DNA of 60,444 bases from an uncultured bacterium (GTDB lineage: Bacteria > CALINM01): NCBI GenBank assembly GCA_938045315.1, contig CALINM010000065.1:1-60444 (forward strand). Direction: 5' to 3'. The translations under genes were made by a program, and so were the position numbers. Below, piece after piece: positions 1 through 60,444 of the stretch. Below the pieces are notes generated by a model. The model did no database searches and was not told the origin of the DNA. It was given only the letters and a program-made list of their open reading frames with translations. Every line of letters starts with the position of its first letter. Position 1 is the stretch's first letter.

Positions 1-2402
1 TCTCTAAAAAGTATATAAACATCACCTTGGGGATTTAATTTTTTAAATGCAATCGCATTTTTTATGGAATGGCTACAACATATTCTGGAGCAATAGTTTC
101 TCTCATTATTTCTACACCCCACACACTGAATCATAACAAGGTTTTTTATCCTTTTAATTTTTTGATCCCCCTCATAAATTAATTTTTCCAACTCTCTGTT
201 TGTAAAAACATTTTCTGACACACCATATAGATACTCTTTTGGTTTATATTCTTTTGCACCTGTTGCAATAATAACTGCGCCATGTTTAATCTCCTGGGTC
301 TTACCCTTTTCATCCCTGATCTTTGTAAGAAAATTACCTACATAACCTGTGGCTTCAATAATTTGAACACCTGTATACACATGTATTAATGGTTCCTTGT
401 ATACATCTGAAATTAGTTTTTTTAAATACTCCTTAACATCATTATCTTCTAAGGTTTTATAGATATATCTTGCATTACCCCCTAACTCTTTTTCCTTCTC
501 TATTAAGAATACCTCTATTCCCTGTTTGGCCAGTGATAATGCAGAATTCATCCCAGATATACCACCACCTACGACTAATGCTCTTTTATCAACAGAAAGA
601 CTTATTTCCTCCAATGCCTGTAATTTCAATGACCTCGCTATTGATTTTCTTACCAGATCCTTGGCTTTTTTTGTTGCCGATTCTTTATCCTTTGGATGAA
701 CCCAGGAACAGTGCTCCCTGATATTTGCCATATCCACATAATACTGGTTTAATCCTGCTTCTCTCAAGGAATCTCTGAAAGTTGGCTCATGAGTCCGGGG
801 GGTACATGCGGCAACAATAATTCTATTTAAATTGTGCTCCTTTATCGCATTCGTAATCTGTTTTGCTGATTCTGTAGAACAAGAAAATAATTGAGTTTGG
901 ACATAGGTTACATGGGGTAATGACTTTGCGTATTCTGCCACTTCTTTAATATTAACAACCCTGCCTATATTTGCACCACACGCACAGATAAAAACACCGA
1001 CCCGTGGTTTTTCATTAGATACATCTTTTTCTAAGGGGTAAACCCTTTTTGTTGATAGTTTCCCCCTTCTCTTCGCTAAAAATTCACCAGACCTTGCGCT
1101 GGCAGAACTTGCAGTATACACCGCTTGAGGTATATCCATGGGAGAAATGAAGCTACCGCTTACAAAAATGCCCTTTTTAGAGGTCTCTACAGGCGTGAAA
1201 GGGTCAACTTTTGCAAAATTATTCTCGTTAAGATCAATGCCAAATTTATTTGCTATCGTTCTCATATCATCTGGATGATCTAAACCAACAGAGAGAACAA
1301 CCATTTCAAATTCTTCTTCAATAACCCCCATGTGAGGGGTTGAATATTTAATAAAAATATTTCCCGTTTTTTTGTCTTCTCTTACAACACTTACATAGCT
1401 TCTTATGAATCTTACACCCGATAAATCTACGGCCCTTTGATAGAACCTTTCAAAATCCTTTCCGTAGGCCCTAATATCATTATGGAAAACTGTACATTCA
1501 GCATCAGGTATGTGATCTTTAGTTAAAATCACCTGTTTCTGAGTATAAGTACAACATACTGAAGAACAATAGCTATTAGACGGTTTTTGAAGAGAACGAG
1601 AACCCACACACTGAATCCATGCAATCTTTTTTGGACGCTTTAAATCAGAAGTTCTTTTAATTTCCCCTTCATAGGGTCCTGTGGAGCTCAAAATCCTTTC
1701 ATAGTCCATGCTTGTTAAAACATTTTTATATTTTCCATAGCCATACTCATTTAATAACTTAGCATCAAAGGGTTTAAAACCCGCAGAAATTATTATGGAA
1801 CCAACTTTTATTTCAAGCTTTTCAGTTTTTTGAGTAAAATCAATCGCTTTATTTTCACATACGTTCTCACAAATACCACATTTTTTTTCTTTGAGATACA
1901 AACATTCCTTGCTAATATAGGCAATAAGTGGTATTGCCTGAGCAAAATGTATGTGAATAGCTTTATTTTTAGAGATCTCCTGATTAAACACATCGGGTAT
2001 TTTTACAGGGCAGTACTCCTGACACACACCACATCCTGTGCATTTTTCTTGTATTACATATCTTGGTTTTTTTACAAGCCTAACAGTAAAATCTCCAGCA
2101 GAACCCTCTACACTCTCCACTTCTGTATAACTGAATACCCTTATATTAGGATGCCGGCCGACCTCGACCAGCTTAGGTGACAGTATTCAGATGGAACATT
2201 CATTGGTGGGGAAAGTCTTATCAAGTTGGGCCATATGGCCACCAATAGAAGGCTCCTTTTCCACCAGATAAACCTTAAACCCCGAATTAGCGAGATCAAG
2301 ACTTGCCTGAAGGCCACTTATACCACCGCCTACCACAAGTACATCTCCAAAAATTTTATCGCCCCCTATAAACTTAAGGTAATTAATGCTTGTAACTGAC
2401 AT
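1..2402 (-). CDS. hdrA: HdrA-like heterodisulfide reductase subunit, probable selenoprotein (C-terminus cut by window edge)
   Basis: This is a flavin and iron-sulfur electron-transfer protein of the heterodisulfide reductase A family. The frame is open from 2402 to base 1 except for one TGA at 2187-2189 (codon 72). Order: FAD motif [26 protein letters not shown]; the [18 protein letters not shown]; ferredoxin motif [12 protein letters not shown]; a CGICENVCE cluster motif; CVGSR and YCSSVCC. A second, complete HdrA-like module then begins at about base 1000 ([54 protein letters not shown]). The TGA sits where HdrA proteins normally have Cys (CSxCILSP), so I read it as selenocysteine. The start at 2402 has GGAGGG four bases upstream; an in-frame ATG at 2429 lacks this. 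The two-module layout is larger than a standard HdrA. Family role: flavin-based electron bifurcation or disulfide reduction in the cytoplasm. The physiological partner is not visible. Confidence 0.85.
2153..2172 (-). promoter_or_regulatory. Bacterial-type SECIS hairpin in the hdrA coding sequence
   Basis: Fourteen bases after the in-frame TGA (2187-2189), minus-strand RNA can form a perfect seven-pair stem. The 5' arm is GCUGGUC (2172-2166), the loop GAGGUC (2165-2160), and the 3' arm GGCCGGC (2159-2153), with two G-U pairs. Bacterial SECIS elements lie just downstream of UGA inside the gene and carry a GU in a small apical loop; the E. coli fdhF loop is AGGUCU. Both spacing and loop match. 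The stem is GC-rich in an AT-rich gene, and the codons still encode the conserved LVEVGRH stretch. SelB recognition is inferred; no selA, selB or tRNA-Sec gene is in the window. Confidence 0.78.
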
Positions 2403-2421
2403 TAAACCCTCCATATTTTTA

Positions 2422-2631
2422 TTAATCATTAATGAGCAATATATGTGCCATTGTTATATCACTTACTATTAACAATAACTTATTGTCATTATTGAAAATT
2501 TGTTGTGAGAGGGATCTTATACATTGCGATAAATCATAACCAAAAGTGGTAAAAAATAACCATTTCTTTACCAATTCCTTTTTTATCTTTTGAAGTATTA
2601 AATTCACAAGCAAAATTTTATTATCCAACAC
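2422..2631 (-). CDS. Possible small protein of unknown function (69 aa)
   Basis: A 69-codon frame begins with GTG two bases after the stop codon of the siroheme reductase gene and ends 19 bases before the preferred hdrA start. The product is rich in Lys, Leu and Ile, has a short hydrophobic run near its C-terminus, and one Cys. I do not recognise it. No convincing Shine-Dalgarno sequence precedes the GTG, so it would depend on coupling to the upstream gene. The segment FFTTFGYDL is faintly like DsrE/TusB-type small sulfur proteins, but that is too weak to name it. It may be non-coding spacer. Confidence 0.3.
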
Positions 2632-2633
2632 AT

Positions 2634-4892
2634 TTAATGTATTTTTTGCACAACTACCTGATAGTACACTCCTTTTTTTTCGATGGAAACTATCTTTTGA
2701 CCATCTTCTTTAAGGCTCGCAGGCACATTTTTTATGGGTTCTCCTTCATCAAGATAGAGTATTAAACTGCTACCAATTTCCATTTCTTCTAATTTTAGCT
2801 TAGCCTTTACATAGTTAAGGGGACAGGGCACCCCCCTAAGATCAAAAACTTCTGAAGTATCAGCTTTTTTTTCTTGATCGGGAACTTCATATCTAATTGG
2901 AAGATTAAATGAAGAGTCAATATTTTTATATGTTTCCTTAACTTCTCTTAAAAGTTCATTGGCATACTTTAATGCTTCTTCTTCAGGGATTACACCTTTT
3001 TTTAAGTTTTCTACGAAATCAGGCAAATTTTCATATTTTCTTGGAAAAACGCCACCATATACAAGATATTTAACAAAGTTTATCACTGCATCATCAAAAC
3101 TAATAGCATCAACACCCTTCAAAACTAAGAGTGCTCGTGAAGAATAAAGAATTTTTTCTAAAGGTGTTTTAGCTACATCTGCCTGAGCTATGTCAGATTC
3201 AATCATATCTATAACACCTGCTCCACACTCTCCCTGTGAGATACCTTGAAGGGAAAAATCCTCTTCTTTCTCAAAATCTTTGTAGTAATCCCTATTTTCT
3301 TCATAATTGGGGACAAAAGAATATTTATCTATTAATGGTTGAAGAATTTCCATGCCTTTTTCTTCTAATGTTTTTTTTGGATTATCAAATTTATCTAGAA
3401 TTTCTACTAATTCTCTAATAAAATAGGGAATGCTCCTGGCTGGTATCATCCCCACTGATTTACCAAGTTCTGTTTTTTCACACTTATTCTTCCCACCTAC
3501 TAAAACATTATAATAAAGAACACTCCTACCCGCAACTTTTCTAACCGTACCAAACATTCCCAATGTGCCAACTGGATGTTGCCCACAGGCATTGGGACAA
3601 CCATTAATATTAATTTTAAACCCTACCCATTTTTCATATGAAATTTTGATTTCTTTTAATGTACCTATAATTGCCCTTCCAAGCCCAGGGGCATTGCCAA
3701 GCCCGAGGTTACAGGTCGTTGCACCTTTACAGGTCTGAATGTCTAAAAGCGTATCGGGATAATAAAATTCATTCAAAAACTCTTTTAATTTATTATGAAT
3801 TTCTGAAATTTTACTTCTTGGAACGTTTGCAATTATTAAATTCTGTCTTTGAGTAACTTTAAAATAAATATCGGAGAATTCGTTACTAAGACTTGCTAAT
3901 CTTTTTGCCCCTTGGGCATCTAAATCTCCTAGGGGTATTCTTAACAGAACATAGCAATAATTATCATTATGGGGAAAAACAGAAAATTTAAAAAAGTCAT
4001 CGTCTCCTTTAAATTCTTCTCCTTCAGTTTCTATTTTAAAACAATTAATATCATTAGATAAAAATTTTTGTTTAAATTCTTCTTTATTGATTAACATTTT
4101 TTCTTCTAAATAACGATTTTTAAACCAATCAAAACCCCTATCATCTATTAAAAACCTCAGTCTATTTCTAAAACGATTTTTTCTATCACCTTCATTGTTA
4201 TATACCCTGATTATTGCAAGTATAGATTGAAAAAGTTCATCAATATTTAATGCATCCTCAAATAGATTTCCAACCCTTGATTTTGCTCCCATACCACCAC
4301 CAACAATAACTTTAAACTTGTTATTATCAATCGCTACAATGCCAATATCATTAACCCCTGTTAAAGAACAATCTTTATCACAGCCAGATATAGCAATTTT
4401 AATTTTCCTTGGAAGTGTTGTTGCAAAGGATTGAGAAAGAAGATATTGGGATAAATATATAGAAAGTTTATAGGACGGAAATTTCTCACATTTACATAAA
4501 CCAGAGTTTGGACAGGCGGTAATATTTCTTATTGTATTACCTCCACCACCGCGGGGTGACATACCATTTTTATGAAGAATTGAGAGTAGCTGCCCGGCAT
4601 TTTCATAGTTAACATCGTGAATCTGAATATCCTGCCTCGTTGTAAGATGAAGTTTACAATTACCAAACTTTTGGGACAGATCTCCTAACAAATAAAGCTT
4701 ATTTGGTTCAATTATGCCTGCTGGTATCCTTACCCTACACATAAGTTTTTTACCACCTCTTTGAGAATAAAATCCCCATGGGACCCTGATTCCCCTAAAA
4801 AAATTCTCAGTCATCTCTCCTTTTAAATATTTTTGTAACGCTTCCTGAAAATGTTTTTCCTCTTCAATAAATTTATCGGGAATAACAAACAT
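2634..4892 (-). CDS. Siroheme/[4Fe-4S] nitrite-sulfite reductase fused to a C-terminal TusA domain
   Basis: The 752-residue product has two homologous ferredoxin-like/siroheme halves and then a sulfur-carrier domain. Half one (about 1-260) holds CPNSGLC (C127, C133) and GCDKDC (C171, C175). Half two (about 290-530) holds CKGATTC (C388, C394) and GCPNACG (C432, C436), the classic siroheme-[4Fe-4S] ligand set. Residues about 682-740 form a TusA/SirA domain (DLRGVPCPLN, C690). The family reduces sulfite or nitrite by six electrons in the cytoplasm. The TusA tail points to sulfite or a protein-bound sulfur species, which is inference. Most NirA-type enzymes keep cluster cysteines only in the second half, so the double set is unusual. 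The start at 4892 (MFVIPDKF) follows GGAGG by four bases; a longer frame to 4982 would run through the promoter and is rejected. hdrA lies downstream. Confidence 0.9.
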   Translation of the reverse strand: MFVIPDKFIEEEKHFQEALQKYLKGEMTENFFRGIRVPWGFYSQRGGKKLMCRVRIPAGIIEPNKLYLLGDLSQKFGNCKLHLTTRQDIQIHDVNYENAGQLLSILHKNGMSPRGGGGNTIRNITACPNSGLCKCEKFPSYKLSIYLSQYLLSQSFATTLPRKIKIAISGCDKDCSLTGVNDIGIVAIDNNKFKVIVGGGMGAKSRVGNLFEDALNIDELFQSILAIIRVYNNEGDRKNRFRNRLRFLIDDRGFDWFKNRYLEEKMLINKEEFKQKFLSNDINCFKIETEGEEFKGDDDFFKFSVFPHNDNYCYVLLRIPLGDLDAQGAKRLASLSNEFSDIYFKVTQRQNLIIANVPRSKISEIHNKLKEFLNEFYYPDTLLDIQTCKGATTCNLGLGNAPGLGRAIIGTLKEIKISYEKWVGFKININGCPNACGQHPVGTLGMFGTVRKVAGRSVLYYNVLVGGKNKCEKTELGKSVGMIPARSIPYFIRELVEILDKFDNPKKTLEEKGMEILQPLIDKYSFVPNYEENRDYYKDFEKEEDFSLQGISQGECGAGVIDMIESDIAQADVAKTPLEKILYSSRALLVLKGVDAISFDDAVINFVKYLVYGGVFPRKYENLPDFVENLKKGVIPEEEALKYANELLREVKETYKNIDSSFNLPIRYEVPDQEKKADTSEVFDLRGVPCPLNYVKAKLKLEEMEIGSSLILYLDEGEPIKNVPASLKEDGQKIVSIEKKGVYYQVVVQKIH

Positions 4893-4929
4893 GTTTCCTC
4901 CATTTTTCTTTATCATAATAATAGTAGTA

Positions 4930-4957
4930 TTTTTATTTATCTTATTTTTTTTGTCAA
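4930..4957 (-). promoter_or_regulatory. Sigma-70-type promoter for the siroheme reductase gene
   Basis: On the minus strand a perfect -35 hexamer TTGACA (4957-4952) is followed after 16 bases by TAAAAA (4935-4930). The predicted start is near 4922, giving a leader of about 30 bases that contains the GGAGG before the ATG at 4892. The -35 is strong, the -10 only fair. Confidence 0.55.
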
Positions 4958-5007
4958 GTTTTTTGTTATTATAATTTCCCAATCAACTTTTTGAATAAAA
5001 AAATGAG

Positions 5008-6102
5008 CTATTTACATAAAATAGGTGTATATGTACAAAGAGGTTCTTCCGCTAAATAATCTCCTGTTTGCTCATATGCCCTTGCTCTACAACCACCACA
5101 AACCCTTCTATACTCACAAATACCACATTTACCATGGTAATGATCTAAATCACGCATCTTTAAAAAAACAGGAGAGGTTTCCCAAATAGTTTTAAAATCT
5201 TGCTCTCTCACATTACCACAAGGCACTTCCATATATCCACAAATCTGAACAACACCTTGATGAGATATAAAGGCAAATCCCTGACCTCCCAAACAACCTT
5301 TTGTCATAGCATCAAGCCCATATGTTTTAAAATCAACGGTTCTGCCCTTTTCCTTTGCCTTCTGTCTTATTATTCTGTAATAATGAGGCGCGCAAGTAGG
5401 CTTGAACTGAAGCGGTACTTTATCCCGCATATCTTCAAACCATTCAAGAACTTCCTCATACTCTTTTGCAGTCAGGGCTTCTTGAGCAAGCTCTTTACCT
5501 CTTCCTGTGGGCACTAACAGAAAGGGGTGATAAGCTACCGCACCTAATTCTATAGCTAAATTAAGTATTTTAGGTAGTTCAGCAAGATTTATTTTTGTTA
5601 TTGTTGTATTAATCTGAAACTCTATCCCGTTTTTCTTTAGTATTTCAATGCCTCTTAATGCACCTTCAAAAGCACCTTCCACCTTCCTAAAATTATCATG
5701 GGATTCTTTTGTGGCTCCATCTATACTAATTGATACCCTTTGAATTCCAACTTCTTTCATTTTTTTAGCTATCTCATCAGTTATTAACACACCATTTACC
5801 GCCATAACCATTCTAAGCCCAAGAGCCGTCCCATATTCTGCGATCTCGAAAATATCTGGTCTTAAAAGTGGCTCACCACCTGTTAAAATTATGATGGGAT
5901 TTGAAAAAGAAGCAATATTATCAAGTAACTCTTTACATTCTTCAGTTGTAAGTTCATTTTCATAGGGACCATACTGAGCTGCAGCTCGACAATGAACACA
6001 ATTTAAATTACAACTTCTTGTAATCTCCCATGCTATAAGATGGGGGAGATATTTTTTTTCCCCTCCAGAATTACTCTCCTTTTCTTTTCCCATGTGGTGC
6101 AT
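5008..6102 (-). CDS. ahbD: Radical SAM/SPASM heme biosynthesis protein AhbD-like
   Basis: The 364-residue protein has the radical SAM triad C31-x3-C35-x2-C38 (SCNLNCVHC), the GGEPLLRP motif, and a Cys-rich SPASM end (CGICEYRRVCGGCRARAYEQTGDYLAEEPLC). The final stretch closely resembles AhbD, which removes the two propionate carboxyls of Fe-coproporphyrin III to give heme b in the siroheme-dependent pathway. The relative NirJ/AhbC shares the fold, so a swap within this family is possible. AAGGAG lies seven bases before the ATG at 6102. Its neighbour is a siroheme enzyme, which fits a shared siroheme supply, although the two may be separate transcripts because a promoter lies between them. Cytoplasmic, oxygen-sensitive enzyme. 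Confidence 0.82.
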   Translation of the reverse strand: MHHMGKEKESNSGGEKKYLPHLIAWEITRSCNLNCVHCRAAAQYGPYENELTTEECKELLDNIASFSNPIIILTGGEPLLRPDIFEIAEYGTALGLRMVMAVNGVLITDEIAKKMKEVGIQRVSISIDGATKESHDNFRKVEGAFEGALRGIEILKKNGIEFQINTTITKINLAELPKILNLAIELGAVAYHPFLLVPTGRGKELAQEALTAKEYEEVLEWFEDMRDKVPLQFKPTCAPHYYRIIRQKAKEKGRTVDFKTYGLDAMTKGCLGGQGFAFISHQGVVQICGYMEVPCGNVREQDFKTIWETSPVFLKMRDLDHYHGKCGICEYRRVCGGCRARAYEQTGDYLAEEPLCTYTPILCK

Positions 6103-6159
6103 GTTACATCTCCTTCTATTATCTTTATAAATTATATATCTTTTTTTGTGTCATAGAAA

Positions 6160-7326
6160 CTACTTATCAAAGAGGGAAGAAAATAAAAAAACTATAAATG
6201 CTAATAAACTTAAAGAAGCACCGGTGATAAAGGCAACTGTAAAAGAATAATTTTCCCATAAATAACCAAACAAAAAGCTCGCTGGTAAAGTAGAAATACT
6301 AATGGCAAAATTATAATAACCATAAGCCTTGCCTCTCACATATGAGATAACATTATCAGCAATATAAGCTCTTTCAGCACCTTCAGTTAAACTGTAGTAA
6401 ATTCCATAAAAAAAGAATACTATTAAGACCAATTGCCTGTCTTTTATTATTCCAAACAAAAAATAAATAAGGACATATAAAAACCATCCTACCAATATAA
6501 CTATTTTTCTGCCTATTTTATCTGAAAGAAATCCCGCAGGATAGTTTCCAACAGACTTGATAAAATTAAATATTCCCCAAAGAATAGGTATATAAGTTGT
6601 TTCAATGCCAGCTTCTTTAAGCCTTAATATAAGAAATGCATCACTACTATTACCCAAGGTAAATATAAATAGGGAAAAAAGAAAAAGTTTTACTTTCCGG
6701 GGAAGTCTTCCATTCTCCTTTAAAGAGCTATCTTTAGAATATTCTTTATAACTATGAGTATGCTCAACCTCTTTTATAAAAAATAGTAAAACCAAAACAA
6801 ATAAACCAGGTATTATGGAGAATAAAAAAACCGCTTTAATGTTTTTATTCGTTAAATATAATATTAAAGTTGCTAATACTGGTCCTATTAGAGCACCACA
6901 ATTGTCCATTGTTCTGTGAAACCCAAAAGCTCTCCCCCTGTATTCAGCACTAACAGAATCTGCAATCAGAGCATCTCTTGGAGCAGTTCTTATCCCTTTA
7001 CCGACCCTATCAAAAAATCTAATGAAAAAAACTACAAACCAATGATGTGCTAAAACATAAAAGGGTCTTAAAGCATTTGATAGGAAATATCCAGTAAAAG
7101 CCAGGGGCCTTCTTTTTTTAATTTTATCTGAATACTTACCGGAAATAAGTTTTAATAAACTTGAAACGGATTCCGAAGCACCTTCTATTAGCCCAAGAAC
7201 TTTTGCATTACCCCCCAAAGATAATATATACACAGGCAGGAGAGGATAAATCATATCACTGGCTATATCATTAAGGAGGCTTATAAAGCCTAAATATATT
7301 ACATTTTTTGTAAGAATTTTTTTCAT
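6160..7326 (-). CDS. Major facilitator superfamily transporter
   Basis: A 388-residue, strongly hydrophobic protein with about 12 predicted membrane spans. The N-terminus (YLGFISLLNDIASDMIYPLL) and the loop DRVGKGIRTAPRDALIADS match a bacterial MFS subgroup often annotated as a multidrug or drug:H+ antiporter; a basic loop KIKKRRPLA follows span two. The second half has the mirrored motif GFLSDKIGRK. Substrate cannot be told. It starts six bases after the tyrS stop with no clear Shine-Dalgarno sequence, so it is probably translated by coupling at the end of the tyrS transcript. Confidence 0.85.
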   Translation of the reverse strand: MKKILTKNVIYLGFISLLNDIASDMIYPLLPVYILSLGGNAKVLGLIEGASESVSSLLKLISGKYSDKIKKRRPLAFTGYFLSNALRPFYVLAHHWFVVFFIRFFDRVGKGIRTAPRDALIADSVSAEYRGRAFGFHRTMDNCGALIGPVLATLILYLTNKNIKAVFLFSIIPGLFVLVLLFFIKEVEHTHSYKEYSKDSSLKENGRLPRKVKLFLFSLFIFTLGNSSDAFLILRLKEAGIETTYIPILWGIFNFIKSVGNYPAGFLSDKIGRKIVILVGWFLYVLIYFLFGIIKDRQLVLIVFFFYGIYYSLTEGAERAYIADNVISYVRGKAYGYYNFAISISTLPASFLFGYLWENYSFTVAFITGASLSLLAFIVFLFSSLFDK

Positions 7327-7332
7327 GGTGAA

Positions 7333-8535
7333 TTAAATTTTAATTTTTAGAAATTTTCTTTTCCCCACTTTTACAATTTTCTCACTGTCTGGATTTAATT
7401 TGTAATTTATGTCTAAGACCTTTTCTCCATTTATTTCGATAGCCCTTTGTTGTATTAATCTCTTACCTTCGCTTTTAGATGATATAATAGAAGCTTCGAA
7501 TAAAATATCAACAAGACTTTTTTCGCCCTCTAGAAAATATTCTGGTATATCTTCAGGTACCCCATGTTTACTAAAAACTTCTTCAAATTCATTCCTTGCT
7601 CTTATCGCATCTTCCTCACTATGAAATCTTCTTACCATCTCCATAGCAAGTTCCTTCTTTGCTTCTAAAGGATGCTTTTTACCGGTTTTTATGTCTTCCT
7701 TTAGCCTATCTAACTCCTCTAAACCAAGTTCACTAAGCAGTTCGTAATACCTAAGCATTAGCTCATCTGAGATGGACATCAGTTTCCCAAAGATCTCTTT
7801 AGGCGGTTCAGTTATACCTATATAATTCCCCAAAGATTTACTCATCTTATTTACACCATCAAGCCCCTCTAAAAGTGGAAGTGTTATAACAGTCTGGGGA
7901 CGTATACCATATTCCCTCTGAAGGTCTCTACCTACCAAAAGATTAAATTTTTGGTCTGTTCCACCTAATTCTATATCGGCTTTTAAAGCAACAGAATCAT
8001 ATCCTTGAAGTAGAGGATACATAAATTCATGTATCCCTATGGGTTTGCCAGATTCATACCTCTTTGCGAAATCTTCCCTTTCAAGCATTCTTGCAACTGT
8101 ATATTTTGCTGCAAGAAAAATCATATCTTTTCCAGAAAGAGGCTCAAGCCAGCGACTATTAAAATCTATAATTGTTTTATGGGGATCGAGAATTTTAAAA
8201 ACCTGTTCTTTATATGTTTCCGCATTTTTCATTACTTCTTCTTTACTAAGAGCCTTTCTTGTTTCGGATTTCCCGGTAGGATCTCCTATCATCCCTGTAA
8301 AATCACCAATAAGAAAAATAACTTCATGCCCCAACTGTTGAAATTGCCTCATTTTGTTTAAAAGAACAGTATGCCCTAAATGAAGATCAGGTGCCGTGGG
8401 ATCAAAACCCGCTTTAACTCTCAGCGGGTTGCCCTTTATAAAGGACTCTTTTAATTTTTCAAGTAATTCATCTTCCTGAATAATTTCCACAACACCCCTT
8501 TTGATAATCTTTAATTGTTCAACGGGAGGTAGCAT
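7333..8535 (-). CDS. tyrS: Tyrosyl-tRNA synthetase
   Basis: Class I aminoacyl-tRNA synthetase that charges tRNA-Tyr in the cytoplasm. The 400-residue product has the HIGH-type motif HLGH (52-55), the tyrosine-pocket region [16 protein letters not shown], the KMSKS loop ([10 protein letters not shown], near 230) and a C-terminal S4-like RNA-binding domain ([18 protein letters not shown]). Length and motifs fit the shorter-insert TyrRS subclass with a C-terminal S4 domain. GGAG lies seven bases before the ATG at 8535. It is two bases downstream of the ymdB-like gene, in one apparent operon with rny. Confidence 0.96.
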
Positions 8536-8537
8536 AA

Positions 8538-9338
8538 CTAAACTCCTTCAATTTTTTCTATATATCTTTTGATGTCCACTGCCTTACCTGTAATTGCGTC
8601 AATGGTTACAATTACATAAGCTATTCTTATATCTTTGATAGCCACTTCTAATCTCCTTGGTATTCCCTTTAAAAATCTTGTCAAAACATCTTCTATGTTA
8701 TTACCGATTATAGAATCATATGGACCTGTCATCCCTACATCTGTAATATAACCTGTCCCATTTCTCAAAATACATTCGTCTGCTGTCTGGACATGGGTGT
8801 GGGTACCAATTACAGCTGAAACTTTACCATCAAAATAATATGCAAGGGCTTTTTTTTCAGAGGTAGCTTCAGCATGAAAATCAATAACTATATGACTCGT
8901 TTTTTTACGAATCTCATTTACAATCTTTTCACCAACAATGAAGGGATTCTCATAATTATCCATAAATACCCGTCCGATAAGACTTATAACACCAAGTGTA
9001 ATACCATCCTTTTCCACTAAAGAAAAAGAATTGCCAGGAGCGAGGGGAGAAAAATTAGCAGGTCTTATAAGGTTTTTAACCTCACTTATAAAATTTTCAG
9101 TCTCTTTCTTATCCCAGGTATGATTACCAAGGGTTATAAAATCAACCCCAGCTGAAAAAATTTCATCTACTGCTGAATATGTTATACCAAATCCACCAGA
9201 TGCATTTTCACAATTCGCAATAGTAAAAAGTACATTTTCTCTACTTTTTATATCTTTTAAAGACCTTTTTAGAGCATTTCTGCCCGGTCTACCTACTACA
9301 TCTCCTATAAAAAGGATTCTAAATGCTTTATCTTGCAT
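8538..9338 (-). CDS. ymdB: YmdB-family metallophosphoesterase
   Basis: The 266-residue product carries the calcineurin-like metal motifs of the YmdB family: [35 protein letters not shown] and [10 protein letters not shown]. Family members hydrolyse 2',3'-cyclic nucleotides and are very often encoded next to RNase Y, as here: the start lies inside the last codons of rny (11-base overlap). Role is therefore linked to RNA turnover or global post-transcriptional control; the true substrate is not shown by sequence. The TIGR-type family length of about 260-270 residues is met. Confidence 0.92.
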
Positions 9339-10878
9339 ATTCTATAGCTCTTGTCTCTCTAATTACCGTAACCTTTATTTGACCCGGGTAAGTTAATTCA
9401 CTTTCTATTTTTTTTGCAATATCTCTTGCAAGAAGATATGCATCATCGTCACTAACCTTTGTATTTTCAACCATTATTCTAACTTCCCTTCCAGCCTGAA
9501 TAGCATAAGCTTTTGTTACCCCTGGGAATTGAACAGCTATTTTTTCAAGCTCTTCAATCCTTTTTACATAACTTTCTAATGTTTCCCGTCTTGCTCCAGG
9601 CCTTGCTGCTGATATAGAATCTGCTGCCTGTACAAGTATTGCAATTACAGAATTAGGTGCTTCTTCACCATGATGGCTTAAAATTGCATTAATAATTTTT
9701 GGATGCTCCCCATGTTTTTTTAGTATTTCAGCACCAATTACTGCATGAGAGCCCTCTATTTCATGATCAACTGCTTTCCCTATATCATGGAGTAACCCTG
9801 CTCTTTTAGCCTGCTTTATTGAAACATTTAATTCTGCTGCCATAATACCACAAAGGTATGCCACTTCAATAGAATGCTGCAAAACATTCTGTCCATAACT
9901 TGTTCTATATTTCAACGTTCCGAGAAGCTTAACGATCTCAGGATGAACATTATGCAGCCCCACATCAAAAAGTGCTTTTTCACCAGCTTCTTTGATTGCT
10001 TGCTCCACTTCCAATCTTGACTTTTCGACAACTTCCTCTATCCTTGCAGGATGTATCCTTCCATCGGCAATAAGCTTTTCAAGAGCCAGCCTCGCTATCT
10101 CTCTCCTCACCGGATTATGACAAGAAATGACAACTAATTCTGGAGTATCATCAATTATAACATCAACACCAGTTATTGATTCAAATGCTCTAATATTTCT
10201 TCCTTCTCTACCAATTATTCTACCCTTCATTTCATCACTTGGCAGTGGAACACTTGACACAGTCATCTCGGTTACAAAATCACCTGCTATTCTTTGAATA
10301 GCTAAAGATACATATTCTTGTGCTTTTTTTAAAGATGTTTCTTTTAATTCTTCTTCAATCTCCCTTATTTTTTTTGCTGCTTCATGTTTAGCTTCTTCCT
10401 CAATTAAATTTATCAATTCTTTTTTTGCTTCTTCTGCAGTGAGATTTGCTATTTTTTCTAAAGTTTTTTTATGTTCAAAAATCATGTTATCCAGATTTGC
10501 TTTCTTCTCCAACAAATCTTTTTCTAAAGCATTTATATTCTTTTCTCTTTTTAAAAGTTCCACCTCCCTGCTTTCTATGAGAACATTTCTTTTCTCTAAA
10601 CTTTCTTCTTTTTGTGTTAATCTTCTCTCAAAAGCTATTAACTCATCCTTTTTTTCTTTTAATTCCTTCTCTAAATCTGCTTTAATCTGAAGCATCTTGT
10701 CCTTAAACAGTAGTTCTGCTTCTTTTTTTGCAATTTCAACCAATCTTTTTGCTTCTTCTTCTGCCTTAGCTTTTTCTAACTTTAAATTTGATAATTGTTT
10801 TTTTGAATAGAAATAAAAAATTAATAATCCAATCAACAACCCTAATATGCCAGCAATCAAAATCATAATGTTATCCAT
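9328..10878 (-). CDS. rny: Ribonuclease Y
   Basis: Membrane-anchored endoribonuclease that starts mRNA decay. The 516-residue product shows one N-terminal membrane span (about 4-23), a long charged coiled coil (about 30-180), a KH RNA-binding domain ([20 protein letters not shown]) and an HD catalytic domain ([19 protein letters not shown], then [10 protein letters not shown]). Length is typical. GGAGG stands five bases before the ATG at 10878. The gene follows 6S RNA and is cotranscribed with ymdB and probably tyrS. Confidence 0.97.
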
Positions 10879-10931
10879 TTCTTCCTCCTAAAATTTATTT
10901 TAAAGGTCCCAATAGAGAGACCAAATATGAA

Positions 10932-11118
10932 AAAAAAATCCCCAGAATGCCGTGTGTATTATGGGCTTATAAGCTTAAAACTACTAAGTGGAGCCAGTGT
11001 TGATCGCTTTAGGCTTCCTCCTACGCGGGAGGCTTGCACACCACGATCAGGGACCAGCTCCCTTCTAAGAGGTGTTGGCTCAAGCCCTTAAATACATCAC
11101 GTACATCCCAGGGATTTT
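10932..11118 (-). ncRNA. ssrS: 6S RNA
   Basis: Between zapA and rny the minus strand encodes a long imperfect hairpin of about 185 bases. The ends pair (AUCCCUGGGAUGU near 11115 with GGCAUUCUGGGGAU near 10940). Inside them GGGCUUGAGCC pairs with GGCUC and AAGCCC, and a GC-rich terminal arm CCUCCCGCGUAGGAGG lies near 11027. This is the 6S RNA architecture, a promoter-open-complex mimic that binds sigma-70 RNA polymerase. The position directly after zapA is the classic one. Exact ends are estimated; a T-run follows the 3' end. Confidence 0.88.
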
Positions 11119-11393
11119 TTATTCCCCTGAAATTACGCTTTCAATAAGTTCTTTTTTTCTTTCTAAAAACTCTCCAAAACGGTTTAAATTTTTACTTTGT
11201 CTAACATATTCTTCAGCTACATTAAGCAATGCCAGCATCAACATTTGTATAGGCGACCTTAGCACATCCCTTTCTTTGATTTCCTGCAATTTTTTTTTAC
11301 AAGCTCTTCAACTAATCTCACATCTTCATCACTTAAATCAGTAACAACCTGGAATTTATTTCCTAAAACAGTAATTTCATAAAAGCGATTCAC
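11119..11393 (-). pseudogene. zapA: zapA, cell division protein, frame broken at an A9 tract
   Basis: From GTG 11393 the frame gives VNRFYEITVLGNKFQVVTD and reaches VEELVKK. It then meets nine A residues (plus-strand T9 at 11290-11298), after which the zero frame stops in 13 codons. One extra base restores the typical ZapA helix (KLQEIKERDVLRSPIQMLML, then LNVAEEYV) to a stop at 11119-11121. ZapA bundles FtsZ at the division ring. The C-terminal half is intact and conserved, so this may be a sequence error, or expression by slippage on A9, rather than a dead gene. The start overlaps the end of the zapB-like gene; 6S RNA begins at its stop. Confidence 0.75.
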
Positions 11394-11628
11394 TTCCCTT
11401 TTCCTCAAAATATTTTGTTATTTTCTCAATTACATTTTCTAACCGTTTTGATGCTTCTTTTCTTTCAAGCTTGAGCTTACTAACCTCTTCTTGAAGTTTT
11501 AATATCTCTTTCTCTTTTTCTTCCAAGCTCCTTCTTAAATCTATGTTATCGGCCTTTAAAGCCTGGTATTTCTCAACCAGTTGATCAATTTTTATACTTA
11601 AATCTTCTAACTTTTTTTCAAATTCCAT
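11377..11628 (-). CDS. Small coiled-coil protein, ZapB-like
   Basis: The 83-residue product is almost entirely a predicted coiled coil (heptad-rich Glu/Lys/Leu from about 3 to 75). Size, coiled-coil nature and its place just before zapA (17-base overlap) match ZapB-type divisome proteins, but coiled coils give little sequence-specific signal. An AAAGGAA sequence precedes the ATG at 11628. It probably partners with ZapA at the Z ring, by analogy only. Confidence 0.72.
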   Translation of the reverse strand: MEFEKKLEDLSIKIDQLVEKYQALKADNIDLRRSLEEKEKEILKLQEEVSKLKLERKEASKRLENVIEKITKYFEEKGSESLL

Positions 11629-11682
11629 GTTATATTTCCTTTCACTTTTAGTTTTTCACAAATTTTACAAAAAATCAAGTAC

Positions 11683-12981
11683 CTAATCCTTAAGTTCACC
11701 TTTCATATAAAGATCATAAGCTGTGAGATCAAAATAACCATGCCCGCTTAAATTAAATAGAATTACCCTTTCTTCTCTAAGCTCCCTGGCCTTTATTGCT
11801 TCATCAATTGCAACTCTAATGGCATGTGAAGATTCAGGAGCAGGGATTATTCCTTCTGTTCTACTAAAAATTAAGGCTGCTTCAAAAACCCTGGTTTGTT
11901 CTACACTCACTGCTTCTATTAAATTTTGGTTGTAAAGATAAGAAATTATTGGTGAATCACCATGATATCTAAGACCACCAGCGTGTATTGACGGTGGAAT
12001 AAAATCATGACCAAGGGTATACATTTTCATAAGTGGGGTTAACCCTGCTTCATCTCCAAAATCATACTCAAACTTGCCAGCCGTTAGAGTTGGACATGCA
12101 GCTGGTTCAACGGCAATAAATCTCATATTTTTTTTCCCATTATGAAACTTATCCATAAGGAAGGGAAATACAATACCACCAAAATTGCTTCCACCACCCA
12201 CACATGCAATAACAACATCGGGTTCTAAATTTATTCTCTTAAATTGTTCTTTAGCCTCCAAACCTATTACAGTTTGATGTAGAAGTACATGGTTCAATAC
12301 ACTACCAAGCGCATAATGGGTATCATTATGTGTCGCTGCATCTTCTACAGCTTCACTGATTGCTATACCTAAACTTCCAGGGTTATTAGGATCTTTTTCC
12401 AGAACCTTTTTGCCCGACTGTGTAAAGGGACTTGGACTCGGAATTACTTTACCCCCCCAGGTTTCCATGAGAATTCTTCTATAGGGCTTCTGGTTATAAC
12501 TAACCTTTACCATATATACTGTACACTCTATTCCAAAGAGATTGCAGGCAAAACTAAGAGCAGAACCCCACTGGCCAGCACCTGTTTCAGTTGATAGCCT
12601 TTTAATCCCCTCAATCTTGTTAAAATAAGCCTGGGGTACAGATGTATTTGGTTTATGACTTCCAGCGGCTGATACACTCTCATCTTTAAAAAAGATTTTT
12701 GCTGGAGTATTTAGAAATTTTTCAAGTCTATAAGCTCTTCTTAATGGTGTGGGTCTCCATAATCTATACACTTCTAAAACTTCTTCAGGGATATCAATCC
12801 ATCTTTTATCACTAACTTCCTGTTCAATTAATGCCTGTGGAAATATTGCAAGAAGTTTATCGGGAGTAACAGGCTCTTTAGTTTCAGGATCTAAATATGG
12901 CTCAAGTTTGCCAGGTAAATCAGGTAAAATGTTGTACCATTTTTTGGGCAGCTCAGTATCACTGAGGTAAACATTTCTCAT
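11683..12981 (-). CDS. trpB: Tryptophan synthase beta-like protein (TrpB2)
   Basis: PLP enzyme that joins indole and serine to make tryptophan. The 432-residue product has the PLP-lysine motif GSHKPN (K110), the TETGAGQWG glutamate region, the glycine phosphate cup ([10 protein letters not shown]) and the C-terminal PAPESSHA. The longer N-terminus (WRPTPLRRA) and motif spacing mark the TrpB2 subgroup, which usually lacks a TrpA partner; no trpA is nearby. AGGAG precedes the ATG at 12981. It has its own promoter and is transcribed away from aroF, another aromatic-pathway gene. Confidence 0.93.
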
Positions 12982-13010
12982 TTTTGAACTCCTAAGTTTT
13001 TTGATGCATC

Positions 13011-13038
13011 ATTATACTACATGTTTTTTTAAAAGCAA
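13011..13038 (-). promoter_or_regulatory. Sigma-70-type promoter for trpB2
   Basis: On the minus strand TTGCTT (13038-13033), 16 bases, then a perfect TATAAT (13016-13011). The expected start near 13004 leaves a leader of about 22 bases with AGGAG before the ATG. The aroF promoter must lie on the other strand of the same 120-base gap; a TATAAA or TACTAT near 13060-13080 is possible but weak. Confidence 0.6.
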
Positions 13039-13101
13039 AAAATCTTTTTAAATTTTGTCTCAATAATATAAAATGCTACTATGCTCTGAAAGGAGGAGAA
13101 T

Positions 13102-14121
13102 ATGTTAATTGTAATGCATCATAACGCTTCCGATAAAGATATCGAAAGGGTTAAAAAAATAATTATTGATATGGGGTATAAACCAGTTGTTATTCCCGGT
13201 GCAGAAAGGACCGCCATAGGCGTTATAGGTAATCAAGGATGGGTTGACGATGCACCATTTAGAGGAATTAAGGGAATTTTAGAAATAATACACGTAACTA
13301 AGCCATATAAACTTGTAAGTAGAGATTTTCATCCCCATGACACTATTATTAAATTAAGTGATAGAATAAAAATTGGTGGTAAGTCTCCATTTTTAGTAAT
13401 TGCAGGACCATGCGCAGTAGAAAGTAGAGAACAGGTTTTTAAAACCGCTCAGTTTTTAAAAAAACTGGGAGTAAAAGTTATAAGAGGTGGAGCTTTTAAG
13501 CCAAGAACAAGCCCTCACAGTTTTCAGGGATTAAGGGAGGAGGGGCTTAAAATCTTGTACGATGTTAAGAAGGAGCTGGATTTGTTAACAATAACTGAAG
13601 TCATGAGTCCAGAACATATTGAAATGGTTGAAAAACATGTTGATATTTTGCAGATTGGTGCAAGAAATATGCAAAACTTTGACCTTCTTAAGGAAGTGGG
13701 AAAAACAAAGAAACCCGTAGTTTTAAAAAGGGGATTGTCTGCTACGATAGAAGAATGGCTTGCATCTGCAGAATACATATTACTTGAGGGTAATCCAAAT
13801 GTTATCCTTTGTGAAAGGGGCATTAGAACCTTTGAAACAGCCACAAGAAATACATCAGATCTCTCTGTAATACCTCTTGTAAAATCTTTTACACATTTGC
13901 CAATAATATTTGATCCAAGCCATGCAACAGGTAAAAAAAATCTAGTTCCCCCGATGGCTTTAGCTTCTATCATCGTGGGCAGTCATGGTGTGATGATCGA
14001 AGTTCACCCTGAACCAGAACATGCTTTATCAGATGGTCCACAATCTTTGAATTTCAAAGAATTTGAAAAACTTTATTTAAAAATTAATAAACTTTTAACT
14101 TTTATGGAAGAGTTTGAATAG
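13102..14121 (+). CDS. aroF: 3-deoxy-7-phosphoheptulonate synthase, AroF type I-beta
   Basis: First step of the shikimate pathway: phosphoenolpyruvate plus erythrose 4-phosphate gives DAHP. The 339-residue product has an N-terminal ferredoxin-like regulatory domain (about 1-70) and a TIM-barrel KDO8P-synthase-like domain (IAGPCAVESREQ, RGGAFKPRTSPHSFQG, IGARNMQNF, VVLKRG, IFDPSHATG). The regulatory domain suggests feedback control by aromatic amino acids. AAAGGAGGAG precedes the ATG. It is a single plus-strand gene set between two minus-strand units. Confidence 0.96.
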   Translation: MLIVMHHNASDKDIERVKKIIIDMGYKPVVIPGAERTAIGVIGNQGWVDDAPFRGIKGILEIIHVTKPYKLVSRDFHPHDTIIKLSDRIKIGGKSPFLVIAGPCAVESREQVFKTAQFLKKLGVKVIRGGAFKPRTSPHSFQGLREEGLKILYDVKKELDLLTITEVMSPEHIEMVEKHVDILQIGARNMQNFDLLKEVGKTKKPVVLKRGLSATIEEWLASAEYILLEGNPNVILCERGIRTFETATRNTSDLSVIPLVKSFTHLPIIFDPSHATGKKNLVPPMALASIIVGSHGVMIEVHPEPEHALSDGPQSLNFKEFEKLYLKINKLLTFMEEFE

Positions 14122-14123
14122 AT

Positions 14124-14714
14124 TTATCTCGCACCTTTTTTAAGTTCTATTAATACCAGCTTTATCACCGCCTTTAGTGTTTCAAAAACACCGATACCTT
14201 TAGGCGCTATAGCTTCAAAATCAGGCACTCCTTGAGGATTAATAATTTTTCTTATTTCTTCTACTGGTACAGCAGAAGGCAGATCTCTTTTATTGTATTG
14301 AATAACATAAGGTATTTGCTCTATATCATACCCATGTTCATGAAGGTTTTCTTTCATATTTTCAAAACTTTCAATGTTAGCATCCATTCTCTCTGCCTGT
14401 GAATCCACAACAAATACAATACCATCCACTCCTTTTAAAATAAGCTTTCTACTGGCATCATAGAAAATTTGCCCAGGAACCGTATAGAGATGAAACCTGG
14501 TCTTGAAACCCTTTATTTCGCCCAATGATAGGGGTAAAAAATCAAAAAAAAGTGTTCTTTCTGTTTCAGTTGCTAGGGATATCATTTTACCCTTTGATTC
14601 AGGATTGGTCTTATCATAAATATATTGGAGATTTGTTGTCTTACCACATAAGCCACAACCATAATAAACTATCTTACAGTTTATTTCCCTTGCAGAATAA
14701 TTTATAAATGACAT
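14124..14714 (-). CDS. mglA: MglA, Ras-like polarity GTPase
   Basis: The 196-residue protein is close to MglA of gliding and polar-growing bacteria. It has a P-loop [16 protein letters not shown], the conserved block [20 protein letters not shown], the switch TVPGQ in place of DxxG, and NKRD for guanine. MglA-GTP marks a cell pole and controls motility or polar machines. It lies just downstream of its presumed GAP MglB in one operon. There are no motility genes in the window, so the output is unknown. Confidence 0.95.
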
Positions 14715-14733
14715 TTAATTACCAAGCTCCTGG

Positions 14734-15219
14734 CTAAATATTAAAAAGCTTATCTATATCTTCATCAGTAATCTCTGCAAAAGGAGATTCTGAACTCGCT
14801 GCTTTTTTCGATTTCTCTGCTAACTTATCAAAAATGCTTGCCAATTCATCTGAAGCTTTTCTAACCCGCAGCCTGACAAGTCCCAGAGATGATCTATTGT
14901 CAAAAATAACCACAAGTATCACCCTTTGTCCCACTATAGATATATGAATATTGTCTTTTTCTCCTTCGTGGAAGATTATAGAAAATTCTTTTTCGCCTAT
15001 TAATTTTGCAAGACCACCTGTTGCTGCTATATTTCCGGCGGTTAATGAGGCAAGGGAAGTACTATCAAAGTTCTCAGTTTCGCCCGATTGAGAGATTAGT
15101 TGGCCATCCTTATCAACAAGAAAAACAGCTTTTGCATTAGAGTCCCTTACAAGCTTATCCAGAATTGAAGATATTTGCTTTGCTTCTTCCTCATACATTA
15201 CAAGCTGTGGATAAGCCAT
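14734..15219 (-). CDS. mglB: MglB, roadblock/LC7 GTPase-activating protein
   Basis: The 161-residue protein has a roadblock/LC7 fold: AKAVFLVDKDGQLISQSGE, then LASLTAGNIAATGGLAKLIGE and RVILVVIFDNRSSLGLVRLRVRKA. In the known system MglB dimers stimulate GTP hydrolysis by MglA and set the opposite pole. The gene is immediately upstream of mglA, 19 bases apart. A charged C-terminal tail ends in DEDIDKLFNI, similar to other MglB tails. Confidence 0.92.
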   Translation of the reverse strand: MAYPQLVMYEEEAKQISSILDKLVRDSNAKAVFLVDKDGQLISQSGETENFDSTSLASLTAGNIAATGGLAKLIGEKEFSIIFHEGEKDNIHISIVGQRVILVVIFDNRSSLGLVRLRVRKASDELASIFDKLAEKSKKAASSESPFAEITDEDIDKLFNI

Positions 15220-15280
15220 TTATTTCCTTCCTTATTTTTTTAATGAATATATCAAAGGTTATTTTATGATGCAAGAACTT

Positions 15281-16240
15281 TTAAGCAAAAACTTCTGCCT
15301 TTTTTAATAATATCTCCCATTCTCTGTCAACATATTTCTGAATTTCTTCAATTAACCCTTCATATTTGGGTGAAAAAAGATGTTTGAATCTCCCTTGTTT
15401 TTCAAGCCAGTCTTTAACAGGCCTTTTTTCTTTAGGAATATAATTCACTTTCCAGTGATAACCTTCATCAACTTCATAAAGTGGCCATATACAGGCATCT
15501 ACTGCTATCTGTGCCATTTCCACTGTTAATTCAGAAGGATGCTGCCATCCCCTTGGGCAGGGTGCTAGGACATTTATAAAAGAAGGTCCATTTTTATCGA
15601 GAGCTTTCCTGACCTTTGTCATAAAATCTCGGGGGTTATTTATAGATGCTTGCGCCACATAATCAGGTTTATGTTCTGCAATAATTGCTGTTAAATCTTT
15701 TCTGTGTTGCAATTTTCCCGGAACTTTTTTCCCCGCAGGTGCAGTTGTTGTAGAAGCACCAAAGGGTGTTGCTGAACTTCTTTGAATACCCGTATTCATA
15801 TATGCCTCATTATTATAACAAACAAAAAGAATGTTATGCCTTCTTTCCATAGCACCCGATAATGCCTGAAAACCAATATCATAAGTACCACCATCACCAC
15901 CAACTGCTATAAATTTTATATCTTTATTGATTTTACCCTGCCTTTTCAAAGATTTATACATAGCTTCAACACCTGAAATCGTTGCAGCAGCATTTTCAAA
16001 AGCTGTATGTATATAAGGTACTCTCCAGGATGTATATGGATATAAAGTAGTTGAAACTTCTACACATCCTGTTGCATTTGAAACAACAACATTATCCGGA
16101 TAAGCAGCCATAAACATATGCCTTAAAGCAATAGGAGCACCACAACCAGCACACAATCTATGACCACGAGTAAACATTTCTTTTTCCTTTTCATATCTCT
16201 CAGCTAATTCTTTGAAATTCAACACAAGTTTTCCTTCCAT
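15281..16240 (-). CDS. porB: Pyruvate/2-oxoacid:ferredoxin oxidoreductase beta subunit
   Basis: Thiamine diphosphate subunit of the four-subunit oxidoreductase that interconverts pyruvate plus CoA with acetyl-CoA, CO2 and reduced ferredoxin. The 319-residue product shows HRLCAGCGAP, the TPP/Mg motif GGDGGTYDIGFQALSGAMER with NNEAYMNTGIQRS, and cluster-type cysteines (C in NATGCVEV and LAPCPRGW). AAAGGAGT precedes the ATG. It is the last gene of porGDAB. Confidence 0.95.
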   Translation of the reverse strand: MEGKLVLNFKELAERYEKEKEMFTRGHRLCAGCGAPIALRHMFMAAYPDNVVVSNATGCVEVSTTLYPYTSWRVPYIHTAFENAAATISGVEAMYKSLKRQGKINKDIKFIAVGGDGGTYDIGFQALSGAMERRHNILFVCYNNEAYMNTGIQRSSATPFGASTTTAPAGKKVPGKLQHRKDLTAIIAEHKPDYVAQASINNPRDFMTKVRKALDKNGPSFINVLAPCPRGWQHPSELTVEMAQIAVDACIWPLYEVDEGYHWKVNYIPKEKRPVKDWLEKQGRFKHLFSPKYEGLIEEIQKYVDREWEILLKKAEVFA

Positions 16241-16256
16241 ATCTACTCCTTTTGTT

Positions 16257-17435
16257 CTAATCTCTCAAATTTACATAATCAAACATCTTGATATTTCCAG
16301 AATCTAAGTAATTCCGCATCTCTTTAAAAACATTTTCCACATGATAAGGCAAAAAGTCTCTTTGCCCTAACCCAAATATCCTATTAATAACTGTGGGATT
16401 GCTCTCAATAGTTTGAAGAGCTGATTTTATCTCCAAATATAGCGGACCTCCTTCTGCACCAAAAGTCTCTGCTCTATCAAGGACACAAATAATTTTAGAA
16501 TTTTTGAGGGTGTCTGCTATCTCTTTGAATGGAAATGGTCTAAATACTCTAGGTTTTAAAACCCCAGCTTTTATCCCTTTCTCTCTTAAATTTTTAACCA
16601 CATGCTTTACAGTACCAGCAGCGGAATTCATCACAACAAAAACAAAATCAGCATCATCTAACATATAGTTTTCAAAATTACTATAATATCTCCCAAACCT
16701 TTGACTAAACTCCTCTCCCACTTCCAGAATTACCTGCCTTGCCCTTTCCATCCCCTCTCTAACCTGCCTTTTAAACTCCATATAATAGTTAGGCAAAACC
16801 ATAGCACCAAATGTTTCAGGTTTTTCAACATTAAGAAGAGATTTATATGGCTTAAACTCCCCAACGAAATCTCTAACTTCTTTATCTTCCATATACTGCA
16901 TCTTTTCATAGGAGTGACTGATTATAAAACCATCCACACAAACCATTACAGGAAGTTTCACATCTTTGTGTTCAGCGATTCTTATAGCCTGAATAACATT
17001 ATCATAAGCTTCCTGAGCATTCTCTGAAAATATCTGTATCCATCCTGTATCTCTTGCGCCCATAGCATCAGAATGATCACAATGTATATTTAACGGTGCA
17101 GAAAGTGCCCTGTTAACACATGTCATTACAATTGGACAACGTAGCCCCGATGCGACAGAAAGTAGTTCCCACATATAGGCAAGCCCTGCTGAAGATGTGG
17201 CTGTCATAACCCTTCCACCAGCTAAAGATGCTCCTATACAGGCGCTCATTGCACTATGTTCACTTTCAACAGTAACAAGCTCTGTATTCACCTCTCCATT
17301 AGAAACAAAATCAGCAAATATCATCATAATCTCTGTGGAGGGTGTTATTGGATAAGCAGCACAAACATCGGGATTAATCTGTTTCATAGCCGTTGCCACA
17401 GCCAGATTACCGGTAAAAGCATCAAACTTTTGCAC
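16257..17435 (-). CDS. porA: Pyruvate/2-oxoacid:ferredoxin oxidoreductase alpha subunit
   Basis: The 392-residue subunit carries the pyrimidine-binding domain of the TPP enzyme (AYPITPSTEIM, VESEHSAMSACIGASLAGGR, TSSAGLAYMWE). After it come transketolase-C-like repeats (GVLKPRVFRPFPFKEI) and DRAETFGAEGGPLYLE. The start is GTG at 17435 with AAGGAGG upstream. Seventeen bases separate it from porB, so they are cotranslated. Pyruvate is the likely substrate, but 2-oxoisovalerate-type enzymes share this layout. Confidence 0.94.
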   Translation of the reverse strand: MQKFDAFTGNLAVATAMKQINPDVCAAYPITPSTEIMMIFADFVSNGEVNTELVTVESEHSAMSACIGASLAGGRVMTATSSAGLAYMWELLSVASGLRCPIVMTCVNRALSAPLNIHCDHSDAMGARDTGWIQIFSENAQEAYDNVIQAIRIAEHKDVKLPVMVCVDGFIISHSYEKMQYMEDKEVRDFVGEFKPYKSLLNVEKPETFGAMVLPNYYMEFKRQVREGMERARQVILEVGEEFSQRFGRYYSNFENYMLDDADFVFVVMNSAAGTVKHVVKNLREKGIKAGVLKPRVFRPFPFKEIADTLKNSKIICVLDRAETFGAEGGPLYLEIKSALQTIESNPTVINRIFGLGQRDFLPYHVENVFKEMRNYLDSGNIKMFDYVNLRD

Positions 17436-17446
17436 TTTTTTCCTCC

Positions 17447-17737
17447 TTATGTTTTTTCAGGTACCATTTCAATTGCACTAGCTTTTTTTGGACATTCGTG
17501 AGCACATATTCCACATCCCTTGCAATATTCATAGTTTATACCAGCTACTTTCCCTTCTTTAATGAGAATTGACGAATCGGGACAAAAAGTCCAGCACCTA
17601 TAACACTGAATACATTTATCTTTATACCATATAGGTCTAAAGCTTCTCCATGTTCCCGTCTTATACTCTTCTGAGTTACCAGCCTCTTCTATAACTGCAC
17701 CTTTAGGAATTTCTCTCCAGCTCTTTAGTTCACTCAT
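17447..17737 (-). CDS. porD: Pyruvate/2-oxoacid:ferredoxin oxidoreductase delta (2x[4Fe-4S]) subunit
   Basis: A 96-residue ferredoxin-type subunit with two clusters: CIQCYRCWTFCP and CKGCGICAHECP. It passes electrons from the TPP/cluster core to soluble ferredoxin. It overlaps the end of porG by four bases and precedes porA. Confidence 0.95.
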   Translation of the reverse strand: MSELKSWREIPKGAVIEEAGNSEEYKTGTWRSFRPIWYKDKCIQCYRCWTFCPDSSILIKEGKVAGINYEYCKGCGICAHECPKKASAIEMVPEKT

Positions 17738-18306
17738 TCGCCCTTAACCTCCTCATAGGCTCTTTTTATTGCTTCTAAATTGCCTATTATAATCTTCTCA
17801 GAAAACTTCTTATGAGCAAAAGTATGTTTTACATGGTTTAAAAATGTTTCCAATGGTAGAATCTGAGTAACCCTTAAAAGAGCGCCTAACATAGGTGTAT
17901 TAGGAATTACCCTGCCAAGGCATTCGAGGGATATTTTGTTAGCATCTACAGTATATATTTTTTTCCCAGAAATATTAAGTTCTTTACGTATTGCAGAAGG
18001 ATTCTTGCCCGTATTTAGTATTACATCCGCATCTTCTGTAGCCCCTTCAAGAAAATTTTCTGAATATATTAGACTTGGGTCTACAACTATAACAACATTT
18101 GGATTTATAACAGGGCAGTGGGTTAAAATCTTCTCATCACTGATAATATTATAAGCCTTAACTGGAGCACCCATCCTTTCAGGACCATATTCTGGGAAAG
18201 CTTGAAAATAGAGCGGTGTTTCAATCATTGATTCACCAAGTGTCTTTGCAGCGGTTACTGTTCCCTGCCCACCTCTTCCATGCCATCTTATTTCCAGTGT
18301 TTTCAT
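17734..18306 (-). CDS. porG: Pyruvate/2-oxoacid:ferredoxin oxidoreductase gamma subunit
   Basis: The gamma domain (190 residues from ATG 18306) contains the family marks RWHGRGGQGTVTAAKTLGE, FPEYGPERMGAPVKAY and NTPMLGALLRV. A run of G residues just before ATG 18306 serves as Shine-Dalgarno and is the reason for choosing this start over an in-frame TTG at 18318. First gene of the porGDAB operon, 22 bases downstream of recR, so read-through from recR is possible. Confidence 0.94.
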   Translation of the reverse strand: MKTLEIRWHGRGGQGTVTAAKTLGESMIETPLYFQAFPEYGPERMGAPVKAYNIISDEKILTHCPVINPNVVIVVDPSLIYSENFLEGATEDADVILNTGKNPSAIRKELNISGKKIYTVDANKISLECLGRVIPNTPMLGALLRVTQILPLETFLNHVKHTFAHKKFSEKIIIGNLEAIKRAYEEVKGE

Positions 18307-18328
18307 AACCCCCCTCAAAAAAAAATTT

Positions 18329-18937
18329 TTATTCTAATTCCCTTCTTTCTTTTATTGCCACTGCCATGGTCACTTCATCTAAATACTCAATGTCACTACC
18401 CATAGGAATACCATGAGCAATTTTTGTAATTTTAAGATTAACATCTTTGAGAAAATCTTTTATATATAACGCTGTTGCTTCTGCCTCCATGCTTGGATTT
18501 AAAGCTAAAATAATTTCTGATATTTTATATAATAAAATAGAATTTTTCAACTCATTAATTCTAAGATCTTCAAAACGCCTATTTTCCATAGGTGAAACAA
18601 GACCGCCTAAAACATGGTATCTTCCTCTAAACTGTCCTGTCCTTTCTATGGATATCAGATCCCCCACATCTTCAACGACGCAAAGTATTCCTTCTTCCCT
18701 TTTTGGATCTTTACATATCTCACACAGATCATCCTCAGCTATGTTAAAACACCTTTTGCAAATTTTAATATTCTTATATACATTTATAAATGCCTCTCCC
18801 AAATTTTTAAAAAAACTCAAATCATTCCTTAACGCAAAAAGTATCATTCTCAAAGCAGTCTTATCACCTATACCCGGAAATTTAGTTAGTTCTGAAATCA
18901 GCTTTTGTATGGATTCTGGAAGGGTAAAAGTAACCAT
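18329..18937 (-). CDS. recR: Recombination protein RecR
   Basis: The 202-residue protein has an N-terminal helix-hairpin-helix (LTKFPGIGDKTALRM), a four-Cys zinc finger (CKRCFNIAEDDLCEIC), a Toprim domain (ILCVVEDVGDLISIE) and the C-terminal GIPMGSDIEYLDEVT. RecR works with RecO/RecF to load RecA on gapped DNA. The order dnaX-ybaB-recR is widely conserved; the start overlaps the ybaB stop by one base. Confidence 0.96.
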   Translation of the reverse strand: MVTFTLPESIQKLISELTKFPGIGDKTALRMILFALRNDLSFFKNLGEAFINVYKNIKICKRCFNIAEDDLCEICKDPKREEGILCVVEDVGDLISIERTGQFRGRYHVLGGLVSPMENRRFEDLRINELKNSILLYKISEIILALNPSMEAEATALYIKDFLKDVNLKITKIAHGIPMGSDIEYLDEVTMAVAIKERRELE

Positions 18938-19257
18938 TAAAATAAACCCGGCAAGTTAATTCCCATGCCACCAGTTATTTTGTTCATTTCCTCTTTTATT
19001 GTATTCGCAGCCTTTTCCTGGGCAGATTTAATAGCAGCAAAAATTAAATCTTCTAACATCTCAGGATCATCGGGGCTTATAGCTTCCTTAGAAATATTCA
19101 AAGACAATAGCATAAGTTTACCATTAACAACTGCTTTTACCAATCCTCCACCTGACTGACCTTCAAACTCTTTTGCATCCAGCTCCTGTTGAAATCTTAA
19201 CATTTTCTCCTGTAAAGCCTGAGCCTGTTTAATCAAATTACCAAACTGTCTACTCAT
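18937..19257 (-). CDS. ybaB: YbaB/EbfC nucleoid-associated protein
   Basis: A small DNA-binding dimer of the YbaB/EbfC family (106 residues from ATG 19257). It shows the family core GNLIKQAQALQEKML, EFEGQSGGGLVKAVVNGK and a Gly/Met-rich end. The start at 19257 (MSRQFG) overlaps the dnaX stop and has GGGAGG upstream; the longer frame to 19278 lies inside dnaX and is not needed. Confidence 0.93.
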   Translation of the reverse strand: MSRQFGNLIKQAQALQEKMLRFQQELDAKEFEGQSGGGLVKAVVNGKLMLLSLNISKEAISPDDPEMLEDLIFAAIKSAQEKAANTIKEEMNKITGGMGINLPGLF

Positions 19258-20860
19258 CAACAACCTCCCTTTCCTCAATTTCTATAAATTGTTCTTCAAA
19301 ATTTTCTTTTTCTTCCTTTATTTCTAACTGCTTTATACCTAATATTTTAGAGCCTTCGAATGCATTAAGAAGCTTTTTTATTGCTTCTTTTTGATATATA
19401 TCTTCTTTAGAATTTATCGTTGTTTTGGCACCCTTTGAATTTTCTTGGAGTAAAAAATGTATTGTAAAATCTTTACCAAGGCTTGTTTTTACTGCTTTTT
19501 CTATATGTATTCTGCTATTTTCATTATCCACAAAAAAATCGTAGAAAAACTTCTTCTCCTCAGGAAAAACAATTTTTAGCACCTTGCCTTCAAGAAATAT
19601 ATCAGCATCTTTTAAATAGGCTTCTAACTTTGAAGAAGATTTTAATGTTCTTATCAAATTATGAAGCAAATTCTGATTATCCCCAACAACTGATATGTCA
19701 CTTTTTTTTATTTTATTAAACTGGTCATTATCTTTTTTTTCAGATTTGTAAAATAATTGAGAATCTTCAAGAAAATACTTAAGATAGACAAGTTTTAAGA
19801 TACCCACCTCAAAATCATATCTTGGATAAGGAGAAAACCTCATTTGATCTAATATCTGCCTTAATGCCTGATAATAAACTATCAATTCCTCTTTTGCAAA
19901 TCTCTCACTTAATTGGACAAGGTAATTTATCTCTTCCTCTGAAAATTCTGACTTTTCAAAGGGAACATCTAATAGATACATCACAAGGTGGCGCATGTAA
20001 AAAATAACCCTTTCTAAAAAGTTAAAAATATCACCACCTTCTCTATCTATTCTATTAATTAACTCTATAATGCCCGATGTATTTTTTATAGCGAGTAGCT
20101 CTATCATTTCGTAAATGTTTTCTTTTGAAAGCAATCCCAGTACTCTTACAACACCCTCTTCTGAAACCTTACCATCACCATAAGCTAGGACAAGTTCTAA
20201 AAAACTCAAGCTATCTCTCACACTACCTTCTGATTGTCTGGCAATTAAATATAGCGCACTTTCTTCAAACTCCAATTTTTCCTGTATTAGTACATTTGAA
20301 AGATATTTAACAATTTCACCTGGTTCAACCCTTTTGAAATTTAATCTTATACACCTTGATAAAACTGTCTCAGGAATTTTATGCGGTTCTGTAGTAGCCA
20401 GTATAAATATTACATACCCTGGTGGTTCTTCAAGTGTTTTTAGAAGAGCATTAAAAGCTTCATTAGAAAGCATGTGTACTTCATCAATAATGTAAACTTT
20501 ATATCTTAAATGTACAGGAAGAAATCTAGTATTTTCTCGAAGAATTCTTACATCATTCACTGATGTATTGGATGCACCATCTATCTCCATAACATCCATG
20601 CTTTTACCATCAAGAATTTCTGTACATGATTCACATTTATCGCAGGGATCTATCTTTATGCCCTCTTTACAATTGATTGCGCGGGCAAAAATCCTTGCTG
20701 TTGTTGTTTTACCGGTACCCCTAATTCCTGTAAACAAAAAGGCATGGGGTATCTTATTTGCAGCAATAGCATTAGTAAGAACCTTTATGACAGATTGCTG
20801 TCCAATGACATCTCTAAAATGCTTTGGTCTATATCGCCTCGATAATACCTGATAATTCAT
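19250..20860 (-). CDS. dnaX: DNA polymerase III subunits gamma/tau
   Basis: Clamp-loader ATPase, 536 residues. Domain I has Walker A GIRGTGKTT, a zinc module (CKEGIKIDPCDKCESC) and DEVHMLSNEAFNALLKTLEEPP with the SRC sensor. Domain III ends near residue 370, and the rest is a Lys/Glu-rich tau-like tail. At codons about 374-376 an A8 run (plus-strand T8, 19733-19740) is placed so that gaining one A leads to a stop two codons later (AGA TAA), and losing one A also stops soon after. This is the layout by which some bacteria make a short gamma. There is no Shine-Dalgarno at ATG 20860; the gene sits directly downstream of SRP RNA. Confidence 0.95.
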   Translation of the reverse strand: MNYQVLSRRYRPKHFRDVIGQQSVIKVLTNAIAANKIPHAFLFTGIRGTGKTTTARIFARAINCKEGIKIDPCDKCESCTEILDGKSMDVMEIDGASNTSVNDVRILRENTRFLPVHLRYKVYIIDEVHMLSNEAFNALLKTLEEPPGYVIFILATTEPHKIPETVLSRCIRLNFKRVEPGEIVKYLSNVLIQEKLEFEESALYLIARQSEGSVRDSLSFLELVLAYGDGKVSEEGVVRVLGLLSKENIYEMIELLAIKNTSGIIELINRIDREGGDIFNFLERVIFYMRHLVMYLLDVPFEKSEFSEEEINYLVQLSERFAKEELIVYYQALRQILDQMRFSPYPRYDFEVGILKLVYLKYFLEDSQLFYKSEKKDNDQFNKIKKSDISVVGDNQNLLHNLIRTLKSSSKLEAYLKDADIFLEGKVLKIVFPEEKKFFYDFFVDNENSRIHIEKAVKTSLGKDFTIHFLLQENSKGAKTTINSKEDIYQKEAIKKLLNAFEGSKILGIKQLEIKEEKENFEEQFIEIEEREVVDE

Positions 20861-20878
20861 AATAATATAATTTTTAAA

Positions 20879-21003
20879 GATCAGCTAAGTGGCAGTCAGG
20901 ATAACTGCGGCACACAAAGAGGGCCACTACCGTTGCTTCCTTCCGGACCTGGCGGGGTTTGCAGCCATTTGTTGCGCAGGTCCCGACTGCCACTCAGGCG
21001 ATC
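20879..21003 (-). ncRNA. ffs: Signal recognition particle RNA (small bacterial type)
   Basis: The minus strand encodes a rod-like hairpin of about 125 bases. GATC at both ends and GTGGCAGTC/GACTGCCAC pair to form the base, and the tip contains the conserved symmetric-loop/tetraloop region CAGGUCCGGAAGGAAGCA (near 20951-20934). That is the Ffh-binding domain of 4.5S/SRP RNA. The Alu domain is absent. It lies 11 bases downstream of tRNA-Ser and just upstream of dnaX, a widespread gene order. Ends are estimated from pairing. Confidence 0.93.
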
Positions 21004-21014
21004 TTTTTAAGTTA

Positions 21015-21104
21015 CGGAGAGGGAGGGATTTGAACCCTCGGTTCCGCTTTAGGCGGAACACACGATTTCCAATCGTGCTCCTTCAGCCACTCGGACACCT
21101 CTCC
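21015..21104 (-). tRNA. tRNA-Ser (anticodon GGA)
   Basis: Cloverleaf on the minus strand: acceptor GGAGAGG/CCTCTCC with discriminator G, D-arm beginning TGTCCGAGTGG, anticodon stem ACGAT/ATCGT around loop TGGAAA with anticodon GGA. A class II variable arm follows (GTTCCGCCTAAAGCGGAAC), then the T-arm GAGGGTTCAAATCCCTC. The long variable arm and GGA anticodon identify serine (codons UCC/UCU). CCA is not encoded. First gene of the tRNA-SRP RNA-dnaX unit. Confidence 0.96.
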
Positions 21105-21119
21105 TGATTATAAAACTGT

Positions 21120-21148
21120 ATTTTACCTTTTAGTATTAACTTTTGCAA
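21120..21148 (-). promoter_or_regulatory. Sigma-70 promoter for tRNA-Ser / SRP RNA (and probably dnaX-ybaB-recR)
   Basis: On the minus strand TTGCAA (21148-21143), an optimal 17-base spacer, then TAAAAT (21125-21120). Transcription would start about seven to ten bases before the mature tRNA 5' end. Spacing and position make this convincing. The rest of the gap up to 21312 holds no gene I can support; it should contain the promoter of the plus-strand lipoprotein gene, of which only a TTAAAAT box near 21301 is visible. Confidence 0.65.
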
Positions 21149-21312
21149 CTGATAATTGTTTTTCATAACTATCAAAGGGATGATATTATATGCATAATCT
21201 AACGAAATGATCATTGCAAAACTATGTAATGATATAAGAGGATAACATGCCTGTCCCCATTTTTTCTCATTAAACTGATTAATCTGAAGAACTTTTATGT
21301 TAAAATATTCTT

Positions 21313-22017
21313 GTGAAGAAGATTTTTGTATTATTAATAATATTACTAAGTTTTTCCTGTATTTATAACGATTGGAACCTAAATTATCCAGAAATATCTA
21401 CTGGCATAACAGGCTTGGTTATAGATGAATATAACCAACCCGTTTCTAATGCCTTTGTTTACATTTATCGTAATCCTTCCTCTGGTTTGATAGGACCTGC
21501 TGATTTTATGGAGAAAACTGATGAAAAGGGTAATTTTTTCTTTGATATACCAGAGGGAAAATATTATCTTGTTGTCAGAAAAAGACTATCTGGATTAGAC
21601 TCTGGTCCTTTAAAACAAGGCGACAGAGTCAGCAATTATCAAAAAAATCCGATAATTTTAAAACTCGGGGAAATAAAAAATTTTAAAATAACCCTTCCTT
21701 CAAAAACACATATTTTGCAGAAAAAAACCCCTTCGGGCGAAACTACAATAAAAATAAAGCTTCAAGGTGAAGAATTAGTAAATGGAAGACTTTTTTTATT
21801 AGTCTATGAGGGAGAAAAGGAAAAAAAGATCCCCGATTATTTACAGGAAATCACGGAAAAGGATGTTACTATTAATTTGCCACCAAATAGAGTATTCTAT
21901 ATTGTAGTAAGAGAAAATTTGAAAGATAAAATTGAGAAAAATGAAATATATGGTAAGTTCGGCCCCTTTACCTCAGATATTCCTAAAGGAAATAATAATA
22001 ACATTGGAAAGGTATAG
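21313..22017 (+). CDS. Lipoprotein with carboxypeptidase-regulatory-like (Ig-like) domain
   Basis: A 234-residue predicted lipoprotein. The N-terminus is a signal peptide ending in the lipobox LSFSC (Cys about 16). Next comes ITGLVIDEYNQPVSNAFVYIYR and GNFFFDIPEGKYYLVVRKR, the pattern of a carboxypeptidase-D regulatory-like beta-sandwich. A second, less clear beta-rich part follows. The start is GTG at 21313. Function is unknown; such domains are structural or ligand-binding at the cell surface or periplasm. The stop overlaps the start region of the RNA methyltransferase gene, so it leads a plus-strand operon. Confidence 0.8.
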   Translation: MKKIFVLLIILLSFSCIYNDWNLNYPEISTGITGLVIDEYNQPVSNAFVYIYRNPSSGLIGPADFMEKTDEKGNFFFDIPEGKYYLVVRKRLSGLDSGPLKQGDRVSNYQKNPIILKLGEIKNFKITLPSKTHILQKKTPSGETTIKIKLQGEELVNGRLFLLVYEGEKEKKIPDYLQEITEKDVTINLPPNRVFYIVVRENLKDKIEKNEIYGKFGPFTSDIPKGNNNNIGKV

Positions 22018-22782
22018 ATGAACTATATAAATTCTTTAAAGAGTGAAGAAATAAAAAAAATAAAAAGGATAAGAGAAGAACGCTGCTTCTACTGGTGGGA
22101 GGGTTTTAAATTCTTTAGTGAAGTTTTGAGGGAAAAAGAGCCGATAGTGCACTTAGTAATAACTGAAAAAAACTATAAAACATTAAAACACCAAATAAAC
22201 AATTTAGATGGAGATAAAATTTTTGTGGTCTCTGACCAGGTATTTAAAAAAATAAGTTACACTGTTACCCCCCAAGGGATTGGTGGGATACTCAAGAAGA
22301 AGACAATCAAACTATCTGATTTATTTTCTGAAAATAAACCAATTTTTTTTCTTGATGGGCTGCAGGATCCGGGTAATGTGGGCACAATAGTAAGGGTCGC
22401 TGATGCCTTCAACTTCTCTGGAATTATATATAGAAATAACGGTGTATCTCCATATCACGAAAAAGCAGTAAGAAGTAGTGCTGGAAGCATAATAAGAGTT
22501 CCCTGTTATTGCATAAATGATGAAGAGTTAAACACATTATTTGAAATCGATAGACCATTATTCTTATTAGAACCTAACACAAATGAATCTTATAACATTC
22601 TACAGGTGGATAAAGAAGAGCTAAAAAGGGGGATTTTTTTTCTTGGTAAAGAAGGTTCGGGACTTAATGTAAAGATATTTGGAGCAAAAAAAATTTATAT
22701 CTCCATGAAAAATAGTGTTGATTCTTTAAATGTAGCAATCACAGCAGGTATTGTTGGTTTTCTTGCGGGGCAAACAAATTGA
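22018..22782 (+). CDS. TrmH/SpoU-family RNA 2'-O-methyltransferase
   Basis: The 254-residue protein has an N-terminal substrate-binding extension and a C-terminal SPOUT knot with the family motifs FLDGLQDPGNVGTIVRVADAF, FLGKEGSGL and MKNSVDSLNVAITAGI (motifs 1 to 3). These bind S-adenosylmethionine and methylate a ribose in rRNA or tRNA. The layout resembles RlmB or TsnR-like enzymes; the target nucleotide cannot be told. It directly abuts the upstream lipoprotein gene. Confidence 0.92.
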   Translation: MNYINSLKSEEIKKIKRIREERCFYWWEGFKFFSEVLREKEPIVHLVITEKNYKTLKHQINNLDGDKIFVVSDQVFKKISYTVTPQGIGGILKKKTIKLSDLFSENKPIFFLDGLQDPGNVGTIVRVADAFNFSGIIYRNNGVSPYHEKAVRSSAGSIIRVPCYCINDEELNTLFEIDRPLFLLEPNTNESYNILQVDKEELKRGIFFLGKEGSGLNVKIFGAKKIYISMKNSVDSLNVAITAGIVGFLAGQTN

Positions 22783-23345
22783 AAAAGATAATTTTTTTAA
22801 TCCTTATTTTTACATTATCCATGCTAATATATTCTAAATATAAAAGCGCAATAAAACTTGCTTTAATAAACCATTTAATAGTCTCGGACAACATTGAAAA
22901 CGCAGATTGTATTGTTGCCTTGGGCGGTGAGAACATTAGAAAAAAAGAAGCGGTAAAGCTTTTTAAAAAAGGTTATGCAAAAAAAATTTTATTTACCGGT
23001 TTTGAAATTACAAAAGATGATTATGAAAGATATGGTCTAAAATCCAATGAATATATCTATCCTGTTAAAAGTGCTTTTAATACCTATGAAGAATCCCAGG
23101 TTGTTTTAGATATACTTAAGAGATATGATTTTAAATCCCTAATTCTTGTAACTTCTTTTTACCATTCCAGAAGAGCTTCGGCAACGTTTAAAAGATTTCT
23201 TGAGAAAGAAAATATTAAAGTTATGGTTTATCCAGTTTTCTGGGAAAATTTTGATATTAAAAATTGGGATAAGAATAGCTATTTGAAAAAAGCTGTTATA
23301 ATTGAATGGTTAGGGCTTCTATATTATAAAATTGAATATTTTTAG
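22779..23345 (+). CDS. YdcF/SanA-like (DUF218) membrane-anchored protein
   Basis: The 188-residue protein has an N-terminal hydrophobic anchor (about 3-20) and a DUF218 domain: ADCIVALGGENIRKKEAVKLFKKG, ILFTGFE, SAFNTYEESQVV, LVTSFYHSRRASATFKR. Family members such as SanA and ElyC affect the envelope or peptidoglycan precursor recycling; ligand and reaction are not settled. The start is TTG overlapping the previous stop (ATTGA), a coupled start. An internal ATG at about 22820 would remove the anchor and is less likely. Confidence 0.82.
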   Translation: MKKIIFLILIFTLSMLIYSKYKSAIKLALINHLIVSDNIENADCIVALGGENIRKKEAVKLFKKGYAKKILFTGFEITKDDYERYGLKSNEYIYPVKSAFNTYEESQVVLDILKRYDFKSLILVTSFYHSRRASATFKRFLEKENIKVMVYPVFWENFDIKNWDKNSYLKKAVIIEWLGLLYYKIEYF

Positions 23346-23351
23346 GAGTTT

Positions 23352-24110
23352 ATGATGAAACACAAAATTTATTTCATTGGCGCTGGACCAGGTAGTCCAG
23401 AACATTTAACATTGTATGGACTAAAAAAATTAAAAGAATCCAGATATGTTTTTGCACCTAATATATACAGGAAGACTTTCCAAAAATATTTAAAAGGCAA
23501 AGAAGTTTATGAACCCTTTGATTTCCTTTTCCATGAGATTGTTAATTTAGTTAATAAATTTTTAGAAAAATCATCTATAGCTTTCTTATTACCAGGAGAT
23601 GAAACAGTTTTTTCGCCCTTCCAACCTTTTATAGACTATTTTAAGCAAGATTGTGAAGTAATACCAGGGGTGGGCGTAGTAAATGCTGCTTCCGCTCTCC
23701 TGAAAAAAACCCTTGATTTACCTAATGTAGCAAATACAATCGTTTTAACAAGTACCCGTTCTTTTAAAGCAGCTTTTGAGGATCACGACTTTATGCAGTT
23801 TGTAAAAAGAGATGTTACTTTAGTTTTATATATGAATCATATTCCTTTAGAAGAGCTTACAAAGAGGCTCATCCCTGTGATGGGAGAAAATTGTCCAATT
23901 TCCATACTCTATAAAATTTCACTGCCCGAACAAGAAATTATCTCGGGTACCCTGAAAAATATATGTAAAAAAGTAAAAAAAGACTATTTTAGTAGCGTAA
24001 AAGAGCCCTCCATGGCAATGATTTTAATAGGTTATGTACTCAATAAAAGGGCAAAAAAATCATCCTGGGATTACCGGAAGAAACATATATGGGACAAAAG
24101 AAAAAAATAG
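23352..24110 (+). CDS. Tetrapyrrole (corrin/porphyrin) methylase-family protein
   Basis: The 252-residue protein opens with IYFIGAGPGSPEHLTLYGLKKL, the AdoMet-binding start of the CbiF/CobM-like tetrapyrrole methylase fold. It has LLPGDETVFSPF and VIPGVGVVNAASALLKK in the right order. No cobalamin gene is adjacent, so the exact substrate is open: a cobalt-precorrin methyltransferase or a non-corrin member are both possible. GGAG precedes the two ATGs at 23352/23355. The end overlaps the U32-type gene by 22 bases. Confidence 0.78.
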   Translation: MMKHKIYFIGAGPGSPEHLTLYGLKKLKESRYVFAPNIYRKTFQKYLKGKEVYEPFDFLFHEIVNLVNKFLEKSSIAFLLPGDETVFSPFQPFIDYFKQDCEVIPGVGVVNAASALLKKTLDLPNVANTIVLTSTRSFKAAFEDHDFMQFVKRDVTLVLYMNHIPLEELTKRLIPVMGENCPISILYKISLPEQEIISGTLKNICKKVKKDYFSSVKEPSMAMILIGYVLNKRAKKSSWDYRKKHIWDKRKK

Positions 24111-24919
24111 AAATTCTCTCACCCGCTGACTCAGCATACGAAGCAGAAATTTTAATTGAAGCAGGAGCTACATCCCTTTATTGTGGTGTTTTCCCATCAT
24201 TTTTTGAAAAATATCCCTATTTCTTATCACCTAATCAGAGAACTTTTCGAGAAGCGCAAATGAATGAGAAAGAATTTATAAAAGTTTCAGAGTTATGTAA
24301 GAAAAAAAATATACCCCTTTACTTAACAATTAACCAGAACTATTTTCTAAAAGAACAAATACCTTTAATAATCAATTTAGCAAAAATAGCAGAAAATGAA
24401 GGTATTGATGGTATTATAATGGGAAGTATTCCCCTCATGTTACATTTAAAAGATGGGGGTATAAAAACGCCTATTGTTGCAAGTACAATGGCGGTAGTTT
24501 TAAACAGATATGCAGCTAAATTTTGCAAAAACATGCTTAATATTAAAAAGATAACTCTTCCAGGATCTTTAACTATCAAGGAAATTAAAAGTATTATTGG
24601 AAGTAACCCTGACATAGGTTTTGATACTTTTATTCTTATTGGTAAGTGCCCAAATATAGAGGGTTTTTGTGGATTTTTGCATACTAACCCTAATAAAATA
24701 TGGCCCTGTGAACAGGTATATGATATTAATCCTGAAAAAGAAGAAACAGAAACCTTTAAAAAAGCAAGGATGTTACAGATGCAATGGCAAAAATTCCCAA
24801 GAAGCCATGGATGTGGTTTATGCGCTATACCTGAACTAATTAATGCAGGTATTAGGGGCTTAAAAATTGTTGGCCCTGGGAGCCCTCCTTCAAAAAGAAA
24901 AACCTTGAACTCACAATAA
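24089..24919 (+). CDS. U32 family peptidase-like protein, frame lost near the C-terminus
   Basis: The 276 residues match the U32 family start (LSPADSAYEAEILIEAGATSLYCGV) and contain Cys motifs GKCPNIEGFCG, WPCEQ and SHGCGLCA. These are typical of the Fe-S binding members (UbiU/UbiV, TrhP/RlhA-like) that hydroxylate RNA or quinone precursors. The zero frame ends at 24919 in an unrelated tail (SKRKTLNSQ). The conserved C-terminus continues in another frame to 25071 (see next entry), so one base appears to be missing near 24880-24887. Whether this is a real mutation or an error cannot be decided here. Confidence 0.75.
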   Translation: MGQKKKIEILSPADSAYEAEILIEAGATSLYCGVFPSFFEKYPYFLSPNQRTFREAQMNEKEFIKVSELCKKKNIPLYLTINQNYFLKEQIPLIINLAKIAENEGIDGIIMGSIPLMLHLKDGGIKTPIVASTMAVVLNRYAAKFCKNMLNIKKITLPGSLTIKEIKSIIGSNPDIGFDTFILIGKCPNIEGFCGFLHTNPNKIWPCEQVYDINPEKEETETFKKARMLQMQWQKFPRSHGCGLCAIPELINAGIRGLKIVGPGSPPSKRKTLNSQ

Positions 24920-25071
24920 AAGCTCTTCAAATTTTTGAAAATTCGGGTGACTTAACTGAAGCAAGAAAAAAAATAGTAATATTGTACAAAGAACGCTTTC
25001 AACATGAATGCTCACCCTATTTATGTTATTTTCCCGAGATTAGAGCAAAAATTTTTAAACATGAATTTTAG
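24889..25071 (+). pseudogene. Out-of-frame C-terminal part of the U32-type protein
   Basis: Reading TTC AAA AAG AAA AAC CTT from 24889 gives FKKKNLELTIKALQIFENSG, then HECSPYLCYFPEIRAKIFKHEF and a TAG at 25069-25071. This is what a U32-type C-terminus should look like after GPGSP and supplies a further CxxxxC pair. One added base before 24889 would join it to the upstream frame. The combined protein would be about 327 residues. Confidence 0.6.
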
Positions 25072-25108
25072 TCTTGTCTTTAGATTCTTTTTTTTGTAAT
25101 CTTTACTT

Positions 25109-25345
25109 GTGAAAGAAAGTAAATCTTTTGAAACAGCTCTAAAAAGACTCGAGACCATTACAAAAAAACTTGAAAATGAAGAGATTTCTCTTGAAGAATC
25201 ATTATCCCTTTTTGAAGAGGGCATAAAACTTGTAAAAGATTTACAGCAAAAACTGACAGAGGCAGAAAGAAAGGTTGAAATTTTGATCAAAGAATCGGAA
25301 GAAAAATTCAGGTTAGAACCATATAAAGAAGATGAAGAGGAATAG
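25109..25345 (+). CDS. xseB: Exodeoxyribonuclease VII small subunit
   Basis: The 78-residue product has the XseB signature SFETALKRLETITKKLENEEISLEESLSLFEEGIKL followed by an acidic tail. It forms exonuclease VII with XseA, which is not in the window. The start is GTG at 25109 without a clear Shine-Dalgarno; no ATG fits. It overlaps ispA by 14 bases; xseB-ispA-dxs is a common operon. Confidence 0.93.
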   Translation: MKESKSFETALKRLETITKKLENEEISLEESLSLFEEGIKLVKDLQQKLTEAERKVEILIKESEEKFRLEPYKEDEEE

Positions 25346-26231
25346 TGATTTCTTTAAAGAATTAGAAGAGAAGAAAATTCTTGTGGACAATGCAATCAAT
25401 TACTACTTTTCTAAATATTCTTTTCCAAAAGAATTGTGCGATTCAATGAGATATAGTATCGTTGATAGTGGTAAAAGAATAAGGCCAATACTTACTTTGT
25501 CTACAGCTGAGATTTTCGATACTCCTATAGATATAGTTATGCCTTTTGCTGTTGCAATCGAAGCCATTCACACATATACACTTATACATGATGACCTCCC
25601 TGCAATGGATAACGACGACTTTAGAAGGGGAAAGCCTACGAATCACAAGGTTTTTGGAGAAGCAATTGCTATTCTTGCTGGGGACGCTTTACTGACAGAA
25701 GCATTCAACATTATGACGGAAGAAACGATTAATAAAAAAATAACCTTTAAAAAAGCTCTTCTTGCTATTAACGAAATCTCAAAAAGATGTGGTGTAAATG
25801 GTGTTGTAGGTGGTCAGGTAGTAGACATTTTAAGTGAAAATAAAAAAATTGATTTAACAACCCTTGAATATATTCATACCCACAAGACCGGGGCACTAAT
25901 TTTAGCATCTATAAAAGTTGGTTTGTATTTATCAAAAGCAACAAAAAGGGATTTTAAAAATCTAACTAAATATGGTGAATGTATAGGGCTTGCCTTTCAA
26001 ATAATGGATGACATACTTGATATAGAGGGAGATTTTAAAAAATTGGGTAAAAAAACTGGAGCTGATATATCAAAAAACAAAAATACTTACCCTTCTTTAA
26101 TAGGACTTGCCCGTTCTAAGGAGATATTAAAGGACTTAACTGATACAGCCATAGATAATCTTAAGCCTTATGGAGAAAAGGCAAATTTTCTAAGAAATTT
26201 TGCATTATATTTAAGTAGCAGGCAAAACTGA
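25332..26231 (+). CDS. ispA: Polyprenyl (farnesyl/geranylgeranyl) diphosphate synthase
   Basis: Chain-elongating prenyltransferase of isoprenoid synthesis, 299 residues. The first Asp-rich motif HDDLPAMDNDD with GKPTNHKVFGEA and the second QIMDDILDIEGD are intact. The insertion-type first motif (DDxxxxD) is as in bacterial short-chain synthases. Product length (C15 or C20) is not certain. It overlaps xseB and dxs, which feeds it DXP-pathway units. Confidence 0.93.
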   Translation: MKRNSDFFKELEEKKILVDNAINYYFSKYSFPKELCDSMRYSIVDSGKRIRPILTLSTAEIFDTPIDIVMPFAVAIEAIHTYTLIHDDLPAMDNDDFRRGKPTNHKVFGEAIAILAGDALLTEAFNIMTEETINKKITFKKALLAINEISKRCGVNGVVGGQVVDILSENKKIDLTTLEYIHTHKTGALILASIKVGLYLSKATKRDFKNLTKYGECIGLAFQIMDDILDIEGDFKKLGKKTGADISKNKNTYPSLIGLARSKEILKDLTDTAIDNLKPYGEKANFLRNFALYLSSRQN

Positions 26232-28093
26232 TGTCTGTCCTTGATAAGGTAAACACACCTGGAGATTTGAAAAACTTATCATTAGAAGAACTAAATAATC
26301 TATGCAACGAACTAAGGGAACTAATAATTGATACAGTCTCACTTAGGGGAGGTCACTTAGCCTCAAGCCTCGGCGCAGTTGATCTAACTGTAGCTTTATA
26401 CTCCGTGTTTAATCCACCAGAGGATAAGATTATTTGGGATGTGGGGCATCAAGCTTATGCACATAAAATCTTAACGGGTAGAAAAGAAGCATTTAAAACT
26501 TTAAGAACTTATGGAGGCATATCGGGTTTCCCTAAGAGAGAGGAAAGTGAATATGATGTAATTACCACAGGCCATAGCTCTACATCCATATCAGCTGCTT
26601 TAGGACTAGCATGTGGAAGAGATTTGCTAAAACAGGATTATAAAGTAATAGCAGTTATAGGTGATGGCTCTCTTACAGCAGGTCTTGCATTAGAAGGGAT
26701 AAATAATGCGGGGCATCTTAAAAAAAATATGATTGTAATACTAAATGATAATGAGATGTCCATTTCAGAAAATGTAGGTGCCATATCTTCATATTTATCA
26801 AGGATTCTAACTGGTGAGTTTTATACACAACTTAGGCAAAAAGTTGAAAAAATGCTTCTTTCAATACCTCGCATAGGTTCTTCACTTGTGAAAATTGCAA
26901 AAAGGATGGAGGAACTAACAAAGGGCTTTATAACCCCTGGAATTATTTTTGAAGAACTCGGTTTTAAATATATTGGTCCCATTGACGGTCATGATTTAAA
27001 GGTAATGATAGATACTTTTAATAATGTGAAAGATTGGGAAGGTCCATTACTAATACATGTTTACACAAAAAAGGGTAAAGGATACAAACCTGCAGAAGAA
27101 GAATCAGAATTTTTCCATGGAGTTCCACCTTTCAATAAAGTTACTGGCAGGGTAGAGAAGGCTCAGCAAAAGAGTTATACAGATATATTTGGTGAAGTAC
27201 TAACAGAAATTGCAAAAGAAGATAAAAGGATTGTTGCAATAACCGCTGCTATGAGATCGGGAACGGGTCTTAAACTTTTTGCTTCCCATTTTCCTGAGAG
27301 ATTTTTTGATGTGGGAATAGCTGAACAGCATGCAGTAACATTTGCTGCGGGACTTGCTATATCTGGTTTCAGACCTTATGTGGCGATTTATTCAACTTTT
27401 TTGCAAAGAAGTTTTGATATGATTATTCATGATGTATGCCTGCAAAATTTACCTATAGTCTTTGCTGTTGATAGAGCAGGGCTTGTAGGGGAGGATGGAC
27501 CAACTCATCATGGTCTCTTTGATATTAGCTATCTCAGACTAATCCCAAATTTGGTAGTTGCAGCCGCTTCGGACAGCAATGAGCTAAAAGCACTGATTAA
27601 ATCTTCTTTGAGCTGGAATGTGCCTGTTACCATTAGATATCCAAGAGGGCCGGCAGAAATTACAGAGAAAACATATCCTGAACAAATTAAGATTGGTAAA
27701 GGAGAAATGCTTAGATGGGGTAAAGACGCTTGCATAATTGGCATTGGTACAACAGTAAATGAAGCATTAAAAGCTGCTGAAATATTGAAAATAAGAAATA
27801 TTGAAATATCAGTTTTTAATGCAAGATTTGTTAAACCCTTAGATGTGGAAGCAATTAGAAAAATTCTTTCAGAACATCCTGTAATTTTCACTCTTGAAGA
27901 AAATACTATTGTGGGTGGCTTTGGAAGCGCTATTTTAGAATTAGCGGCTAAATTAGGTTCCATTAAAAAAATACATTGTATTGGACTTCCTGATAGATTT
28001 ATTGAACATGGACCTGTTAACTTTTTAAGAGAAATATATGGATTATCTGCTGAAAAGATTGCCCAAGAAGTAGAAAGATACTTAAACGATTAA
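26231..28093 (+). CDS. dxs: 1-deoxy-D-xylulose-5-phosphate synthase
   Basis: First enzyme of the methylerythritol phosphate route: pyruvate plus glyceraldehyde 3-phosphate gives DXP. The 620-residue TPP enzyme shows HLASSLGAVDLT, DVGHQAYAHKILTGR, the TPP/Mg motif GDGSLTAGLALEGINNAG, the transketolase pyrimidine domain (DVGIAEQHAVTFAAGLA) and GLVGEDGPTHHG. Full length. Stop and start overlap with ispA (TGATG). Confidence 0.97.
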   Translation: MSVLDKVNTPGDLKNLSLEELNNLCNELRELIIDTVSLRGGHLASSLGAVDLTVALYSVFNPPEDKIIWDVGHQAYAHKILTGRKEAFKTLRTYGGISGFPKREESEYDVITTGHSSTSISAALGLACGRDLLKQDYKVIAVIGDGSLTAGLALEGINNAGHLKKNMIVILNDNEMSISENVGAISSYLSRILTGEFYTQLRQKVEKMLLSIPRIGSSLVKIAKRMEELTKGFITPGIIFEELGFKYIGPIDGHDLKVMIDTFNNVKDWEGPLLIHVYTKKGKGYKPAEEESEFFHGVPPFNKVTGRVEKAQQKSYTDIFGEVLTEIAKEDKRIVAITAAMRSGTGLKLFASHFPERFFDVGIAEQHAVTFAAGLAISGFRPYVAIYSTFLQRSFDMIIHDVCLQNLPIVFAVDRAGLVGEDGPTHHGLFDISYLRLIPNLVVAAASDSNELKALIKSSLSWNVPVTIRYPRGPAEITEKTYPEQIKIGKGEMLRWGKDACIIGIGTTVNEALKAAEILKIRNIEISVFNARFVKPLDVEAIRKILSEHPVIFTLEENTIVGGFGSAILELAAKLGSIKKIHCIGLPDRFIEHGPVNFLREIYGLSAEKIAQEVERYLND

Positions 28094-28094
28094 A

Positions 28095-28832
28095 ATGCTT
28101 TCACAAAAAAAAATACGCATCGATGAACTACTTGTTAAGAAAGGACTTGTTGAGTCGAGAGCAAAAGCTCAATCCCTTATAATGATGGGAAGGGTATTTT
28201 GCGAGGGCAAACTGATCGAAAAATCAGGGACAAAAGTAAATGAAAATTCTAATCTGGAAATAAAAGAAGATTTGCCTTATGTTAGCAGAGGCGGTCTTAA
28301 ATTAGAAACAGCTATTAAAACTTTTAATATAAATCTTACTGGACTGGTAGCCATGGATGTAGGGGCTTCAACAGGCGGTTTTACAGACTGTCTTTTAAAA
28401 CATGGGGTAAAAAAGGTTTACGCTATAGATGTAGGTTATGGCATACTTGATGCAAAACTGAGAAATGATGAGAGAGTGGTAAATATAGAAAAAACAAACA
28501 TTAGATTTCTGGACAAAACTTTAATTCAAGACCCCATTGATATTGTTGTTATTGATGTATCATTTATATCACTAACAAAAGTGATCCCTAAAGTCACTGA
28601 GTTTTTAAGTGAAAAAGGCAAAATTATTGCTCTTATTAAACCTCAATTTGAGTTAACACCAAAAGAAGTGGGAAAAGGTGGAGTTGTAAAAGATTTAAGA
28701 CTCCAGGAAAAGGCAGTTAAAAAAATCTCATCCTGCCTTCATGAACTGGGATTTAATATAGTAGGAGTTATACCTTCAACTATTACCGGTAAGAAAGGTA
28801 ATCAGGAATACTTAATTTATTGTTATACCTAA
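28095..28832 (+). CDS. tlyA: TlyA-family rRNA 2'-O-methyltransferase
   Basis: The 245-residue protein has an N-terminal S4 RNA-binding domain (RIDELLVKKGLVESRAKAQSLIMMGRV) and an FtsJ/RrmJ-like methyltransferase domain (DVGASTGGFTDCLLKHG, VDVSFISLTKV, IKPQFEL). TlyA enzymes methylate rRNA; older notes call them hemolysins. Last gene of the plus-strand xseB-ispA-dxs-tlyA operon, converging with the broken GGDEF-EAL gene. Confidence 0.93.
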   Translation: MLSQKKIRIDELLVKKGLVESRAKAQSLIMMGRVFCEGKLIEKSGTKVNENSNLEIKEDLPYVSRGGLKLETAIKTFNINLTGLVAMDVGASTGGFTDCLLKHGVKKVYAIDVGYGILDAKLRNDERVVNIEKTNIRFLDKTLIQDPIDIVVIDVSFISLTKVIPKVTEFLSEKGKIIALIKPQFELTPKEVGKGGVVKDLRLQEKAVKKISSCLHELGFNIVGVIPSTITGKKGNQEYLIYCYT

Positions 28833-28833
28833 A

Positions 28834-30543
28834 CTACAAGACTAATTCTTCAGGTTTGCCAGGATAAAATCCCTGTCCTAAATCAATCCCTAAATTAATA
28901 GCCTCTTTTAATACATTTTCATCTTCCACATATTCAGCTATAACGGCTACATTGTGCATCTTGCAGATATTTGTTATAGAATCAACGATAAGTTTGTCCT
29001 TTGTATTGTGTTTAATATTTTTTACAAACTCTCCTTCAATCTTAACAAAATCTGATGGGAGGGATTTCAAATATAAAAAAGACGAATAACCAGAGCCAGA
29101 ATCATCGATAGCAAATTTAAAACCCAACCCTTTTATTTTAATACAATTCTCAATAAGTTTATCCAGGTCATCAACTGCTTCCCACTCTACAATTTCAAAA
29201 ACAATCTTTTCACTATTTACATTATATTCTTCCACTAGTTTTTCAAGATGCTTTAAAAGATTCGGATTTGAGAGTGTTATTGGGGTTAGATTAATAAATA
29301 TAAAGTGATCAATATTTTTTTAGATGAAATTTTGAAAATTTTTTCCAATACTAAAAGATCAAACCCAACAGAAAGTTTAAGCTTTTTAATAACATTTATA
29401 AACTTGTCAGCGCCTATTATAATCTCTCCAACCTCTTACTTCGTCAAAACTTCGTAACCAAAAATTTTACTGGAATTAAGAGAATAAATAGGCTGTAAAC
29501 TAAATCTTATGCCTCTATTCTTTAAGGCTTCAATTATCCTTAAAGAGAGCTCTGCATCATCTTTAAAAAAGACAGCATCTCATTTTTTTCAGGAATCATA
29601 AGGGAATTTTTATATAATCTTTTACCCTTAAGAACCATATTATCAGCCAGAATAAATAAATCTTTGGCTGAATGAGCATTGTCAGGATATATAGCTATCC
29701 CTATAGTAGCAGTTAAACCATGTAATATCATATCTTCATTAACATAAAATTTGTGGTTATAAAGACGCTCTTTAAAAGAATTTGCTATATTAAGCGCTCT
29801 ATCTAAATCAATATCAAATAGAATACCCGCAAACTCATCACCCCCATATCTCGAAATGAAATGATTCCCTGAAAAATATTCTTCAAGAATTTTAGCTATT
29901 TTTTGCAAAAATCTGTCGCCAATATAATGACCATATTTATCATTAATATTTTTAAAATTATCTAAATCAACAACTAAAACTGCTAATTTTTTATTGTGCT
30001 CTTTAGCAATATTGATTCTGAAGTCAAGTTCATCCCAGAAGGCTCTTTGGTTATAAAGGTTTGTCAGCGAATCTCTCATAAACAAATGTTCAATTTCTTC
30101 AACTTTTTTAGATAATATCTTAATTGTTGCTTCCACATTGTTAAAAAAGGTCAAAAGACTTTCAAGAATTAAATTTTTGTTACTATCCTCAATAAATTCC
30201 TTTGTTATAACACCACCTATACACTTCGATAGGAATGGGGCTTCCATCTCCTTATAATAAATTTTAAATGGGTCATTACCAATTTCTATCTCCCCCCATC
30301 TAAAACAGTTTGCACATTTTTTCTGGGGTGGGACTTTCCTAAAATAATCTGTTATTACTTCTTTTGCTTCTTCCAGACACTGAATATTAACATTCAAATA
30401 TAAATTAATTTCCTTCTCTTTTTGACTCAATAAAAAAAATAACCATCTACTTGTAGAAACTGCTGTATCTCCAGAACAAACTTTTTGATAAATAGATCCG
30501 GGTTTTTTAAAGTTTCAAATGTAATCATATATCTTTCAAACAT
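28834..30543 (-). pseudogene. Broken GGDEF-EAL (cyclic-di-GMP synthesis/breakdown) protein
   Basis: Pieces of one protein lie in three frames. From ATG 30543 the frame runs about 38 codons (MFERYMITFETLKNPD) to a stop after a T8 run near 30430. The next frame (to 29540) carries a variable N-terminal domain with CANCFRWGE and an intact GGDEF domain (DSLTNLYNQRAF, RYGGDEFAGIL). The EAL domain then continues in a new frame (RGIRFSLQPIYSL, GYEVLTK), meets an in-frame TAA at about 29444, and shifts again at an A7 near 29320 before the last block (FEIVEWEAV, AIDDSGSGYSSF, GQGFYPGKP) to 28834. Three single-base losses plus one nonsense codon argue for a real pseudogene. The GGDEF piece of 296 residues might still be made. 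Confidence 0.82.
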
Positions 30544-30545
30544 TC

Positions 30546-30953
30546 TTATAATTTATTTAAATCTCCCCTGTCCACCGCAAGTTGCTTGACTCTTTTTAAA
30601 TACTTTTCTATTTCAAATAAAAGAACATCATATTCCTTAAAAAAAAGGCTATACTTATTAAAATCAATTTTTGCTAAATCTTCGATTGAATTTAGTTCAT
30701 TTAAAATATTTTTTAGAGATAATGGGGAAGCATCTATGCTATTTCTAATGTAGTAAGCAACTATCAATGCCACCCCAAATGCTAAAGGTGCCAAAGAAAG
30801 TAATGGAATAATTAACCCTTGCTCAAACAAAACAATATTCATAGATTGAAAATCTCTTATAACAAAAAGTACAAGAAATAAGCCTGAATAAAAGCTAACA
30901 AAAGAGACTGATATTACCAATCCAAAAAAAATTTTTCTGATACTTTTGGTCAT
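30546..30953 (-). CDS. Small two-span membrane protein of unknown function
   Basis: The 135-residue product has two membrane spans (about 8-31 and 44-67), then a soluble helical tail with IEDLAKIDFNKYSLFFKEYD. Layout recalls the front half of a membrane signalling protein, but no HAMP or output motif is clear. It ends two bases before the start of the broken GGDEF-EAL gene and is probably cotranscribed with it, so it may be part of the same decayed signalling unit. No good Shine-Dalgarno is seen. Confidence 0.6.
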   Translation of the reverse strand: MTKSIRKIFFGLVISVSFVSFYSGLFLVLFVIRDFQSMNIVLFEQGLIIPLLSLAPLAFGVALIVAYYIRNSIDASPLSLKNILNELNSIEDLAKIDFNKYSLFFKEYDVLLFEIEKYLKRVKQLAVDRGDLNKL

Positions 30954-31028
30954 CTATAATAGATTTTGTCATATTTATATATTAGATTTTTTTGGTTTTT
31001 TGCAATGTAAGATTGAATTAAATTTTGT

Positions 31029-31068
31029 AAATTTTTGGGGTAGAATTTAAGTTCTACCCCAAAAATTT
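31029..31068. terminator. Perfect inverted repeat, probable terminator after the molybdoenzyme gene
   Basis: Arms GGGGTAGAA (31037-31045) and TTCTACCCC (31052-31060) enclose a 6-base loop. The pairing extends outward through A/T bases to a stem of about 17 pairs, with T-runs on both strands. It begins at the stop codon of the catalytic subunit gene and would end the operon. Confidence 0.75.
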
Positions 31069-34000
31069 AAACTTTAACCAATTTTACCTTTGTATCATAA
31101 AAAGAAACACTTCCACCCACTGGGTCGATCATACATGTGTTTTTTAGATGGGGATCAACCCACATGGCAGCATTGGCGTTAAAACCTGTTGCCCTCTTTG
31201 GATCACCTTTTATAACTTTACCATCAATTATAAGATCCGATGCGCCCGTTGCCCAGTGCCCATGTCCTATAGTGAATGTTATAACACCTGGCTGGATTGT
31301 TTCAGTCACAAATATTTTCCCTACAATCTCTTTTTTCTTGCCATTTTTTAGATCCCAGATACCCTCAGGATTTGTAGCTGAAACTATTTTCGCCTTATCT
31401 CCTGTTTTGAAACCATATCTTTCAGCATCTTTTTTATTTATTATTATACTATTTTCCGGATAAATCTCCCCTAGCCAGTAGTCTACAATAGTTCTTGATT
31501 TTGTCTGTGTAATATCTCTCTGTGTAATAAGGTGAAGATCAAAACCATCTGTAAGACCTGCTTCTTTTGGAGTTTTACCAAGTGCAGTAGAAACAGGGAT
31601 ATAAACACCATAACCAGGATTTGATTTCCCTGTAAAAGAGTTCTTTGTTCCTGCTGTCTTTTCTTGATACATATTTATAAGTTTGCCAAATTTATTTGTT
31701 ACTTGTTCACCCTTATACTGATCTTTATAGTCTTGGAATCTCCCTCCTCTATTCAAAACAAAGACAACCTTTCTCCAGTTTGCACCACAAATCTTTTCCC
31801 ATCTTTCTGGATTAAATACTGTTTTGGGTAAGTGCTTACGGGATTCGTAAAAGAGCTTTAGCTCTTTGTCATCAGCATCGGGAACAGGCGTTTCATCCGT
31901 TGCAATATTAGCAACCATTCTAATGTAAAGGTCATCAAATCTTGTAAAATCTTGACCTTCTCCAAAACCATTTTTACCAAACCCTGGCATACCAAGTTTT
32001 TCTGCTACTGCCATTAGGAATGTCTCGAAACACAGAGGCTGTTCTTCATCAAAAACTTTTACTGTCTCAGTTAGCGGGGCAATAACGGGCTGTCTTATCG
32101 GCTGTAACTTAGTTGGCATATTTGGATGAGAGCCTTGAAACTCCCATCTTTCAAGGTATGATAAATCAGGTATTATGTAATCCGCATAAAGGGAAGTAAC
32201 ACCTACCAATATATCTGATGCCACATAAAGGGGAACCTTTTCTAAATTTGCAAGTATATTTGTATTTGTATGTCCAGCTGGAAGCGCATAATTTGGTGCC
32301 CCCATATAGGAAAACACTGCTTTAATAGGGTATGGATACTGATCTTCCACTGATGGTAGGATTTCTTGATAGATATCACTTGCTAATGGCCACCAATTTC
32401 TCTTTGCTGGATAACCATTAAAGAGCGTTGTATCTTCGTATTTCACTTCTTGCCTGGTAATACTTATACCAAAAGTTGATATCTTTTTTGGGGTCATTTT
32501 TGAGTAATCAAAGGGCTGTCCTTCTTTACCACCTGTAATATTATAAGTAGATGGTGTAATCATGCCACCTTTCCAGTCAAAATTTCCTATAAGTAAGTTT
32601 ATTGTACACGCCAAAGTTACATTGTAGAAACCATTCGTATGCTGGGAAACACCTCTGTGAACATCTACACCCGCCTTTTTACCATGACTTGTTAGTTCAT
32701 TAGCTACCCATATAATATCATCTTTATTTACTCCACAAATGGAAGCCCACTCATCAAGGCTCTTTTTACTTACCTCTTCATATATAATTTGTAGGCTACT
32801 TTTTACTTTTATACCATTTATTTCTGTGTTTACAAAAAGATCGCCCATTACAACTTCTTTTTCATCATTTGGGTCAAAAGCAACAGGTTTGCCATCTTTC
32901 ATAACTACCAGATATTCTAATTCATGTTCTTTGCCATCCTTATCTTTGACTTTCTCTGGTCCCTTTAGACCGATCTCGTGGCCCCTTAAAAATTTTCCTG
33001 GTTTGCCTTTATCGTCTATTTTTACAAGCCAGCATGCATTTGTCCATGTTGGCTCACCAGCTTTTTTGGCAGCCCCTTTATTAGCATTTTGTAAGTATTT
33101 AGTATCATATCTTTTGTTGTCAATAATCCACCTTATAATACCTGAGAACAAAGCACCATCTTCCCCGGGTTTAACGGGTAGGTATTTCTCTGCTTTGGAA
33201 GCTAATTTACTGAAGCGAGGGTCAGCAACAGCAATCTTTGTTTTTCCAGACACTATGTTAGGCAATAATCTTACACCTCTGTTTGTGGGGCCATAATTTC
33301 CATCTATGAGATTTGCACCAACAAAAAGAATAAATTCTGAGTTTTCAATATCACTCTGCCAGTAGAATTTTTTCCCTCCACCAAACTTATTGTATTCATA
33401 TTGTTCGCTTGCAGCTTTACTTGAAAAATAAAGAGACCCTTGACATACAGTTGTATGCCCGTGTGCATTTACAGAGCCAAAATATTCATTAAAAAATCTT
33501 CTAAAAAACTGAGATCTTCCAGCCTTTTTCCTGCCCCAAAAGTAAAGAACCTGATTATTCTTTGGCCCCATATCGGGGTGATCGGGGTCTATTAAATATT
33601 GAAGTTTATCTGCATGTTTTTGTTTAAACTCTGCTACTGCAGCTTTCTTATCTTTGGCTTTTAGTATTTTCGCTACCTCATCTCTTAGTTCTTTGGCAAT
33701 TTTTGGGTCTTTGAGTACATAAAGATCCTTTAAACCCTCAACATATCTATTTTCCTCACCAGGTACATGTTTAAAAAGATATCCACCATTAACTATTTCG
33801 TTTACTGCCTGTTCAAAAGGTATGGTTATCCACTTACCTTCACCTCTTTTTCCCGCCCTTTTTAAAACCTTTGTAATTCTGTAAGGATCATAAGCTGTCT
33901 GAAGCCCTGCGTGACCTTTAGGACAAAGAGGCATATCGATACTTGAAACATCGAAGGGGGATGATTTATATTCCAGATGAGGAACAGCATTAAAGGGGTT

Positions 34001-34282
34001 ATAGGGATTGCCATCAATTTTTATTGCAAAGGCGTGCCCATTTTTCCTGTAAAGCTTAACCTTTATACCACACCCTGTATTACACTGGAGACAAACAGAG
34101 TAAATTATATTCTCTACTTTTGATAGTTCATACTCTTCTTCGGGTGTAAGAAGGCCCGCTTCAGCCCTTTTTATTAAATCGTGTGCCCACTCAATCTGTG
34201 AAGCAAGCAAAGCACCGCCTAATACAGCTGAACATTTTATAAAATCCCTTCTTGTAATTCCTTTATTTTTAATATCTTTCAT
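31067..34282 (-). CDS. ttrA: Exported molybdopterin oxidoreductase, tetrathionate/arsenate-reductase-like catalytic subunit
   Basis: The 1071-residue protein has a Tat signal (TRRDFIK, residues 10-16), a [4Fe-4S] site (C64-x2-C67-x3-C71 and C120 in CPKGHAG), and a probable molybdenum ligand Cys at about 280 (HTTVCQGSLYF). The C-terminal molybdopterin-binding domain (ITQRDITQTKSRTIVDYWLGEIYPENSIIINKKDA is part of it in two steps) follows. Length and the CLQCNTGCG motif are nearest to TtrA (tetrathionate reductase); ArrA and selenite/selenate-type enzymes are close relatives, so the substrate is open. It acts in the periplasm. It is the last gene of a cytochrome-FeS-catalytic operon and ends at a terminator. 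Confidence 0.85.
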   Translation of the reverse strand: MKDIKNKGITRRDFIKCSAVLGGALLASQIEWAHDLIKRAEAGLLTPEEEYELSKVENIIYSVCLQCNTGCGIKVKLYRKNGHAFAIKIDGNPYNPFNAVPHLEYKSSPFDVSSIDMPLCPKGHAGLQTAYDPYRITKVLKRAGKRGEGKWITIPFEQAVNEIVNGGYLFKHVPGEENRYVEGLKDLYVLKDPKIAKELRDEVAKILKAKDKKAAVAEFKQKHADKLQYLIDPDHPDMGPKNNQVLYFWGRKKAGRSQFFRRFFNEYFGSVNAHGHTTVCQGSLYFSSKAASEQYEYNKFGGGKKFYWQSDIENSEFILFVGANLIDGNYGPTNRGVRLLPNIVSGKTKIAVADPRFSKLASKAEKYLPVKPGEDGALFSGIIRWIIDNKRYDTKYLQNANKGAAKKAGEPTWTNACWLVKIDDKGKPGKFLRGHEIGLKGPEKVKDKDGKEHELEYLVVMKDGKPVAFDPNDEKEVVMGDLFVNTEINGIKVKSSLQIIYEEVSKKSLDEWASICGVNKDDIIWVANELTSHGKKAGVDVHRGVSQHTNGFYNVTLACTINLLIGNFDWKGGMITPSTYNITGGKEGQPFDYSKMTPKKISTFGISITRQEVKYEDTTLFNGYPAKRNWWPLASDIYQEILPSVEDQYPYPIKAVFSYMGAPNYALPAGHTNTNILANLEKVPLYVASDILVGVTSLYADYIIPDLSYLERWEFQGSHPNMPTKLQPIRQPVIAPLTETVKVFDEEQPLCFETFLMAVAEKLGMPGFGKNGFGEGQDFTRFDDLYIRMVANIATDETPVPDADDKELKLFYESRKHLPKTVFNPERWEKICGANWRKVVFVLNRGGRFQDYKDQYKGEQVTNKFGKLINMYQEKTAGTKNSFTGKSNPGYGVYIPVSTALGKTPKEAGLTDGFDLHLITQRDITQTKSRTIVDYWLGEIYPENSIIINKKDAERYGFKTGDKAKIVSATNPEGIWDLKNGKKKEIVGKIFVTETIQPGVITFTIGHGHWATGASDLIIDGKVIKGDPKRATGFNANAAMWVDPHLKNTCMIDPVGGSVSFYDTKVKLVKV

Positions 34283-34296
34283 AATTAGCTCCCTCC

Positions 34297-35145
34297 TTAA
34301 ATTATGTAAAATACACGTGGTTTATTATATGATTTTCCGAACCGGGGTGTTTTACCTGGATAAGCCTTTCTTGCTTCATCTATAAGCTTTTCCCATTCCA
34401 CATTTTTTAGTTTAAACTTTTTATCACTAATTGCCTTTGCATTTGTATGAAACTCCTTTATGCCCTCTAACTCAACGACTGTGTTTGCTTTTATCATTTT
34501 TGAGATTAGACTACTTTCATCACTTAAATCACCAAAGTATGTAGATCGACATATACATGTAGTAACGCACATTGGTAGAATCCCCTTCTTCAATCTTGGA
34601 TAGCAAAAATGGCACTTTCTTGCATTACCAAAGGGTATTTGCTTACCTTCTCTAAAAAACTTCCTGCCATACTCAAACCATGGCCCTTTTTCCATTTCAG
34701 GAACAAATGGCGCATTTTCGGCGTGAAAACCATTTGTATCCAGGTTTCTTGCTCCGTAAGGACATGCAGGTATACACCTACCGCATCCTATACATTGCTC
34801 ATAATTTATCATAACAATTCCCGAACCCACACCTGCTTTTTCTTTATAAGTTGCTTTACCCTGATTTGGGCAGGCAGAAACACAGGGTGGATTATCGCAT
34901 TGCTGACAGGGCCTTGCGACAAAACTTCTTTTTACCTTTGGATAACTACCAGACTCTGTCTCATATACTGGTCTATACTTTATACCAGGGGGAAGTTTAT
35001 ACTCAACCATACACCCCACTGTACAGGCCAGACATAAAGTACATTTTCTTGTATCTATTAACATTGCCCATTTTGGCGATTTCTTTGCTAATGCCTTTTT
35101 TAAATCCTCTTGCATGATAATTATTTCATCTTTTCCTTCAAACAT
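34297..35145 (-). CDS. ttrB: Four-cluster ferredoxin subunit of the molybdoenzyme
   Basis: The 282-residue subunit (from ATG 35145) has four cluster motifs: CTLCLACTVGC, CQQCDNPPCVSAC, CIGCGRCIPAC and CHFCYPRLKKGILPMCVTTC. It relays electrons to the molybdopterin subunit. The start at 35145 (MFEGKDE) follows GAGGAGGG; a TTG at 35160 would lie on the Shine-Dalgarno itself. It has no signal peptide, so it is probably carried out with the Tat-exported catalytic subunit. Fourteen bases separate it from ttrA. No NrfD-type membrane subunit follows. Confidence 0.9.
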   Translation of the reverse strand: MFEGKDEIIIMQEDLKKALAKKSPKWAMLIDTRKCTLCLACTVGCMVEYKLPPGIKYRPVYETESGSYPKVKRSFVARPCQQCDNPPCVSACPNQGKATYKEKAGVGSGIVMINYEQCIGCGRCIPACPYGARNLDTNGFHAENAPFVPEMEKGPWFEYGRKFFREGKQIPFGNARKCHFCYPRLKKGILPMCVTTCICRSTYFGDLSDESSLISKMIKANTVVELEGIKEFHTNAKAISDKKFKLKNVEWEKLIDEARKAYPGKTPRFGKSYNKPRVFYII

Positions 35146-35162
35146 ACAAACCCTCCTCAAAG

Positions 35163-35465
35163 TTATTTTTTCACATGACAGGTTTTGCAGTTACCCTTTG
35201 TAGTGAAAGCTTCTTTGCCATTGTGACATTTCCCACAGGATTTACCCTTGTTCATTTCCGACATAGTTACTTTCTTGCGCTTTTCTTTCGTAACATAGGG
35301 CTCTGGATGACACATATTACAAAAAAAGCCCATCTCCACATGTCTTTCATGACTGAAGGTAACATCTCCATATCCCACTTTAAAAACCACATCTCCACCC
35401 CCTACCTTTGCAAAAACATAGGAAGCAACAAACAAAATGCTTAAGATTAGAATAGCCCGTTTCAC
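35163..35465 (-). CDS. Periplasmic triheme cytochrome c (c7-like)
   Basis: The 100-residue protein has a signal peptide (about 1-19, ending VFA) and three heme motifs: CNMCH (49-53), CGKCH (77-81) and CKTCH (93-97). The upstream block GDVTFSHERHVEMGF is the c3/c7 pattern that supplies axial histidines. As first gene of the operon it takes the place of the usual quinol-oxidising membrane subunit and would pass electrons to the ferredoxin subunit. The start is GTG with GAGGAGGG upstream, under the sigma-54 promoter. Confidence 0.92.
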   Translation of the reverse strand: MKRAILILSILFVASYVFAKVGGGDVVFKVGYGDVTFSHERHVEMGFFCNMCHPEPYVTKEKRKKVTMSEMNKGKSCGKCHNGKEAFTTKGNCKTCHVKK

Positions 35466-35524
35466 TTTGTCCCTCCTCTTAATATTTAGATTAAAAAAAT
35501 ACTTTAATAAACTAACTTAAATAA

Positions 35525-35538
35525 GCAAAAGCTGTGCC
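35525..35538 (-). promoter_or_regulatory. Sigma-54 (RpoN) promoter of the cytochrome-ttrBA operon
   Basis: On the minus strand the sequence GGCACAGCTTTTGC (35538-35525) has the invariant GG (-24) and GC (-12) with exactly ten bases between, preceded by TA, close to TGGCACGNNNNTTGC. The start would be near 35513, about 48 bases before the GTG. The neighbouring NtrC-type regulator is the natural activator. Confidence 0.85.
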
Positions 35539-35589
35539 TATAAATAATCAATTGATTTTACTATAAATTTTTTGAAAAGCTATTTAGAC

Positions 35590-35637
35590 ATTACTTTTAG
35601 GTAACAAATAGCTAAATTGATGTTACTTTTTGGTAAC
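35590..35637 (-). promoter_or_regulatory. Two tandem palindromic upstream activator sites
   Basis: Two near-identical sites lie upstream of the sigma-54 promoter: GTTACCAAAAAGTAAC (35637-35622) and GTTACCTAAAAGTAAT (35605-35590). Each has GTTAC/GTAAC arms around a 6-base centre, and each is preceded by the same GCTATTT or CTATTT flank. The centres are 32 bases apart, about three helical turns, so both face the same side of the DNA. They sit about 85 and 117 bases before the expected start, the normal place for NtrC-type enhancer sites. Confidence 0.82.
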
Positions 35638-35655
35638 AAATAGAAGTGATTTCAT

Positions 35656-36987
35656 TTAAGCTTTTAGCTTCTCCCATAAACTCTTTCTACTAATACCTAA
35701 CATATCTGCAGCCCTTGTCTTATTCCCCTTGCAAAGGGCAATTATTTTCTTTATATACTCTTTTTCAACCTTATTTATATATTCTTCTAAAGTCATCACA
35801 TCATTAGCTGGCTCTTCCTTAAGGTTAAGAAAAAGATAAAGCTTATCCATATTTATCTCATCTTTTTTATTAGATAAAGCAACTAATCTCTCAATTAAGT
35901 TTTCTAATTCTCTAACGTTTCCAGGAAAGTCATAATCCATTAGCTTCGATATAACTTCTTTTGAAATAATAATCTCCTTACCAAAACGAGAATTATATTT
36001 TTTTATAAAATGCTCAACTAAATAGGGTATGTCATCCTTTCTCTCTCTTAAGGGTGCTATATATATGGGTATAACAGATAATCGATAATATAAATCTTCC
36101 CTAAAATTACCTTTCTTCACTTCTTCCAAAAGATTTTTGTTCGTTGCTGCAATTATTCTTACGTCAACTTGTATACTTTTGTTTCCACCTATTCTCTCTA
36201 TTACTTTATCTTGTAACACTCTTAAAAGTTTAGGTTGTAAATGCAAGGGAAAATCTCCAATTTCATCCAGAAACAATGTACCCCCATCTGCAAACTCGAA
36301 TTTCCCAATTTTTCTTGACACAGCTCCAGTAAAAGCACCTCTCTCATAACCAAAAAGCTCACTCTCTATTAGTTCACCTGGAATAGCAGAGCAGTTTATT
36401 TTAACAAAAGGTTTGTCTTTCCTTTTTCCACCATAATGAATTATATTTGCTACAAGCTCCTTCCCCGTTCCAGTCTCGCCAGTTATAAGAACAGAAGAAT
36501 CTAAATCAGCTATTCTGTTAGATATTTCATAAATCTCTTTAATCTGTCTGCTTTCGCCAACTAAATAGTGTTTTGATATTATGTTATCAAACTTTCTTTT
36601 TAAATCAATATTCTCTTCCTTTATTTTTTTAAGTTCTATAGCTCTATCAAGTACAATTATAAACTCATCAAGAGAAAAGGGTTTTGTGATATAATCAAAG
36701 GCACCTAATTTCATTGCTAAAACTGCCATCTGAATTGTACCAAATGCTGTTATAATTATAACCGGCACATCTGGCTTAATGCTTTTTACCTCCTTTAAAA
36801 TTGAAAGTCCATCTATATCAGGGAGTCTAACATCAGTTATAACACAATCTATCTCTTCTCTTTTAAAAATATCAATGCCATTTAAGCCATTTTCAGAAGT
36901 GTAAACATCATAATTTTTACTTTTCAAAAAATCTTCAAGGGTAATTCGCATTATCTTTTCATCTTCAATTATTAAAACCCTTTTCAT
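35656..36987 (-). CDS. NtrC-family sigma-54-dependent response regulator
   Basis: The 443-residue regulator has a receiver domain (phospho-Asp at about 52, CVITDVRLPD), a AAA+ domain with Walker A GETGTGKE, the sigma-54-contact loop GAFTGA and Walker B LFLDEIG, and a Fis-type helix-turn-helix (KTRAADMLGISRKSLWEKL). ATG 36987 is chosen because GGAG lies seven bases upstream; a GTG at 36993 overlaps that spacing. It follows the kinase gene, and the palindromes and sigma-54 promoter start right after its stop, so the next operon is its likely target. Confidence 0.95.
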   Translation of the reverse strand: MKRVLIIEDEKIMRITLEDFLKSKNYDVYTSENGLNGIDIFKREEIDCVITDVRLPDIDGLSILKEVKSIKPDVPVIIITAFGTIQMAVLAMKLGAFDYITKPFSLDEFIIVLDRAIELKKIKEENIDLKRKFDNIISKHYLVGESRQIKEIYEISNRIADLDSSVLITGETGTGKELVANIIHYGGKRKDKPFVKINCSAIPGELIESELFGYERGAFTGAVSRKIGKFEFADGGTLFLDEIGDFPLHLQPKLLRVLQDKVIERIGGNKSIQVDVRIIAATNKNLLEEVKKGNFREDLYYRLSVIPIYIAPLRERKDDIPYLVEHFIKKYNSRFGKEIIISKEVISKLMDYDFPGNVRELENLIERLVALSNKKDEINMDKLYLFLNLKEEPANDVMTLEEYINKVEKEYIKKIIALCKGNKTRAADMLGISRKSLWEKLKA

Positions 36988-37037
36988 TATCACTCTCCAT
37001 TACAAACTAATTTTTTAACACCTATCAACTTTCTAAA

Positions 37038-38534
37038 TCACAGGTTTTTTTCATTAGATGCATTTGGGTTATCATCAAAAATTATGCTAAACCTACTACC
37101 CTTACCTTCTTCACTTTCCACTACTATTTTTCCACCATAATTCTTGACAATTTCATAAGTAATCCAAAGCCCTAAACCTGTACCTTCACCTTGCTTTTTT
37201 GTAGTAAAGAAGGGATCAAATATTTTATTAATGTACTCTCTGGGGATTCCCGAACCATTGTCCTCAATTATAAGAAATATCTTACCCCCTTCTCTTTTGC
37301 CCTTAATTTTAATCAATCCATTTTTATCTATCGCCTGTATGGCATTAATTAAAAGATTTAGAAGTATTTGTTCAAGATCTGATCTATTGATAAGAATCTC
37401 TAAATCCCTATCAATTTCCTTTTCTATGTCTATCTTTTTCTTAGATATGTTGTATTTCGCAAACTCAATGATATGATCCACAATATCCTCTACATTTAAT
37501 AGTTCCCTTACATCTTCACCTTTTCTTGCCATCCAAAGCAGCTTTTTAACTGTGTTTTCTATTCGTTCTAATCCATCTTTTATTAGTTCAAGGTATTTTT
37601 TGCTGGACCAATCCCTCTGCTCTTCGAGCATACGAATACAGTTGAAAATACCCCCCAATGGATTATTAATTTCATGGGCAATACCTGAAGCAAGTATACC
37701 AATGGATGCTAATTTTTCAGACTGAAGAAGCATCTGGTTTCTTTTCCTTAGTTCTTCGTTTGCCACACGAATTCTTTCTATCAGGTTGTTAAATTGTGCA
37801 GTTAAGTATGCAAACTCATCATCACCTTTAACTGGCAGATAGGTATCTAATTTTTCAATATCAGTTTTTGTCATTGCTGTTGCCAGTGCTGTTATGGGTT
37901 TTACAAATATGTAACTCAGATATATAACGAGGAAGTACCCTAAAAATATAAGAAGAATGGTTATGAAAAAAAATTTTAAAATTGCAAAGGCAAACTCATT
38001 TCTTTCATTGTCTAAAGAAACTAAAAATCTCAAAGTGCCCCACTTTTTCTCACTTATAAACAGGGGCACAAGAACTTCCACATAATTGCTGAAAAAATAG
38101 TCTTTAGTGAGACTTACTATAGTTTTCTTCTCTTTATTTACCCTCCTTATTAATTCATCATCCATTGTTTTCCCATACTCTTTCAGATCTGTGTGAGATA
38201 TTACTTTATCATTATCATCAAGAACTGCTATGTATATAAAATTAAGTTTCTTCTCTGAGAAAATCTGTTGTAAGTAGTTATCTAAAAGTCCACCCTCTTC
38301 AACAAGCCCAAGCTTCTCATATATGAGGTCATTAACTATAGGAATAGCAAGAGTCTCACCAAAAAGGGTTACTCCCGTTATTATCCTTTTATATAGTGTT
38401 TTTTTCTCAAAGTTAAAAAAGTAAAAGCTTGTAATCACTGAAAGAAAAATCACTATCGAAAAGTTTATAATAATAAACTTCTTTCTAATGTTTAGCTTAA
38501 AAAGTTTTTTTAAATTCTCGAACCTGGATGACAT
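37038..38534 (-). CDS. Membrane sensor histidine kinase
   Basis: The 498-residue kinase has two spans (about 20-40 and 186-211) around a periplasmic domain of about 145 residues. Then comes a HAMP domain, HisKA with the phospho-His at about 287 (ASGIAHEINNPLGG), and an ATPase domain (LLINAIQAID, IEDNGSGIP, GEGTGLGLWI). Pairs with the downstream NtrC-type regulator. It overlaps the upstream PhnD-like gene by 25 bases, which suggests a fixed stoichiometric pairing with that periplasmic sensor. Confidence 0.94.
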   Translation of the reverse strand: MSSRFENLKKLFKLNIRKKFIIINFSIVIFLSVITSFYFFNFEKKTLYKRIITGVTLFGETLAIPIVNDLIYEKLGLVEEGGLLDNYLQQIFSEKKLNFIYIAVLDDNDKVISHTDLKEYGKTMDDELIRRVNKEKKTIVSLTKDYFFSNYVEVLVPLFISEKKWGTLRFLVSLDNERNEFAFAILKFFFITILLIFLGYFLVIYLSYIFVKPITALATAMTKTDIEKLDTYLPVKGDDEFAYLTAQFNNLIERIRVANEELRKRNQMLLQSEKLASIGILASGIAHEINNPLGGIFNCIRMLEEQRDWSSKKYLELIKDGLERIENTVKKLLWMARKGEDVRELLNVEDIVDHIIEFAKYNISKKKIDIEKEIDRDLEILINRSDLEQILLNLLINAIQAIDKNGLIKIKGKREGGKIFLIIEDNGSGIPREYINKIFDPFFTTKKQGEGTGLGLWITYEIVKNYGGKIVVESEEGKGSRFSIIFDDNPNASNEKNL

Positions 38535-40165
38535 TTAACACCACAACTTGAGGGGATTTTTTTGTATTTATTTTCTAAGGCTTTATAAGTATTTTCATCT
38601 GCCCTTGCAAATCCACCTTGAAGATCAAAATCTAATTTTTTTATTACCTCTTCCGGTATATTAAAAATTGCCTCTTCAATTTTCTTTTGAATATTTTTAT
38701 CAAGGTTTGAGTTTACAAAAAAAGGCCCGTAATATACCTCATCTGAGATCGCTATAGTCTTAAAACCCATTCTTTCTAACTTTTCTTTGTGAATATCTCT
38801 TATGACTCCCACGTCGATTTCATCTTTAAGAAGTGCTTTAATAATTGTATCCTCATATGAGTAGTGTTTGTATTTTTTCAATTCTGACAGATGAATGCCT
38901 GCTTTTGCAAGCATTAAACGGGGTATGAGATTTAGTTCATCACTCTTGAGCGGACCAAAACCAACTCTTTTGCCTCGTAAATCCTCAATCTTTTTAATAT
39001 CTTGTTTTTGTGTTATTAAAGCAACCTTATAAAAACTGGATCTATCCTTATTTATTGGAATGGCTAAAATATTCATAACACCGCTTTTTTCCACATTAAT
39101 AAAATCGAGCACACCTGCAAAACCTAAATCAACTTCACCATTTTTAATGAGTCTTCTTAGCTCGCTGTGATCTTTTATAATCAGTTGTACTGGCATATTA
39201 ATATTTTTTGAAATATAGTCAACAAAGGGCTGATATTTTTCAAAGAGTATTCTTGGATTCTTAGAATCGGGTATAATTAATGAAAGTTCTTTTTTGAGTT
39301 TTTTGTTATTTAAACTTTTTGACCTGTTTTCTACATATTTTGTCATATTTTTTACTGATTTGTAATCAATTTCTCTCACTTCATCGAACCTTTTGATTTT
39401 CATATTTGATAAAATATGCCGTCCCTCAATATCATTGTGCATATTTAAAATAACTTTTTTTATCTCCCTTTTTAGTTCCTTAGGAAAATCAGCCCTTACT
39501 ATTACAGGTGGACTTGCAAATTCTATGGACTGTTCAATAACTTTTACCTGAGAAACATAAGGAGAGTCAGTTTGTTTCATAAATTCGAAAATAAGATTCT
39601 CCACTGCAGCTCCATCTGCTAATTTCTTTGCTACCATTTCAATCGATTTATTATGACTATAACTAAAAGAAGTTTTGGTAAAAAAATTGTCAGGATTAGT
39701 TTTCATCAAAGATAATCTATAAAGAGGATACAGATACCCTGTGTTAGAAAGGGGATCTACAAAAACAAATGATTTCCCTTTTAAATCCTCAAACTTAGCG
39801 ACATTACTATCTTTATGAACAATAATTAAACCTCTGTATAAGGGTTTTTCATCTTTAACGGGTGCTGCAACTAACTCTATTTTTGCACTTTCTAATAGAT
39901 TTACATATGCACCAGTACAAATAAAAGCTATATCAACACCTTTATTTATAATGAGTTTATTCATCTCCTCATAGCGCTTTCTATGTACTATCTCTACCTT
40001 TTTGCCCAATTTTTTGCCAATGTATCTCACAATATCATCATAGTAACGTACCGTATCAACAGGGGTAATCATAGAGGAAATACCAACTCTTAATGAAACA
40101 TCGTTAGCTAAAGTAAGATCAATAAGAAAGGTCAGGATAAAAATGAAACTAAAAATAAATTTCAT
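38510..40165 (-). CDS. Tandem PhnD-like periplasmic binding protein, sensory partner of the kinase
   Basis: The 551-residue protein has a signal peptide (about 1-20, ending TLA) and two successive PhnD-type substrate-binding domains. The first is LRVGISSMITPVDTVRYYDD, and the second starts near 285 (LSLIIPDSKNP, VDLGFAGVLDF, LRGKRVGFGP). It ends in SSCGVKCHPGSRI, a CX3CH-like Cys pair. PhnD-like domains are sensory parts of TtrS, ArxX/ArrT and related systems for tetrathionate or arsenic oxyanions. Here the sensor is a separate gene directly coupled to the kinase. A ligand cannot be assigned from sequence. Confidence 0.88.
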   Translation of the reverse strand: MKFIFSFIFILTFLIDLTLANDVSLRVGISSMITPVDTVRYYDDIVRYIGKKLGKKVEIVHRKRYEEMNKLIINKGVDIAFICTGAYVNLLESAKIELVAAPVKDEKPLYRGLIIVHKDSNVAKFEDLKGKSFVFVDPLSNTGYLYPLYRLSLMKTNPDNFFTKTSFSYSHNKSIEMVAKKLADGAAVENLIFEFMKQTDSPYVSQVKVIEQSIEFASPPVIVRADFPKELKREIKKVILNMHNDIEGRHILSNMKIKRFDEVREIDYKSVKNMTKYVENRSKSLNNKKLKKELSLIIPDSKNPRILFEKYQPFVDYISKNINMPVQLIIKDHSELRRLIKNGEVDLGFAGVLDFINVEKSGVMNILAIPINKDRSSFYKVALITQKQDIKKIEDLRGKRVGFGPLKSDELNLIPRLMLAKAGIHLSELKKYKHYSYEDTIIKALLKDEIDVGVIRDIHKEKLERMGFKTIAISDEVYYGPFFVNSNLDKNIQKKIEEAIFNIPEEVIKKLDFDLQGGFARADENTYKALENKYKKIPSSCGVKCHPGSRI

Positions 40166-40287
40166 ATTTTGACGTTACTTAAACATCCCTTTAATTTTTT
40201 TAACTATTACAATGAAATTTTAACAGATTTACAATAATTTTTAAATAAGTACAATGAGAATACAAATACTATACCTTTTAACTAAAT

Positions 40288-40830
40288 CTATAAACCCAGT
40301 TCATTAGATATTTCTTGCATTGCCTCAAGGGAAATTTGCAAAAATTTTTCCAAATCAAGCCCCAGATCAGCACAAGCCTCCATTTGGGTTCTTGATGCAC
40401 CCTTAGCAAAATGTTTTTCTTTGAATCTATTCATTAGATTTTCAACTTTCAGATCGACAATTTTCTTATTGGGTAACACCAACGTTGCAGCTACAATAAA
40501 TCCCGATACTGGATCTGCACAATAAATTGCCTTTTCTAATTTTGAATTTCTCTCAATAAGACCAGTATGAGCTCTTATTGCTCTTATTATTTCATCATCT
40601 ACCTTCCCTTTTAATATTTGCTCTGTTATCAATCCATGTTTATCGAACTCTTTTACAGTCTCCTCATAATCAAGGTCGTGAAGCAGACCTACTAAACCCC
40701 ATTTTTCTTCATCTTCATTAAAATATTTAGCAAGCTTTCTCATTATCACCTCAACAGCAAGCATGTGTTTGATTAAATTTTTATTGCTAATCTTCTCATT
40801 TAAGATTTTAAATGCCTCTTCTCTATTCAT
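40288..40830 (-). CDS. HD-domain phosphohydrolase
   Basis: The 180-residue protein has an HD motif (VGLLHDLDYEETVKEFDKHG) after HMLAVEVIMRKLA, and a further RAHTG and AIYCADPVSGF. Such small HD proteins hydrolyse nucleotides or similar phosphates with metal help; the substrate is unknown. It is 25 bases downstream of mqnC and probably in that operon. Confidence 0.85.
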   Translation of the reverse strand: MNREEAFKILNEKISNKNLIKHMLAVEVIMRKLAKYFNEDEEKWGLVGLLHDLDYEETVKEFDKHGLITEQILKGKVDDEIIRAIRAHTGLIERNSKLEKAIYCADPVSGFIVAATLVLPNKKIVDLKVENLMNRFKEKHFAKGASRTQMEACADLGLDLEKFLQISLEAMQEISNELGL

Positions 40831-40855
40831 AATTATCTCCTTTTTTAAACACTCG

Positions 40856-41887
40856 TTAATCTAAAATCTTTTCAATAATTTCATACCTTGTATTCCTTAC
40901 TGCGGGAATAAACCCAGCCTCTTTAATTAGCTCTACAATCTCGTTTTTATCCATAATAAATTTTAAACCCGTTGAGGATACCACATTCTCTTCTAACATG
41001 GTTCCCCCCATATCATTAGCCCCAAAAAAAAGAGCCAATTGTGAAACCTTAGGCCCCTGAGTTACCCATGATGCCTGTATATTCTCGATGTTATGAAGAA
41101 AAATCCGTGAAACTGCTAAAACCCTTAAGTAATAATATGATGAAACCTTCTTACCACCCAATTCATTGTTTCCCGGCTGGTATGTCCAGGGTATAAAGGC
41201 TCTGAAAAAGCCTGTTTCATCTTGAAAATTTCTTATTCTCTCTAAATGTTTTATTATATCTTCTGGCCCTTCAATACTACCAAACATCATAGTTGCCGTG
41301 CCTTTCATACCTAATTTACTTGCTTCTCTCATAACAAATTCCCAGTCTTTCCATCCAATTTTGTTTGGGCTAATCTCTTTTCTTATTTCATCTACTAAAA
41401 TCTCAGCACCTCCACCGGGGATTGATTCAAGCCCCGCATCTTTCAATATCCTTAATGTATCAGCTATTGTTTTATTAGATTTTTTCGCAATATGAATAAC
41501 CTCAGCTGGAGAGAGAGAATGAATGATTATATGGGGAAAATGTTTTTTTATCTCTTTAAAGAGTTTAACAAAGTAATCAATTTTTATGTTTGGGTGAAGC
41601 CCCCCTTGAATAAGAAGTTGAGTACCTCCCACATCACTAAGTTCTTTAACCTTTTTTAGAACATCTTGAACATTCAGCAGGTAAGCATCTTTATCACCTT
41701 CTCTTCTATAAAAGGCACAAAATTTACATCCACTTTCGCAAACATTTGTATAGTTTATGTTCCTATCAACTACAAAAGTCACAATAGGTTCTGGATGAAG
41801 TCTAAAACGTAATTCAGTTGCACTTTTGCCAAGCTTCAAAAAATCTTCATTAGTAAGCAAATCTAATGCTTCTCTATAGGTTATCAT
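40856..41887 (-). CDS. mqnC: Cyclic dehypoxanthinyl futalosine synthase
   Basis: Radical SAM enzyme of the futalosine route to menaquinone. The 343-residue protein has CX3CX2C at C50, C54, C57 (NYTNVCESGCKFCAFYR), the block GGTQLLIQGGLHPNIKI and the C-terminal GGTMLEENVVSSTG, all typical of MqnC. The relative MqnE has a different N-terminal layout. The cell therefore respires with menaquinone. Other mqn genes are not in the window. It overlaps the upstream adaptor gene by one base. Confidence 0.93.
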   Translation of the reverse strand: MITYREALDLLTNEDFLKLGKSATELRFRLHPEPIVTFVVDRNINYTNVCESGCKFCAFYRREGDKDAYLLNVQDVLKKVKELSDVGGTQLLIQGGLHPNIKIDYFVKLFKEIKKHFPHIIIHSLSPAEVIHIAKKSNKTIADTLRILKDAGLESIPGGGAEILVDEIRKEISPNKIGWKDWEFVMREASKLGMKGTATMMFGSIEGPEDIIKHLERIRNFQDETGFFRAFIPWTYQPGNNELGGKKVSSYYYLRVLAVSRIFLHNIENIQASWVTQGPKVSQLALFFGANDMGGTMLEENVVSSTGLKFIMDKNEIVELIKEAGFIPAVRNTRYEIIEKILD

Positions 41888-42831
41888 TACTTTATATTTA
41901 GTATCTTTCCTATTTTTTCAGCATTATCTAATATTTTTTCTGTCTGTCTTATACCATTAGTGATCACGAAAAAATCTTCAGCCATAAAGCCTTCAATCTG
42001 CCTTTTCTCAATAATATCTTGAGCACTTTCAACAAAACAATAATATTCATCTCTCCCTTTTAAGACTGCTTGTTTCGGGATTTTAAAAATATTGTGAAGT
42101 ATGTTTACTATTTGAATCTCCATATTTTCTAACTTATCACCCGGATCAAACCCTTTGAGTGACAGTGTTACTTTTATCCCATTACCAACTTGATCTGATG
42201 ATACAATACTTAATGGTAAAGACCTTTCTCCTAACAATGCAAAATAGTAAGTTTCATCAGACAAAGCTTCTTTGGGTAAGAGGAGGTTAAAAATTAATTC
42301 CCCCTTTTTTTGTATAATTGCGATTATATTTTGCATGCTAAGATTTTCTCCCTTTTTCTCTCCCGCTACGTAAACAACCGTTCCATCATCTGGTGAAACT
42401 ATCAAAATATCCTTTGATGGCTCTTTGTCTAAATTAATACCAAGGGATAATAATTTTACCTTGAGTTCTTCATCATTAGTTTTTACATAATTTCTATATG
42501 CCTCAATAAGCTCTTCGCTTTCAATCAAAAAAAGCTTTTCTCCCCTTTTCACATACCTCCCCTTTGACACATAACTTTCAACAATTTTATAAGAAAAGGG
42601 AAAACTAACAGTAACAAAAACTTCTTTCAGATTTGGAGCTTGCATAATCTTTGTTCTTTTCTCATAATTCTCAAAGGTGGCTATTATCCTGCCTGATTTT
42701 TTAATTTCAGGTATCTGGGATATATTGTAAACTTCACTCTGTCTACTTTTTTGAATCTCCACTTTTTTTTGTTTTTTACAAGAAAAGAGGCATACTAAAA
42801 AGATCATTATAAAATAAATAGATTTTTTCAT
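41887..42831 (-). CDS. Lipoprotein resembling an efflux periplasmic adaptor (membrane fusion protein)
   Basis: The 314-residue protein starts with a lipoprotein signal (IFLVCLFSCKK, Cys about 18). The middle has barrel-hairpin features of CusB/HlyD-type adaptors: KIVESYVSKGRYVKRGEKLFLIES and SPDDGTVVYVAGEKKGENLS (the two lipoyl halves), then VFKIPKQAV-like FKIPKQAVL. No RND pump or outer-membrane channel is adjacent, so it is an orphan. Sequence is divergent and the transport role is inference. Confidence 0.72.
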   Translation of the reverse strand: MKKSIYFIMIFLVCLFSCKKQKKVEIQKSRQSEVYNISQIPEIKKSGRIIATFENYEKRTKIMQAPNLKEVFVTVSFPFSYKIVESYVSKGRYVKRGEKLFLIESEELIEAYRNYVKTNDEELKVKLLSLGINLDKEPSKDILIVSPDDGTVVYVAGEKKGENLSMQNIIAIIQKKGELIFNLLLPKEALSDETYYFALLGERSLPLSIVSSDQVGNGIKVTLSLKGFDPGDKLENMEIQIVNILHNIFKIPKQAVLKGRDEYYCFVESAQDIIEKRQIEGFMAEDFFVITNGIRQTEKILDNAEKIGKILNIK

Positions 42832-42875
42832 AACATTCTATTTAAATTTGAAAAATTCCCTATGTCAATGCTTTT

Positions 42876-43157
42876 CTAAAAAATTATTAAAGATGATATA
42901 TTATCGAAGGTTTTTTTGCCCACAATATTTATCAATTCTTCTTTCCTAATCAAATTTTTCTTATTCCTATAATCAATTATTTTCTCTGCCTTTTTTTCGC
43001 CTATACCCTTTAATTTTACCAGTTCCTCTTTTGAAGCGGTATAAATATTTATCTTTTTCTTAATAAACTTAATGTCACTTTTTTTTGACTTCGGGTAGCT
43101 CTCATAGAATACATAAATTGTGATAAGTAACAAAAAAACAAGAATTTCCCTTCTCAA
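42876..43157 (-). CDS. ComEA-like helix-hairpin-helix protein
   Basis: The 93-residue protein has an N-terminal membrane anchor (about 4-18) and a ComEA HhH domain (NIYTASKEELVKLKGIGEKKAEKIIDYR). This fold binds DNA, and ComEA proteins serve DNA uptake. No other competence gene is near. Start is TTG directly after the cimA stop, so expression depends on coupling to cimA. Confidence 0.85.
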   Translation of the reverse strand: MRREILVFLLLITIYVFYESYPKSKKSDIKFIKKKINIYTASKEELVKLKGIGEKKAEKIIDYRNKKNLIRKEELINIVGKKTFDNISSLIIF

Positions 43158-44744
43158 CTAAGTTCTTCGCCTTTTTTTATGTTCCTTGTAAAGCTTATAT
43201 TCAATACTGTCTACAAGAGCCTGGTAGCTCGCCTCTATAATGTTTTGAGAAACTCCTACTGTCCCCCATTTTTCTTCTCTATCTCCAGACTCTATCAGTA
43301 CTCTAACTCCAGCACCAGTCCCTTTATCAGAACCAAGCACTCTTACCTTATAATCATAAAGCTTTACCTCTTTTAATTCTGGATAAAATCTTTCTAATGC
43401 CTTTCTTAAAGCGTTATCAAGAGCATTTACAGGGCCATTTCCAACAGCTGCCGTATGCTCGATGCTCCCACCAACTTTTATCATTACCGTTGCTTCAGCA
43501 ATTGGCATTTCTCCTTCTTTTCTTTTTTCGTCGATGACCCTGAATCCCATCAATTCAAAGTATTTTCTTCTTTGTCCCATAATTTCAGCCATCAGCAACT
43601 CAAAGGAAGCCTCAGCTCCTTCAAATTGATAACCCTGCATTTCCAGCTCTTTTATTTTATTCAAAATTTCTTTTGCCACAGGATCTTTCGTATCAATATC
43701 AATATTAAACTCCTTAGCTTTGAAATATATGCTACTTTTACCGGATAAATCGGAAACTAAAATTCTTCTATGATTGCCCACTAATTCTGGCTGGATATGT
43801 TCATAAGTACCGGGATTTCTATTTATAGCACTTACATGAATACCACCCTTATGGGCAAAAGCACTATCCCCTACAAAGGGCTGATTTTTAGCTGGTGTAA
43901 GATTTGCTAACTCAAAAATAAATCTTGAAACATTCCTTAATTTTTTTAAGTTATCTTCACTCAAGACTTTTTTACCCATTTTTAACTGTAAATTGGGGAT
44001 TATAGAACAAAGATTGGCATTCCCACATCTTTCACCAAAACCATTAAATGTACCCTGGACCTGTATTGCACCATTTTCTACAGCAACTAGAGAATTAGCA
44101 ACAGCAAGTTCACTATCATTATGGGCATGAATACCAAAGGGTATAGAAAATCTCTTTTTAAAATCCTTTATAATCTTTGCTATAGTTGATGGAATATTTC
44201 CTCCATTTGTATCGCAAAGGCATACAATTTCAGCACCACCATTAATAGAGGCCTCAATAGTTTTTAATGCATATTCTTGATTTGCTTTATATCCGTCAAA
44301 AAAATGTTCTGCATCGTATATAACCTTTCTACCAGCTTTAACGAGATATTTTATCGTACTCTCAATAATTTTTAAATTTTCATCGAGGGTTGTTCTTAAA
44401 GCCTCTTTAACATGAAAATCCCAGGTTTTACCAACTATAGTAACCCATTCTGTATTTGCTTTAAGAAGAAACTTAACATTTTCATCTTTTGCAGGTTCTA
44501 TCCCCGGTCTTGTTGTACTTCCAAAAGCCGATATCTTTGCATTACTAAAACGATAATTGGTAATTTCTTTGAAAAAATGCATATCCTTTGGGTTGGAACC
44601 TGGCCATCCACCTTCTATGAAATCTATCCCAATTTCATCTAATTTTACAGCTATTCTTAATTTATCTTCCAGGGTAAAGGAAATATCCTCCCCCTGTGAC
44701 CCATCTCTTAAAGTTGTATCATATATAATAATTTTTTCAGCCAT
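43158..44744 (-). CDS. cimA: (R)-citramalate synthase
   Basis: The 528-residue enzyme condenses pyruvate and acetyl-CoA to citramalate for isoleucine synthesis without threonine. It has the DRE-TIM metallolyase start ([23 protein letters not shown]), GWPGSNPKD (typical of citramalate synthase against isopropylmalate synthase), [24 protein letters not shown] and a C-terminal LeuA dimer regulatory domain. LysC upstream, three bases away, belongs to the aspartate family, so the pair links amino-acid synthesis. Confidence 0.93.
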
Positions 44745-44746
44745 TT

Positions 44747-45976
44747 TTACCCTTCTACATTCTCTTTATCTAATTCAAATGCATCATGAAGTAATCTTAC
44801 CGCAAGTTCCGTATATTTTTCATCAATAGCACAGGAAATTTTAATTTCCGAGGTGCTTATCATAAGTATATTTATACCAGCATTTCCTAAAACTTCAAAC
44901 ATTTTTGCTGCAACACCTGAATGGGATCTCATTCCTAATCCTACAATTGATACCTTTGCTATCCCTTCATCATATAAAACATCTTTCGCACCAATTTCAT
45001 CAGAGATTGCTTTTACTAAATTTAAAGTTTTTTTCAAATCGCTCTTAGGTACTGTGAATGTTAAATCCGTTGTACCATCAATACTCGAGTTCTGAATTAT
45101 CATATCCACAACAATATTACCAGCCGATATGGCACCAAAAAGTTTTGCTGCCACACCTGGCTTATCTGGCACCCTAACAAGGGTAATTCTTGCCTCATCT
45201 TTGTTGCATGAAACTCCAGAAACAACAACTTTTTCCATATCTGAATCCTCCTCGCAAACTATTGTCCCTGGCTCATCAGAAAATGATGAGCGCACATGCA
45301 CAGGAACTTTATATTTTTTTGCCAGTTCAACAGACCGGATTTGAAGAACCTTTGAACCCAAGCTTGCTAACTCTAACATTTCATCATAGGAAATTTTCTT
45401 TAATTTTCTGGCTTTGTTGTAAATTCTTGGATCCGTTGTATATATCCCATCTACATCAGTATAAATATCACACACATCAGCCTTAAAAGCTGCAGCAAGG
45501 GCAACACCCGTTGTATCAGATCCCCCTCTACCAAGGGTTGTTATATTGCCATATTCATCCACCCCTTGAAACCCGGCAACAACTATTATATAACCATTAT
45601 CTAAATCCCTTTTTATTTTGTCTGTTTCAATATTTATTATTCTTGCTTTAGTAAATGCACTGTCAGTCAATATTTTAATCTGATGACCAAGATAAGATTT
45701 TGCTTTATAACCCATTTTTATAAGTGTTATAGCAAGTAAAGCAACACTAACCTGCTCTCCAGTGGAAACAAGAACATCAAGTTCCCTTTCATCAGGCAAA
45801 TCGGTTATTTCTTTAGCAAGAGCAATTAATCTATTCGTCTCTCCGGCCATTGCAGAAACGGTGACAATAACTTGATTACCCTTCTCATATTCTTTAATAA
45901 CCCTTTTCGCTACATTTTTTATTCTTTCAATACTTCCAACAGAAGTACCACCAAATTTCTGAACAACCAAAGCCAT
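44747..45976 (-). CDS. lysC: Aspartate kinase
   Basis: Phosphorylates aspartate, first step to lysine, threonine and methionine. From ATG 45976 the product has 409 residues: [49 protein letters not shown] and two C-terminal ACT domains (about 265-400, with [22 protein letters not shown]) for feedback inhibition. GGAGGG stands five bases before ATG 45976; the longer frame to 45994 would place the start upstream of it. Confidence 0.95.
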
Positions 45977-46054
45977 TTTACCCTCCAGAAACAAAATACA
46001 ATTTTAAACTTTTTTATTGTTAATTAAAAGTTAAATAAAAGGCAAGAAAAAAGT

Positions 46055-46082
46055 TTGGCACATAACGTTTTTATGTTATATT
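46055..46082 (+). promoter_or_regulatory. Sigma-70-type promoter for the TPR gene pair
   Basis: TTGGCA (46055-46060), 16 bases, then TATATT (46077-46082): five of six matches in each box. A start near 46090 leaves about 22 bases of leader with GAGAGG before ATG 46112. The GGCAC here is not a sigma-54 site, because the -12 GC is missing. Confidence 0.6.
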
Positions 46083-46111
46083 TTTACATTAATTTTTAGA
46101 GAGGTTAAAAA

Positions 46112-46711
46112 ATGAAAAAGGCTTATTTTGTAATATTAGCATTATTATTTTTTCTTCCAAAACTGACCTTTGCAGATGCAACACCAACCCAAGAAGCTTT
46201 AAAGGCATTAAAAGAATACAATGATACACTAAAAAAACCAGTTAAAGAAAAAACAATTTCAACTTTGACAAAACAAAAAATTAAAGAAACTCATGAGCAA
46301 TCTATAAAATCAACAGCCAAAGAACCTAGCGATATAGAGATGATAAAAGATAAAAAGGTTAAGCAACTTCAACCAAAAAGTGAAATAGAGAATTTAATTG
46401 AAGCAGGGAGATATTCAGAAGTAATTAAATTTTTGATACCTTTAATAAAAAAGGAACCTAATAATTTTGAATTACGTTATAAACTGGCATTAGCGTATTT
46501 TGAATACGGGCTAAACAATAAAGCTGTGGAAGAATTTAAAATGTCAAGTATATTTTCCCCTAAAAACCCGGATATACATTTTAGATGGGGTAAAATTTAT
46601 GTATTACAGGGAGACAAAAATAGCGCGATAGAAGAATATAGACAATTGAAAGATATAAATCCAGAAATGGCAAAAAATTTTTTTGAAATAAATTTCCCTG
46701 AGGGTAAATGA
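46112..46711 (+). CDS. Exported TPR-repeat protein
   Basis: The 199-residue product has a signal peptide (about 1-20, ending TFA) and a Lys-rich linker (to about 90). Then come two to three tetratricopeptide repeats (RYSEVIKFLIPLIKKEPNNFELRYKLALAYFEYG; ALAYFEYGLNNKAVEEFKMS; FRWGKIYVLQGDKNSAIEEY in separate stretches). Probably a periplasmic protein-protein scaffold; partner unknown. It overlaps the next gene by four bases (ATGA). Confidence 0.8.
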   Translation: MKKAYFVILALLFFLPKLTFADATPTQEALKALKEYNDTLKKPVKEKTISTLTKQKIKETHEQSIKSTAKEPSDIEMIKDKKVKQLQPKSEIENLIEAGRYSEVIKFLIPLIKKEPNNFELRYKLALAYFEYGLNNKAVEEFKMSSIFSPKNPDIHFRWGKIYVLQGDKNSAIEEYRQLKDINPEMAKNFFEINFPEGK

Positions 46712-47913
46712 CCTTAAAGAAATGTTTATTTTCAATTATTTTATTAGTTTTATTTAAATTAGGTTATGCAAAAGACCCTCTTAATGAGGGTTTTTTGTTA
46801 TTGGAAAAGGGCGAATACAATAAAGCATTTTCTGCATTATCAAGCATAAAAACCAAAACTCCTCAAGTTTTAACAGCAAAGGGGATATCAAAATATTTTT
46901 TGAAAGATTATAGGGGAAGCATTTTTTACCTTGAGGAAGCTCTTAAATTTGAATCGGAAAAGAAAAATTGGGTACCAAACTTTTTCGCAGGACTTTCAAG
47001 CTATGAATTAAAAAACCTATCAGAGGCTACATATTATTTTAGAAATGCTTACAATTTAAAACCATCTAAAGATACCTCTTTATGGTTAGGAAGGACCCTT
47101 TTTGAGCAAGGAGAATATTCAGAAGGGGAAAAAATTTTACTTGAAGCCCTCAAAGAAGATAAAAAAAATGAAGAAATTTATGAAATACTCTTAAACTTAT
47201 ATTACAAATTAGGAAACATTGAAAAAGTTAAAGAAACAATCTCTTTAGGAAGAAGGGAAAATCTCAATAACCCAATTTTTAAACTCTACGAAGCAAAAGT
47301 TTACATGAAAAAAGGAGATATGGAAAAAGTTAAAGAAATTATTGATACCATGCCTAAGGATAAATATGCAGAAGAGATTGAAAGTTTAATATCATCTTTG
47401 CCCGTTTTTGAAAAAAAAGGGAAATCAAAGGATTTTACAAAATTGATAAATAATAAAGTTGATTACAAAAAATCAATAATCTACTTAGTAGTAATTGGCA
47501 TTTTATCTTTATGGATAATAGGATTGTTTTACAGTAGCAGGAAAAAAGACTGGGATCAAAAGTTAAATTTTGCTTTAGAACTACTTAAGAAAAAAGACTA
47601 TAATGGCTGTGAAGAAATTATTAATTCTATCGGACAAACCAATTATGAAAAATTTAAGATACTGAAAATCAAACTATTAACACTTAAAGGTAATTTTCTT
47701 GAAGCCCTTGATTTATGTGAAGAGCTAAAGAGCATGAAAACTAAAGTAACTCTAAAAGCTTATATATATCTGATAAGCAATGATTTAACAAGTTTCAAAA
47801 AATTAATAGACTATATTGAATTAACTGATATGAAAAACATAGCTTTAGAGTTAAAAAAATTAGAATATCACGATACTAATACATTAAATGAATTTTTAAT
47901 CAATTTTGAATGA
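46708..47913 (+). CDS. TPR protein spanning the inner membrane
   Basis: The 401-residue product has an N-terminal signal or anchor (about 5-20), a periplasmic TPR region (about 23-225; ALEEALKF-like SIFYLEEALKF, ATYYFRNAYNLKPSKDTSLWLGR), a membrane span (about 257-275, IIYLVVIGILSLWIIGLFY) and a cytoplasmic TPR-like tail (FALELLKKKDYNGCEEIINS). If the first segment is cleaved or spans, TPR surfaces would lie on both sides of the membrane. Unknown function; forms an operon with the exported TPR protein before it. Confidence 0.78.
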   Translation: MTLKKCLFSIILLVLFKLGYAKDPLNEGFLLLEKGEYNKAFSALSSIKTKTPQVLTAKGISKYFLKDYRGSIFYLEEALKFESEKKNWVPNFFAGLSSYELKNLSEATYYFRNAYNLKPSKDTSLWLGRTLFEQGEYSEGEKILLEALKEDKKNEEIYEILLNLYYKLGNIEKVKETISLGRRENLNNPIFKLYEAKVYMKKGDMEKVKEIIDTMPKDKYAEEIESLISSLPVFEKKGKSKDFTKLINNKVDYKKSIIYLVVIGILSLWIIGLFYSSRKKDWDQKLNFALELLKKKDYNGCEEIINSIGQTNYEKFKILKIKLLTLKGNFLEALDLCEELKSMKTKVTLKAYIYLISNDLTSFKKLIDYIELTDMKNIALELKKLEYHDTNTLNEFLINFE

Positions 47914-47928
47914 CACTTATACTAAACA

Positions 47929-48411
47929 TTAATCCAATAAATATTTCAGTTTTTTATTGTTTGCACTAATAACGAACTCTCTTATATTCTCGGAAATTAT
48001 ATTTATTGTAACCCATAATACATTATCTGAAATTAAATACTCTCTAATTTTCTCGGCCCATTCAATTACAATTACACTGTCACTGTTAAGATAATCATAC
48101 CAGCCTATATCTTCAATCTCACTAAAATCAGATAACCTGTATAAATCGAAATGAAATAAAGGTAATCTACCTGAAGTATAAGACTGGCAAATTAAAAATG
48201 TTGGGCTATTAATAACTCTATCTTCTATATTAAGCCCCTTCCCTATACCTTTAACAAAACATGTTTTTCCAGCCCCCAAATCACCACATAGGGCAACTAT
48301 CTCCCCACCTTTACAATTCTTTCCTATCCTGTACCCCAGCTCTATAGTTTCTTTATCACATGAAGTTTTTATGGTTATAAGGGTGACTAATTCTTCACTT
48401 TTTACTTTCAT
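47929..48411 (-). CDS. tsaE: tRNA threonylcarbamoyladenosine synthesis ATPase TsaE
   Basis: The 160-residue protein has the Walker A CGDLGAGKTCFVKGIGKG, SPTFLI and HFDLYRL, the TsaE signature. It drives the TsaBD complex that puts t6A on tRNA for ANN codons. It overlaps the CBS-domain gene by 17 bases and ends the 12-gene minus cluster. Confidence 0.94.
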   Translation of the reverse strand: MKVKSEELVTLITIKTSCDKETIELGYRIGKNCKGGEIVALCGDLGAGKTCFVKGIGKGLNIEDRVINSPTFLICQSYTSGRLPLFHFDLYRLSDFSEIEDIGWYDYLNSDSVIVIEWAEKIREYLISDNVLWVTINIISENIREFVISANNKKLKYLLD

Positions 48412-48862
48412 ATTCTCTTATTAATGCCTTGAGTAAACTTTCTTTTGTTACAACGCCTACAGGAATATCATTTTCCAAAACAGGAAGATGGTGTACTTTT
48501 TTTTCTACCATAAGAGTAGCAGCGTCATTAACCAATGTGTCTGGTTTAACTGTAATTAAATCTTCAGAAGTCATTATTTCAGCTACTTTAGATGCAGAGA
48601 TTTTTCTTACTTCTTCATCTAATCTAGATAAATTTTCAAGAATTATAAATGAATCCATAAAAGTAAAAAAAGTGGGTATATGAATATTTTTTTCTTGAAA
48701 GATTAAATCCGTTTCTGTAACAATCCCCCTCAGTTTGCCTTCATCGTCAGTAATTAATGCGTAGTCTTTACCTTTTTCAAGAAATATCTTAGCAATTTCA
48801 GATACATTAAGTTCCGGCGAAACTGTTAAAAAATCTCTCTCCATAAAATCTTTAACAACCAT
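48395..48862 (-). CDS. Protein with two CBS domains
   Basis: The 155-residue product is a stand-alone CBS pair: VKDFMERDFLTVSPELNVSEIAKI with GIVTETDLI, then VAEIMTSEDLITVKPDTLVNDAATLM with LPVLENDIPVGVVTKESLLKAL. Such pairs bind adenine nucleotides and regulate a partner. Overlap with both nnr (11 bases) and tsaE suggests tight co-expression. Which protein it regulates is not shown. Confidence 0.88.
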   Translation of the reverse strand: MVVKDFMERDFLTVSPELNVSEIAKIFLEKGKDYALITDDEGKLRGIVTETDLIFQEKNIHIPTFFTFMDSFIILENLSRLDEEVRKISASKVAEIMTSEDLITVKPDTLVNDAATLMVEKKVHHLPVLENDIPVGVVTKESLLKALIREYESKK

Positions 48863-50387
48863 CTGAAACCTCCCATTTTTTTAGTACCAAAGGCAAGGAT
48901 TTTATAATATCTGTAGCATTAAGTCCATACTCTCCCACTTCATCTTTTGCCAGATCTCCAGCCATACCATGAAGCAGTAAGGAGAGCCTTATTGCTTCGC
49001 CAATTTTGTACCTTTGAGAAATAAAAGATCCAATTATACCTGAAAGTACATCCCCAGTGCCAGCTGTTGCCATCCCGGGGTTACCATATGTGGAAAAGTA
49101 AACATTTCCTGAGGGATCAGCATATATGGTTGTTGCGCCTTTAAGCACAACATGGCAGTTATACTCTCCGGCAAACTTAAGTACATAGTCTACCGGTTTA
49201 TTTAAAATAGATGAAATATTTTCCCCTACTAATCTTGCCATTTCTCCTGGATGGGGAGTTAGTACCACTGGATATTTTAGGTTTTTTAAAATATCTCTAT
49301 TAACAGAAAGACAATTTATGCCATCGGCATCAATTACGACAGGACAATTTACAGTCCTTAACAATTTTTGAAAAAAATTTACTGTCCTTTCATTCTGCCC
49401 CATGCCAGGTCCTAAAACTATGCATTCTTTATCTAGTAGGATTCCTTCTATCTCATCGAAATATTCAACATCAAGAATATCAGTGCTTCCCTTTAACGGA
49501 TAGGTCATAACTTCTAAAGAAAGGGTTTCTAAAATATTATTCAATTCCTCTGGACATACGATTGTTACCAGACCAGCTCCTGCTCTCAAACCAGCCTTTG
49601 CTGCCATAGCTACAGCACCTGTTTTACCTCTTGAACCACCAATAACAACCATATGACCATATATACCCTTATGAGTATTAGGGCTTCTTTTTTTCAAAAT
49701 ACGGATTTCTTCATTATCAATAAGAAAATAATTGGTTTCAAGGGAACACGACAAGGAAATATCAACAACCTCTATATTTCCACAATACTCTCTTCCAGGA
49801 AACAATATATGCCCAAGTTTCAAATATCCTAATGCTACTGTAAAATTTGATTTAACAGCACAACCCATAATTTCACCCGTATCAGAATTAATGCCTGATG
49901 GGATATCTATACTTACAGTAAATTTTCCCGATTTGTTAATTTTCTCTATATATTCTCTATAAACACCTTCTACTCCTCTTGTAAGACCTGTTCCAAAAAT
50001 AGCATCTATTAAAATTTCAGAAGAATTGAATAGAGCATTTATTTTTTCCTCCCTTTCAGAGGTTAAAACAATTTGAATACCCATATTCTTTAAGATATTA
50101 AAATTTATTTCCGTCTCTATTGAAAATTTTTTATCATCATCAATTAAAACCATATTTACAACAGCCCCAGAATTTTTTAGATGCCTTACAACTGCCATCC
50201 CATCACCGCCATTATTACCCCTGCCGCAAATAACAAGAATTTTTTTATTTTTTACATCCTTTAGCTTCTTTAAACAATTCACAACTCCAATAGACGCATT
50301 CTCCATCAATATTAAGGGTGAAATACCAAGACTACCCGCTTTTAGCTCTAATTCTCTCATCATTTTAGTATTATAAATTTTTTTCAT
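48852..50387 (-). CDS. nnr: Bifunctional NAD(P)HX epimerase / ADP-dependent NAD(P)HX dehydratase
   Basis: Repairs hydrated NADH/NADPH. The 511-residue protein has a YjeF_N epimerase domain (ILVICGRGNNGGDGMAVVRHL, IDAIFGTGL, SIDIPSGINSDTGEIMG) and a C-terminal ribokinase-like dehydratase domain (HKGIYGHMVVIGGSRGKTGAVAMAAKA in part, VLTPHPGEMARL, NPGMATAGTGDVLSGII). Full length for the fusion. It overlaps acpS by four bases. Confidence 0.95.
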   Translation of the reverse strand: MKKIYNTKMMRELELKAGSLGISPLILMENASIGVVNCLKKLKDVKNKKILVICGRGNNGGDGMAVVRHLKNSGAVVNMVLIDDDKKFSIETEINFNILKNMGIQIVLTSEREEKINALFNSSEILIDAIFGTGLTRGVEGVYREYIEKINKSGKFTVSIDIPSGINSDTGEIMGCAVKSNFTVALGYLKLGHILFPGREYCGNIEVVDISLSCSLETNYFLIDNEEIRILKKRSPNTHKGIYGHMVVIGGSRGKTGAVAMAAKAGLRAGAGLVTIVCPEELNNILETLSLEVMTYPLKGSTDILDVEYFDEIEGILLDKECIVLGPGMGQNERTVNFFQKLLRTVNCPVVIDADGINCLSVNRDILKNLKYPVVLTPHPGEMARLVGENISSILNKPVDYVLKFAGEYNCHVVLKGATTIYADPSGNVYFSTYGNPGMATAGTGDVLSGIIGSFISQRYKIGEAIRLSLLLHGMAGDLAKDEVGEYGLNATDIIKSLPLVLKKWEVSDGC

Positions 50388-50746
50388 AGCCTCTCCAAAA
50401 TTGTCATGGCAACAGCATATTCTCCATCATGGGAAATCGATACATGTACATTAAAATTATCCAGGTTAAAGTTTTTAATAATTTTATGGGATAGAACAAT
50501 ATAGGGTTTGCCAGAATTATTATTTAATACAATTATATCTTTGAAAAAAACTTTTTTAGAAAACCCAGTTCCTAAAGCTTTTACAAAAGCCTCTTTAACA
50601 GCAAATTTACCACTTATTTCATAAACATTTTTCTTTATAATCTCTTCTTCTGTAAAAATTTTTCTCAAAAATCTATCTCCATATTTATCTAAAACTGACT
50701 TTATTCTATTAATTTTAACTAAATCAATCCCTATCCCTACTATCAT
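50384..50746 (-). CDS. acpS: Holo-[acyl-carrier-protein] synthase
   Basis: The 120-residue enzyme transfers phosphopantetheine to acyl carrier protein. Motifs: GIGIDLVKINRI, FAVKEAFVKALGTGFSK and VSISHDGEYAVAMT. Overlaps nnr (4 bases) and pdxJ (1 base); pdxJ-acpS adjacency is common. Confidence 0.94.
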   Translation of the reverse strand: MIVGIGIDLVKINRIKSVLDKYGDRFLRKIFTEEEIIKKNVYEISGKFAVKEAFVKALGTGFSKKVFFKDIIVLNNNSGKPYIVLSHKIIKNFNLDNFNVHVSISHDGEYAVAMTILERL

Positions 50747-51480
50747 CAGCTACCCATCTTACTTGCTGTAAGAATTAAATGTTTCATCTCTCTTACCGCC
50801 TCTTTAATCCCCACATAAATACTCCTGCTAATTATACTATGCCCGATATTTAACTCATATAGCCCTGGAATCCCAGCAATTTTTTGTACATTTTCGTAAC
50901 TAAGCCCATGACCAGCGCTTGTTTTAAGCTTTCTATCCAAAGAAAAAAGCACGCATTTCTTTATTTTTAAAAATTCCTGTTCTCTTTCTTTATCTTTACT
51001 TGCGTCTGCATACTTACCCGTGTGAATTTCGATACCATCCACTGCTAACTTGTAACAATTTTCAATCTGCTTCTCATCGGGGTCAACAAAAATAAATACT
51101 TCTATCCCACCCTCTTTTAATCTTAAACAAGTTTTTTTCAAAACATTGAAATGTTTTACAACATCAAGTCCCCCTTCAGTTGTTAGTTCTTCCCTTTTTT
51201 CCGGCACCAAAGTGACCATATGGGGTTTTACATCAAGTGCTATTTCCACCATCTCTTTTGTCGCTGCCATTTCTAAGTTAAGCCTTGTTTTAATAATATC
51301 TTTTAAAATTCTTAAATCCCTTTCCTTAATGTGCCTTCTATCCTCTCTCAAATGAACTGTTATACCATCTGCACCACCTAACTCTGCAAGCACTGCAGCA
51401 TAAACAGGATCAGGATAAACTGTTTTTCTTGCCTCTCTTAAAGTCGCCACATGATCAATATTTACACCCAGCTTTACCAT
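50746..51480 (-). CDS. pdxJ: Pyridoxine 5'-phosphate synthase
   Basis: TIM-barrel enzyme of the DXP-dependent vitamin B6 route. The 244-residue protein has [62 protein letters not shown] and [11 protein letters not shown]. It uses DXP made by Dxs, encoded elsewhere in this window. Thirteen bases separate it from glmM. Confidence 0.95.
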
Positions 51481-51493
51481 TTAGATCTCCTTT

Positions 51494-52846
51494 TTATAAA
51501 TTTCTCAAAATTGCTTCCTTTAAAATATCATTCCACTTCCACATCACTTTTTCATCTTTACATTCCACCATAATCCTGATTTTAGGTTCTGTTCCGGAAT
51601 ACCTGATATTCAATCTCCCTTTATTTTTCCTTAAATCATCTTCTGCCTGCTCAATAATTTTCTTTATTTCCGCTATACTCGTAAAATCTTTTTTCTCTTT
51701 AACAGTTAGGGATGATATAATTTGTGGATATGGATCTATAATATTAGATAACTGAGAAAGTGGTTTATCCTCAAGTATTAGGGCATGCAAAACTTGCAGC
51801 GCAGCAATTACTCCATCACCGGTTGTTGTATAATCAAGAGCGATAATATGTCCAGACTGCTCACCACCTAAATTAAGCTCTTCTTTTAAGAGAGCATCAA
51901 CCACATTTCTATCACCTACAGGTACTTTAATCACTTTACCACCCAGATCTTCCATGAATTCATCCAGTGCCATATTACTCATCACTGTGGCAACTAATGT
52001 TTTTTTCTTCAATCGGTCTAACTTTAACATATGCCTTGCTAATATAGCTAAAATCTTGTCACCATTTAATATATTCCCCTTTTCATCACTGAAAATTACC
52101 CTATCTCCATCGCCATCAAGGGCAATACCTAAATCAGCACCACTCTCAAGAACATGTTTTGACAGATGTTCTGGATAAAGGGCACCACAGCCTTCATTTA
52201 TATTCTCACCATCTGGATTAACCCCTACCGCTATTACCCTGGCACCTAACTCTTCAAAAACCTTAGGAGCTATTTTATAAAAAGCACCATTTGCACAATC
52301 AACTACTATTTTTATACCTTCAAGTGTATACTCCTTTGGGAAAGTTGTTTTCAAATAGCTTATATACCTACCTGCAGCATCATCAATTCTATGGGCTTTC
52401 CCAATATCTTTATACAAAGGTCTTAAATTTGCTATTTCATCACCTAAACAAAGCTGCTCAATCCTCTCTTCTAATTCATCTGACAGTTTAAAACCATCAC
52501 GAGAAAAAATTTTTATACCGTTATCATAGTATGGGTTATGTGATGCAGAAATTACAACACCTGCATCAGCCCTAATACTTTGAGTTAAAAACGCAATTCC
52601 AGGGGTAGGTATTGGACCCACAAGAACACAATCAGCCCCCATAGAACAAATACCAGAGGCAAGGGCCGTTTCAAGCATGTAACCTGAAAGCCTTGTATCT
52701 TTTCCTATAAGGATTTTATGTCTCGCATTGTCACGATTTCTAAATATATAGGCACAGGCCCTACCTACTTTAAAAGCTATTTCTGGAAGCATAGGATATT
52801 CATTCGCCAGGCCCCTAATACCATCGGTACCAAAAAGCTTTCCCAT
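51494..52846 (-). CDS. glmM: Phosphoglucosamine mutase
   Basis: Converts glucosamine 6-phosphate to the 1-phosphate for cell wall synthesis. The 450-residue protein has GTDGIRGLANE, the phospho-Ser loop SASHNPYYDNGIK (Ser about 102), the metal site DGDGDRVIF, GGEQSGH, and the phosphate site RYSGTEPKIRIM. It sits after cdaA-cdaR; cdaA-cdaR-glmM is a known gene order, and GlmM binds and restrains CdaA in Gram-positives. Confidence 0.96.
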   Translation of the reverse strand: MGKLFGTDGIRGLANEYPMLPEIAFKVGRACAYIFRNRDNARHKILIGKDTRLSGYMLETALASGICSMGADCVLVGPIPTPGIAFLTQSIRADAGVVISASHNPYYDNGIKIFSRDGFKLSDELEERIEQLCLGDEIANLRPLYKDIGKAHRIDDAAGRYISYLKTTFPKEYTLEGIKIVVDCANGAFYKIAPKVFEELGARVIAVGVNPDGENINEGCGALYPEHLSKHVLESGADLGIALDGDGDRVIFSDEKGNILNGDKILAILARHMLKLDRLKKKTLVATVMSNMALDEFMEDLGGKVIKVPVGDRNVVDALLKEELNLGGEQSGHIIALDYTTTGDGVIAALQVLHALILEDKPLSQLSNIIDPYPQIISSLTVKEKKDFTSIAEIKKIIEQAEDDLRKNKGRLNIRYSGTEPKIRIMVECKDEKVMWKWNDILKEAILRNL

Positions 52847-52856
52847 AAATCCTCCT

Positions 52857-53456
52857 CTAATTCATAAAAATAACATTAACAGTTTCAGGTTTTAAAATAA
52901 CTTTTTCACTGGGGGGTGATAATTTTATATCTAATTTAACGTTTTTTTCAATACTGGTTATTTCTTCAGTCTCAACATTATAAATGTTCTCTATAATATG
53001 CTTTGGGCCCTTAATTACAACATATTCGGGCATTACTTTTATTTTCCTATTACCTGAATATCTTGGAACAACTCGAACCTTTTTTTCAACTATAGGGGAT
53101 AATCGTATTGTAATCTTTTCTGGTTGAATCTTTAATATCTGAAAACTTGATGGTAAATTAAACATTGTCTGGCTAATTTCATAAGTAATACGTCCCGGTT
53201 TCTGCATTTTCAAAGAAATTTCAAATTTGTTGTGATTTTTAAGAATGTTGTTTAATAAATGTTTTGGCCCTTTAACCCAAACCATTATTTCAGGGGTATT
53301 AACTTCTTCGATGTATAAACCTTCGGGCAGATTCGTAAATAATATATTATACCTGAGAGCAGTTTCGATTACACCTTTACCCTGTACATAAAACCATATG
53401 GATATAGAAAATATAACGGCTACTATCTTTAATCCCCAATTCTCAAAAATTTTCAT
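52857..53456 (-). CDS. cdaR: YbbR-domain protein CdaR
   Basis: The 199-residue protein has one N-terminal membrane span (about 8-24) and two YbbR-like repeats (EVNTPEIMVWVKGPKHLLNNI; MPEYVVIKGPKHIIENI, each part). It overlaps cdaA by four bases; CdaR modulates CdaA across the membrane in studied systems. Confidence 0.9.
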   Translation of the reverse strand: MKIFENWGLKIVAVIFSISIWFYVQGKGVIETALRYNILFTNLPEGLYIEEVNTPEIMVWVKGPKHLLNNILKNHNKFEISLKMQKPGRITYEISQTMFNLPSSFQILKIQPEKITIRLSPIVEKKVRVVPRYSGNRKIKVMPEYVVIKGPKHIIENIYNVETEEITSIEKNVKLDIKLSPPSEKVILKPETVNVIFMN

Positions 53457-54226
53457 TTTTTAGTAGACTTTTTTACTCCAAAAAGTAGTTTATGTAACAA
53501 TCTTTCTAAAATCTCTTCACTAACTTTAGTAGTTATTTTTCCATCAACTGCTACTGAGAAATCTCCTGTTTCTTCTGACACTATGAGGGATACTGCATCA
53601 GTTTCTTCAGTAACCCCAATAGCAGCCCTGTGGCGGGTTCCCAGATTTTTTGAAAGATTTGATTGCCTTGTAAGAGGTAGAAAGCATCCTGCAGCTTTAA
53701 GAATACCATCTTTGATAATCACAGCTCCATCATGAAGAGGGGTTGCGGGATGAAATATAGAAAGTAAAAGTTCCTTTGAGACCTTTGCATTTAATATAGT
53801 TGCATCTTCCATGTATTCACTTAAATCATCATCCCTCTGAAAAACAATTAAAGCGCCTATCTTATTAATTTGCATTGTTTTGACAGCCCTAAAAATCTCA
53901 TCTAAATACTCTGTACTTTTTGGTGTTTTCACATTCTTCATCATTGCACCTCTACCAACCAAAACAAGGGCTCTTCTTATTTCGGGGTTAAAAATAATTA
54001 CAAGCATTATTAAGAGGGAGGAAATAAAATTATTTAAAATCCAGTTTATGGTTAATATTTGATAATAATCAGTTAAAAAATAAGTAATAAATATTACAGC
54101 ACAACCTAAAAGAATTTTAAACGTTCTCGTACCTCTTAAAAATAGAAGTACTTTGTAGGTGATATAACTCATCACCCCAATATCCAAGATATCTTGCCAG
54201 CGTATTGTATATAAAATTTGCTTCAT
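53453..54226 (-). CDS. cdaA: Diadenylate cyclase CdaA
   Basis: Makes cyclic di-AMP from two ATP. The 257-residue protein has about three N-terminal spans (to about 80) and a DAC domain with the catalytic DGA (166-168, HDGAVIIKDG) and GTRHR (196-200). c-di-AMP signalling for osmotic and wall control is therefore expected. It is followed by cdaR and glmM. Confidence 0.95.
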   Translation of the reverse strand: MKQILYTIRWQDILDIGVMSYITYKVLLFLRGTRTFKILLGCAVIFITYFLTDYYQILTINWILNNFISSLLIMLVIIFNPEIRRALVLVGRGAMMKNVKTPKSTEYLDEIFRAVKTMQINKIGALIVFQRDDDLSEYMEDATILNAKVSKELLLSIFHPATPLHDGAVIIKDGILKAAGCFLPLTRQSNLSKNLGTRHRAAIGVTEETDAVSLIVSEETGDFSVAVDGKITTKVSEEILERLLHKLLFGVKKSTKK

Positions 54227-54231
54227 CCCTT

Positions 54232-55449
54232 TTAAAAAATATCAGCATTTTTTATTGCATCCGCAACCTTAACGGCATCTTTCATTCTCTTAACTTCATG
54301 AACGCGAACTATATGGGCACCATTTATTATTGCAATACCAACACTAACCATAGTTTCATCATCTCTATGGTATGCTTCTTTACCAGTAATTTTACCCAGA
54401 AAAGATTTCCTTGAGGTACCAATAAGTATTGGTAAACCAAATATGGAAAACTCTCTAAGTTTTTTTAAGATAAATAAATTATGCTCAAACTTTTTACCAA
54501 AACCAATACCGGGATCGATGACAATTCTATCTTTTTCTATTCCTGCTTCTTTTGCTCTACCTATGGAGTTATTAAGACTTTCTATTAATTCCCCCATAAA
54601 ATCTTCATATTCCGTATTTTTTTGCATATCCTGAGGCTTACCTCTCGTATGCATTATAATAAGCCCCGCTTTATTATCAGCTACTACTTTACTCATATTT
54701 TCATCAAAATTTAAACCACTAATATCATTAATAATATCAGCACCAGCTTCTAACGCCCTTTTAGCAGTTTCACTTTTATACGTATCAACAGAAACCAATA
54801 TATCCTTATTATGATTTTTTATCATTTCTATAACTGGCACAACCCTTGATATTTCCTCTTCTACATCCACAGGTTCAGCAAAAGGTCTTGTTGACTCACC
54901 ACCTATATCTATTATATCAGCACCATTTTCATATAAATCTATAGCATGCTTAAAAGCTTTTTGTTTATCAATGTATAACCCCCCATCAGAAAATGAATCA
55001 GGAGTTACATTGAGCACACCCATTATTAGAGTTTTTTGCCCTAATTCAATTTCCTTATCCTTCACCTTCCACAAAAATTTATCTTTGCTAATATTACTTA
55101 GAATCTCTCTGATTTCTTCTGATAACTTCTTCATCGAAAAGGGTTGACGTAGCAACCTTCTACATAACTCATAATATTGTTTTAATGTTCCCATAATAAG
55201 CACATCCGTTCTTTCCACCCCACCTACAAGCACTGCTCTATCAACAGCAGCATCACCACCTATAGCAAGCATTTCTTGTTTTAAGATATGTGCCTGTGGT
55301 AACTTAAGGTTATAAACCTTAAGATTTATAGTCATAGTCTTTCTAAACATTGATGCAACACCACCCTGATCAGAACCAATTCTTTCTATTTGTAATCGTG
55401 CTTCCTTCTCGCTACTAATATCAATTTTTCTTATTTTAAACAACTGCAT
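54232..55449 (-). CDS. folP: Dihydropteroate synthase with an N-terminal extension
   Basis: Joins p-aminobenzoate to dihydropterin diphosphate in folate synthesis. The 405-residue protein has about 130 extra N-terminal residues ([24 protein letters not shown] in part). The TIM barrel follows: [64 protein letters not shown]. The extension is a known variant of unclear function in several anaerobes. Overlaps ftsH by 14 bases. Confidence 0.93.
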
Positions 55450-57226
55450 CTCCTATAATACTATCAATTTCTTTGCCATCCAAAGTTTCTTTGATTAAAA
55501 GCATCTCCACAAGCTTTTCCAGCTTATCTCTATTATTGATAATTATTTCCTTTGCTTTCTCATAGGCGCCTGTCACTATATGCTTAATTTCATTATCTAT
55601 TTCAATAGCAGTTTTCTCACTGTAATTTTTGTGTTCAGCAAAATCTCTTCCTAAAAAGATATGTTCACTTCTTTTACCAAATGTCACGGGTCCAAGTTTC
55701 TCGCTCATACCCCATTCACAAACCATTTTTCTTGCAAGCTCAGTAGCTCTTTCAAGATCATTTCCAGCACCAGTAGTCATTTTATGTAGAGCTATCTCTT
55801 CTGCTGCTCTACCACCCAGTAAAATAGCTAAATTGTTTAAAAGATAATCTCTGGTATAATTATGTTTATCATCAATTGGTAGTAATTGAGTTAATCCTAA
55901 AGCCATACCTCTTGGGATTATTGAAACTTTATGAATAGGATCAGTACCCGGGAGCATTTTGGCTACAAGAGTATGCCCTGCTTCATGATATGCAGTAACT
56001 CTTTTTTCTTCCTCACTTATAACCATACTTCTTCTCTCAGTACCCATCATCACTTTGTCTTTTGCCTGTTCAAAGGCTTCCATATCCACAACATCCTTAT
56101 TCATTCTTGCTGCAAGAAGTGCTGCTTCATTAACCATATTTGCAAGATCTGCTCCAGAAAAACCAGGGGTACTTTTAGCAAGTAAAGATAAGTCAACATC
56201 TGGTGCCAAAGGTATTTTTGCAGTATGAACCCTGAGTATTTGTTCTCTTCCCCTAACATCGGGCTTTGGAACTACTATTTGTCTATCAAATCTACCAGGC
56301 CTTAGAAGAGCCGGATCAAGAATGTCAGGTCTATTAGTTGCAGCTACTATAATTATACCTGTGTTGGGATCAAAACCATCCATCTCCACAAGAAGTTGGT
56401 TTAAAGTTTGTTCCCTTTCATCGTGACCTCCACCTAACCCTGCCCCTCTCTGTCTACCAACAGCATCTATTTCATCAATAAAAATTATGCATGGAGCATT
56501 CTTTTTTGCAGTATCGAATAAATCCCTTACTCTAGACGCACCAACACCAACAAACATCTCAACAAAATCAGAACCGGAGATTGAAAAAAATGGTACTCCC
56601 GCTTCTCCAGCAATTGCTTTTGCAAGCAGTGTTTTACCAGTACCTGGTGAACCTACTAAAAGAACTCCTTTGGGTATTCTTGCACCTAACCTTGTGAACT
56701 TCTTTGGATCCTTTAAAAAATCAATTATCTCTTTTAGCTCTTCTTTTGCTTCTTCAATTCCTGCAACATCAGCAAAGGTAACCCTATTTTTACTATCCTG
56801 TTGTGTTTTAAAACGAGCTTTACCAAAAGATAGAGCTTTTCCCTGCCCTGATTGCATCTGTTTCATAAAAAAGATCCACACCCCTATGAAGAGAAGCATG
56901 GGTAACCATGAAATAAGGGCATTTTGCCAAAAACCACCTTCTTCAGGCTTAACTTCTATTTTTACACCTTTTTCTCTTAAAATCTTAATAATATCAGGAT
57001 CCGGTGGCATATAGGTTTTAAACTCTGAACCATCCTTGTTCTTGCCAGTAATCTTTTGTCCCTGTATTGATACAGCATCAACCTTACCTTCATCAACTTC
57101 AATTAAAAACTCACTATATAATACTTTTCTAGATTTCCCTACAGGCTGATTGAAATAATTGAATACAAGCATCATTGCAAGTAAAAGCAATACCCATATA
57201 GTCAAAGTTTTAAAAGCATTATTCAT
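55436..57226 (-). CDS. ftsH: ATP-dependent zinc metalloprotease FtsH
   Basis: Membrane AAA+ protease. The 596-residue protein has two spans (about 7-24 and 104-120), a periplasmic domain between them, Walker A GSPGTGKT (192-199), Walker B IIFIDEID, the second region of homology [19 protein letters not shown], and the zinc site HEAGH (414-418). Complete length. It degrades membrane and short-lived proteins. Confidence 0.97.
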
Positions 57227-57257
57227 AAAATCTCCAAGATAAAATTTACATTAATGT

Positions 57258-58607
57258 TTATATCAGAAAATGCCTAATTTTACAATACAATTCAGAGGGA
57301 TAAAAGATAAAATATACCTCATAATCCTCACTCACCAACTCCTTTTTTTCGCTATCAAAAAGAAAATTGTGAATAACATTAGGACCAACTGCAACAAGAG
57401 GTATAGCCTTTCTAAAAAAGCTGGGTATTCTCTTTTTTAGATAATATTCTTTTAGTTTAATCCCCCTGTAAACATCACCGGGTAAAAAACTTCTTATTTG
57501 AAAGTTCACTTCAGATATGTATCTTCTAAAGCATACTTCCATAGCACCCATTTCATTGGGGAGTAAAAAGTTTGCAGTATTATTCACAGATACGGAGAAA
57601 TCCTGAAAAAAACTCTTCTTTTTTGAAAATATAACTACATCACAGCTTTTGCAAACAAATATCCCACCGGGAAAGAAACAAGAATATGACCCTTTTTTAA
57701 TTGCCTTAACATAAAATTCATGGATATGTTTTCTTTCAATATAAAGATTTGTCCCGGTAATCCTTTTATACATATTTCTCAGTAATTCTGAAACTATATA
57801 TCTATCTTCTTTTAAAAAATCAGCTTTATAAACATGAAATTTATCATGCTCTATAAGAATATACTTATTTAAAAGTTCATCTACCTTATTCTCTAAATAT
57901 TTACTAATCTCTGATATATCAATGGCAAGATTAAAAATATGTTTTTTAACGTTGCTATTTATCTCTTCCATTAGGGGCAATAAATTATGTCTTATCATAT
58001 TCCTTGTATACTTAGTGTCCATGTTTGATTTATCATTTATAAATGTGAGATTTTCTTTTTCCAATTCCTCAAGGATCTCCTTCTTTTTTATAAAAAGCAA
58101 TGGTCTAATAATTATACCATCCTTAGGACTCATTGCCGCTATACCTTTTATTCCTGAGCCCCGTATGATTCTAAATAGAACTGTCTCCACCTGATCTTCT
58201 AAATTGTGTCCCGTGGCTATAAAATCAGCATTATATTTTTTATAAACATAGTTTAATATGTTCCTTCTCACTATTCTTCCCGTCTCTTCTATGCCTTTTT
58301 TCCATTTTTTTGAAAGGAATAAAACATGGGCAGAAAATATCAATACATCTATCCCAAACCTTTCTTTAACATAATTTTTTAGCCAGACAGCTTCTTTGTA
58401 AGCATCTTCTCTTATCATATGATTTATGTGTACTGGTACAATTTCTATTGAATAAGCTTCTTTTAATTTAATAAGTACATTCAATAAAAAAATTGAATCT
58501 GAGCCGCCTGAAAGAGCTAAAATTACTCTATTTTTTCTATTTTTATTTAGAAGATCAAACTTTTCGATAGTTTGACAAATTTTATATAAAATTTCATTTG
58601 ATTCCAT
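57258..58607 (-). CDS. tilS: tRNA(Ile)-lysidine synthetase
   Basis: The 449-residue enzyme modifies the CAU anticodon of tRNA-Ile so it reads AUA. It has the PP-loop LALSGGSDS (31-38), GHNLEDQVETVLFRI, NMIRHNLLP and a C-terminal TilS domain (RSFLPGDVYRGIKLKEYYLKKRIP in part). It precedes ftsH, a common pairing, and overlaps the upstream gene by 14 bases. Confidence 0.95.
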   Translation of the reverse strand: MESNEILYKICQTIEKFDLLNKNRKNRVILALSGGSDSIFLLNVLIKLKEAYSIEIVPVHINHMIREDAYKEAVWLKNYVKERFGIDVLIFSAHVLFLSKKWKKGIEETGRIVRRNILNYVYKKYNADFIATGHNLEDQVETVLFRIIRGSGIKGIAAMSPKDGIIIRPLLFIKKKEILEELEKENLTFINDKSNMDTKYTRNMIRHNLLPLMEEINSNVKKHIFNLAIDISEISKYLENKVDELLNKYILIEHDKFHVYKADFLKEDRYIVSELLRNMYKRITGTNLYIERKHIHEFYVKAIKKGSYSCFFPGGIFVCKSCDVVIFSKKKSFFQDFSVSVNNTANFLLPNEMGAMEVCFRRYISEVNFQIRSFLPGDVYRGIKLKEYYLKKRIPSFFRKAIPLVAVGPNVIHNFLFDSEKKELVSEDYEVYFIFYPSELYCKIRHFLI

Positions 58608-60345
58608 GTTTTGCCAGATACGCCCTCTCTACCTCCTCCACGTAGAAGCGATCCATACCACTATTAAGTATAAAATCTTCTTTCAATTCTTTTTTTCCCT
58701 CCTCTATCATTTTAGGTAAAACTTGAGTAATAAGAAAAACCTCTTTCTTTATATGCCAGAAAATTTCCTGCCATAGATGCTTTGATATATAAACATCCCC
58801 ACCTACTTCAGCTGAGAGCTTTTCTGTAACCTTTGCCATATAATATTCCATGTCCATATCCTTTTCACCCCACAGAGAAAAAACTTCCCAGAATTCATCT
58901 TTTATTATTTTAATAATTTTGTAAAAATATACCTCATCTTGCATCAGGCTTTTTAAAGCAAAAACGCTCGGTAGCAGCATCCCTTCATCCATTGCAATTA
59001 ATGGTATTTGTTTTTCTAAAAATTCCAATCTTCTTCTACCCAAGAAAGTCAAATAGGGATCTTTATAAATATCATTTAGAAAAAGCTGATTGAAAAAACC
59101 ATTTTTTAAATCTTCAAAGGCTCTATAGTTTCCTACAAGACTCCTTATATGATTTTCATTTATTGTATTTTCAGGAACAAAGGCAATCTTTGTAATTAAT
59201 TGATGAGTCGTATCAAACCTATCAAAGTAAGTTATAAGTGTATTAAAACTCTCCACAACTAAAAAGTTTTCTTCCTTTGAAGCCTTTTCATCCACCATTC
59301 TACCTACATCGAGAAAAAACTGTTCGAAAGCCATATCTCTTATTTTTAGAGATTCTTTTTTAGCTAGAAGTAAACTTATTATTCCATCCCTGTCTATGTC
59401 TCCAGTTTCAAGTAGTTTTATTAATATATCCTTTACATTTTTATCTTCCCTTTCCTTTTCTGGCTTAATGAAAACCCTTTCTAAATTATCTAATATACTT
59501 GCCGGTATCCCATTTCTTATCAACACCAACCTGATCTTTTTGAGTCGCGATTCATCTTCTTCATCAATAGCACCACTTTGATATCTTTTGATTAAAATTG
59601 AAACATAATCATTGACAAGTTTCTGATTCTCTTCTCTATGATACGCACTTTCTACCCTGATTCTTTCTAATTGATAACTCTCTATCTTATTTTCAAGGAC
59701 TTTCATTTTCTTTTCTTCCTCTTCACCAAGCTCCACTTTAGACATAAGATGCCATAATTCTTTTACAACCACATCGCACAGCTTAAGTAATAAAATAATT
59801 GAATCTTTCTCACCTAAATGGTCGTATAAAAGATTCACTATATACTCATCATCACCTTTAGATGCAAGGTTAGTTCTTTTAAGAGATTTCCCTACCTTTC
59901 TTAATATTTCTTCCTGCCTTTTTCCAGCTGATTTAAAGGTTTTGTTACTAACTACAAGAAAATAATAGTTTGTAATAGCATTGCCTTCGCTAAAAATATT
60001 TGTATAATCATCTTCACCAGATATATCATCAGTAAATTCTATAATATTTTCACTTTTTTGTTTGGCACCAAACATAATTAATCTATTTTTTACTTCAAGT
60101 TTTATTAGATCTTTGAATGGTCTCTCAACACCAAACATATAGCTGCAAAAACTACCTCCGAAACCCTTATATATAAGACCCCTTTGAGTTAAAGTAAAAC
60201 CACAACCTTTTGCAAAAAATCTTTCTACATTTTCTTCCTTGTTGTAACTATAAAAAACCTTTTCATAAACCTCATTACCAAGGGCACAAAATTTATACAT
60301 TAACCTCTGATTGATCTGACCTTCCATTATGATCTTCTTCAGCAT
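58594..60345 (-). CDS. Large protein of unknown function (583 aa)
   Basis: I do not recognise a characterised family. The product is soluble, helix-rich and acidic-basic, with no membrane span. The N-terminal 120 residues look beta/alpha mixed (RFFAKGCGFTLTQRGLIYKGFGGSF). The middle has a charged, coiled-coil-like stretch (VELGEEEEKKMKVLENKIESYQLER, parts) and EF-hand-like DTGDIDRDGIISLLL around 330. The rest is alpha-helical. Two starts are possible, 60345 and the Met seven codons later at 60324. It overlaps tilS and heads the 12-gene cluster, so it is likely a housekeeping-associated gene in this lineage. The 99 bases between it and the window end show no gene. Confidence 0.75.
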   Translation of the reverse strand: MLKKIIMEGQINQRLMYKFCALGNEVYEKVFYSYNKEENVERFFAKGCGFTLTQRGLIYKGFGGSFCSYMFGVERPFKDLIKLEVKNRLIMFGAKQKSENIIEFTDDISGEDDYTNIFSEGNAITNYYFLVVSNKTFKSAGKRQEEILRKVGKSLKRTNLASKGDDEYIVNLLYDHLGEKDSIILLLKLCDVVVKELWHLMSKVELGEEEEKKMKVLENKIESYQLERIRVESAYHREENQKLVNDYVSILIKRYQSGAIDEEDESRLKKIRLVLIRNGIPASILDNLERVFIKPEKEREDKNVKDILIKLLETGDIDRDGIISLLLAKKESLKIRDMAFEQFFLDVGRMVDEKASKEENFLVVESFNTLITYFDRFDTTHQLITKIAFVPENTINENHIRSLVGNYRAFEDLKNGFFNQLFLNDIYKDPYLTFLGRRRLEFLEKQIPLIAMDEGMLLPSVFALKSLMQDEVYFYKIIKIIKDEFWEVFSLWGEKDMDMEYYMAKVTEKLSAEVGGDVYISKHLWQEIFWHIKKEVFLITQVLPKMIEEGKKELKEDFILNSGMDRFYVEEVERAYLAKHGIK

Positions 60346-60444
60346 AGATAAATTTTAAACCTTCAATATTGACTAAATCAATTTAAAAAAACACGTTTTT
60401 AGATGAGGATGAGATTTAGAGCCCTATTTTTTAAAAAAATTTTA

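Follow-up and report, generated by a model that had tools for sequence, protein, structure and literature searches.

Analysis of the window (the whole stretch of 60,444 nucleotides) revealed that the minus-strand frame 2429..3 contains a single stop, the TGA at 2189-2187, and that it belongs to hdrA, coding for a two-module (type II) heterodisulfide reductase subunit A, of which the 5' 800 codons lie at 3..2402 (minus strand). Since a ribosome-binding site GGAGGG (2407..2412, minus strand) precedes the ATG at 2402, the UGA (2187..2189, minus strand) was counted as codon 72, and the HdrA frame is broken at this codon only, as the initial annotation had described. An alternative in-frame ATG is found at 2429; residues of HdrA are numbered here from this ATG, and the UGA is then residue 81.

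The window edge (base 3) falls inside hdrA, and the gene is completed on contig C122 of the same genome (L075 1-734), which overlaps by 16 bases at its start; hdrA therefore sits across two contigs of a fragmented draft. The joined full-length HdrA (C65 and C122) is 1048 aa, with about 970 codons of intact frame after the UGA, and the size of the protein was put at about 1040-1050 aa. Within the window, the UGA of hdrA joins two long coding stretches with 729 codons downstream, compared with 196 for the next best candidate, and no second UGA linking two long coding stretches was found there.

The homology to HdrA was indicated by the NCBIfam HdrA2 model (796 bits, under the full-length cut-off of 1100 for this fused and window-truncated query) and by a phmmer comparison with 5odc (E = 1.7e-172), the best solved-structure match by sequence. 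Ungapped alignment to the 5odc HdrA placed residue 81 at Cys197 and residue 78 at Cys194; 54 aligned homologues carry Cys at the former position, in agreement with the initial annotation, which had put the UGA at an HdrA Cys position.

The upstream neighbour of hdrA is a siroheme sulfite/nitrite-reductase-type protein fused to TusA (2634..4982, minus strand), the same fusion that had been noticed earlier, and the next gene beyond it codes for the heme b synthase AhbD. In the orthologous locus of another genus of the same family the gene order is kept, but an opposite-strand alkaline-phosphatase-like gene intervenes, so that the gene order gives no operon-type support to the siroheme reductase-TusA fusion and hdrA acting together. 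DsrA gave no match above the cut-off in the draft genome; the fusion is the only DsrA-like match of the draft, and its TusA domain also weakly matches YedF. On the other side, mvhD lies directly downstream of hdrA both here and in the orthologous locus and is followed here by genes for a cold-shock-type protein and XseA, named by sequence reading. Neither hdrBC nor hydrogenase genes adjoin hdrA, mvhD being the only such partner there, and HdrB-type CCG proteins are encoded elsewhere in the genome, including beside a second hdrA copy. Genes for 6S RNA and bacterial small SRP RNA were identified with Rfam at 10935-11117 and 20891-20988 of the window.

Hairpin 3' of the UGA and selenocysteine machinery

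A putative bacterial SECIS hairpin is located at 2153..2172 (minus strand), its stem beginning after 14 bases (2186-2173) counted from the UGA. The minimum-energy fold, GCUGGUCG-AGGU-CGGCCGGC, has an 8-bp stem and -14 kcal/mol, with the loop 22 nt past the UGA. The 7-bp stem with loop GAGGUC, 14 bases after the UGA, that had been proposed at first is correct, and the minimum-energy drawing adds one pair to it, giving the 8-bp stem and the loop AGGU. The published model of bacterial SECIS elements (PMC13188914) sets an apical loop of 3-9 nt with an upper stem of 4-16 bp, a G within the first two loop positions (usually G[G/U]), a UGA-to-loop distance of 16-37 nt and a minimum free energy of at most -7.5 kcal/mol. 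The hdrA hairpin falls within all four constraints of this model, with a loop of 4 nt on a stem of 8 bp, the loop Gs in A-GG-U, 22 nt of spacing and -14 kcal/mol. A hairpin score this high was obtained at one of the 2117 TGA triplets on both strands of the window, namely the hdrA site, and at 6 of 40256 in-register positions. A search of the region 2050-2300 with the covariance models of the Rfam SECIS families, at E up to 5, gave no match. A separate Rfam SECIS_3 match (50 bits, gathering threshold 63) was observed at L073 10805-10863; the gene that contains it is molybdopterin-oxidoreductase-like, follows a Sec-HdrA/MvhD pair on the downstream side and possibly codes for a Sec formate dehydrogenase.

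The genome (1.86 Mb, 92% complete) carries a tRNA-Sec with anticodon TCA, together with SelA (513 bits), SelB (358 bits) and SelD (316 bits), all above their family cut-offs; the gene for SelD itself has a UGA near the N-terminus, with the motif ATAAGU. Absence of selB or selC had been named beforehand as grounds for discarding a selenocysteine (Sec) reading, and tRNA-Sec, SelA, SelB and SelD were all found. Reassignment of UGA throughout the genome (to Trp or Gly, for instance) would also carry translation through the hdrA codon, but with table 11 the standard genes of the window are open and the window shows no further long readthrough of a UGA, the UGA of hdrA lies exactly at a Cys position and is accompanied by the SECIS, and a tRNA-Sec with anticodon UCA is present. 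A reassigned code is considered vanishingly improbable and was rejected on the lack of any other readthrough within the window. By Sec decoding, SelB carrying Sec-tRNA(UCA) would be recruited by the hairpin at 2172-2153 and Sec would be inserted at the UGA, after which the ribosome would read on to give the complete protein; when selenium is absent, translation would end after 71 residues.

Conservation of the UGA and the hairpin among HdrA genes

The orthologue from the other genus (1040 aa, 83% identical) has the UGA at the same codon, followed by a hairpin that is identical letter for letter. Phylum-wide surveys around two genomes (G026 and G059) gave only 3 and 1 genomes, so that 386 broadly sampled genomes were used instead, from which 97 HdrA genes were compared. 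The codon at the Sec site was UGA in 43 of these and Cys in 54, and no other codon was found. Among the UGA genes, pairs having the same amino acid showed a codon identity of 1.00 at positions +6, +8 and +9 and of 0.91 at +12; at those codons the identity was 0.2-0.5 among the Cys genes. The mean excess in synonymous-codon identity of UGA over Cys genes was 0.46 from +6 to +12, while the largest 7-codon excess outside this segment was 0.12, and the two groups barely differed there (mean 0.03, sd 0.07); single-codon z at the hairpin codons was 7 to 11. These counts come from related sequences and carry no formal probability. The folding energy 3' of the codon was -11.7 kcal/mol in UGA genes versus -5.6 in Cys genes (p = 9e-14, without correction for relatedness of the sequences). 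Freezing of codons +6 to +12 that is confined to the UGA genes is as predicted for a SECIS inside a coding region, and the comparison shows that the hairpin is under selection.

These data also bear on the reading of the UGA as a genuine stop, or as the result of a sequencing error or of pseudogene formation in a Cys-HdrA. The assembly is a metagenome-type draft in many fragments, and gene callers would split hdrA at the UGA, both of which are in keeping with such a reading; on the contrary, the UGA and the identical hairpin recur in the orthologue of another genus, 41 further HdrA genes have the UGA, the synonymous constraint is restricted to the hairpin of the UGA genes, the frame is unbroken for about 970 codons beyond, and the sel machinery is complete. 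A stop, error or pseudogene is thus very improbable and was rejected on the conserved UGA, the hairpin and the synonymous constraint. Judged from sequence comparison, Sec is almost certainly inserted at the hdrA UGA.

Alignment of the 43 UGA genes revealed two hairpin registers. Class A, CUGGUCG-AGGU-CGGCCGG, comprises 9 genes including the present hdrA, and those with enough flank examined code for two-module HdrAs; the class A hairpin is near-invariant among genes whose proteins are about 50% identical, which represents conservation and not covariation. Class B, GAUGYC-GGUC-GRCAUC, comprises the other 34 genes and has its loop about 5 nt farther from the UGA than class A. One stem pair of class B covaries (C-G in 17, U-A in 15 and U-G in 2), and the compensating pair couples a Val/Ala codon with synonymous Arg codons. 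The occurrence of two SECIS registers within hdrA may be new. A tree of the 97 HdrA cores requires 9 changes between UGA and Cys, with deep branches mostly weak and the bootstrap unsettled. Two HdrA genes from different families, L136 (G141:C9:9173-9789) and L142 (G062:C1:3208127-3208743), have a UGA at both the Cys194 and the Cys197 positions, in PTMD-U-AI-U-ILGP, with the second UGA followed by a SECIS of class B. A 2026 review gives HdrA as CxxU with one Sec (PMC13188914), so the UxxU form may be undescribed so far.

The adjacent mvhD contains an in-frame UGA in VCYW-U-GYGAADLAG (L075 785-1612, contig C122; L060 5410-6246), followed by a conserved hairpin in the GCUGGAGUUUCCAG region, and the mvhD next to the orthologue is likewise a Sec gene; MvhD is the second predicted selenoprotein of the hdrA-mvhD unit. 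The same genome also carries a Cys-HdrA paralogue, 63% identical (C54:18321-21665; L023/L025/L076/L078), in which an in-frame gap takes out the N-domain together with the beginning of module 2. An aldehyde-ferredoxin-oxidoreductase-like gene, named by eye, lies beside this paralogue, and the mvhD of the paralogue is disrupted by both a frameshift and a TGA. This copy is a decaying gene or the product of assembly errors, and seems to be damaged and not a functional back-up. A TGA near an HdrA-like gene on contig C1 was also considered as a Sec codon and was rejected, as it precedes the gene start.

Module layout and the role of residue 81

Two thioredoxin-reductase/FAD cores are present in one chain, both in the joined 1048 aa protein and in the 1040 aa orthologue, which bears out the large two-module form proposed at the outset. 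Module 1 (1050..2429, minus strand) consists of an FAD/thioredoxin-reductase core with an inserted ferredoxin domain; it contains the Sec position and is without an N-terminal cluster domain. The N-terminal iron-sulfur domain is found between the modules (630..1013, minus strand), where Cys482, 484, 517 and 542 align with Cys11, 13, 46 and 71 of 5odc. The first part of module 2 (3..593, minus strand) holds the second FAD core and has no Cys at the Cys197 position. Glu and Lys residues tied to electron bifurcation (PMC12054007) were identified in module 1 as E244/K298, corresponding to E356/K409 of 5odc, and in module 2, read by eye, in TNRELE and CCSHSIK. The HdrA fold was confirmed by an AlphaFold model built for the orthologue from 11 sequences (mean pLDDT 77), and HdrA chains ranked first when it was searched with Foldseek.

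In the solved complex, according to one paper's reading of the structure, each N-terminal cluster of the HdrA pair receives Cys197 of the partner HdrA as a ligand, and in fused or tandem HdrAs the N-domain and Cys197 are divided between the partners (PMC9012536). The same split was seen in the other two-module proteins inspected, whose second modules have no Cys at the 197 position. Cys482/484/517/542 are invariant among the aligned type II proteins, as is Cys78 (5odc Cys194), three residues before Sec. Since the Sec is in module 1, which has no N-domain, and the N-domain belongs to module 2, which lacks Cys197, we infer that Sec81 rather probably ligates the N-domain cluster across the modules. 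The initial annotation had Sec tuning a cluster or disulfide site in module 1; the Cys position was borne out, but the site is better described by the cluster of the N-domain, which lies here in module 2. Whether Sec acts as a native selenolate ligand, reaching from one module to the N-domain of the other within a single-chain bifurcating flavoenzyme, appears about evenly poised. The UGA in the CxxU motif of MvhD may specify a Sec ligand of the same sort. To our knowledge, from a search that was not exhaustive, a natural Sec ligand of an iron-sulfur cluster has no demonstration, and the assignment of Sec to a cross-module ligand position may be new.

It is also possible, though rather doubtful, that Sec is inserted and the CxxU forms a redox-active selenenyl-sulfide pair, or a modulator of the FAD, instead of or besides ligating a cluster. 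Such a pair would agree with the invariance of both motif Cys positions in the aligned type II proteins, with the UxxU in two HdrAs from other genomes, and with CxxU being a typical selenoprotein redox motif (PMC13188914), but PMC9012536 describes the Cys197 of the solved HdrA as ligating a cluster, and second modules lose Cys197 while holding the N-domain, as expected of a ligand donated by the partner.

With Sec81 as the cross-module ligand, Sec would take over from Cys197 as the only ligand that the N-domain cluster receives from outside and, the N-domain being in module 2, would link both halves of the polypeptide on the low-potential path to ferredoxin. As judged from the HdrA family, HdrA and the adjacent MvhD would constitute a flavin-based electron-bifurcating or confurcating unit, with MvhD as the electron entry and the FAD as the splitting point. 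Taken together, the gene very likely encodes a Sec-containing type II HdrA, with predicted SECIS-directed insertion of Sec, MvhD as the putative partner in bifurcation or confurcation, and the residue as a candidate cluster ligand across the modules.

Standard gene calling would cut HdrA at residue 71, losing the site most likely to join the enzyme halves, and the MvhD partner would equally be cut. The comparison of hdrA SECIS elements provides a strong test, based on sequence alone, of whether a given HdrA contains Sec, and selenium as a cluster ligand in type II HdrA electron bifurcation is a testable proposal.

Relation to known HdrA systems

Bacterial Sec-HdrA, the hdrA-hdrA fusion and the link with Sec-containing FrhD/MvhD were described in 2006 (PMC1794560), and Sec-Hdr proteins of Desulfobacterium autotrophicum in 2009 (PMC2702500). 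Sec-HdrA, fused Sec hdrA-hdrA and Sec-MvhD are thus already known, and the present ones come from a poorly sampled lineage. Like the Sec-HdrAs of Syntrophobacter fumaroxidans, D. autotrophicum and others, the protein described here has a CxxU specified by UGA with an in-frame bacterial SECIS and is linked to a Sec-containing FrhD/MvhD, and it shares the hdrA-hdrA gene fusion reported for Deltaproteobacteria (PMC1794560, PMC2702500). In contrast to them, neither a hydrogenase (FrhA/FrhG) nor a GlpC cluster was seen adjoining hdrA, whose flanks carry the siroheme reductase-TusA fusion on the upstream side and, beyond mvhD, the cold-shock-type and XseA genes.

The two thioredoxin-reductase/FAD cores are shared with type II HdrA of methane-metabolising archaea (PMC12054007), on which no biochemistry has been done so far (PMC12054007), and with the fused HdrA3/HdrA4 (PMC9012536). 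As in the archaeal type II HdrA, the N-part resembles class A6 without the N-terminal cluster domain (PMC12054007), and the Glu/Lys bifurcation residues in both modules and the split between N-domain and Cys197 are the same, but the present protein is bacterial and has Sec in place of Cys197. The module order corresponds to that in PMC12054007 and is the reverse of that given for the fused ANME HdrA3/4 in PMC9012536. The 5odc HdrA of Methanothermococcus thermolithotrophicus differs in having one module and Cys instead of Sec, and in forming a homodimer with HdrBC and MvhAGD. The HdrAU/VhuD of Methanococcus maripaludis is similar in pairing a Sec-HdrA with a Sec-VhuD and in that a Cys isoform is also encoded, while it depends on archaeal Sec machinery and SECIS and its HdrA has one module (PMC11097638); M. 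maripaludis encodes its Cys isoform, whereas the Cys copy found here on C54 looks damaged.
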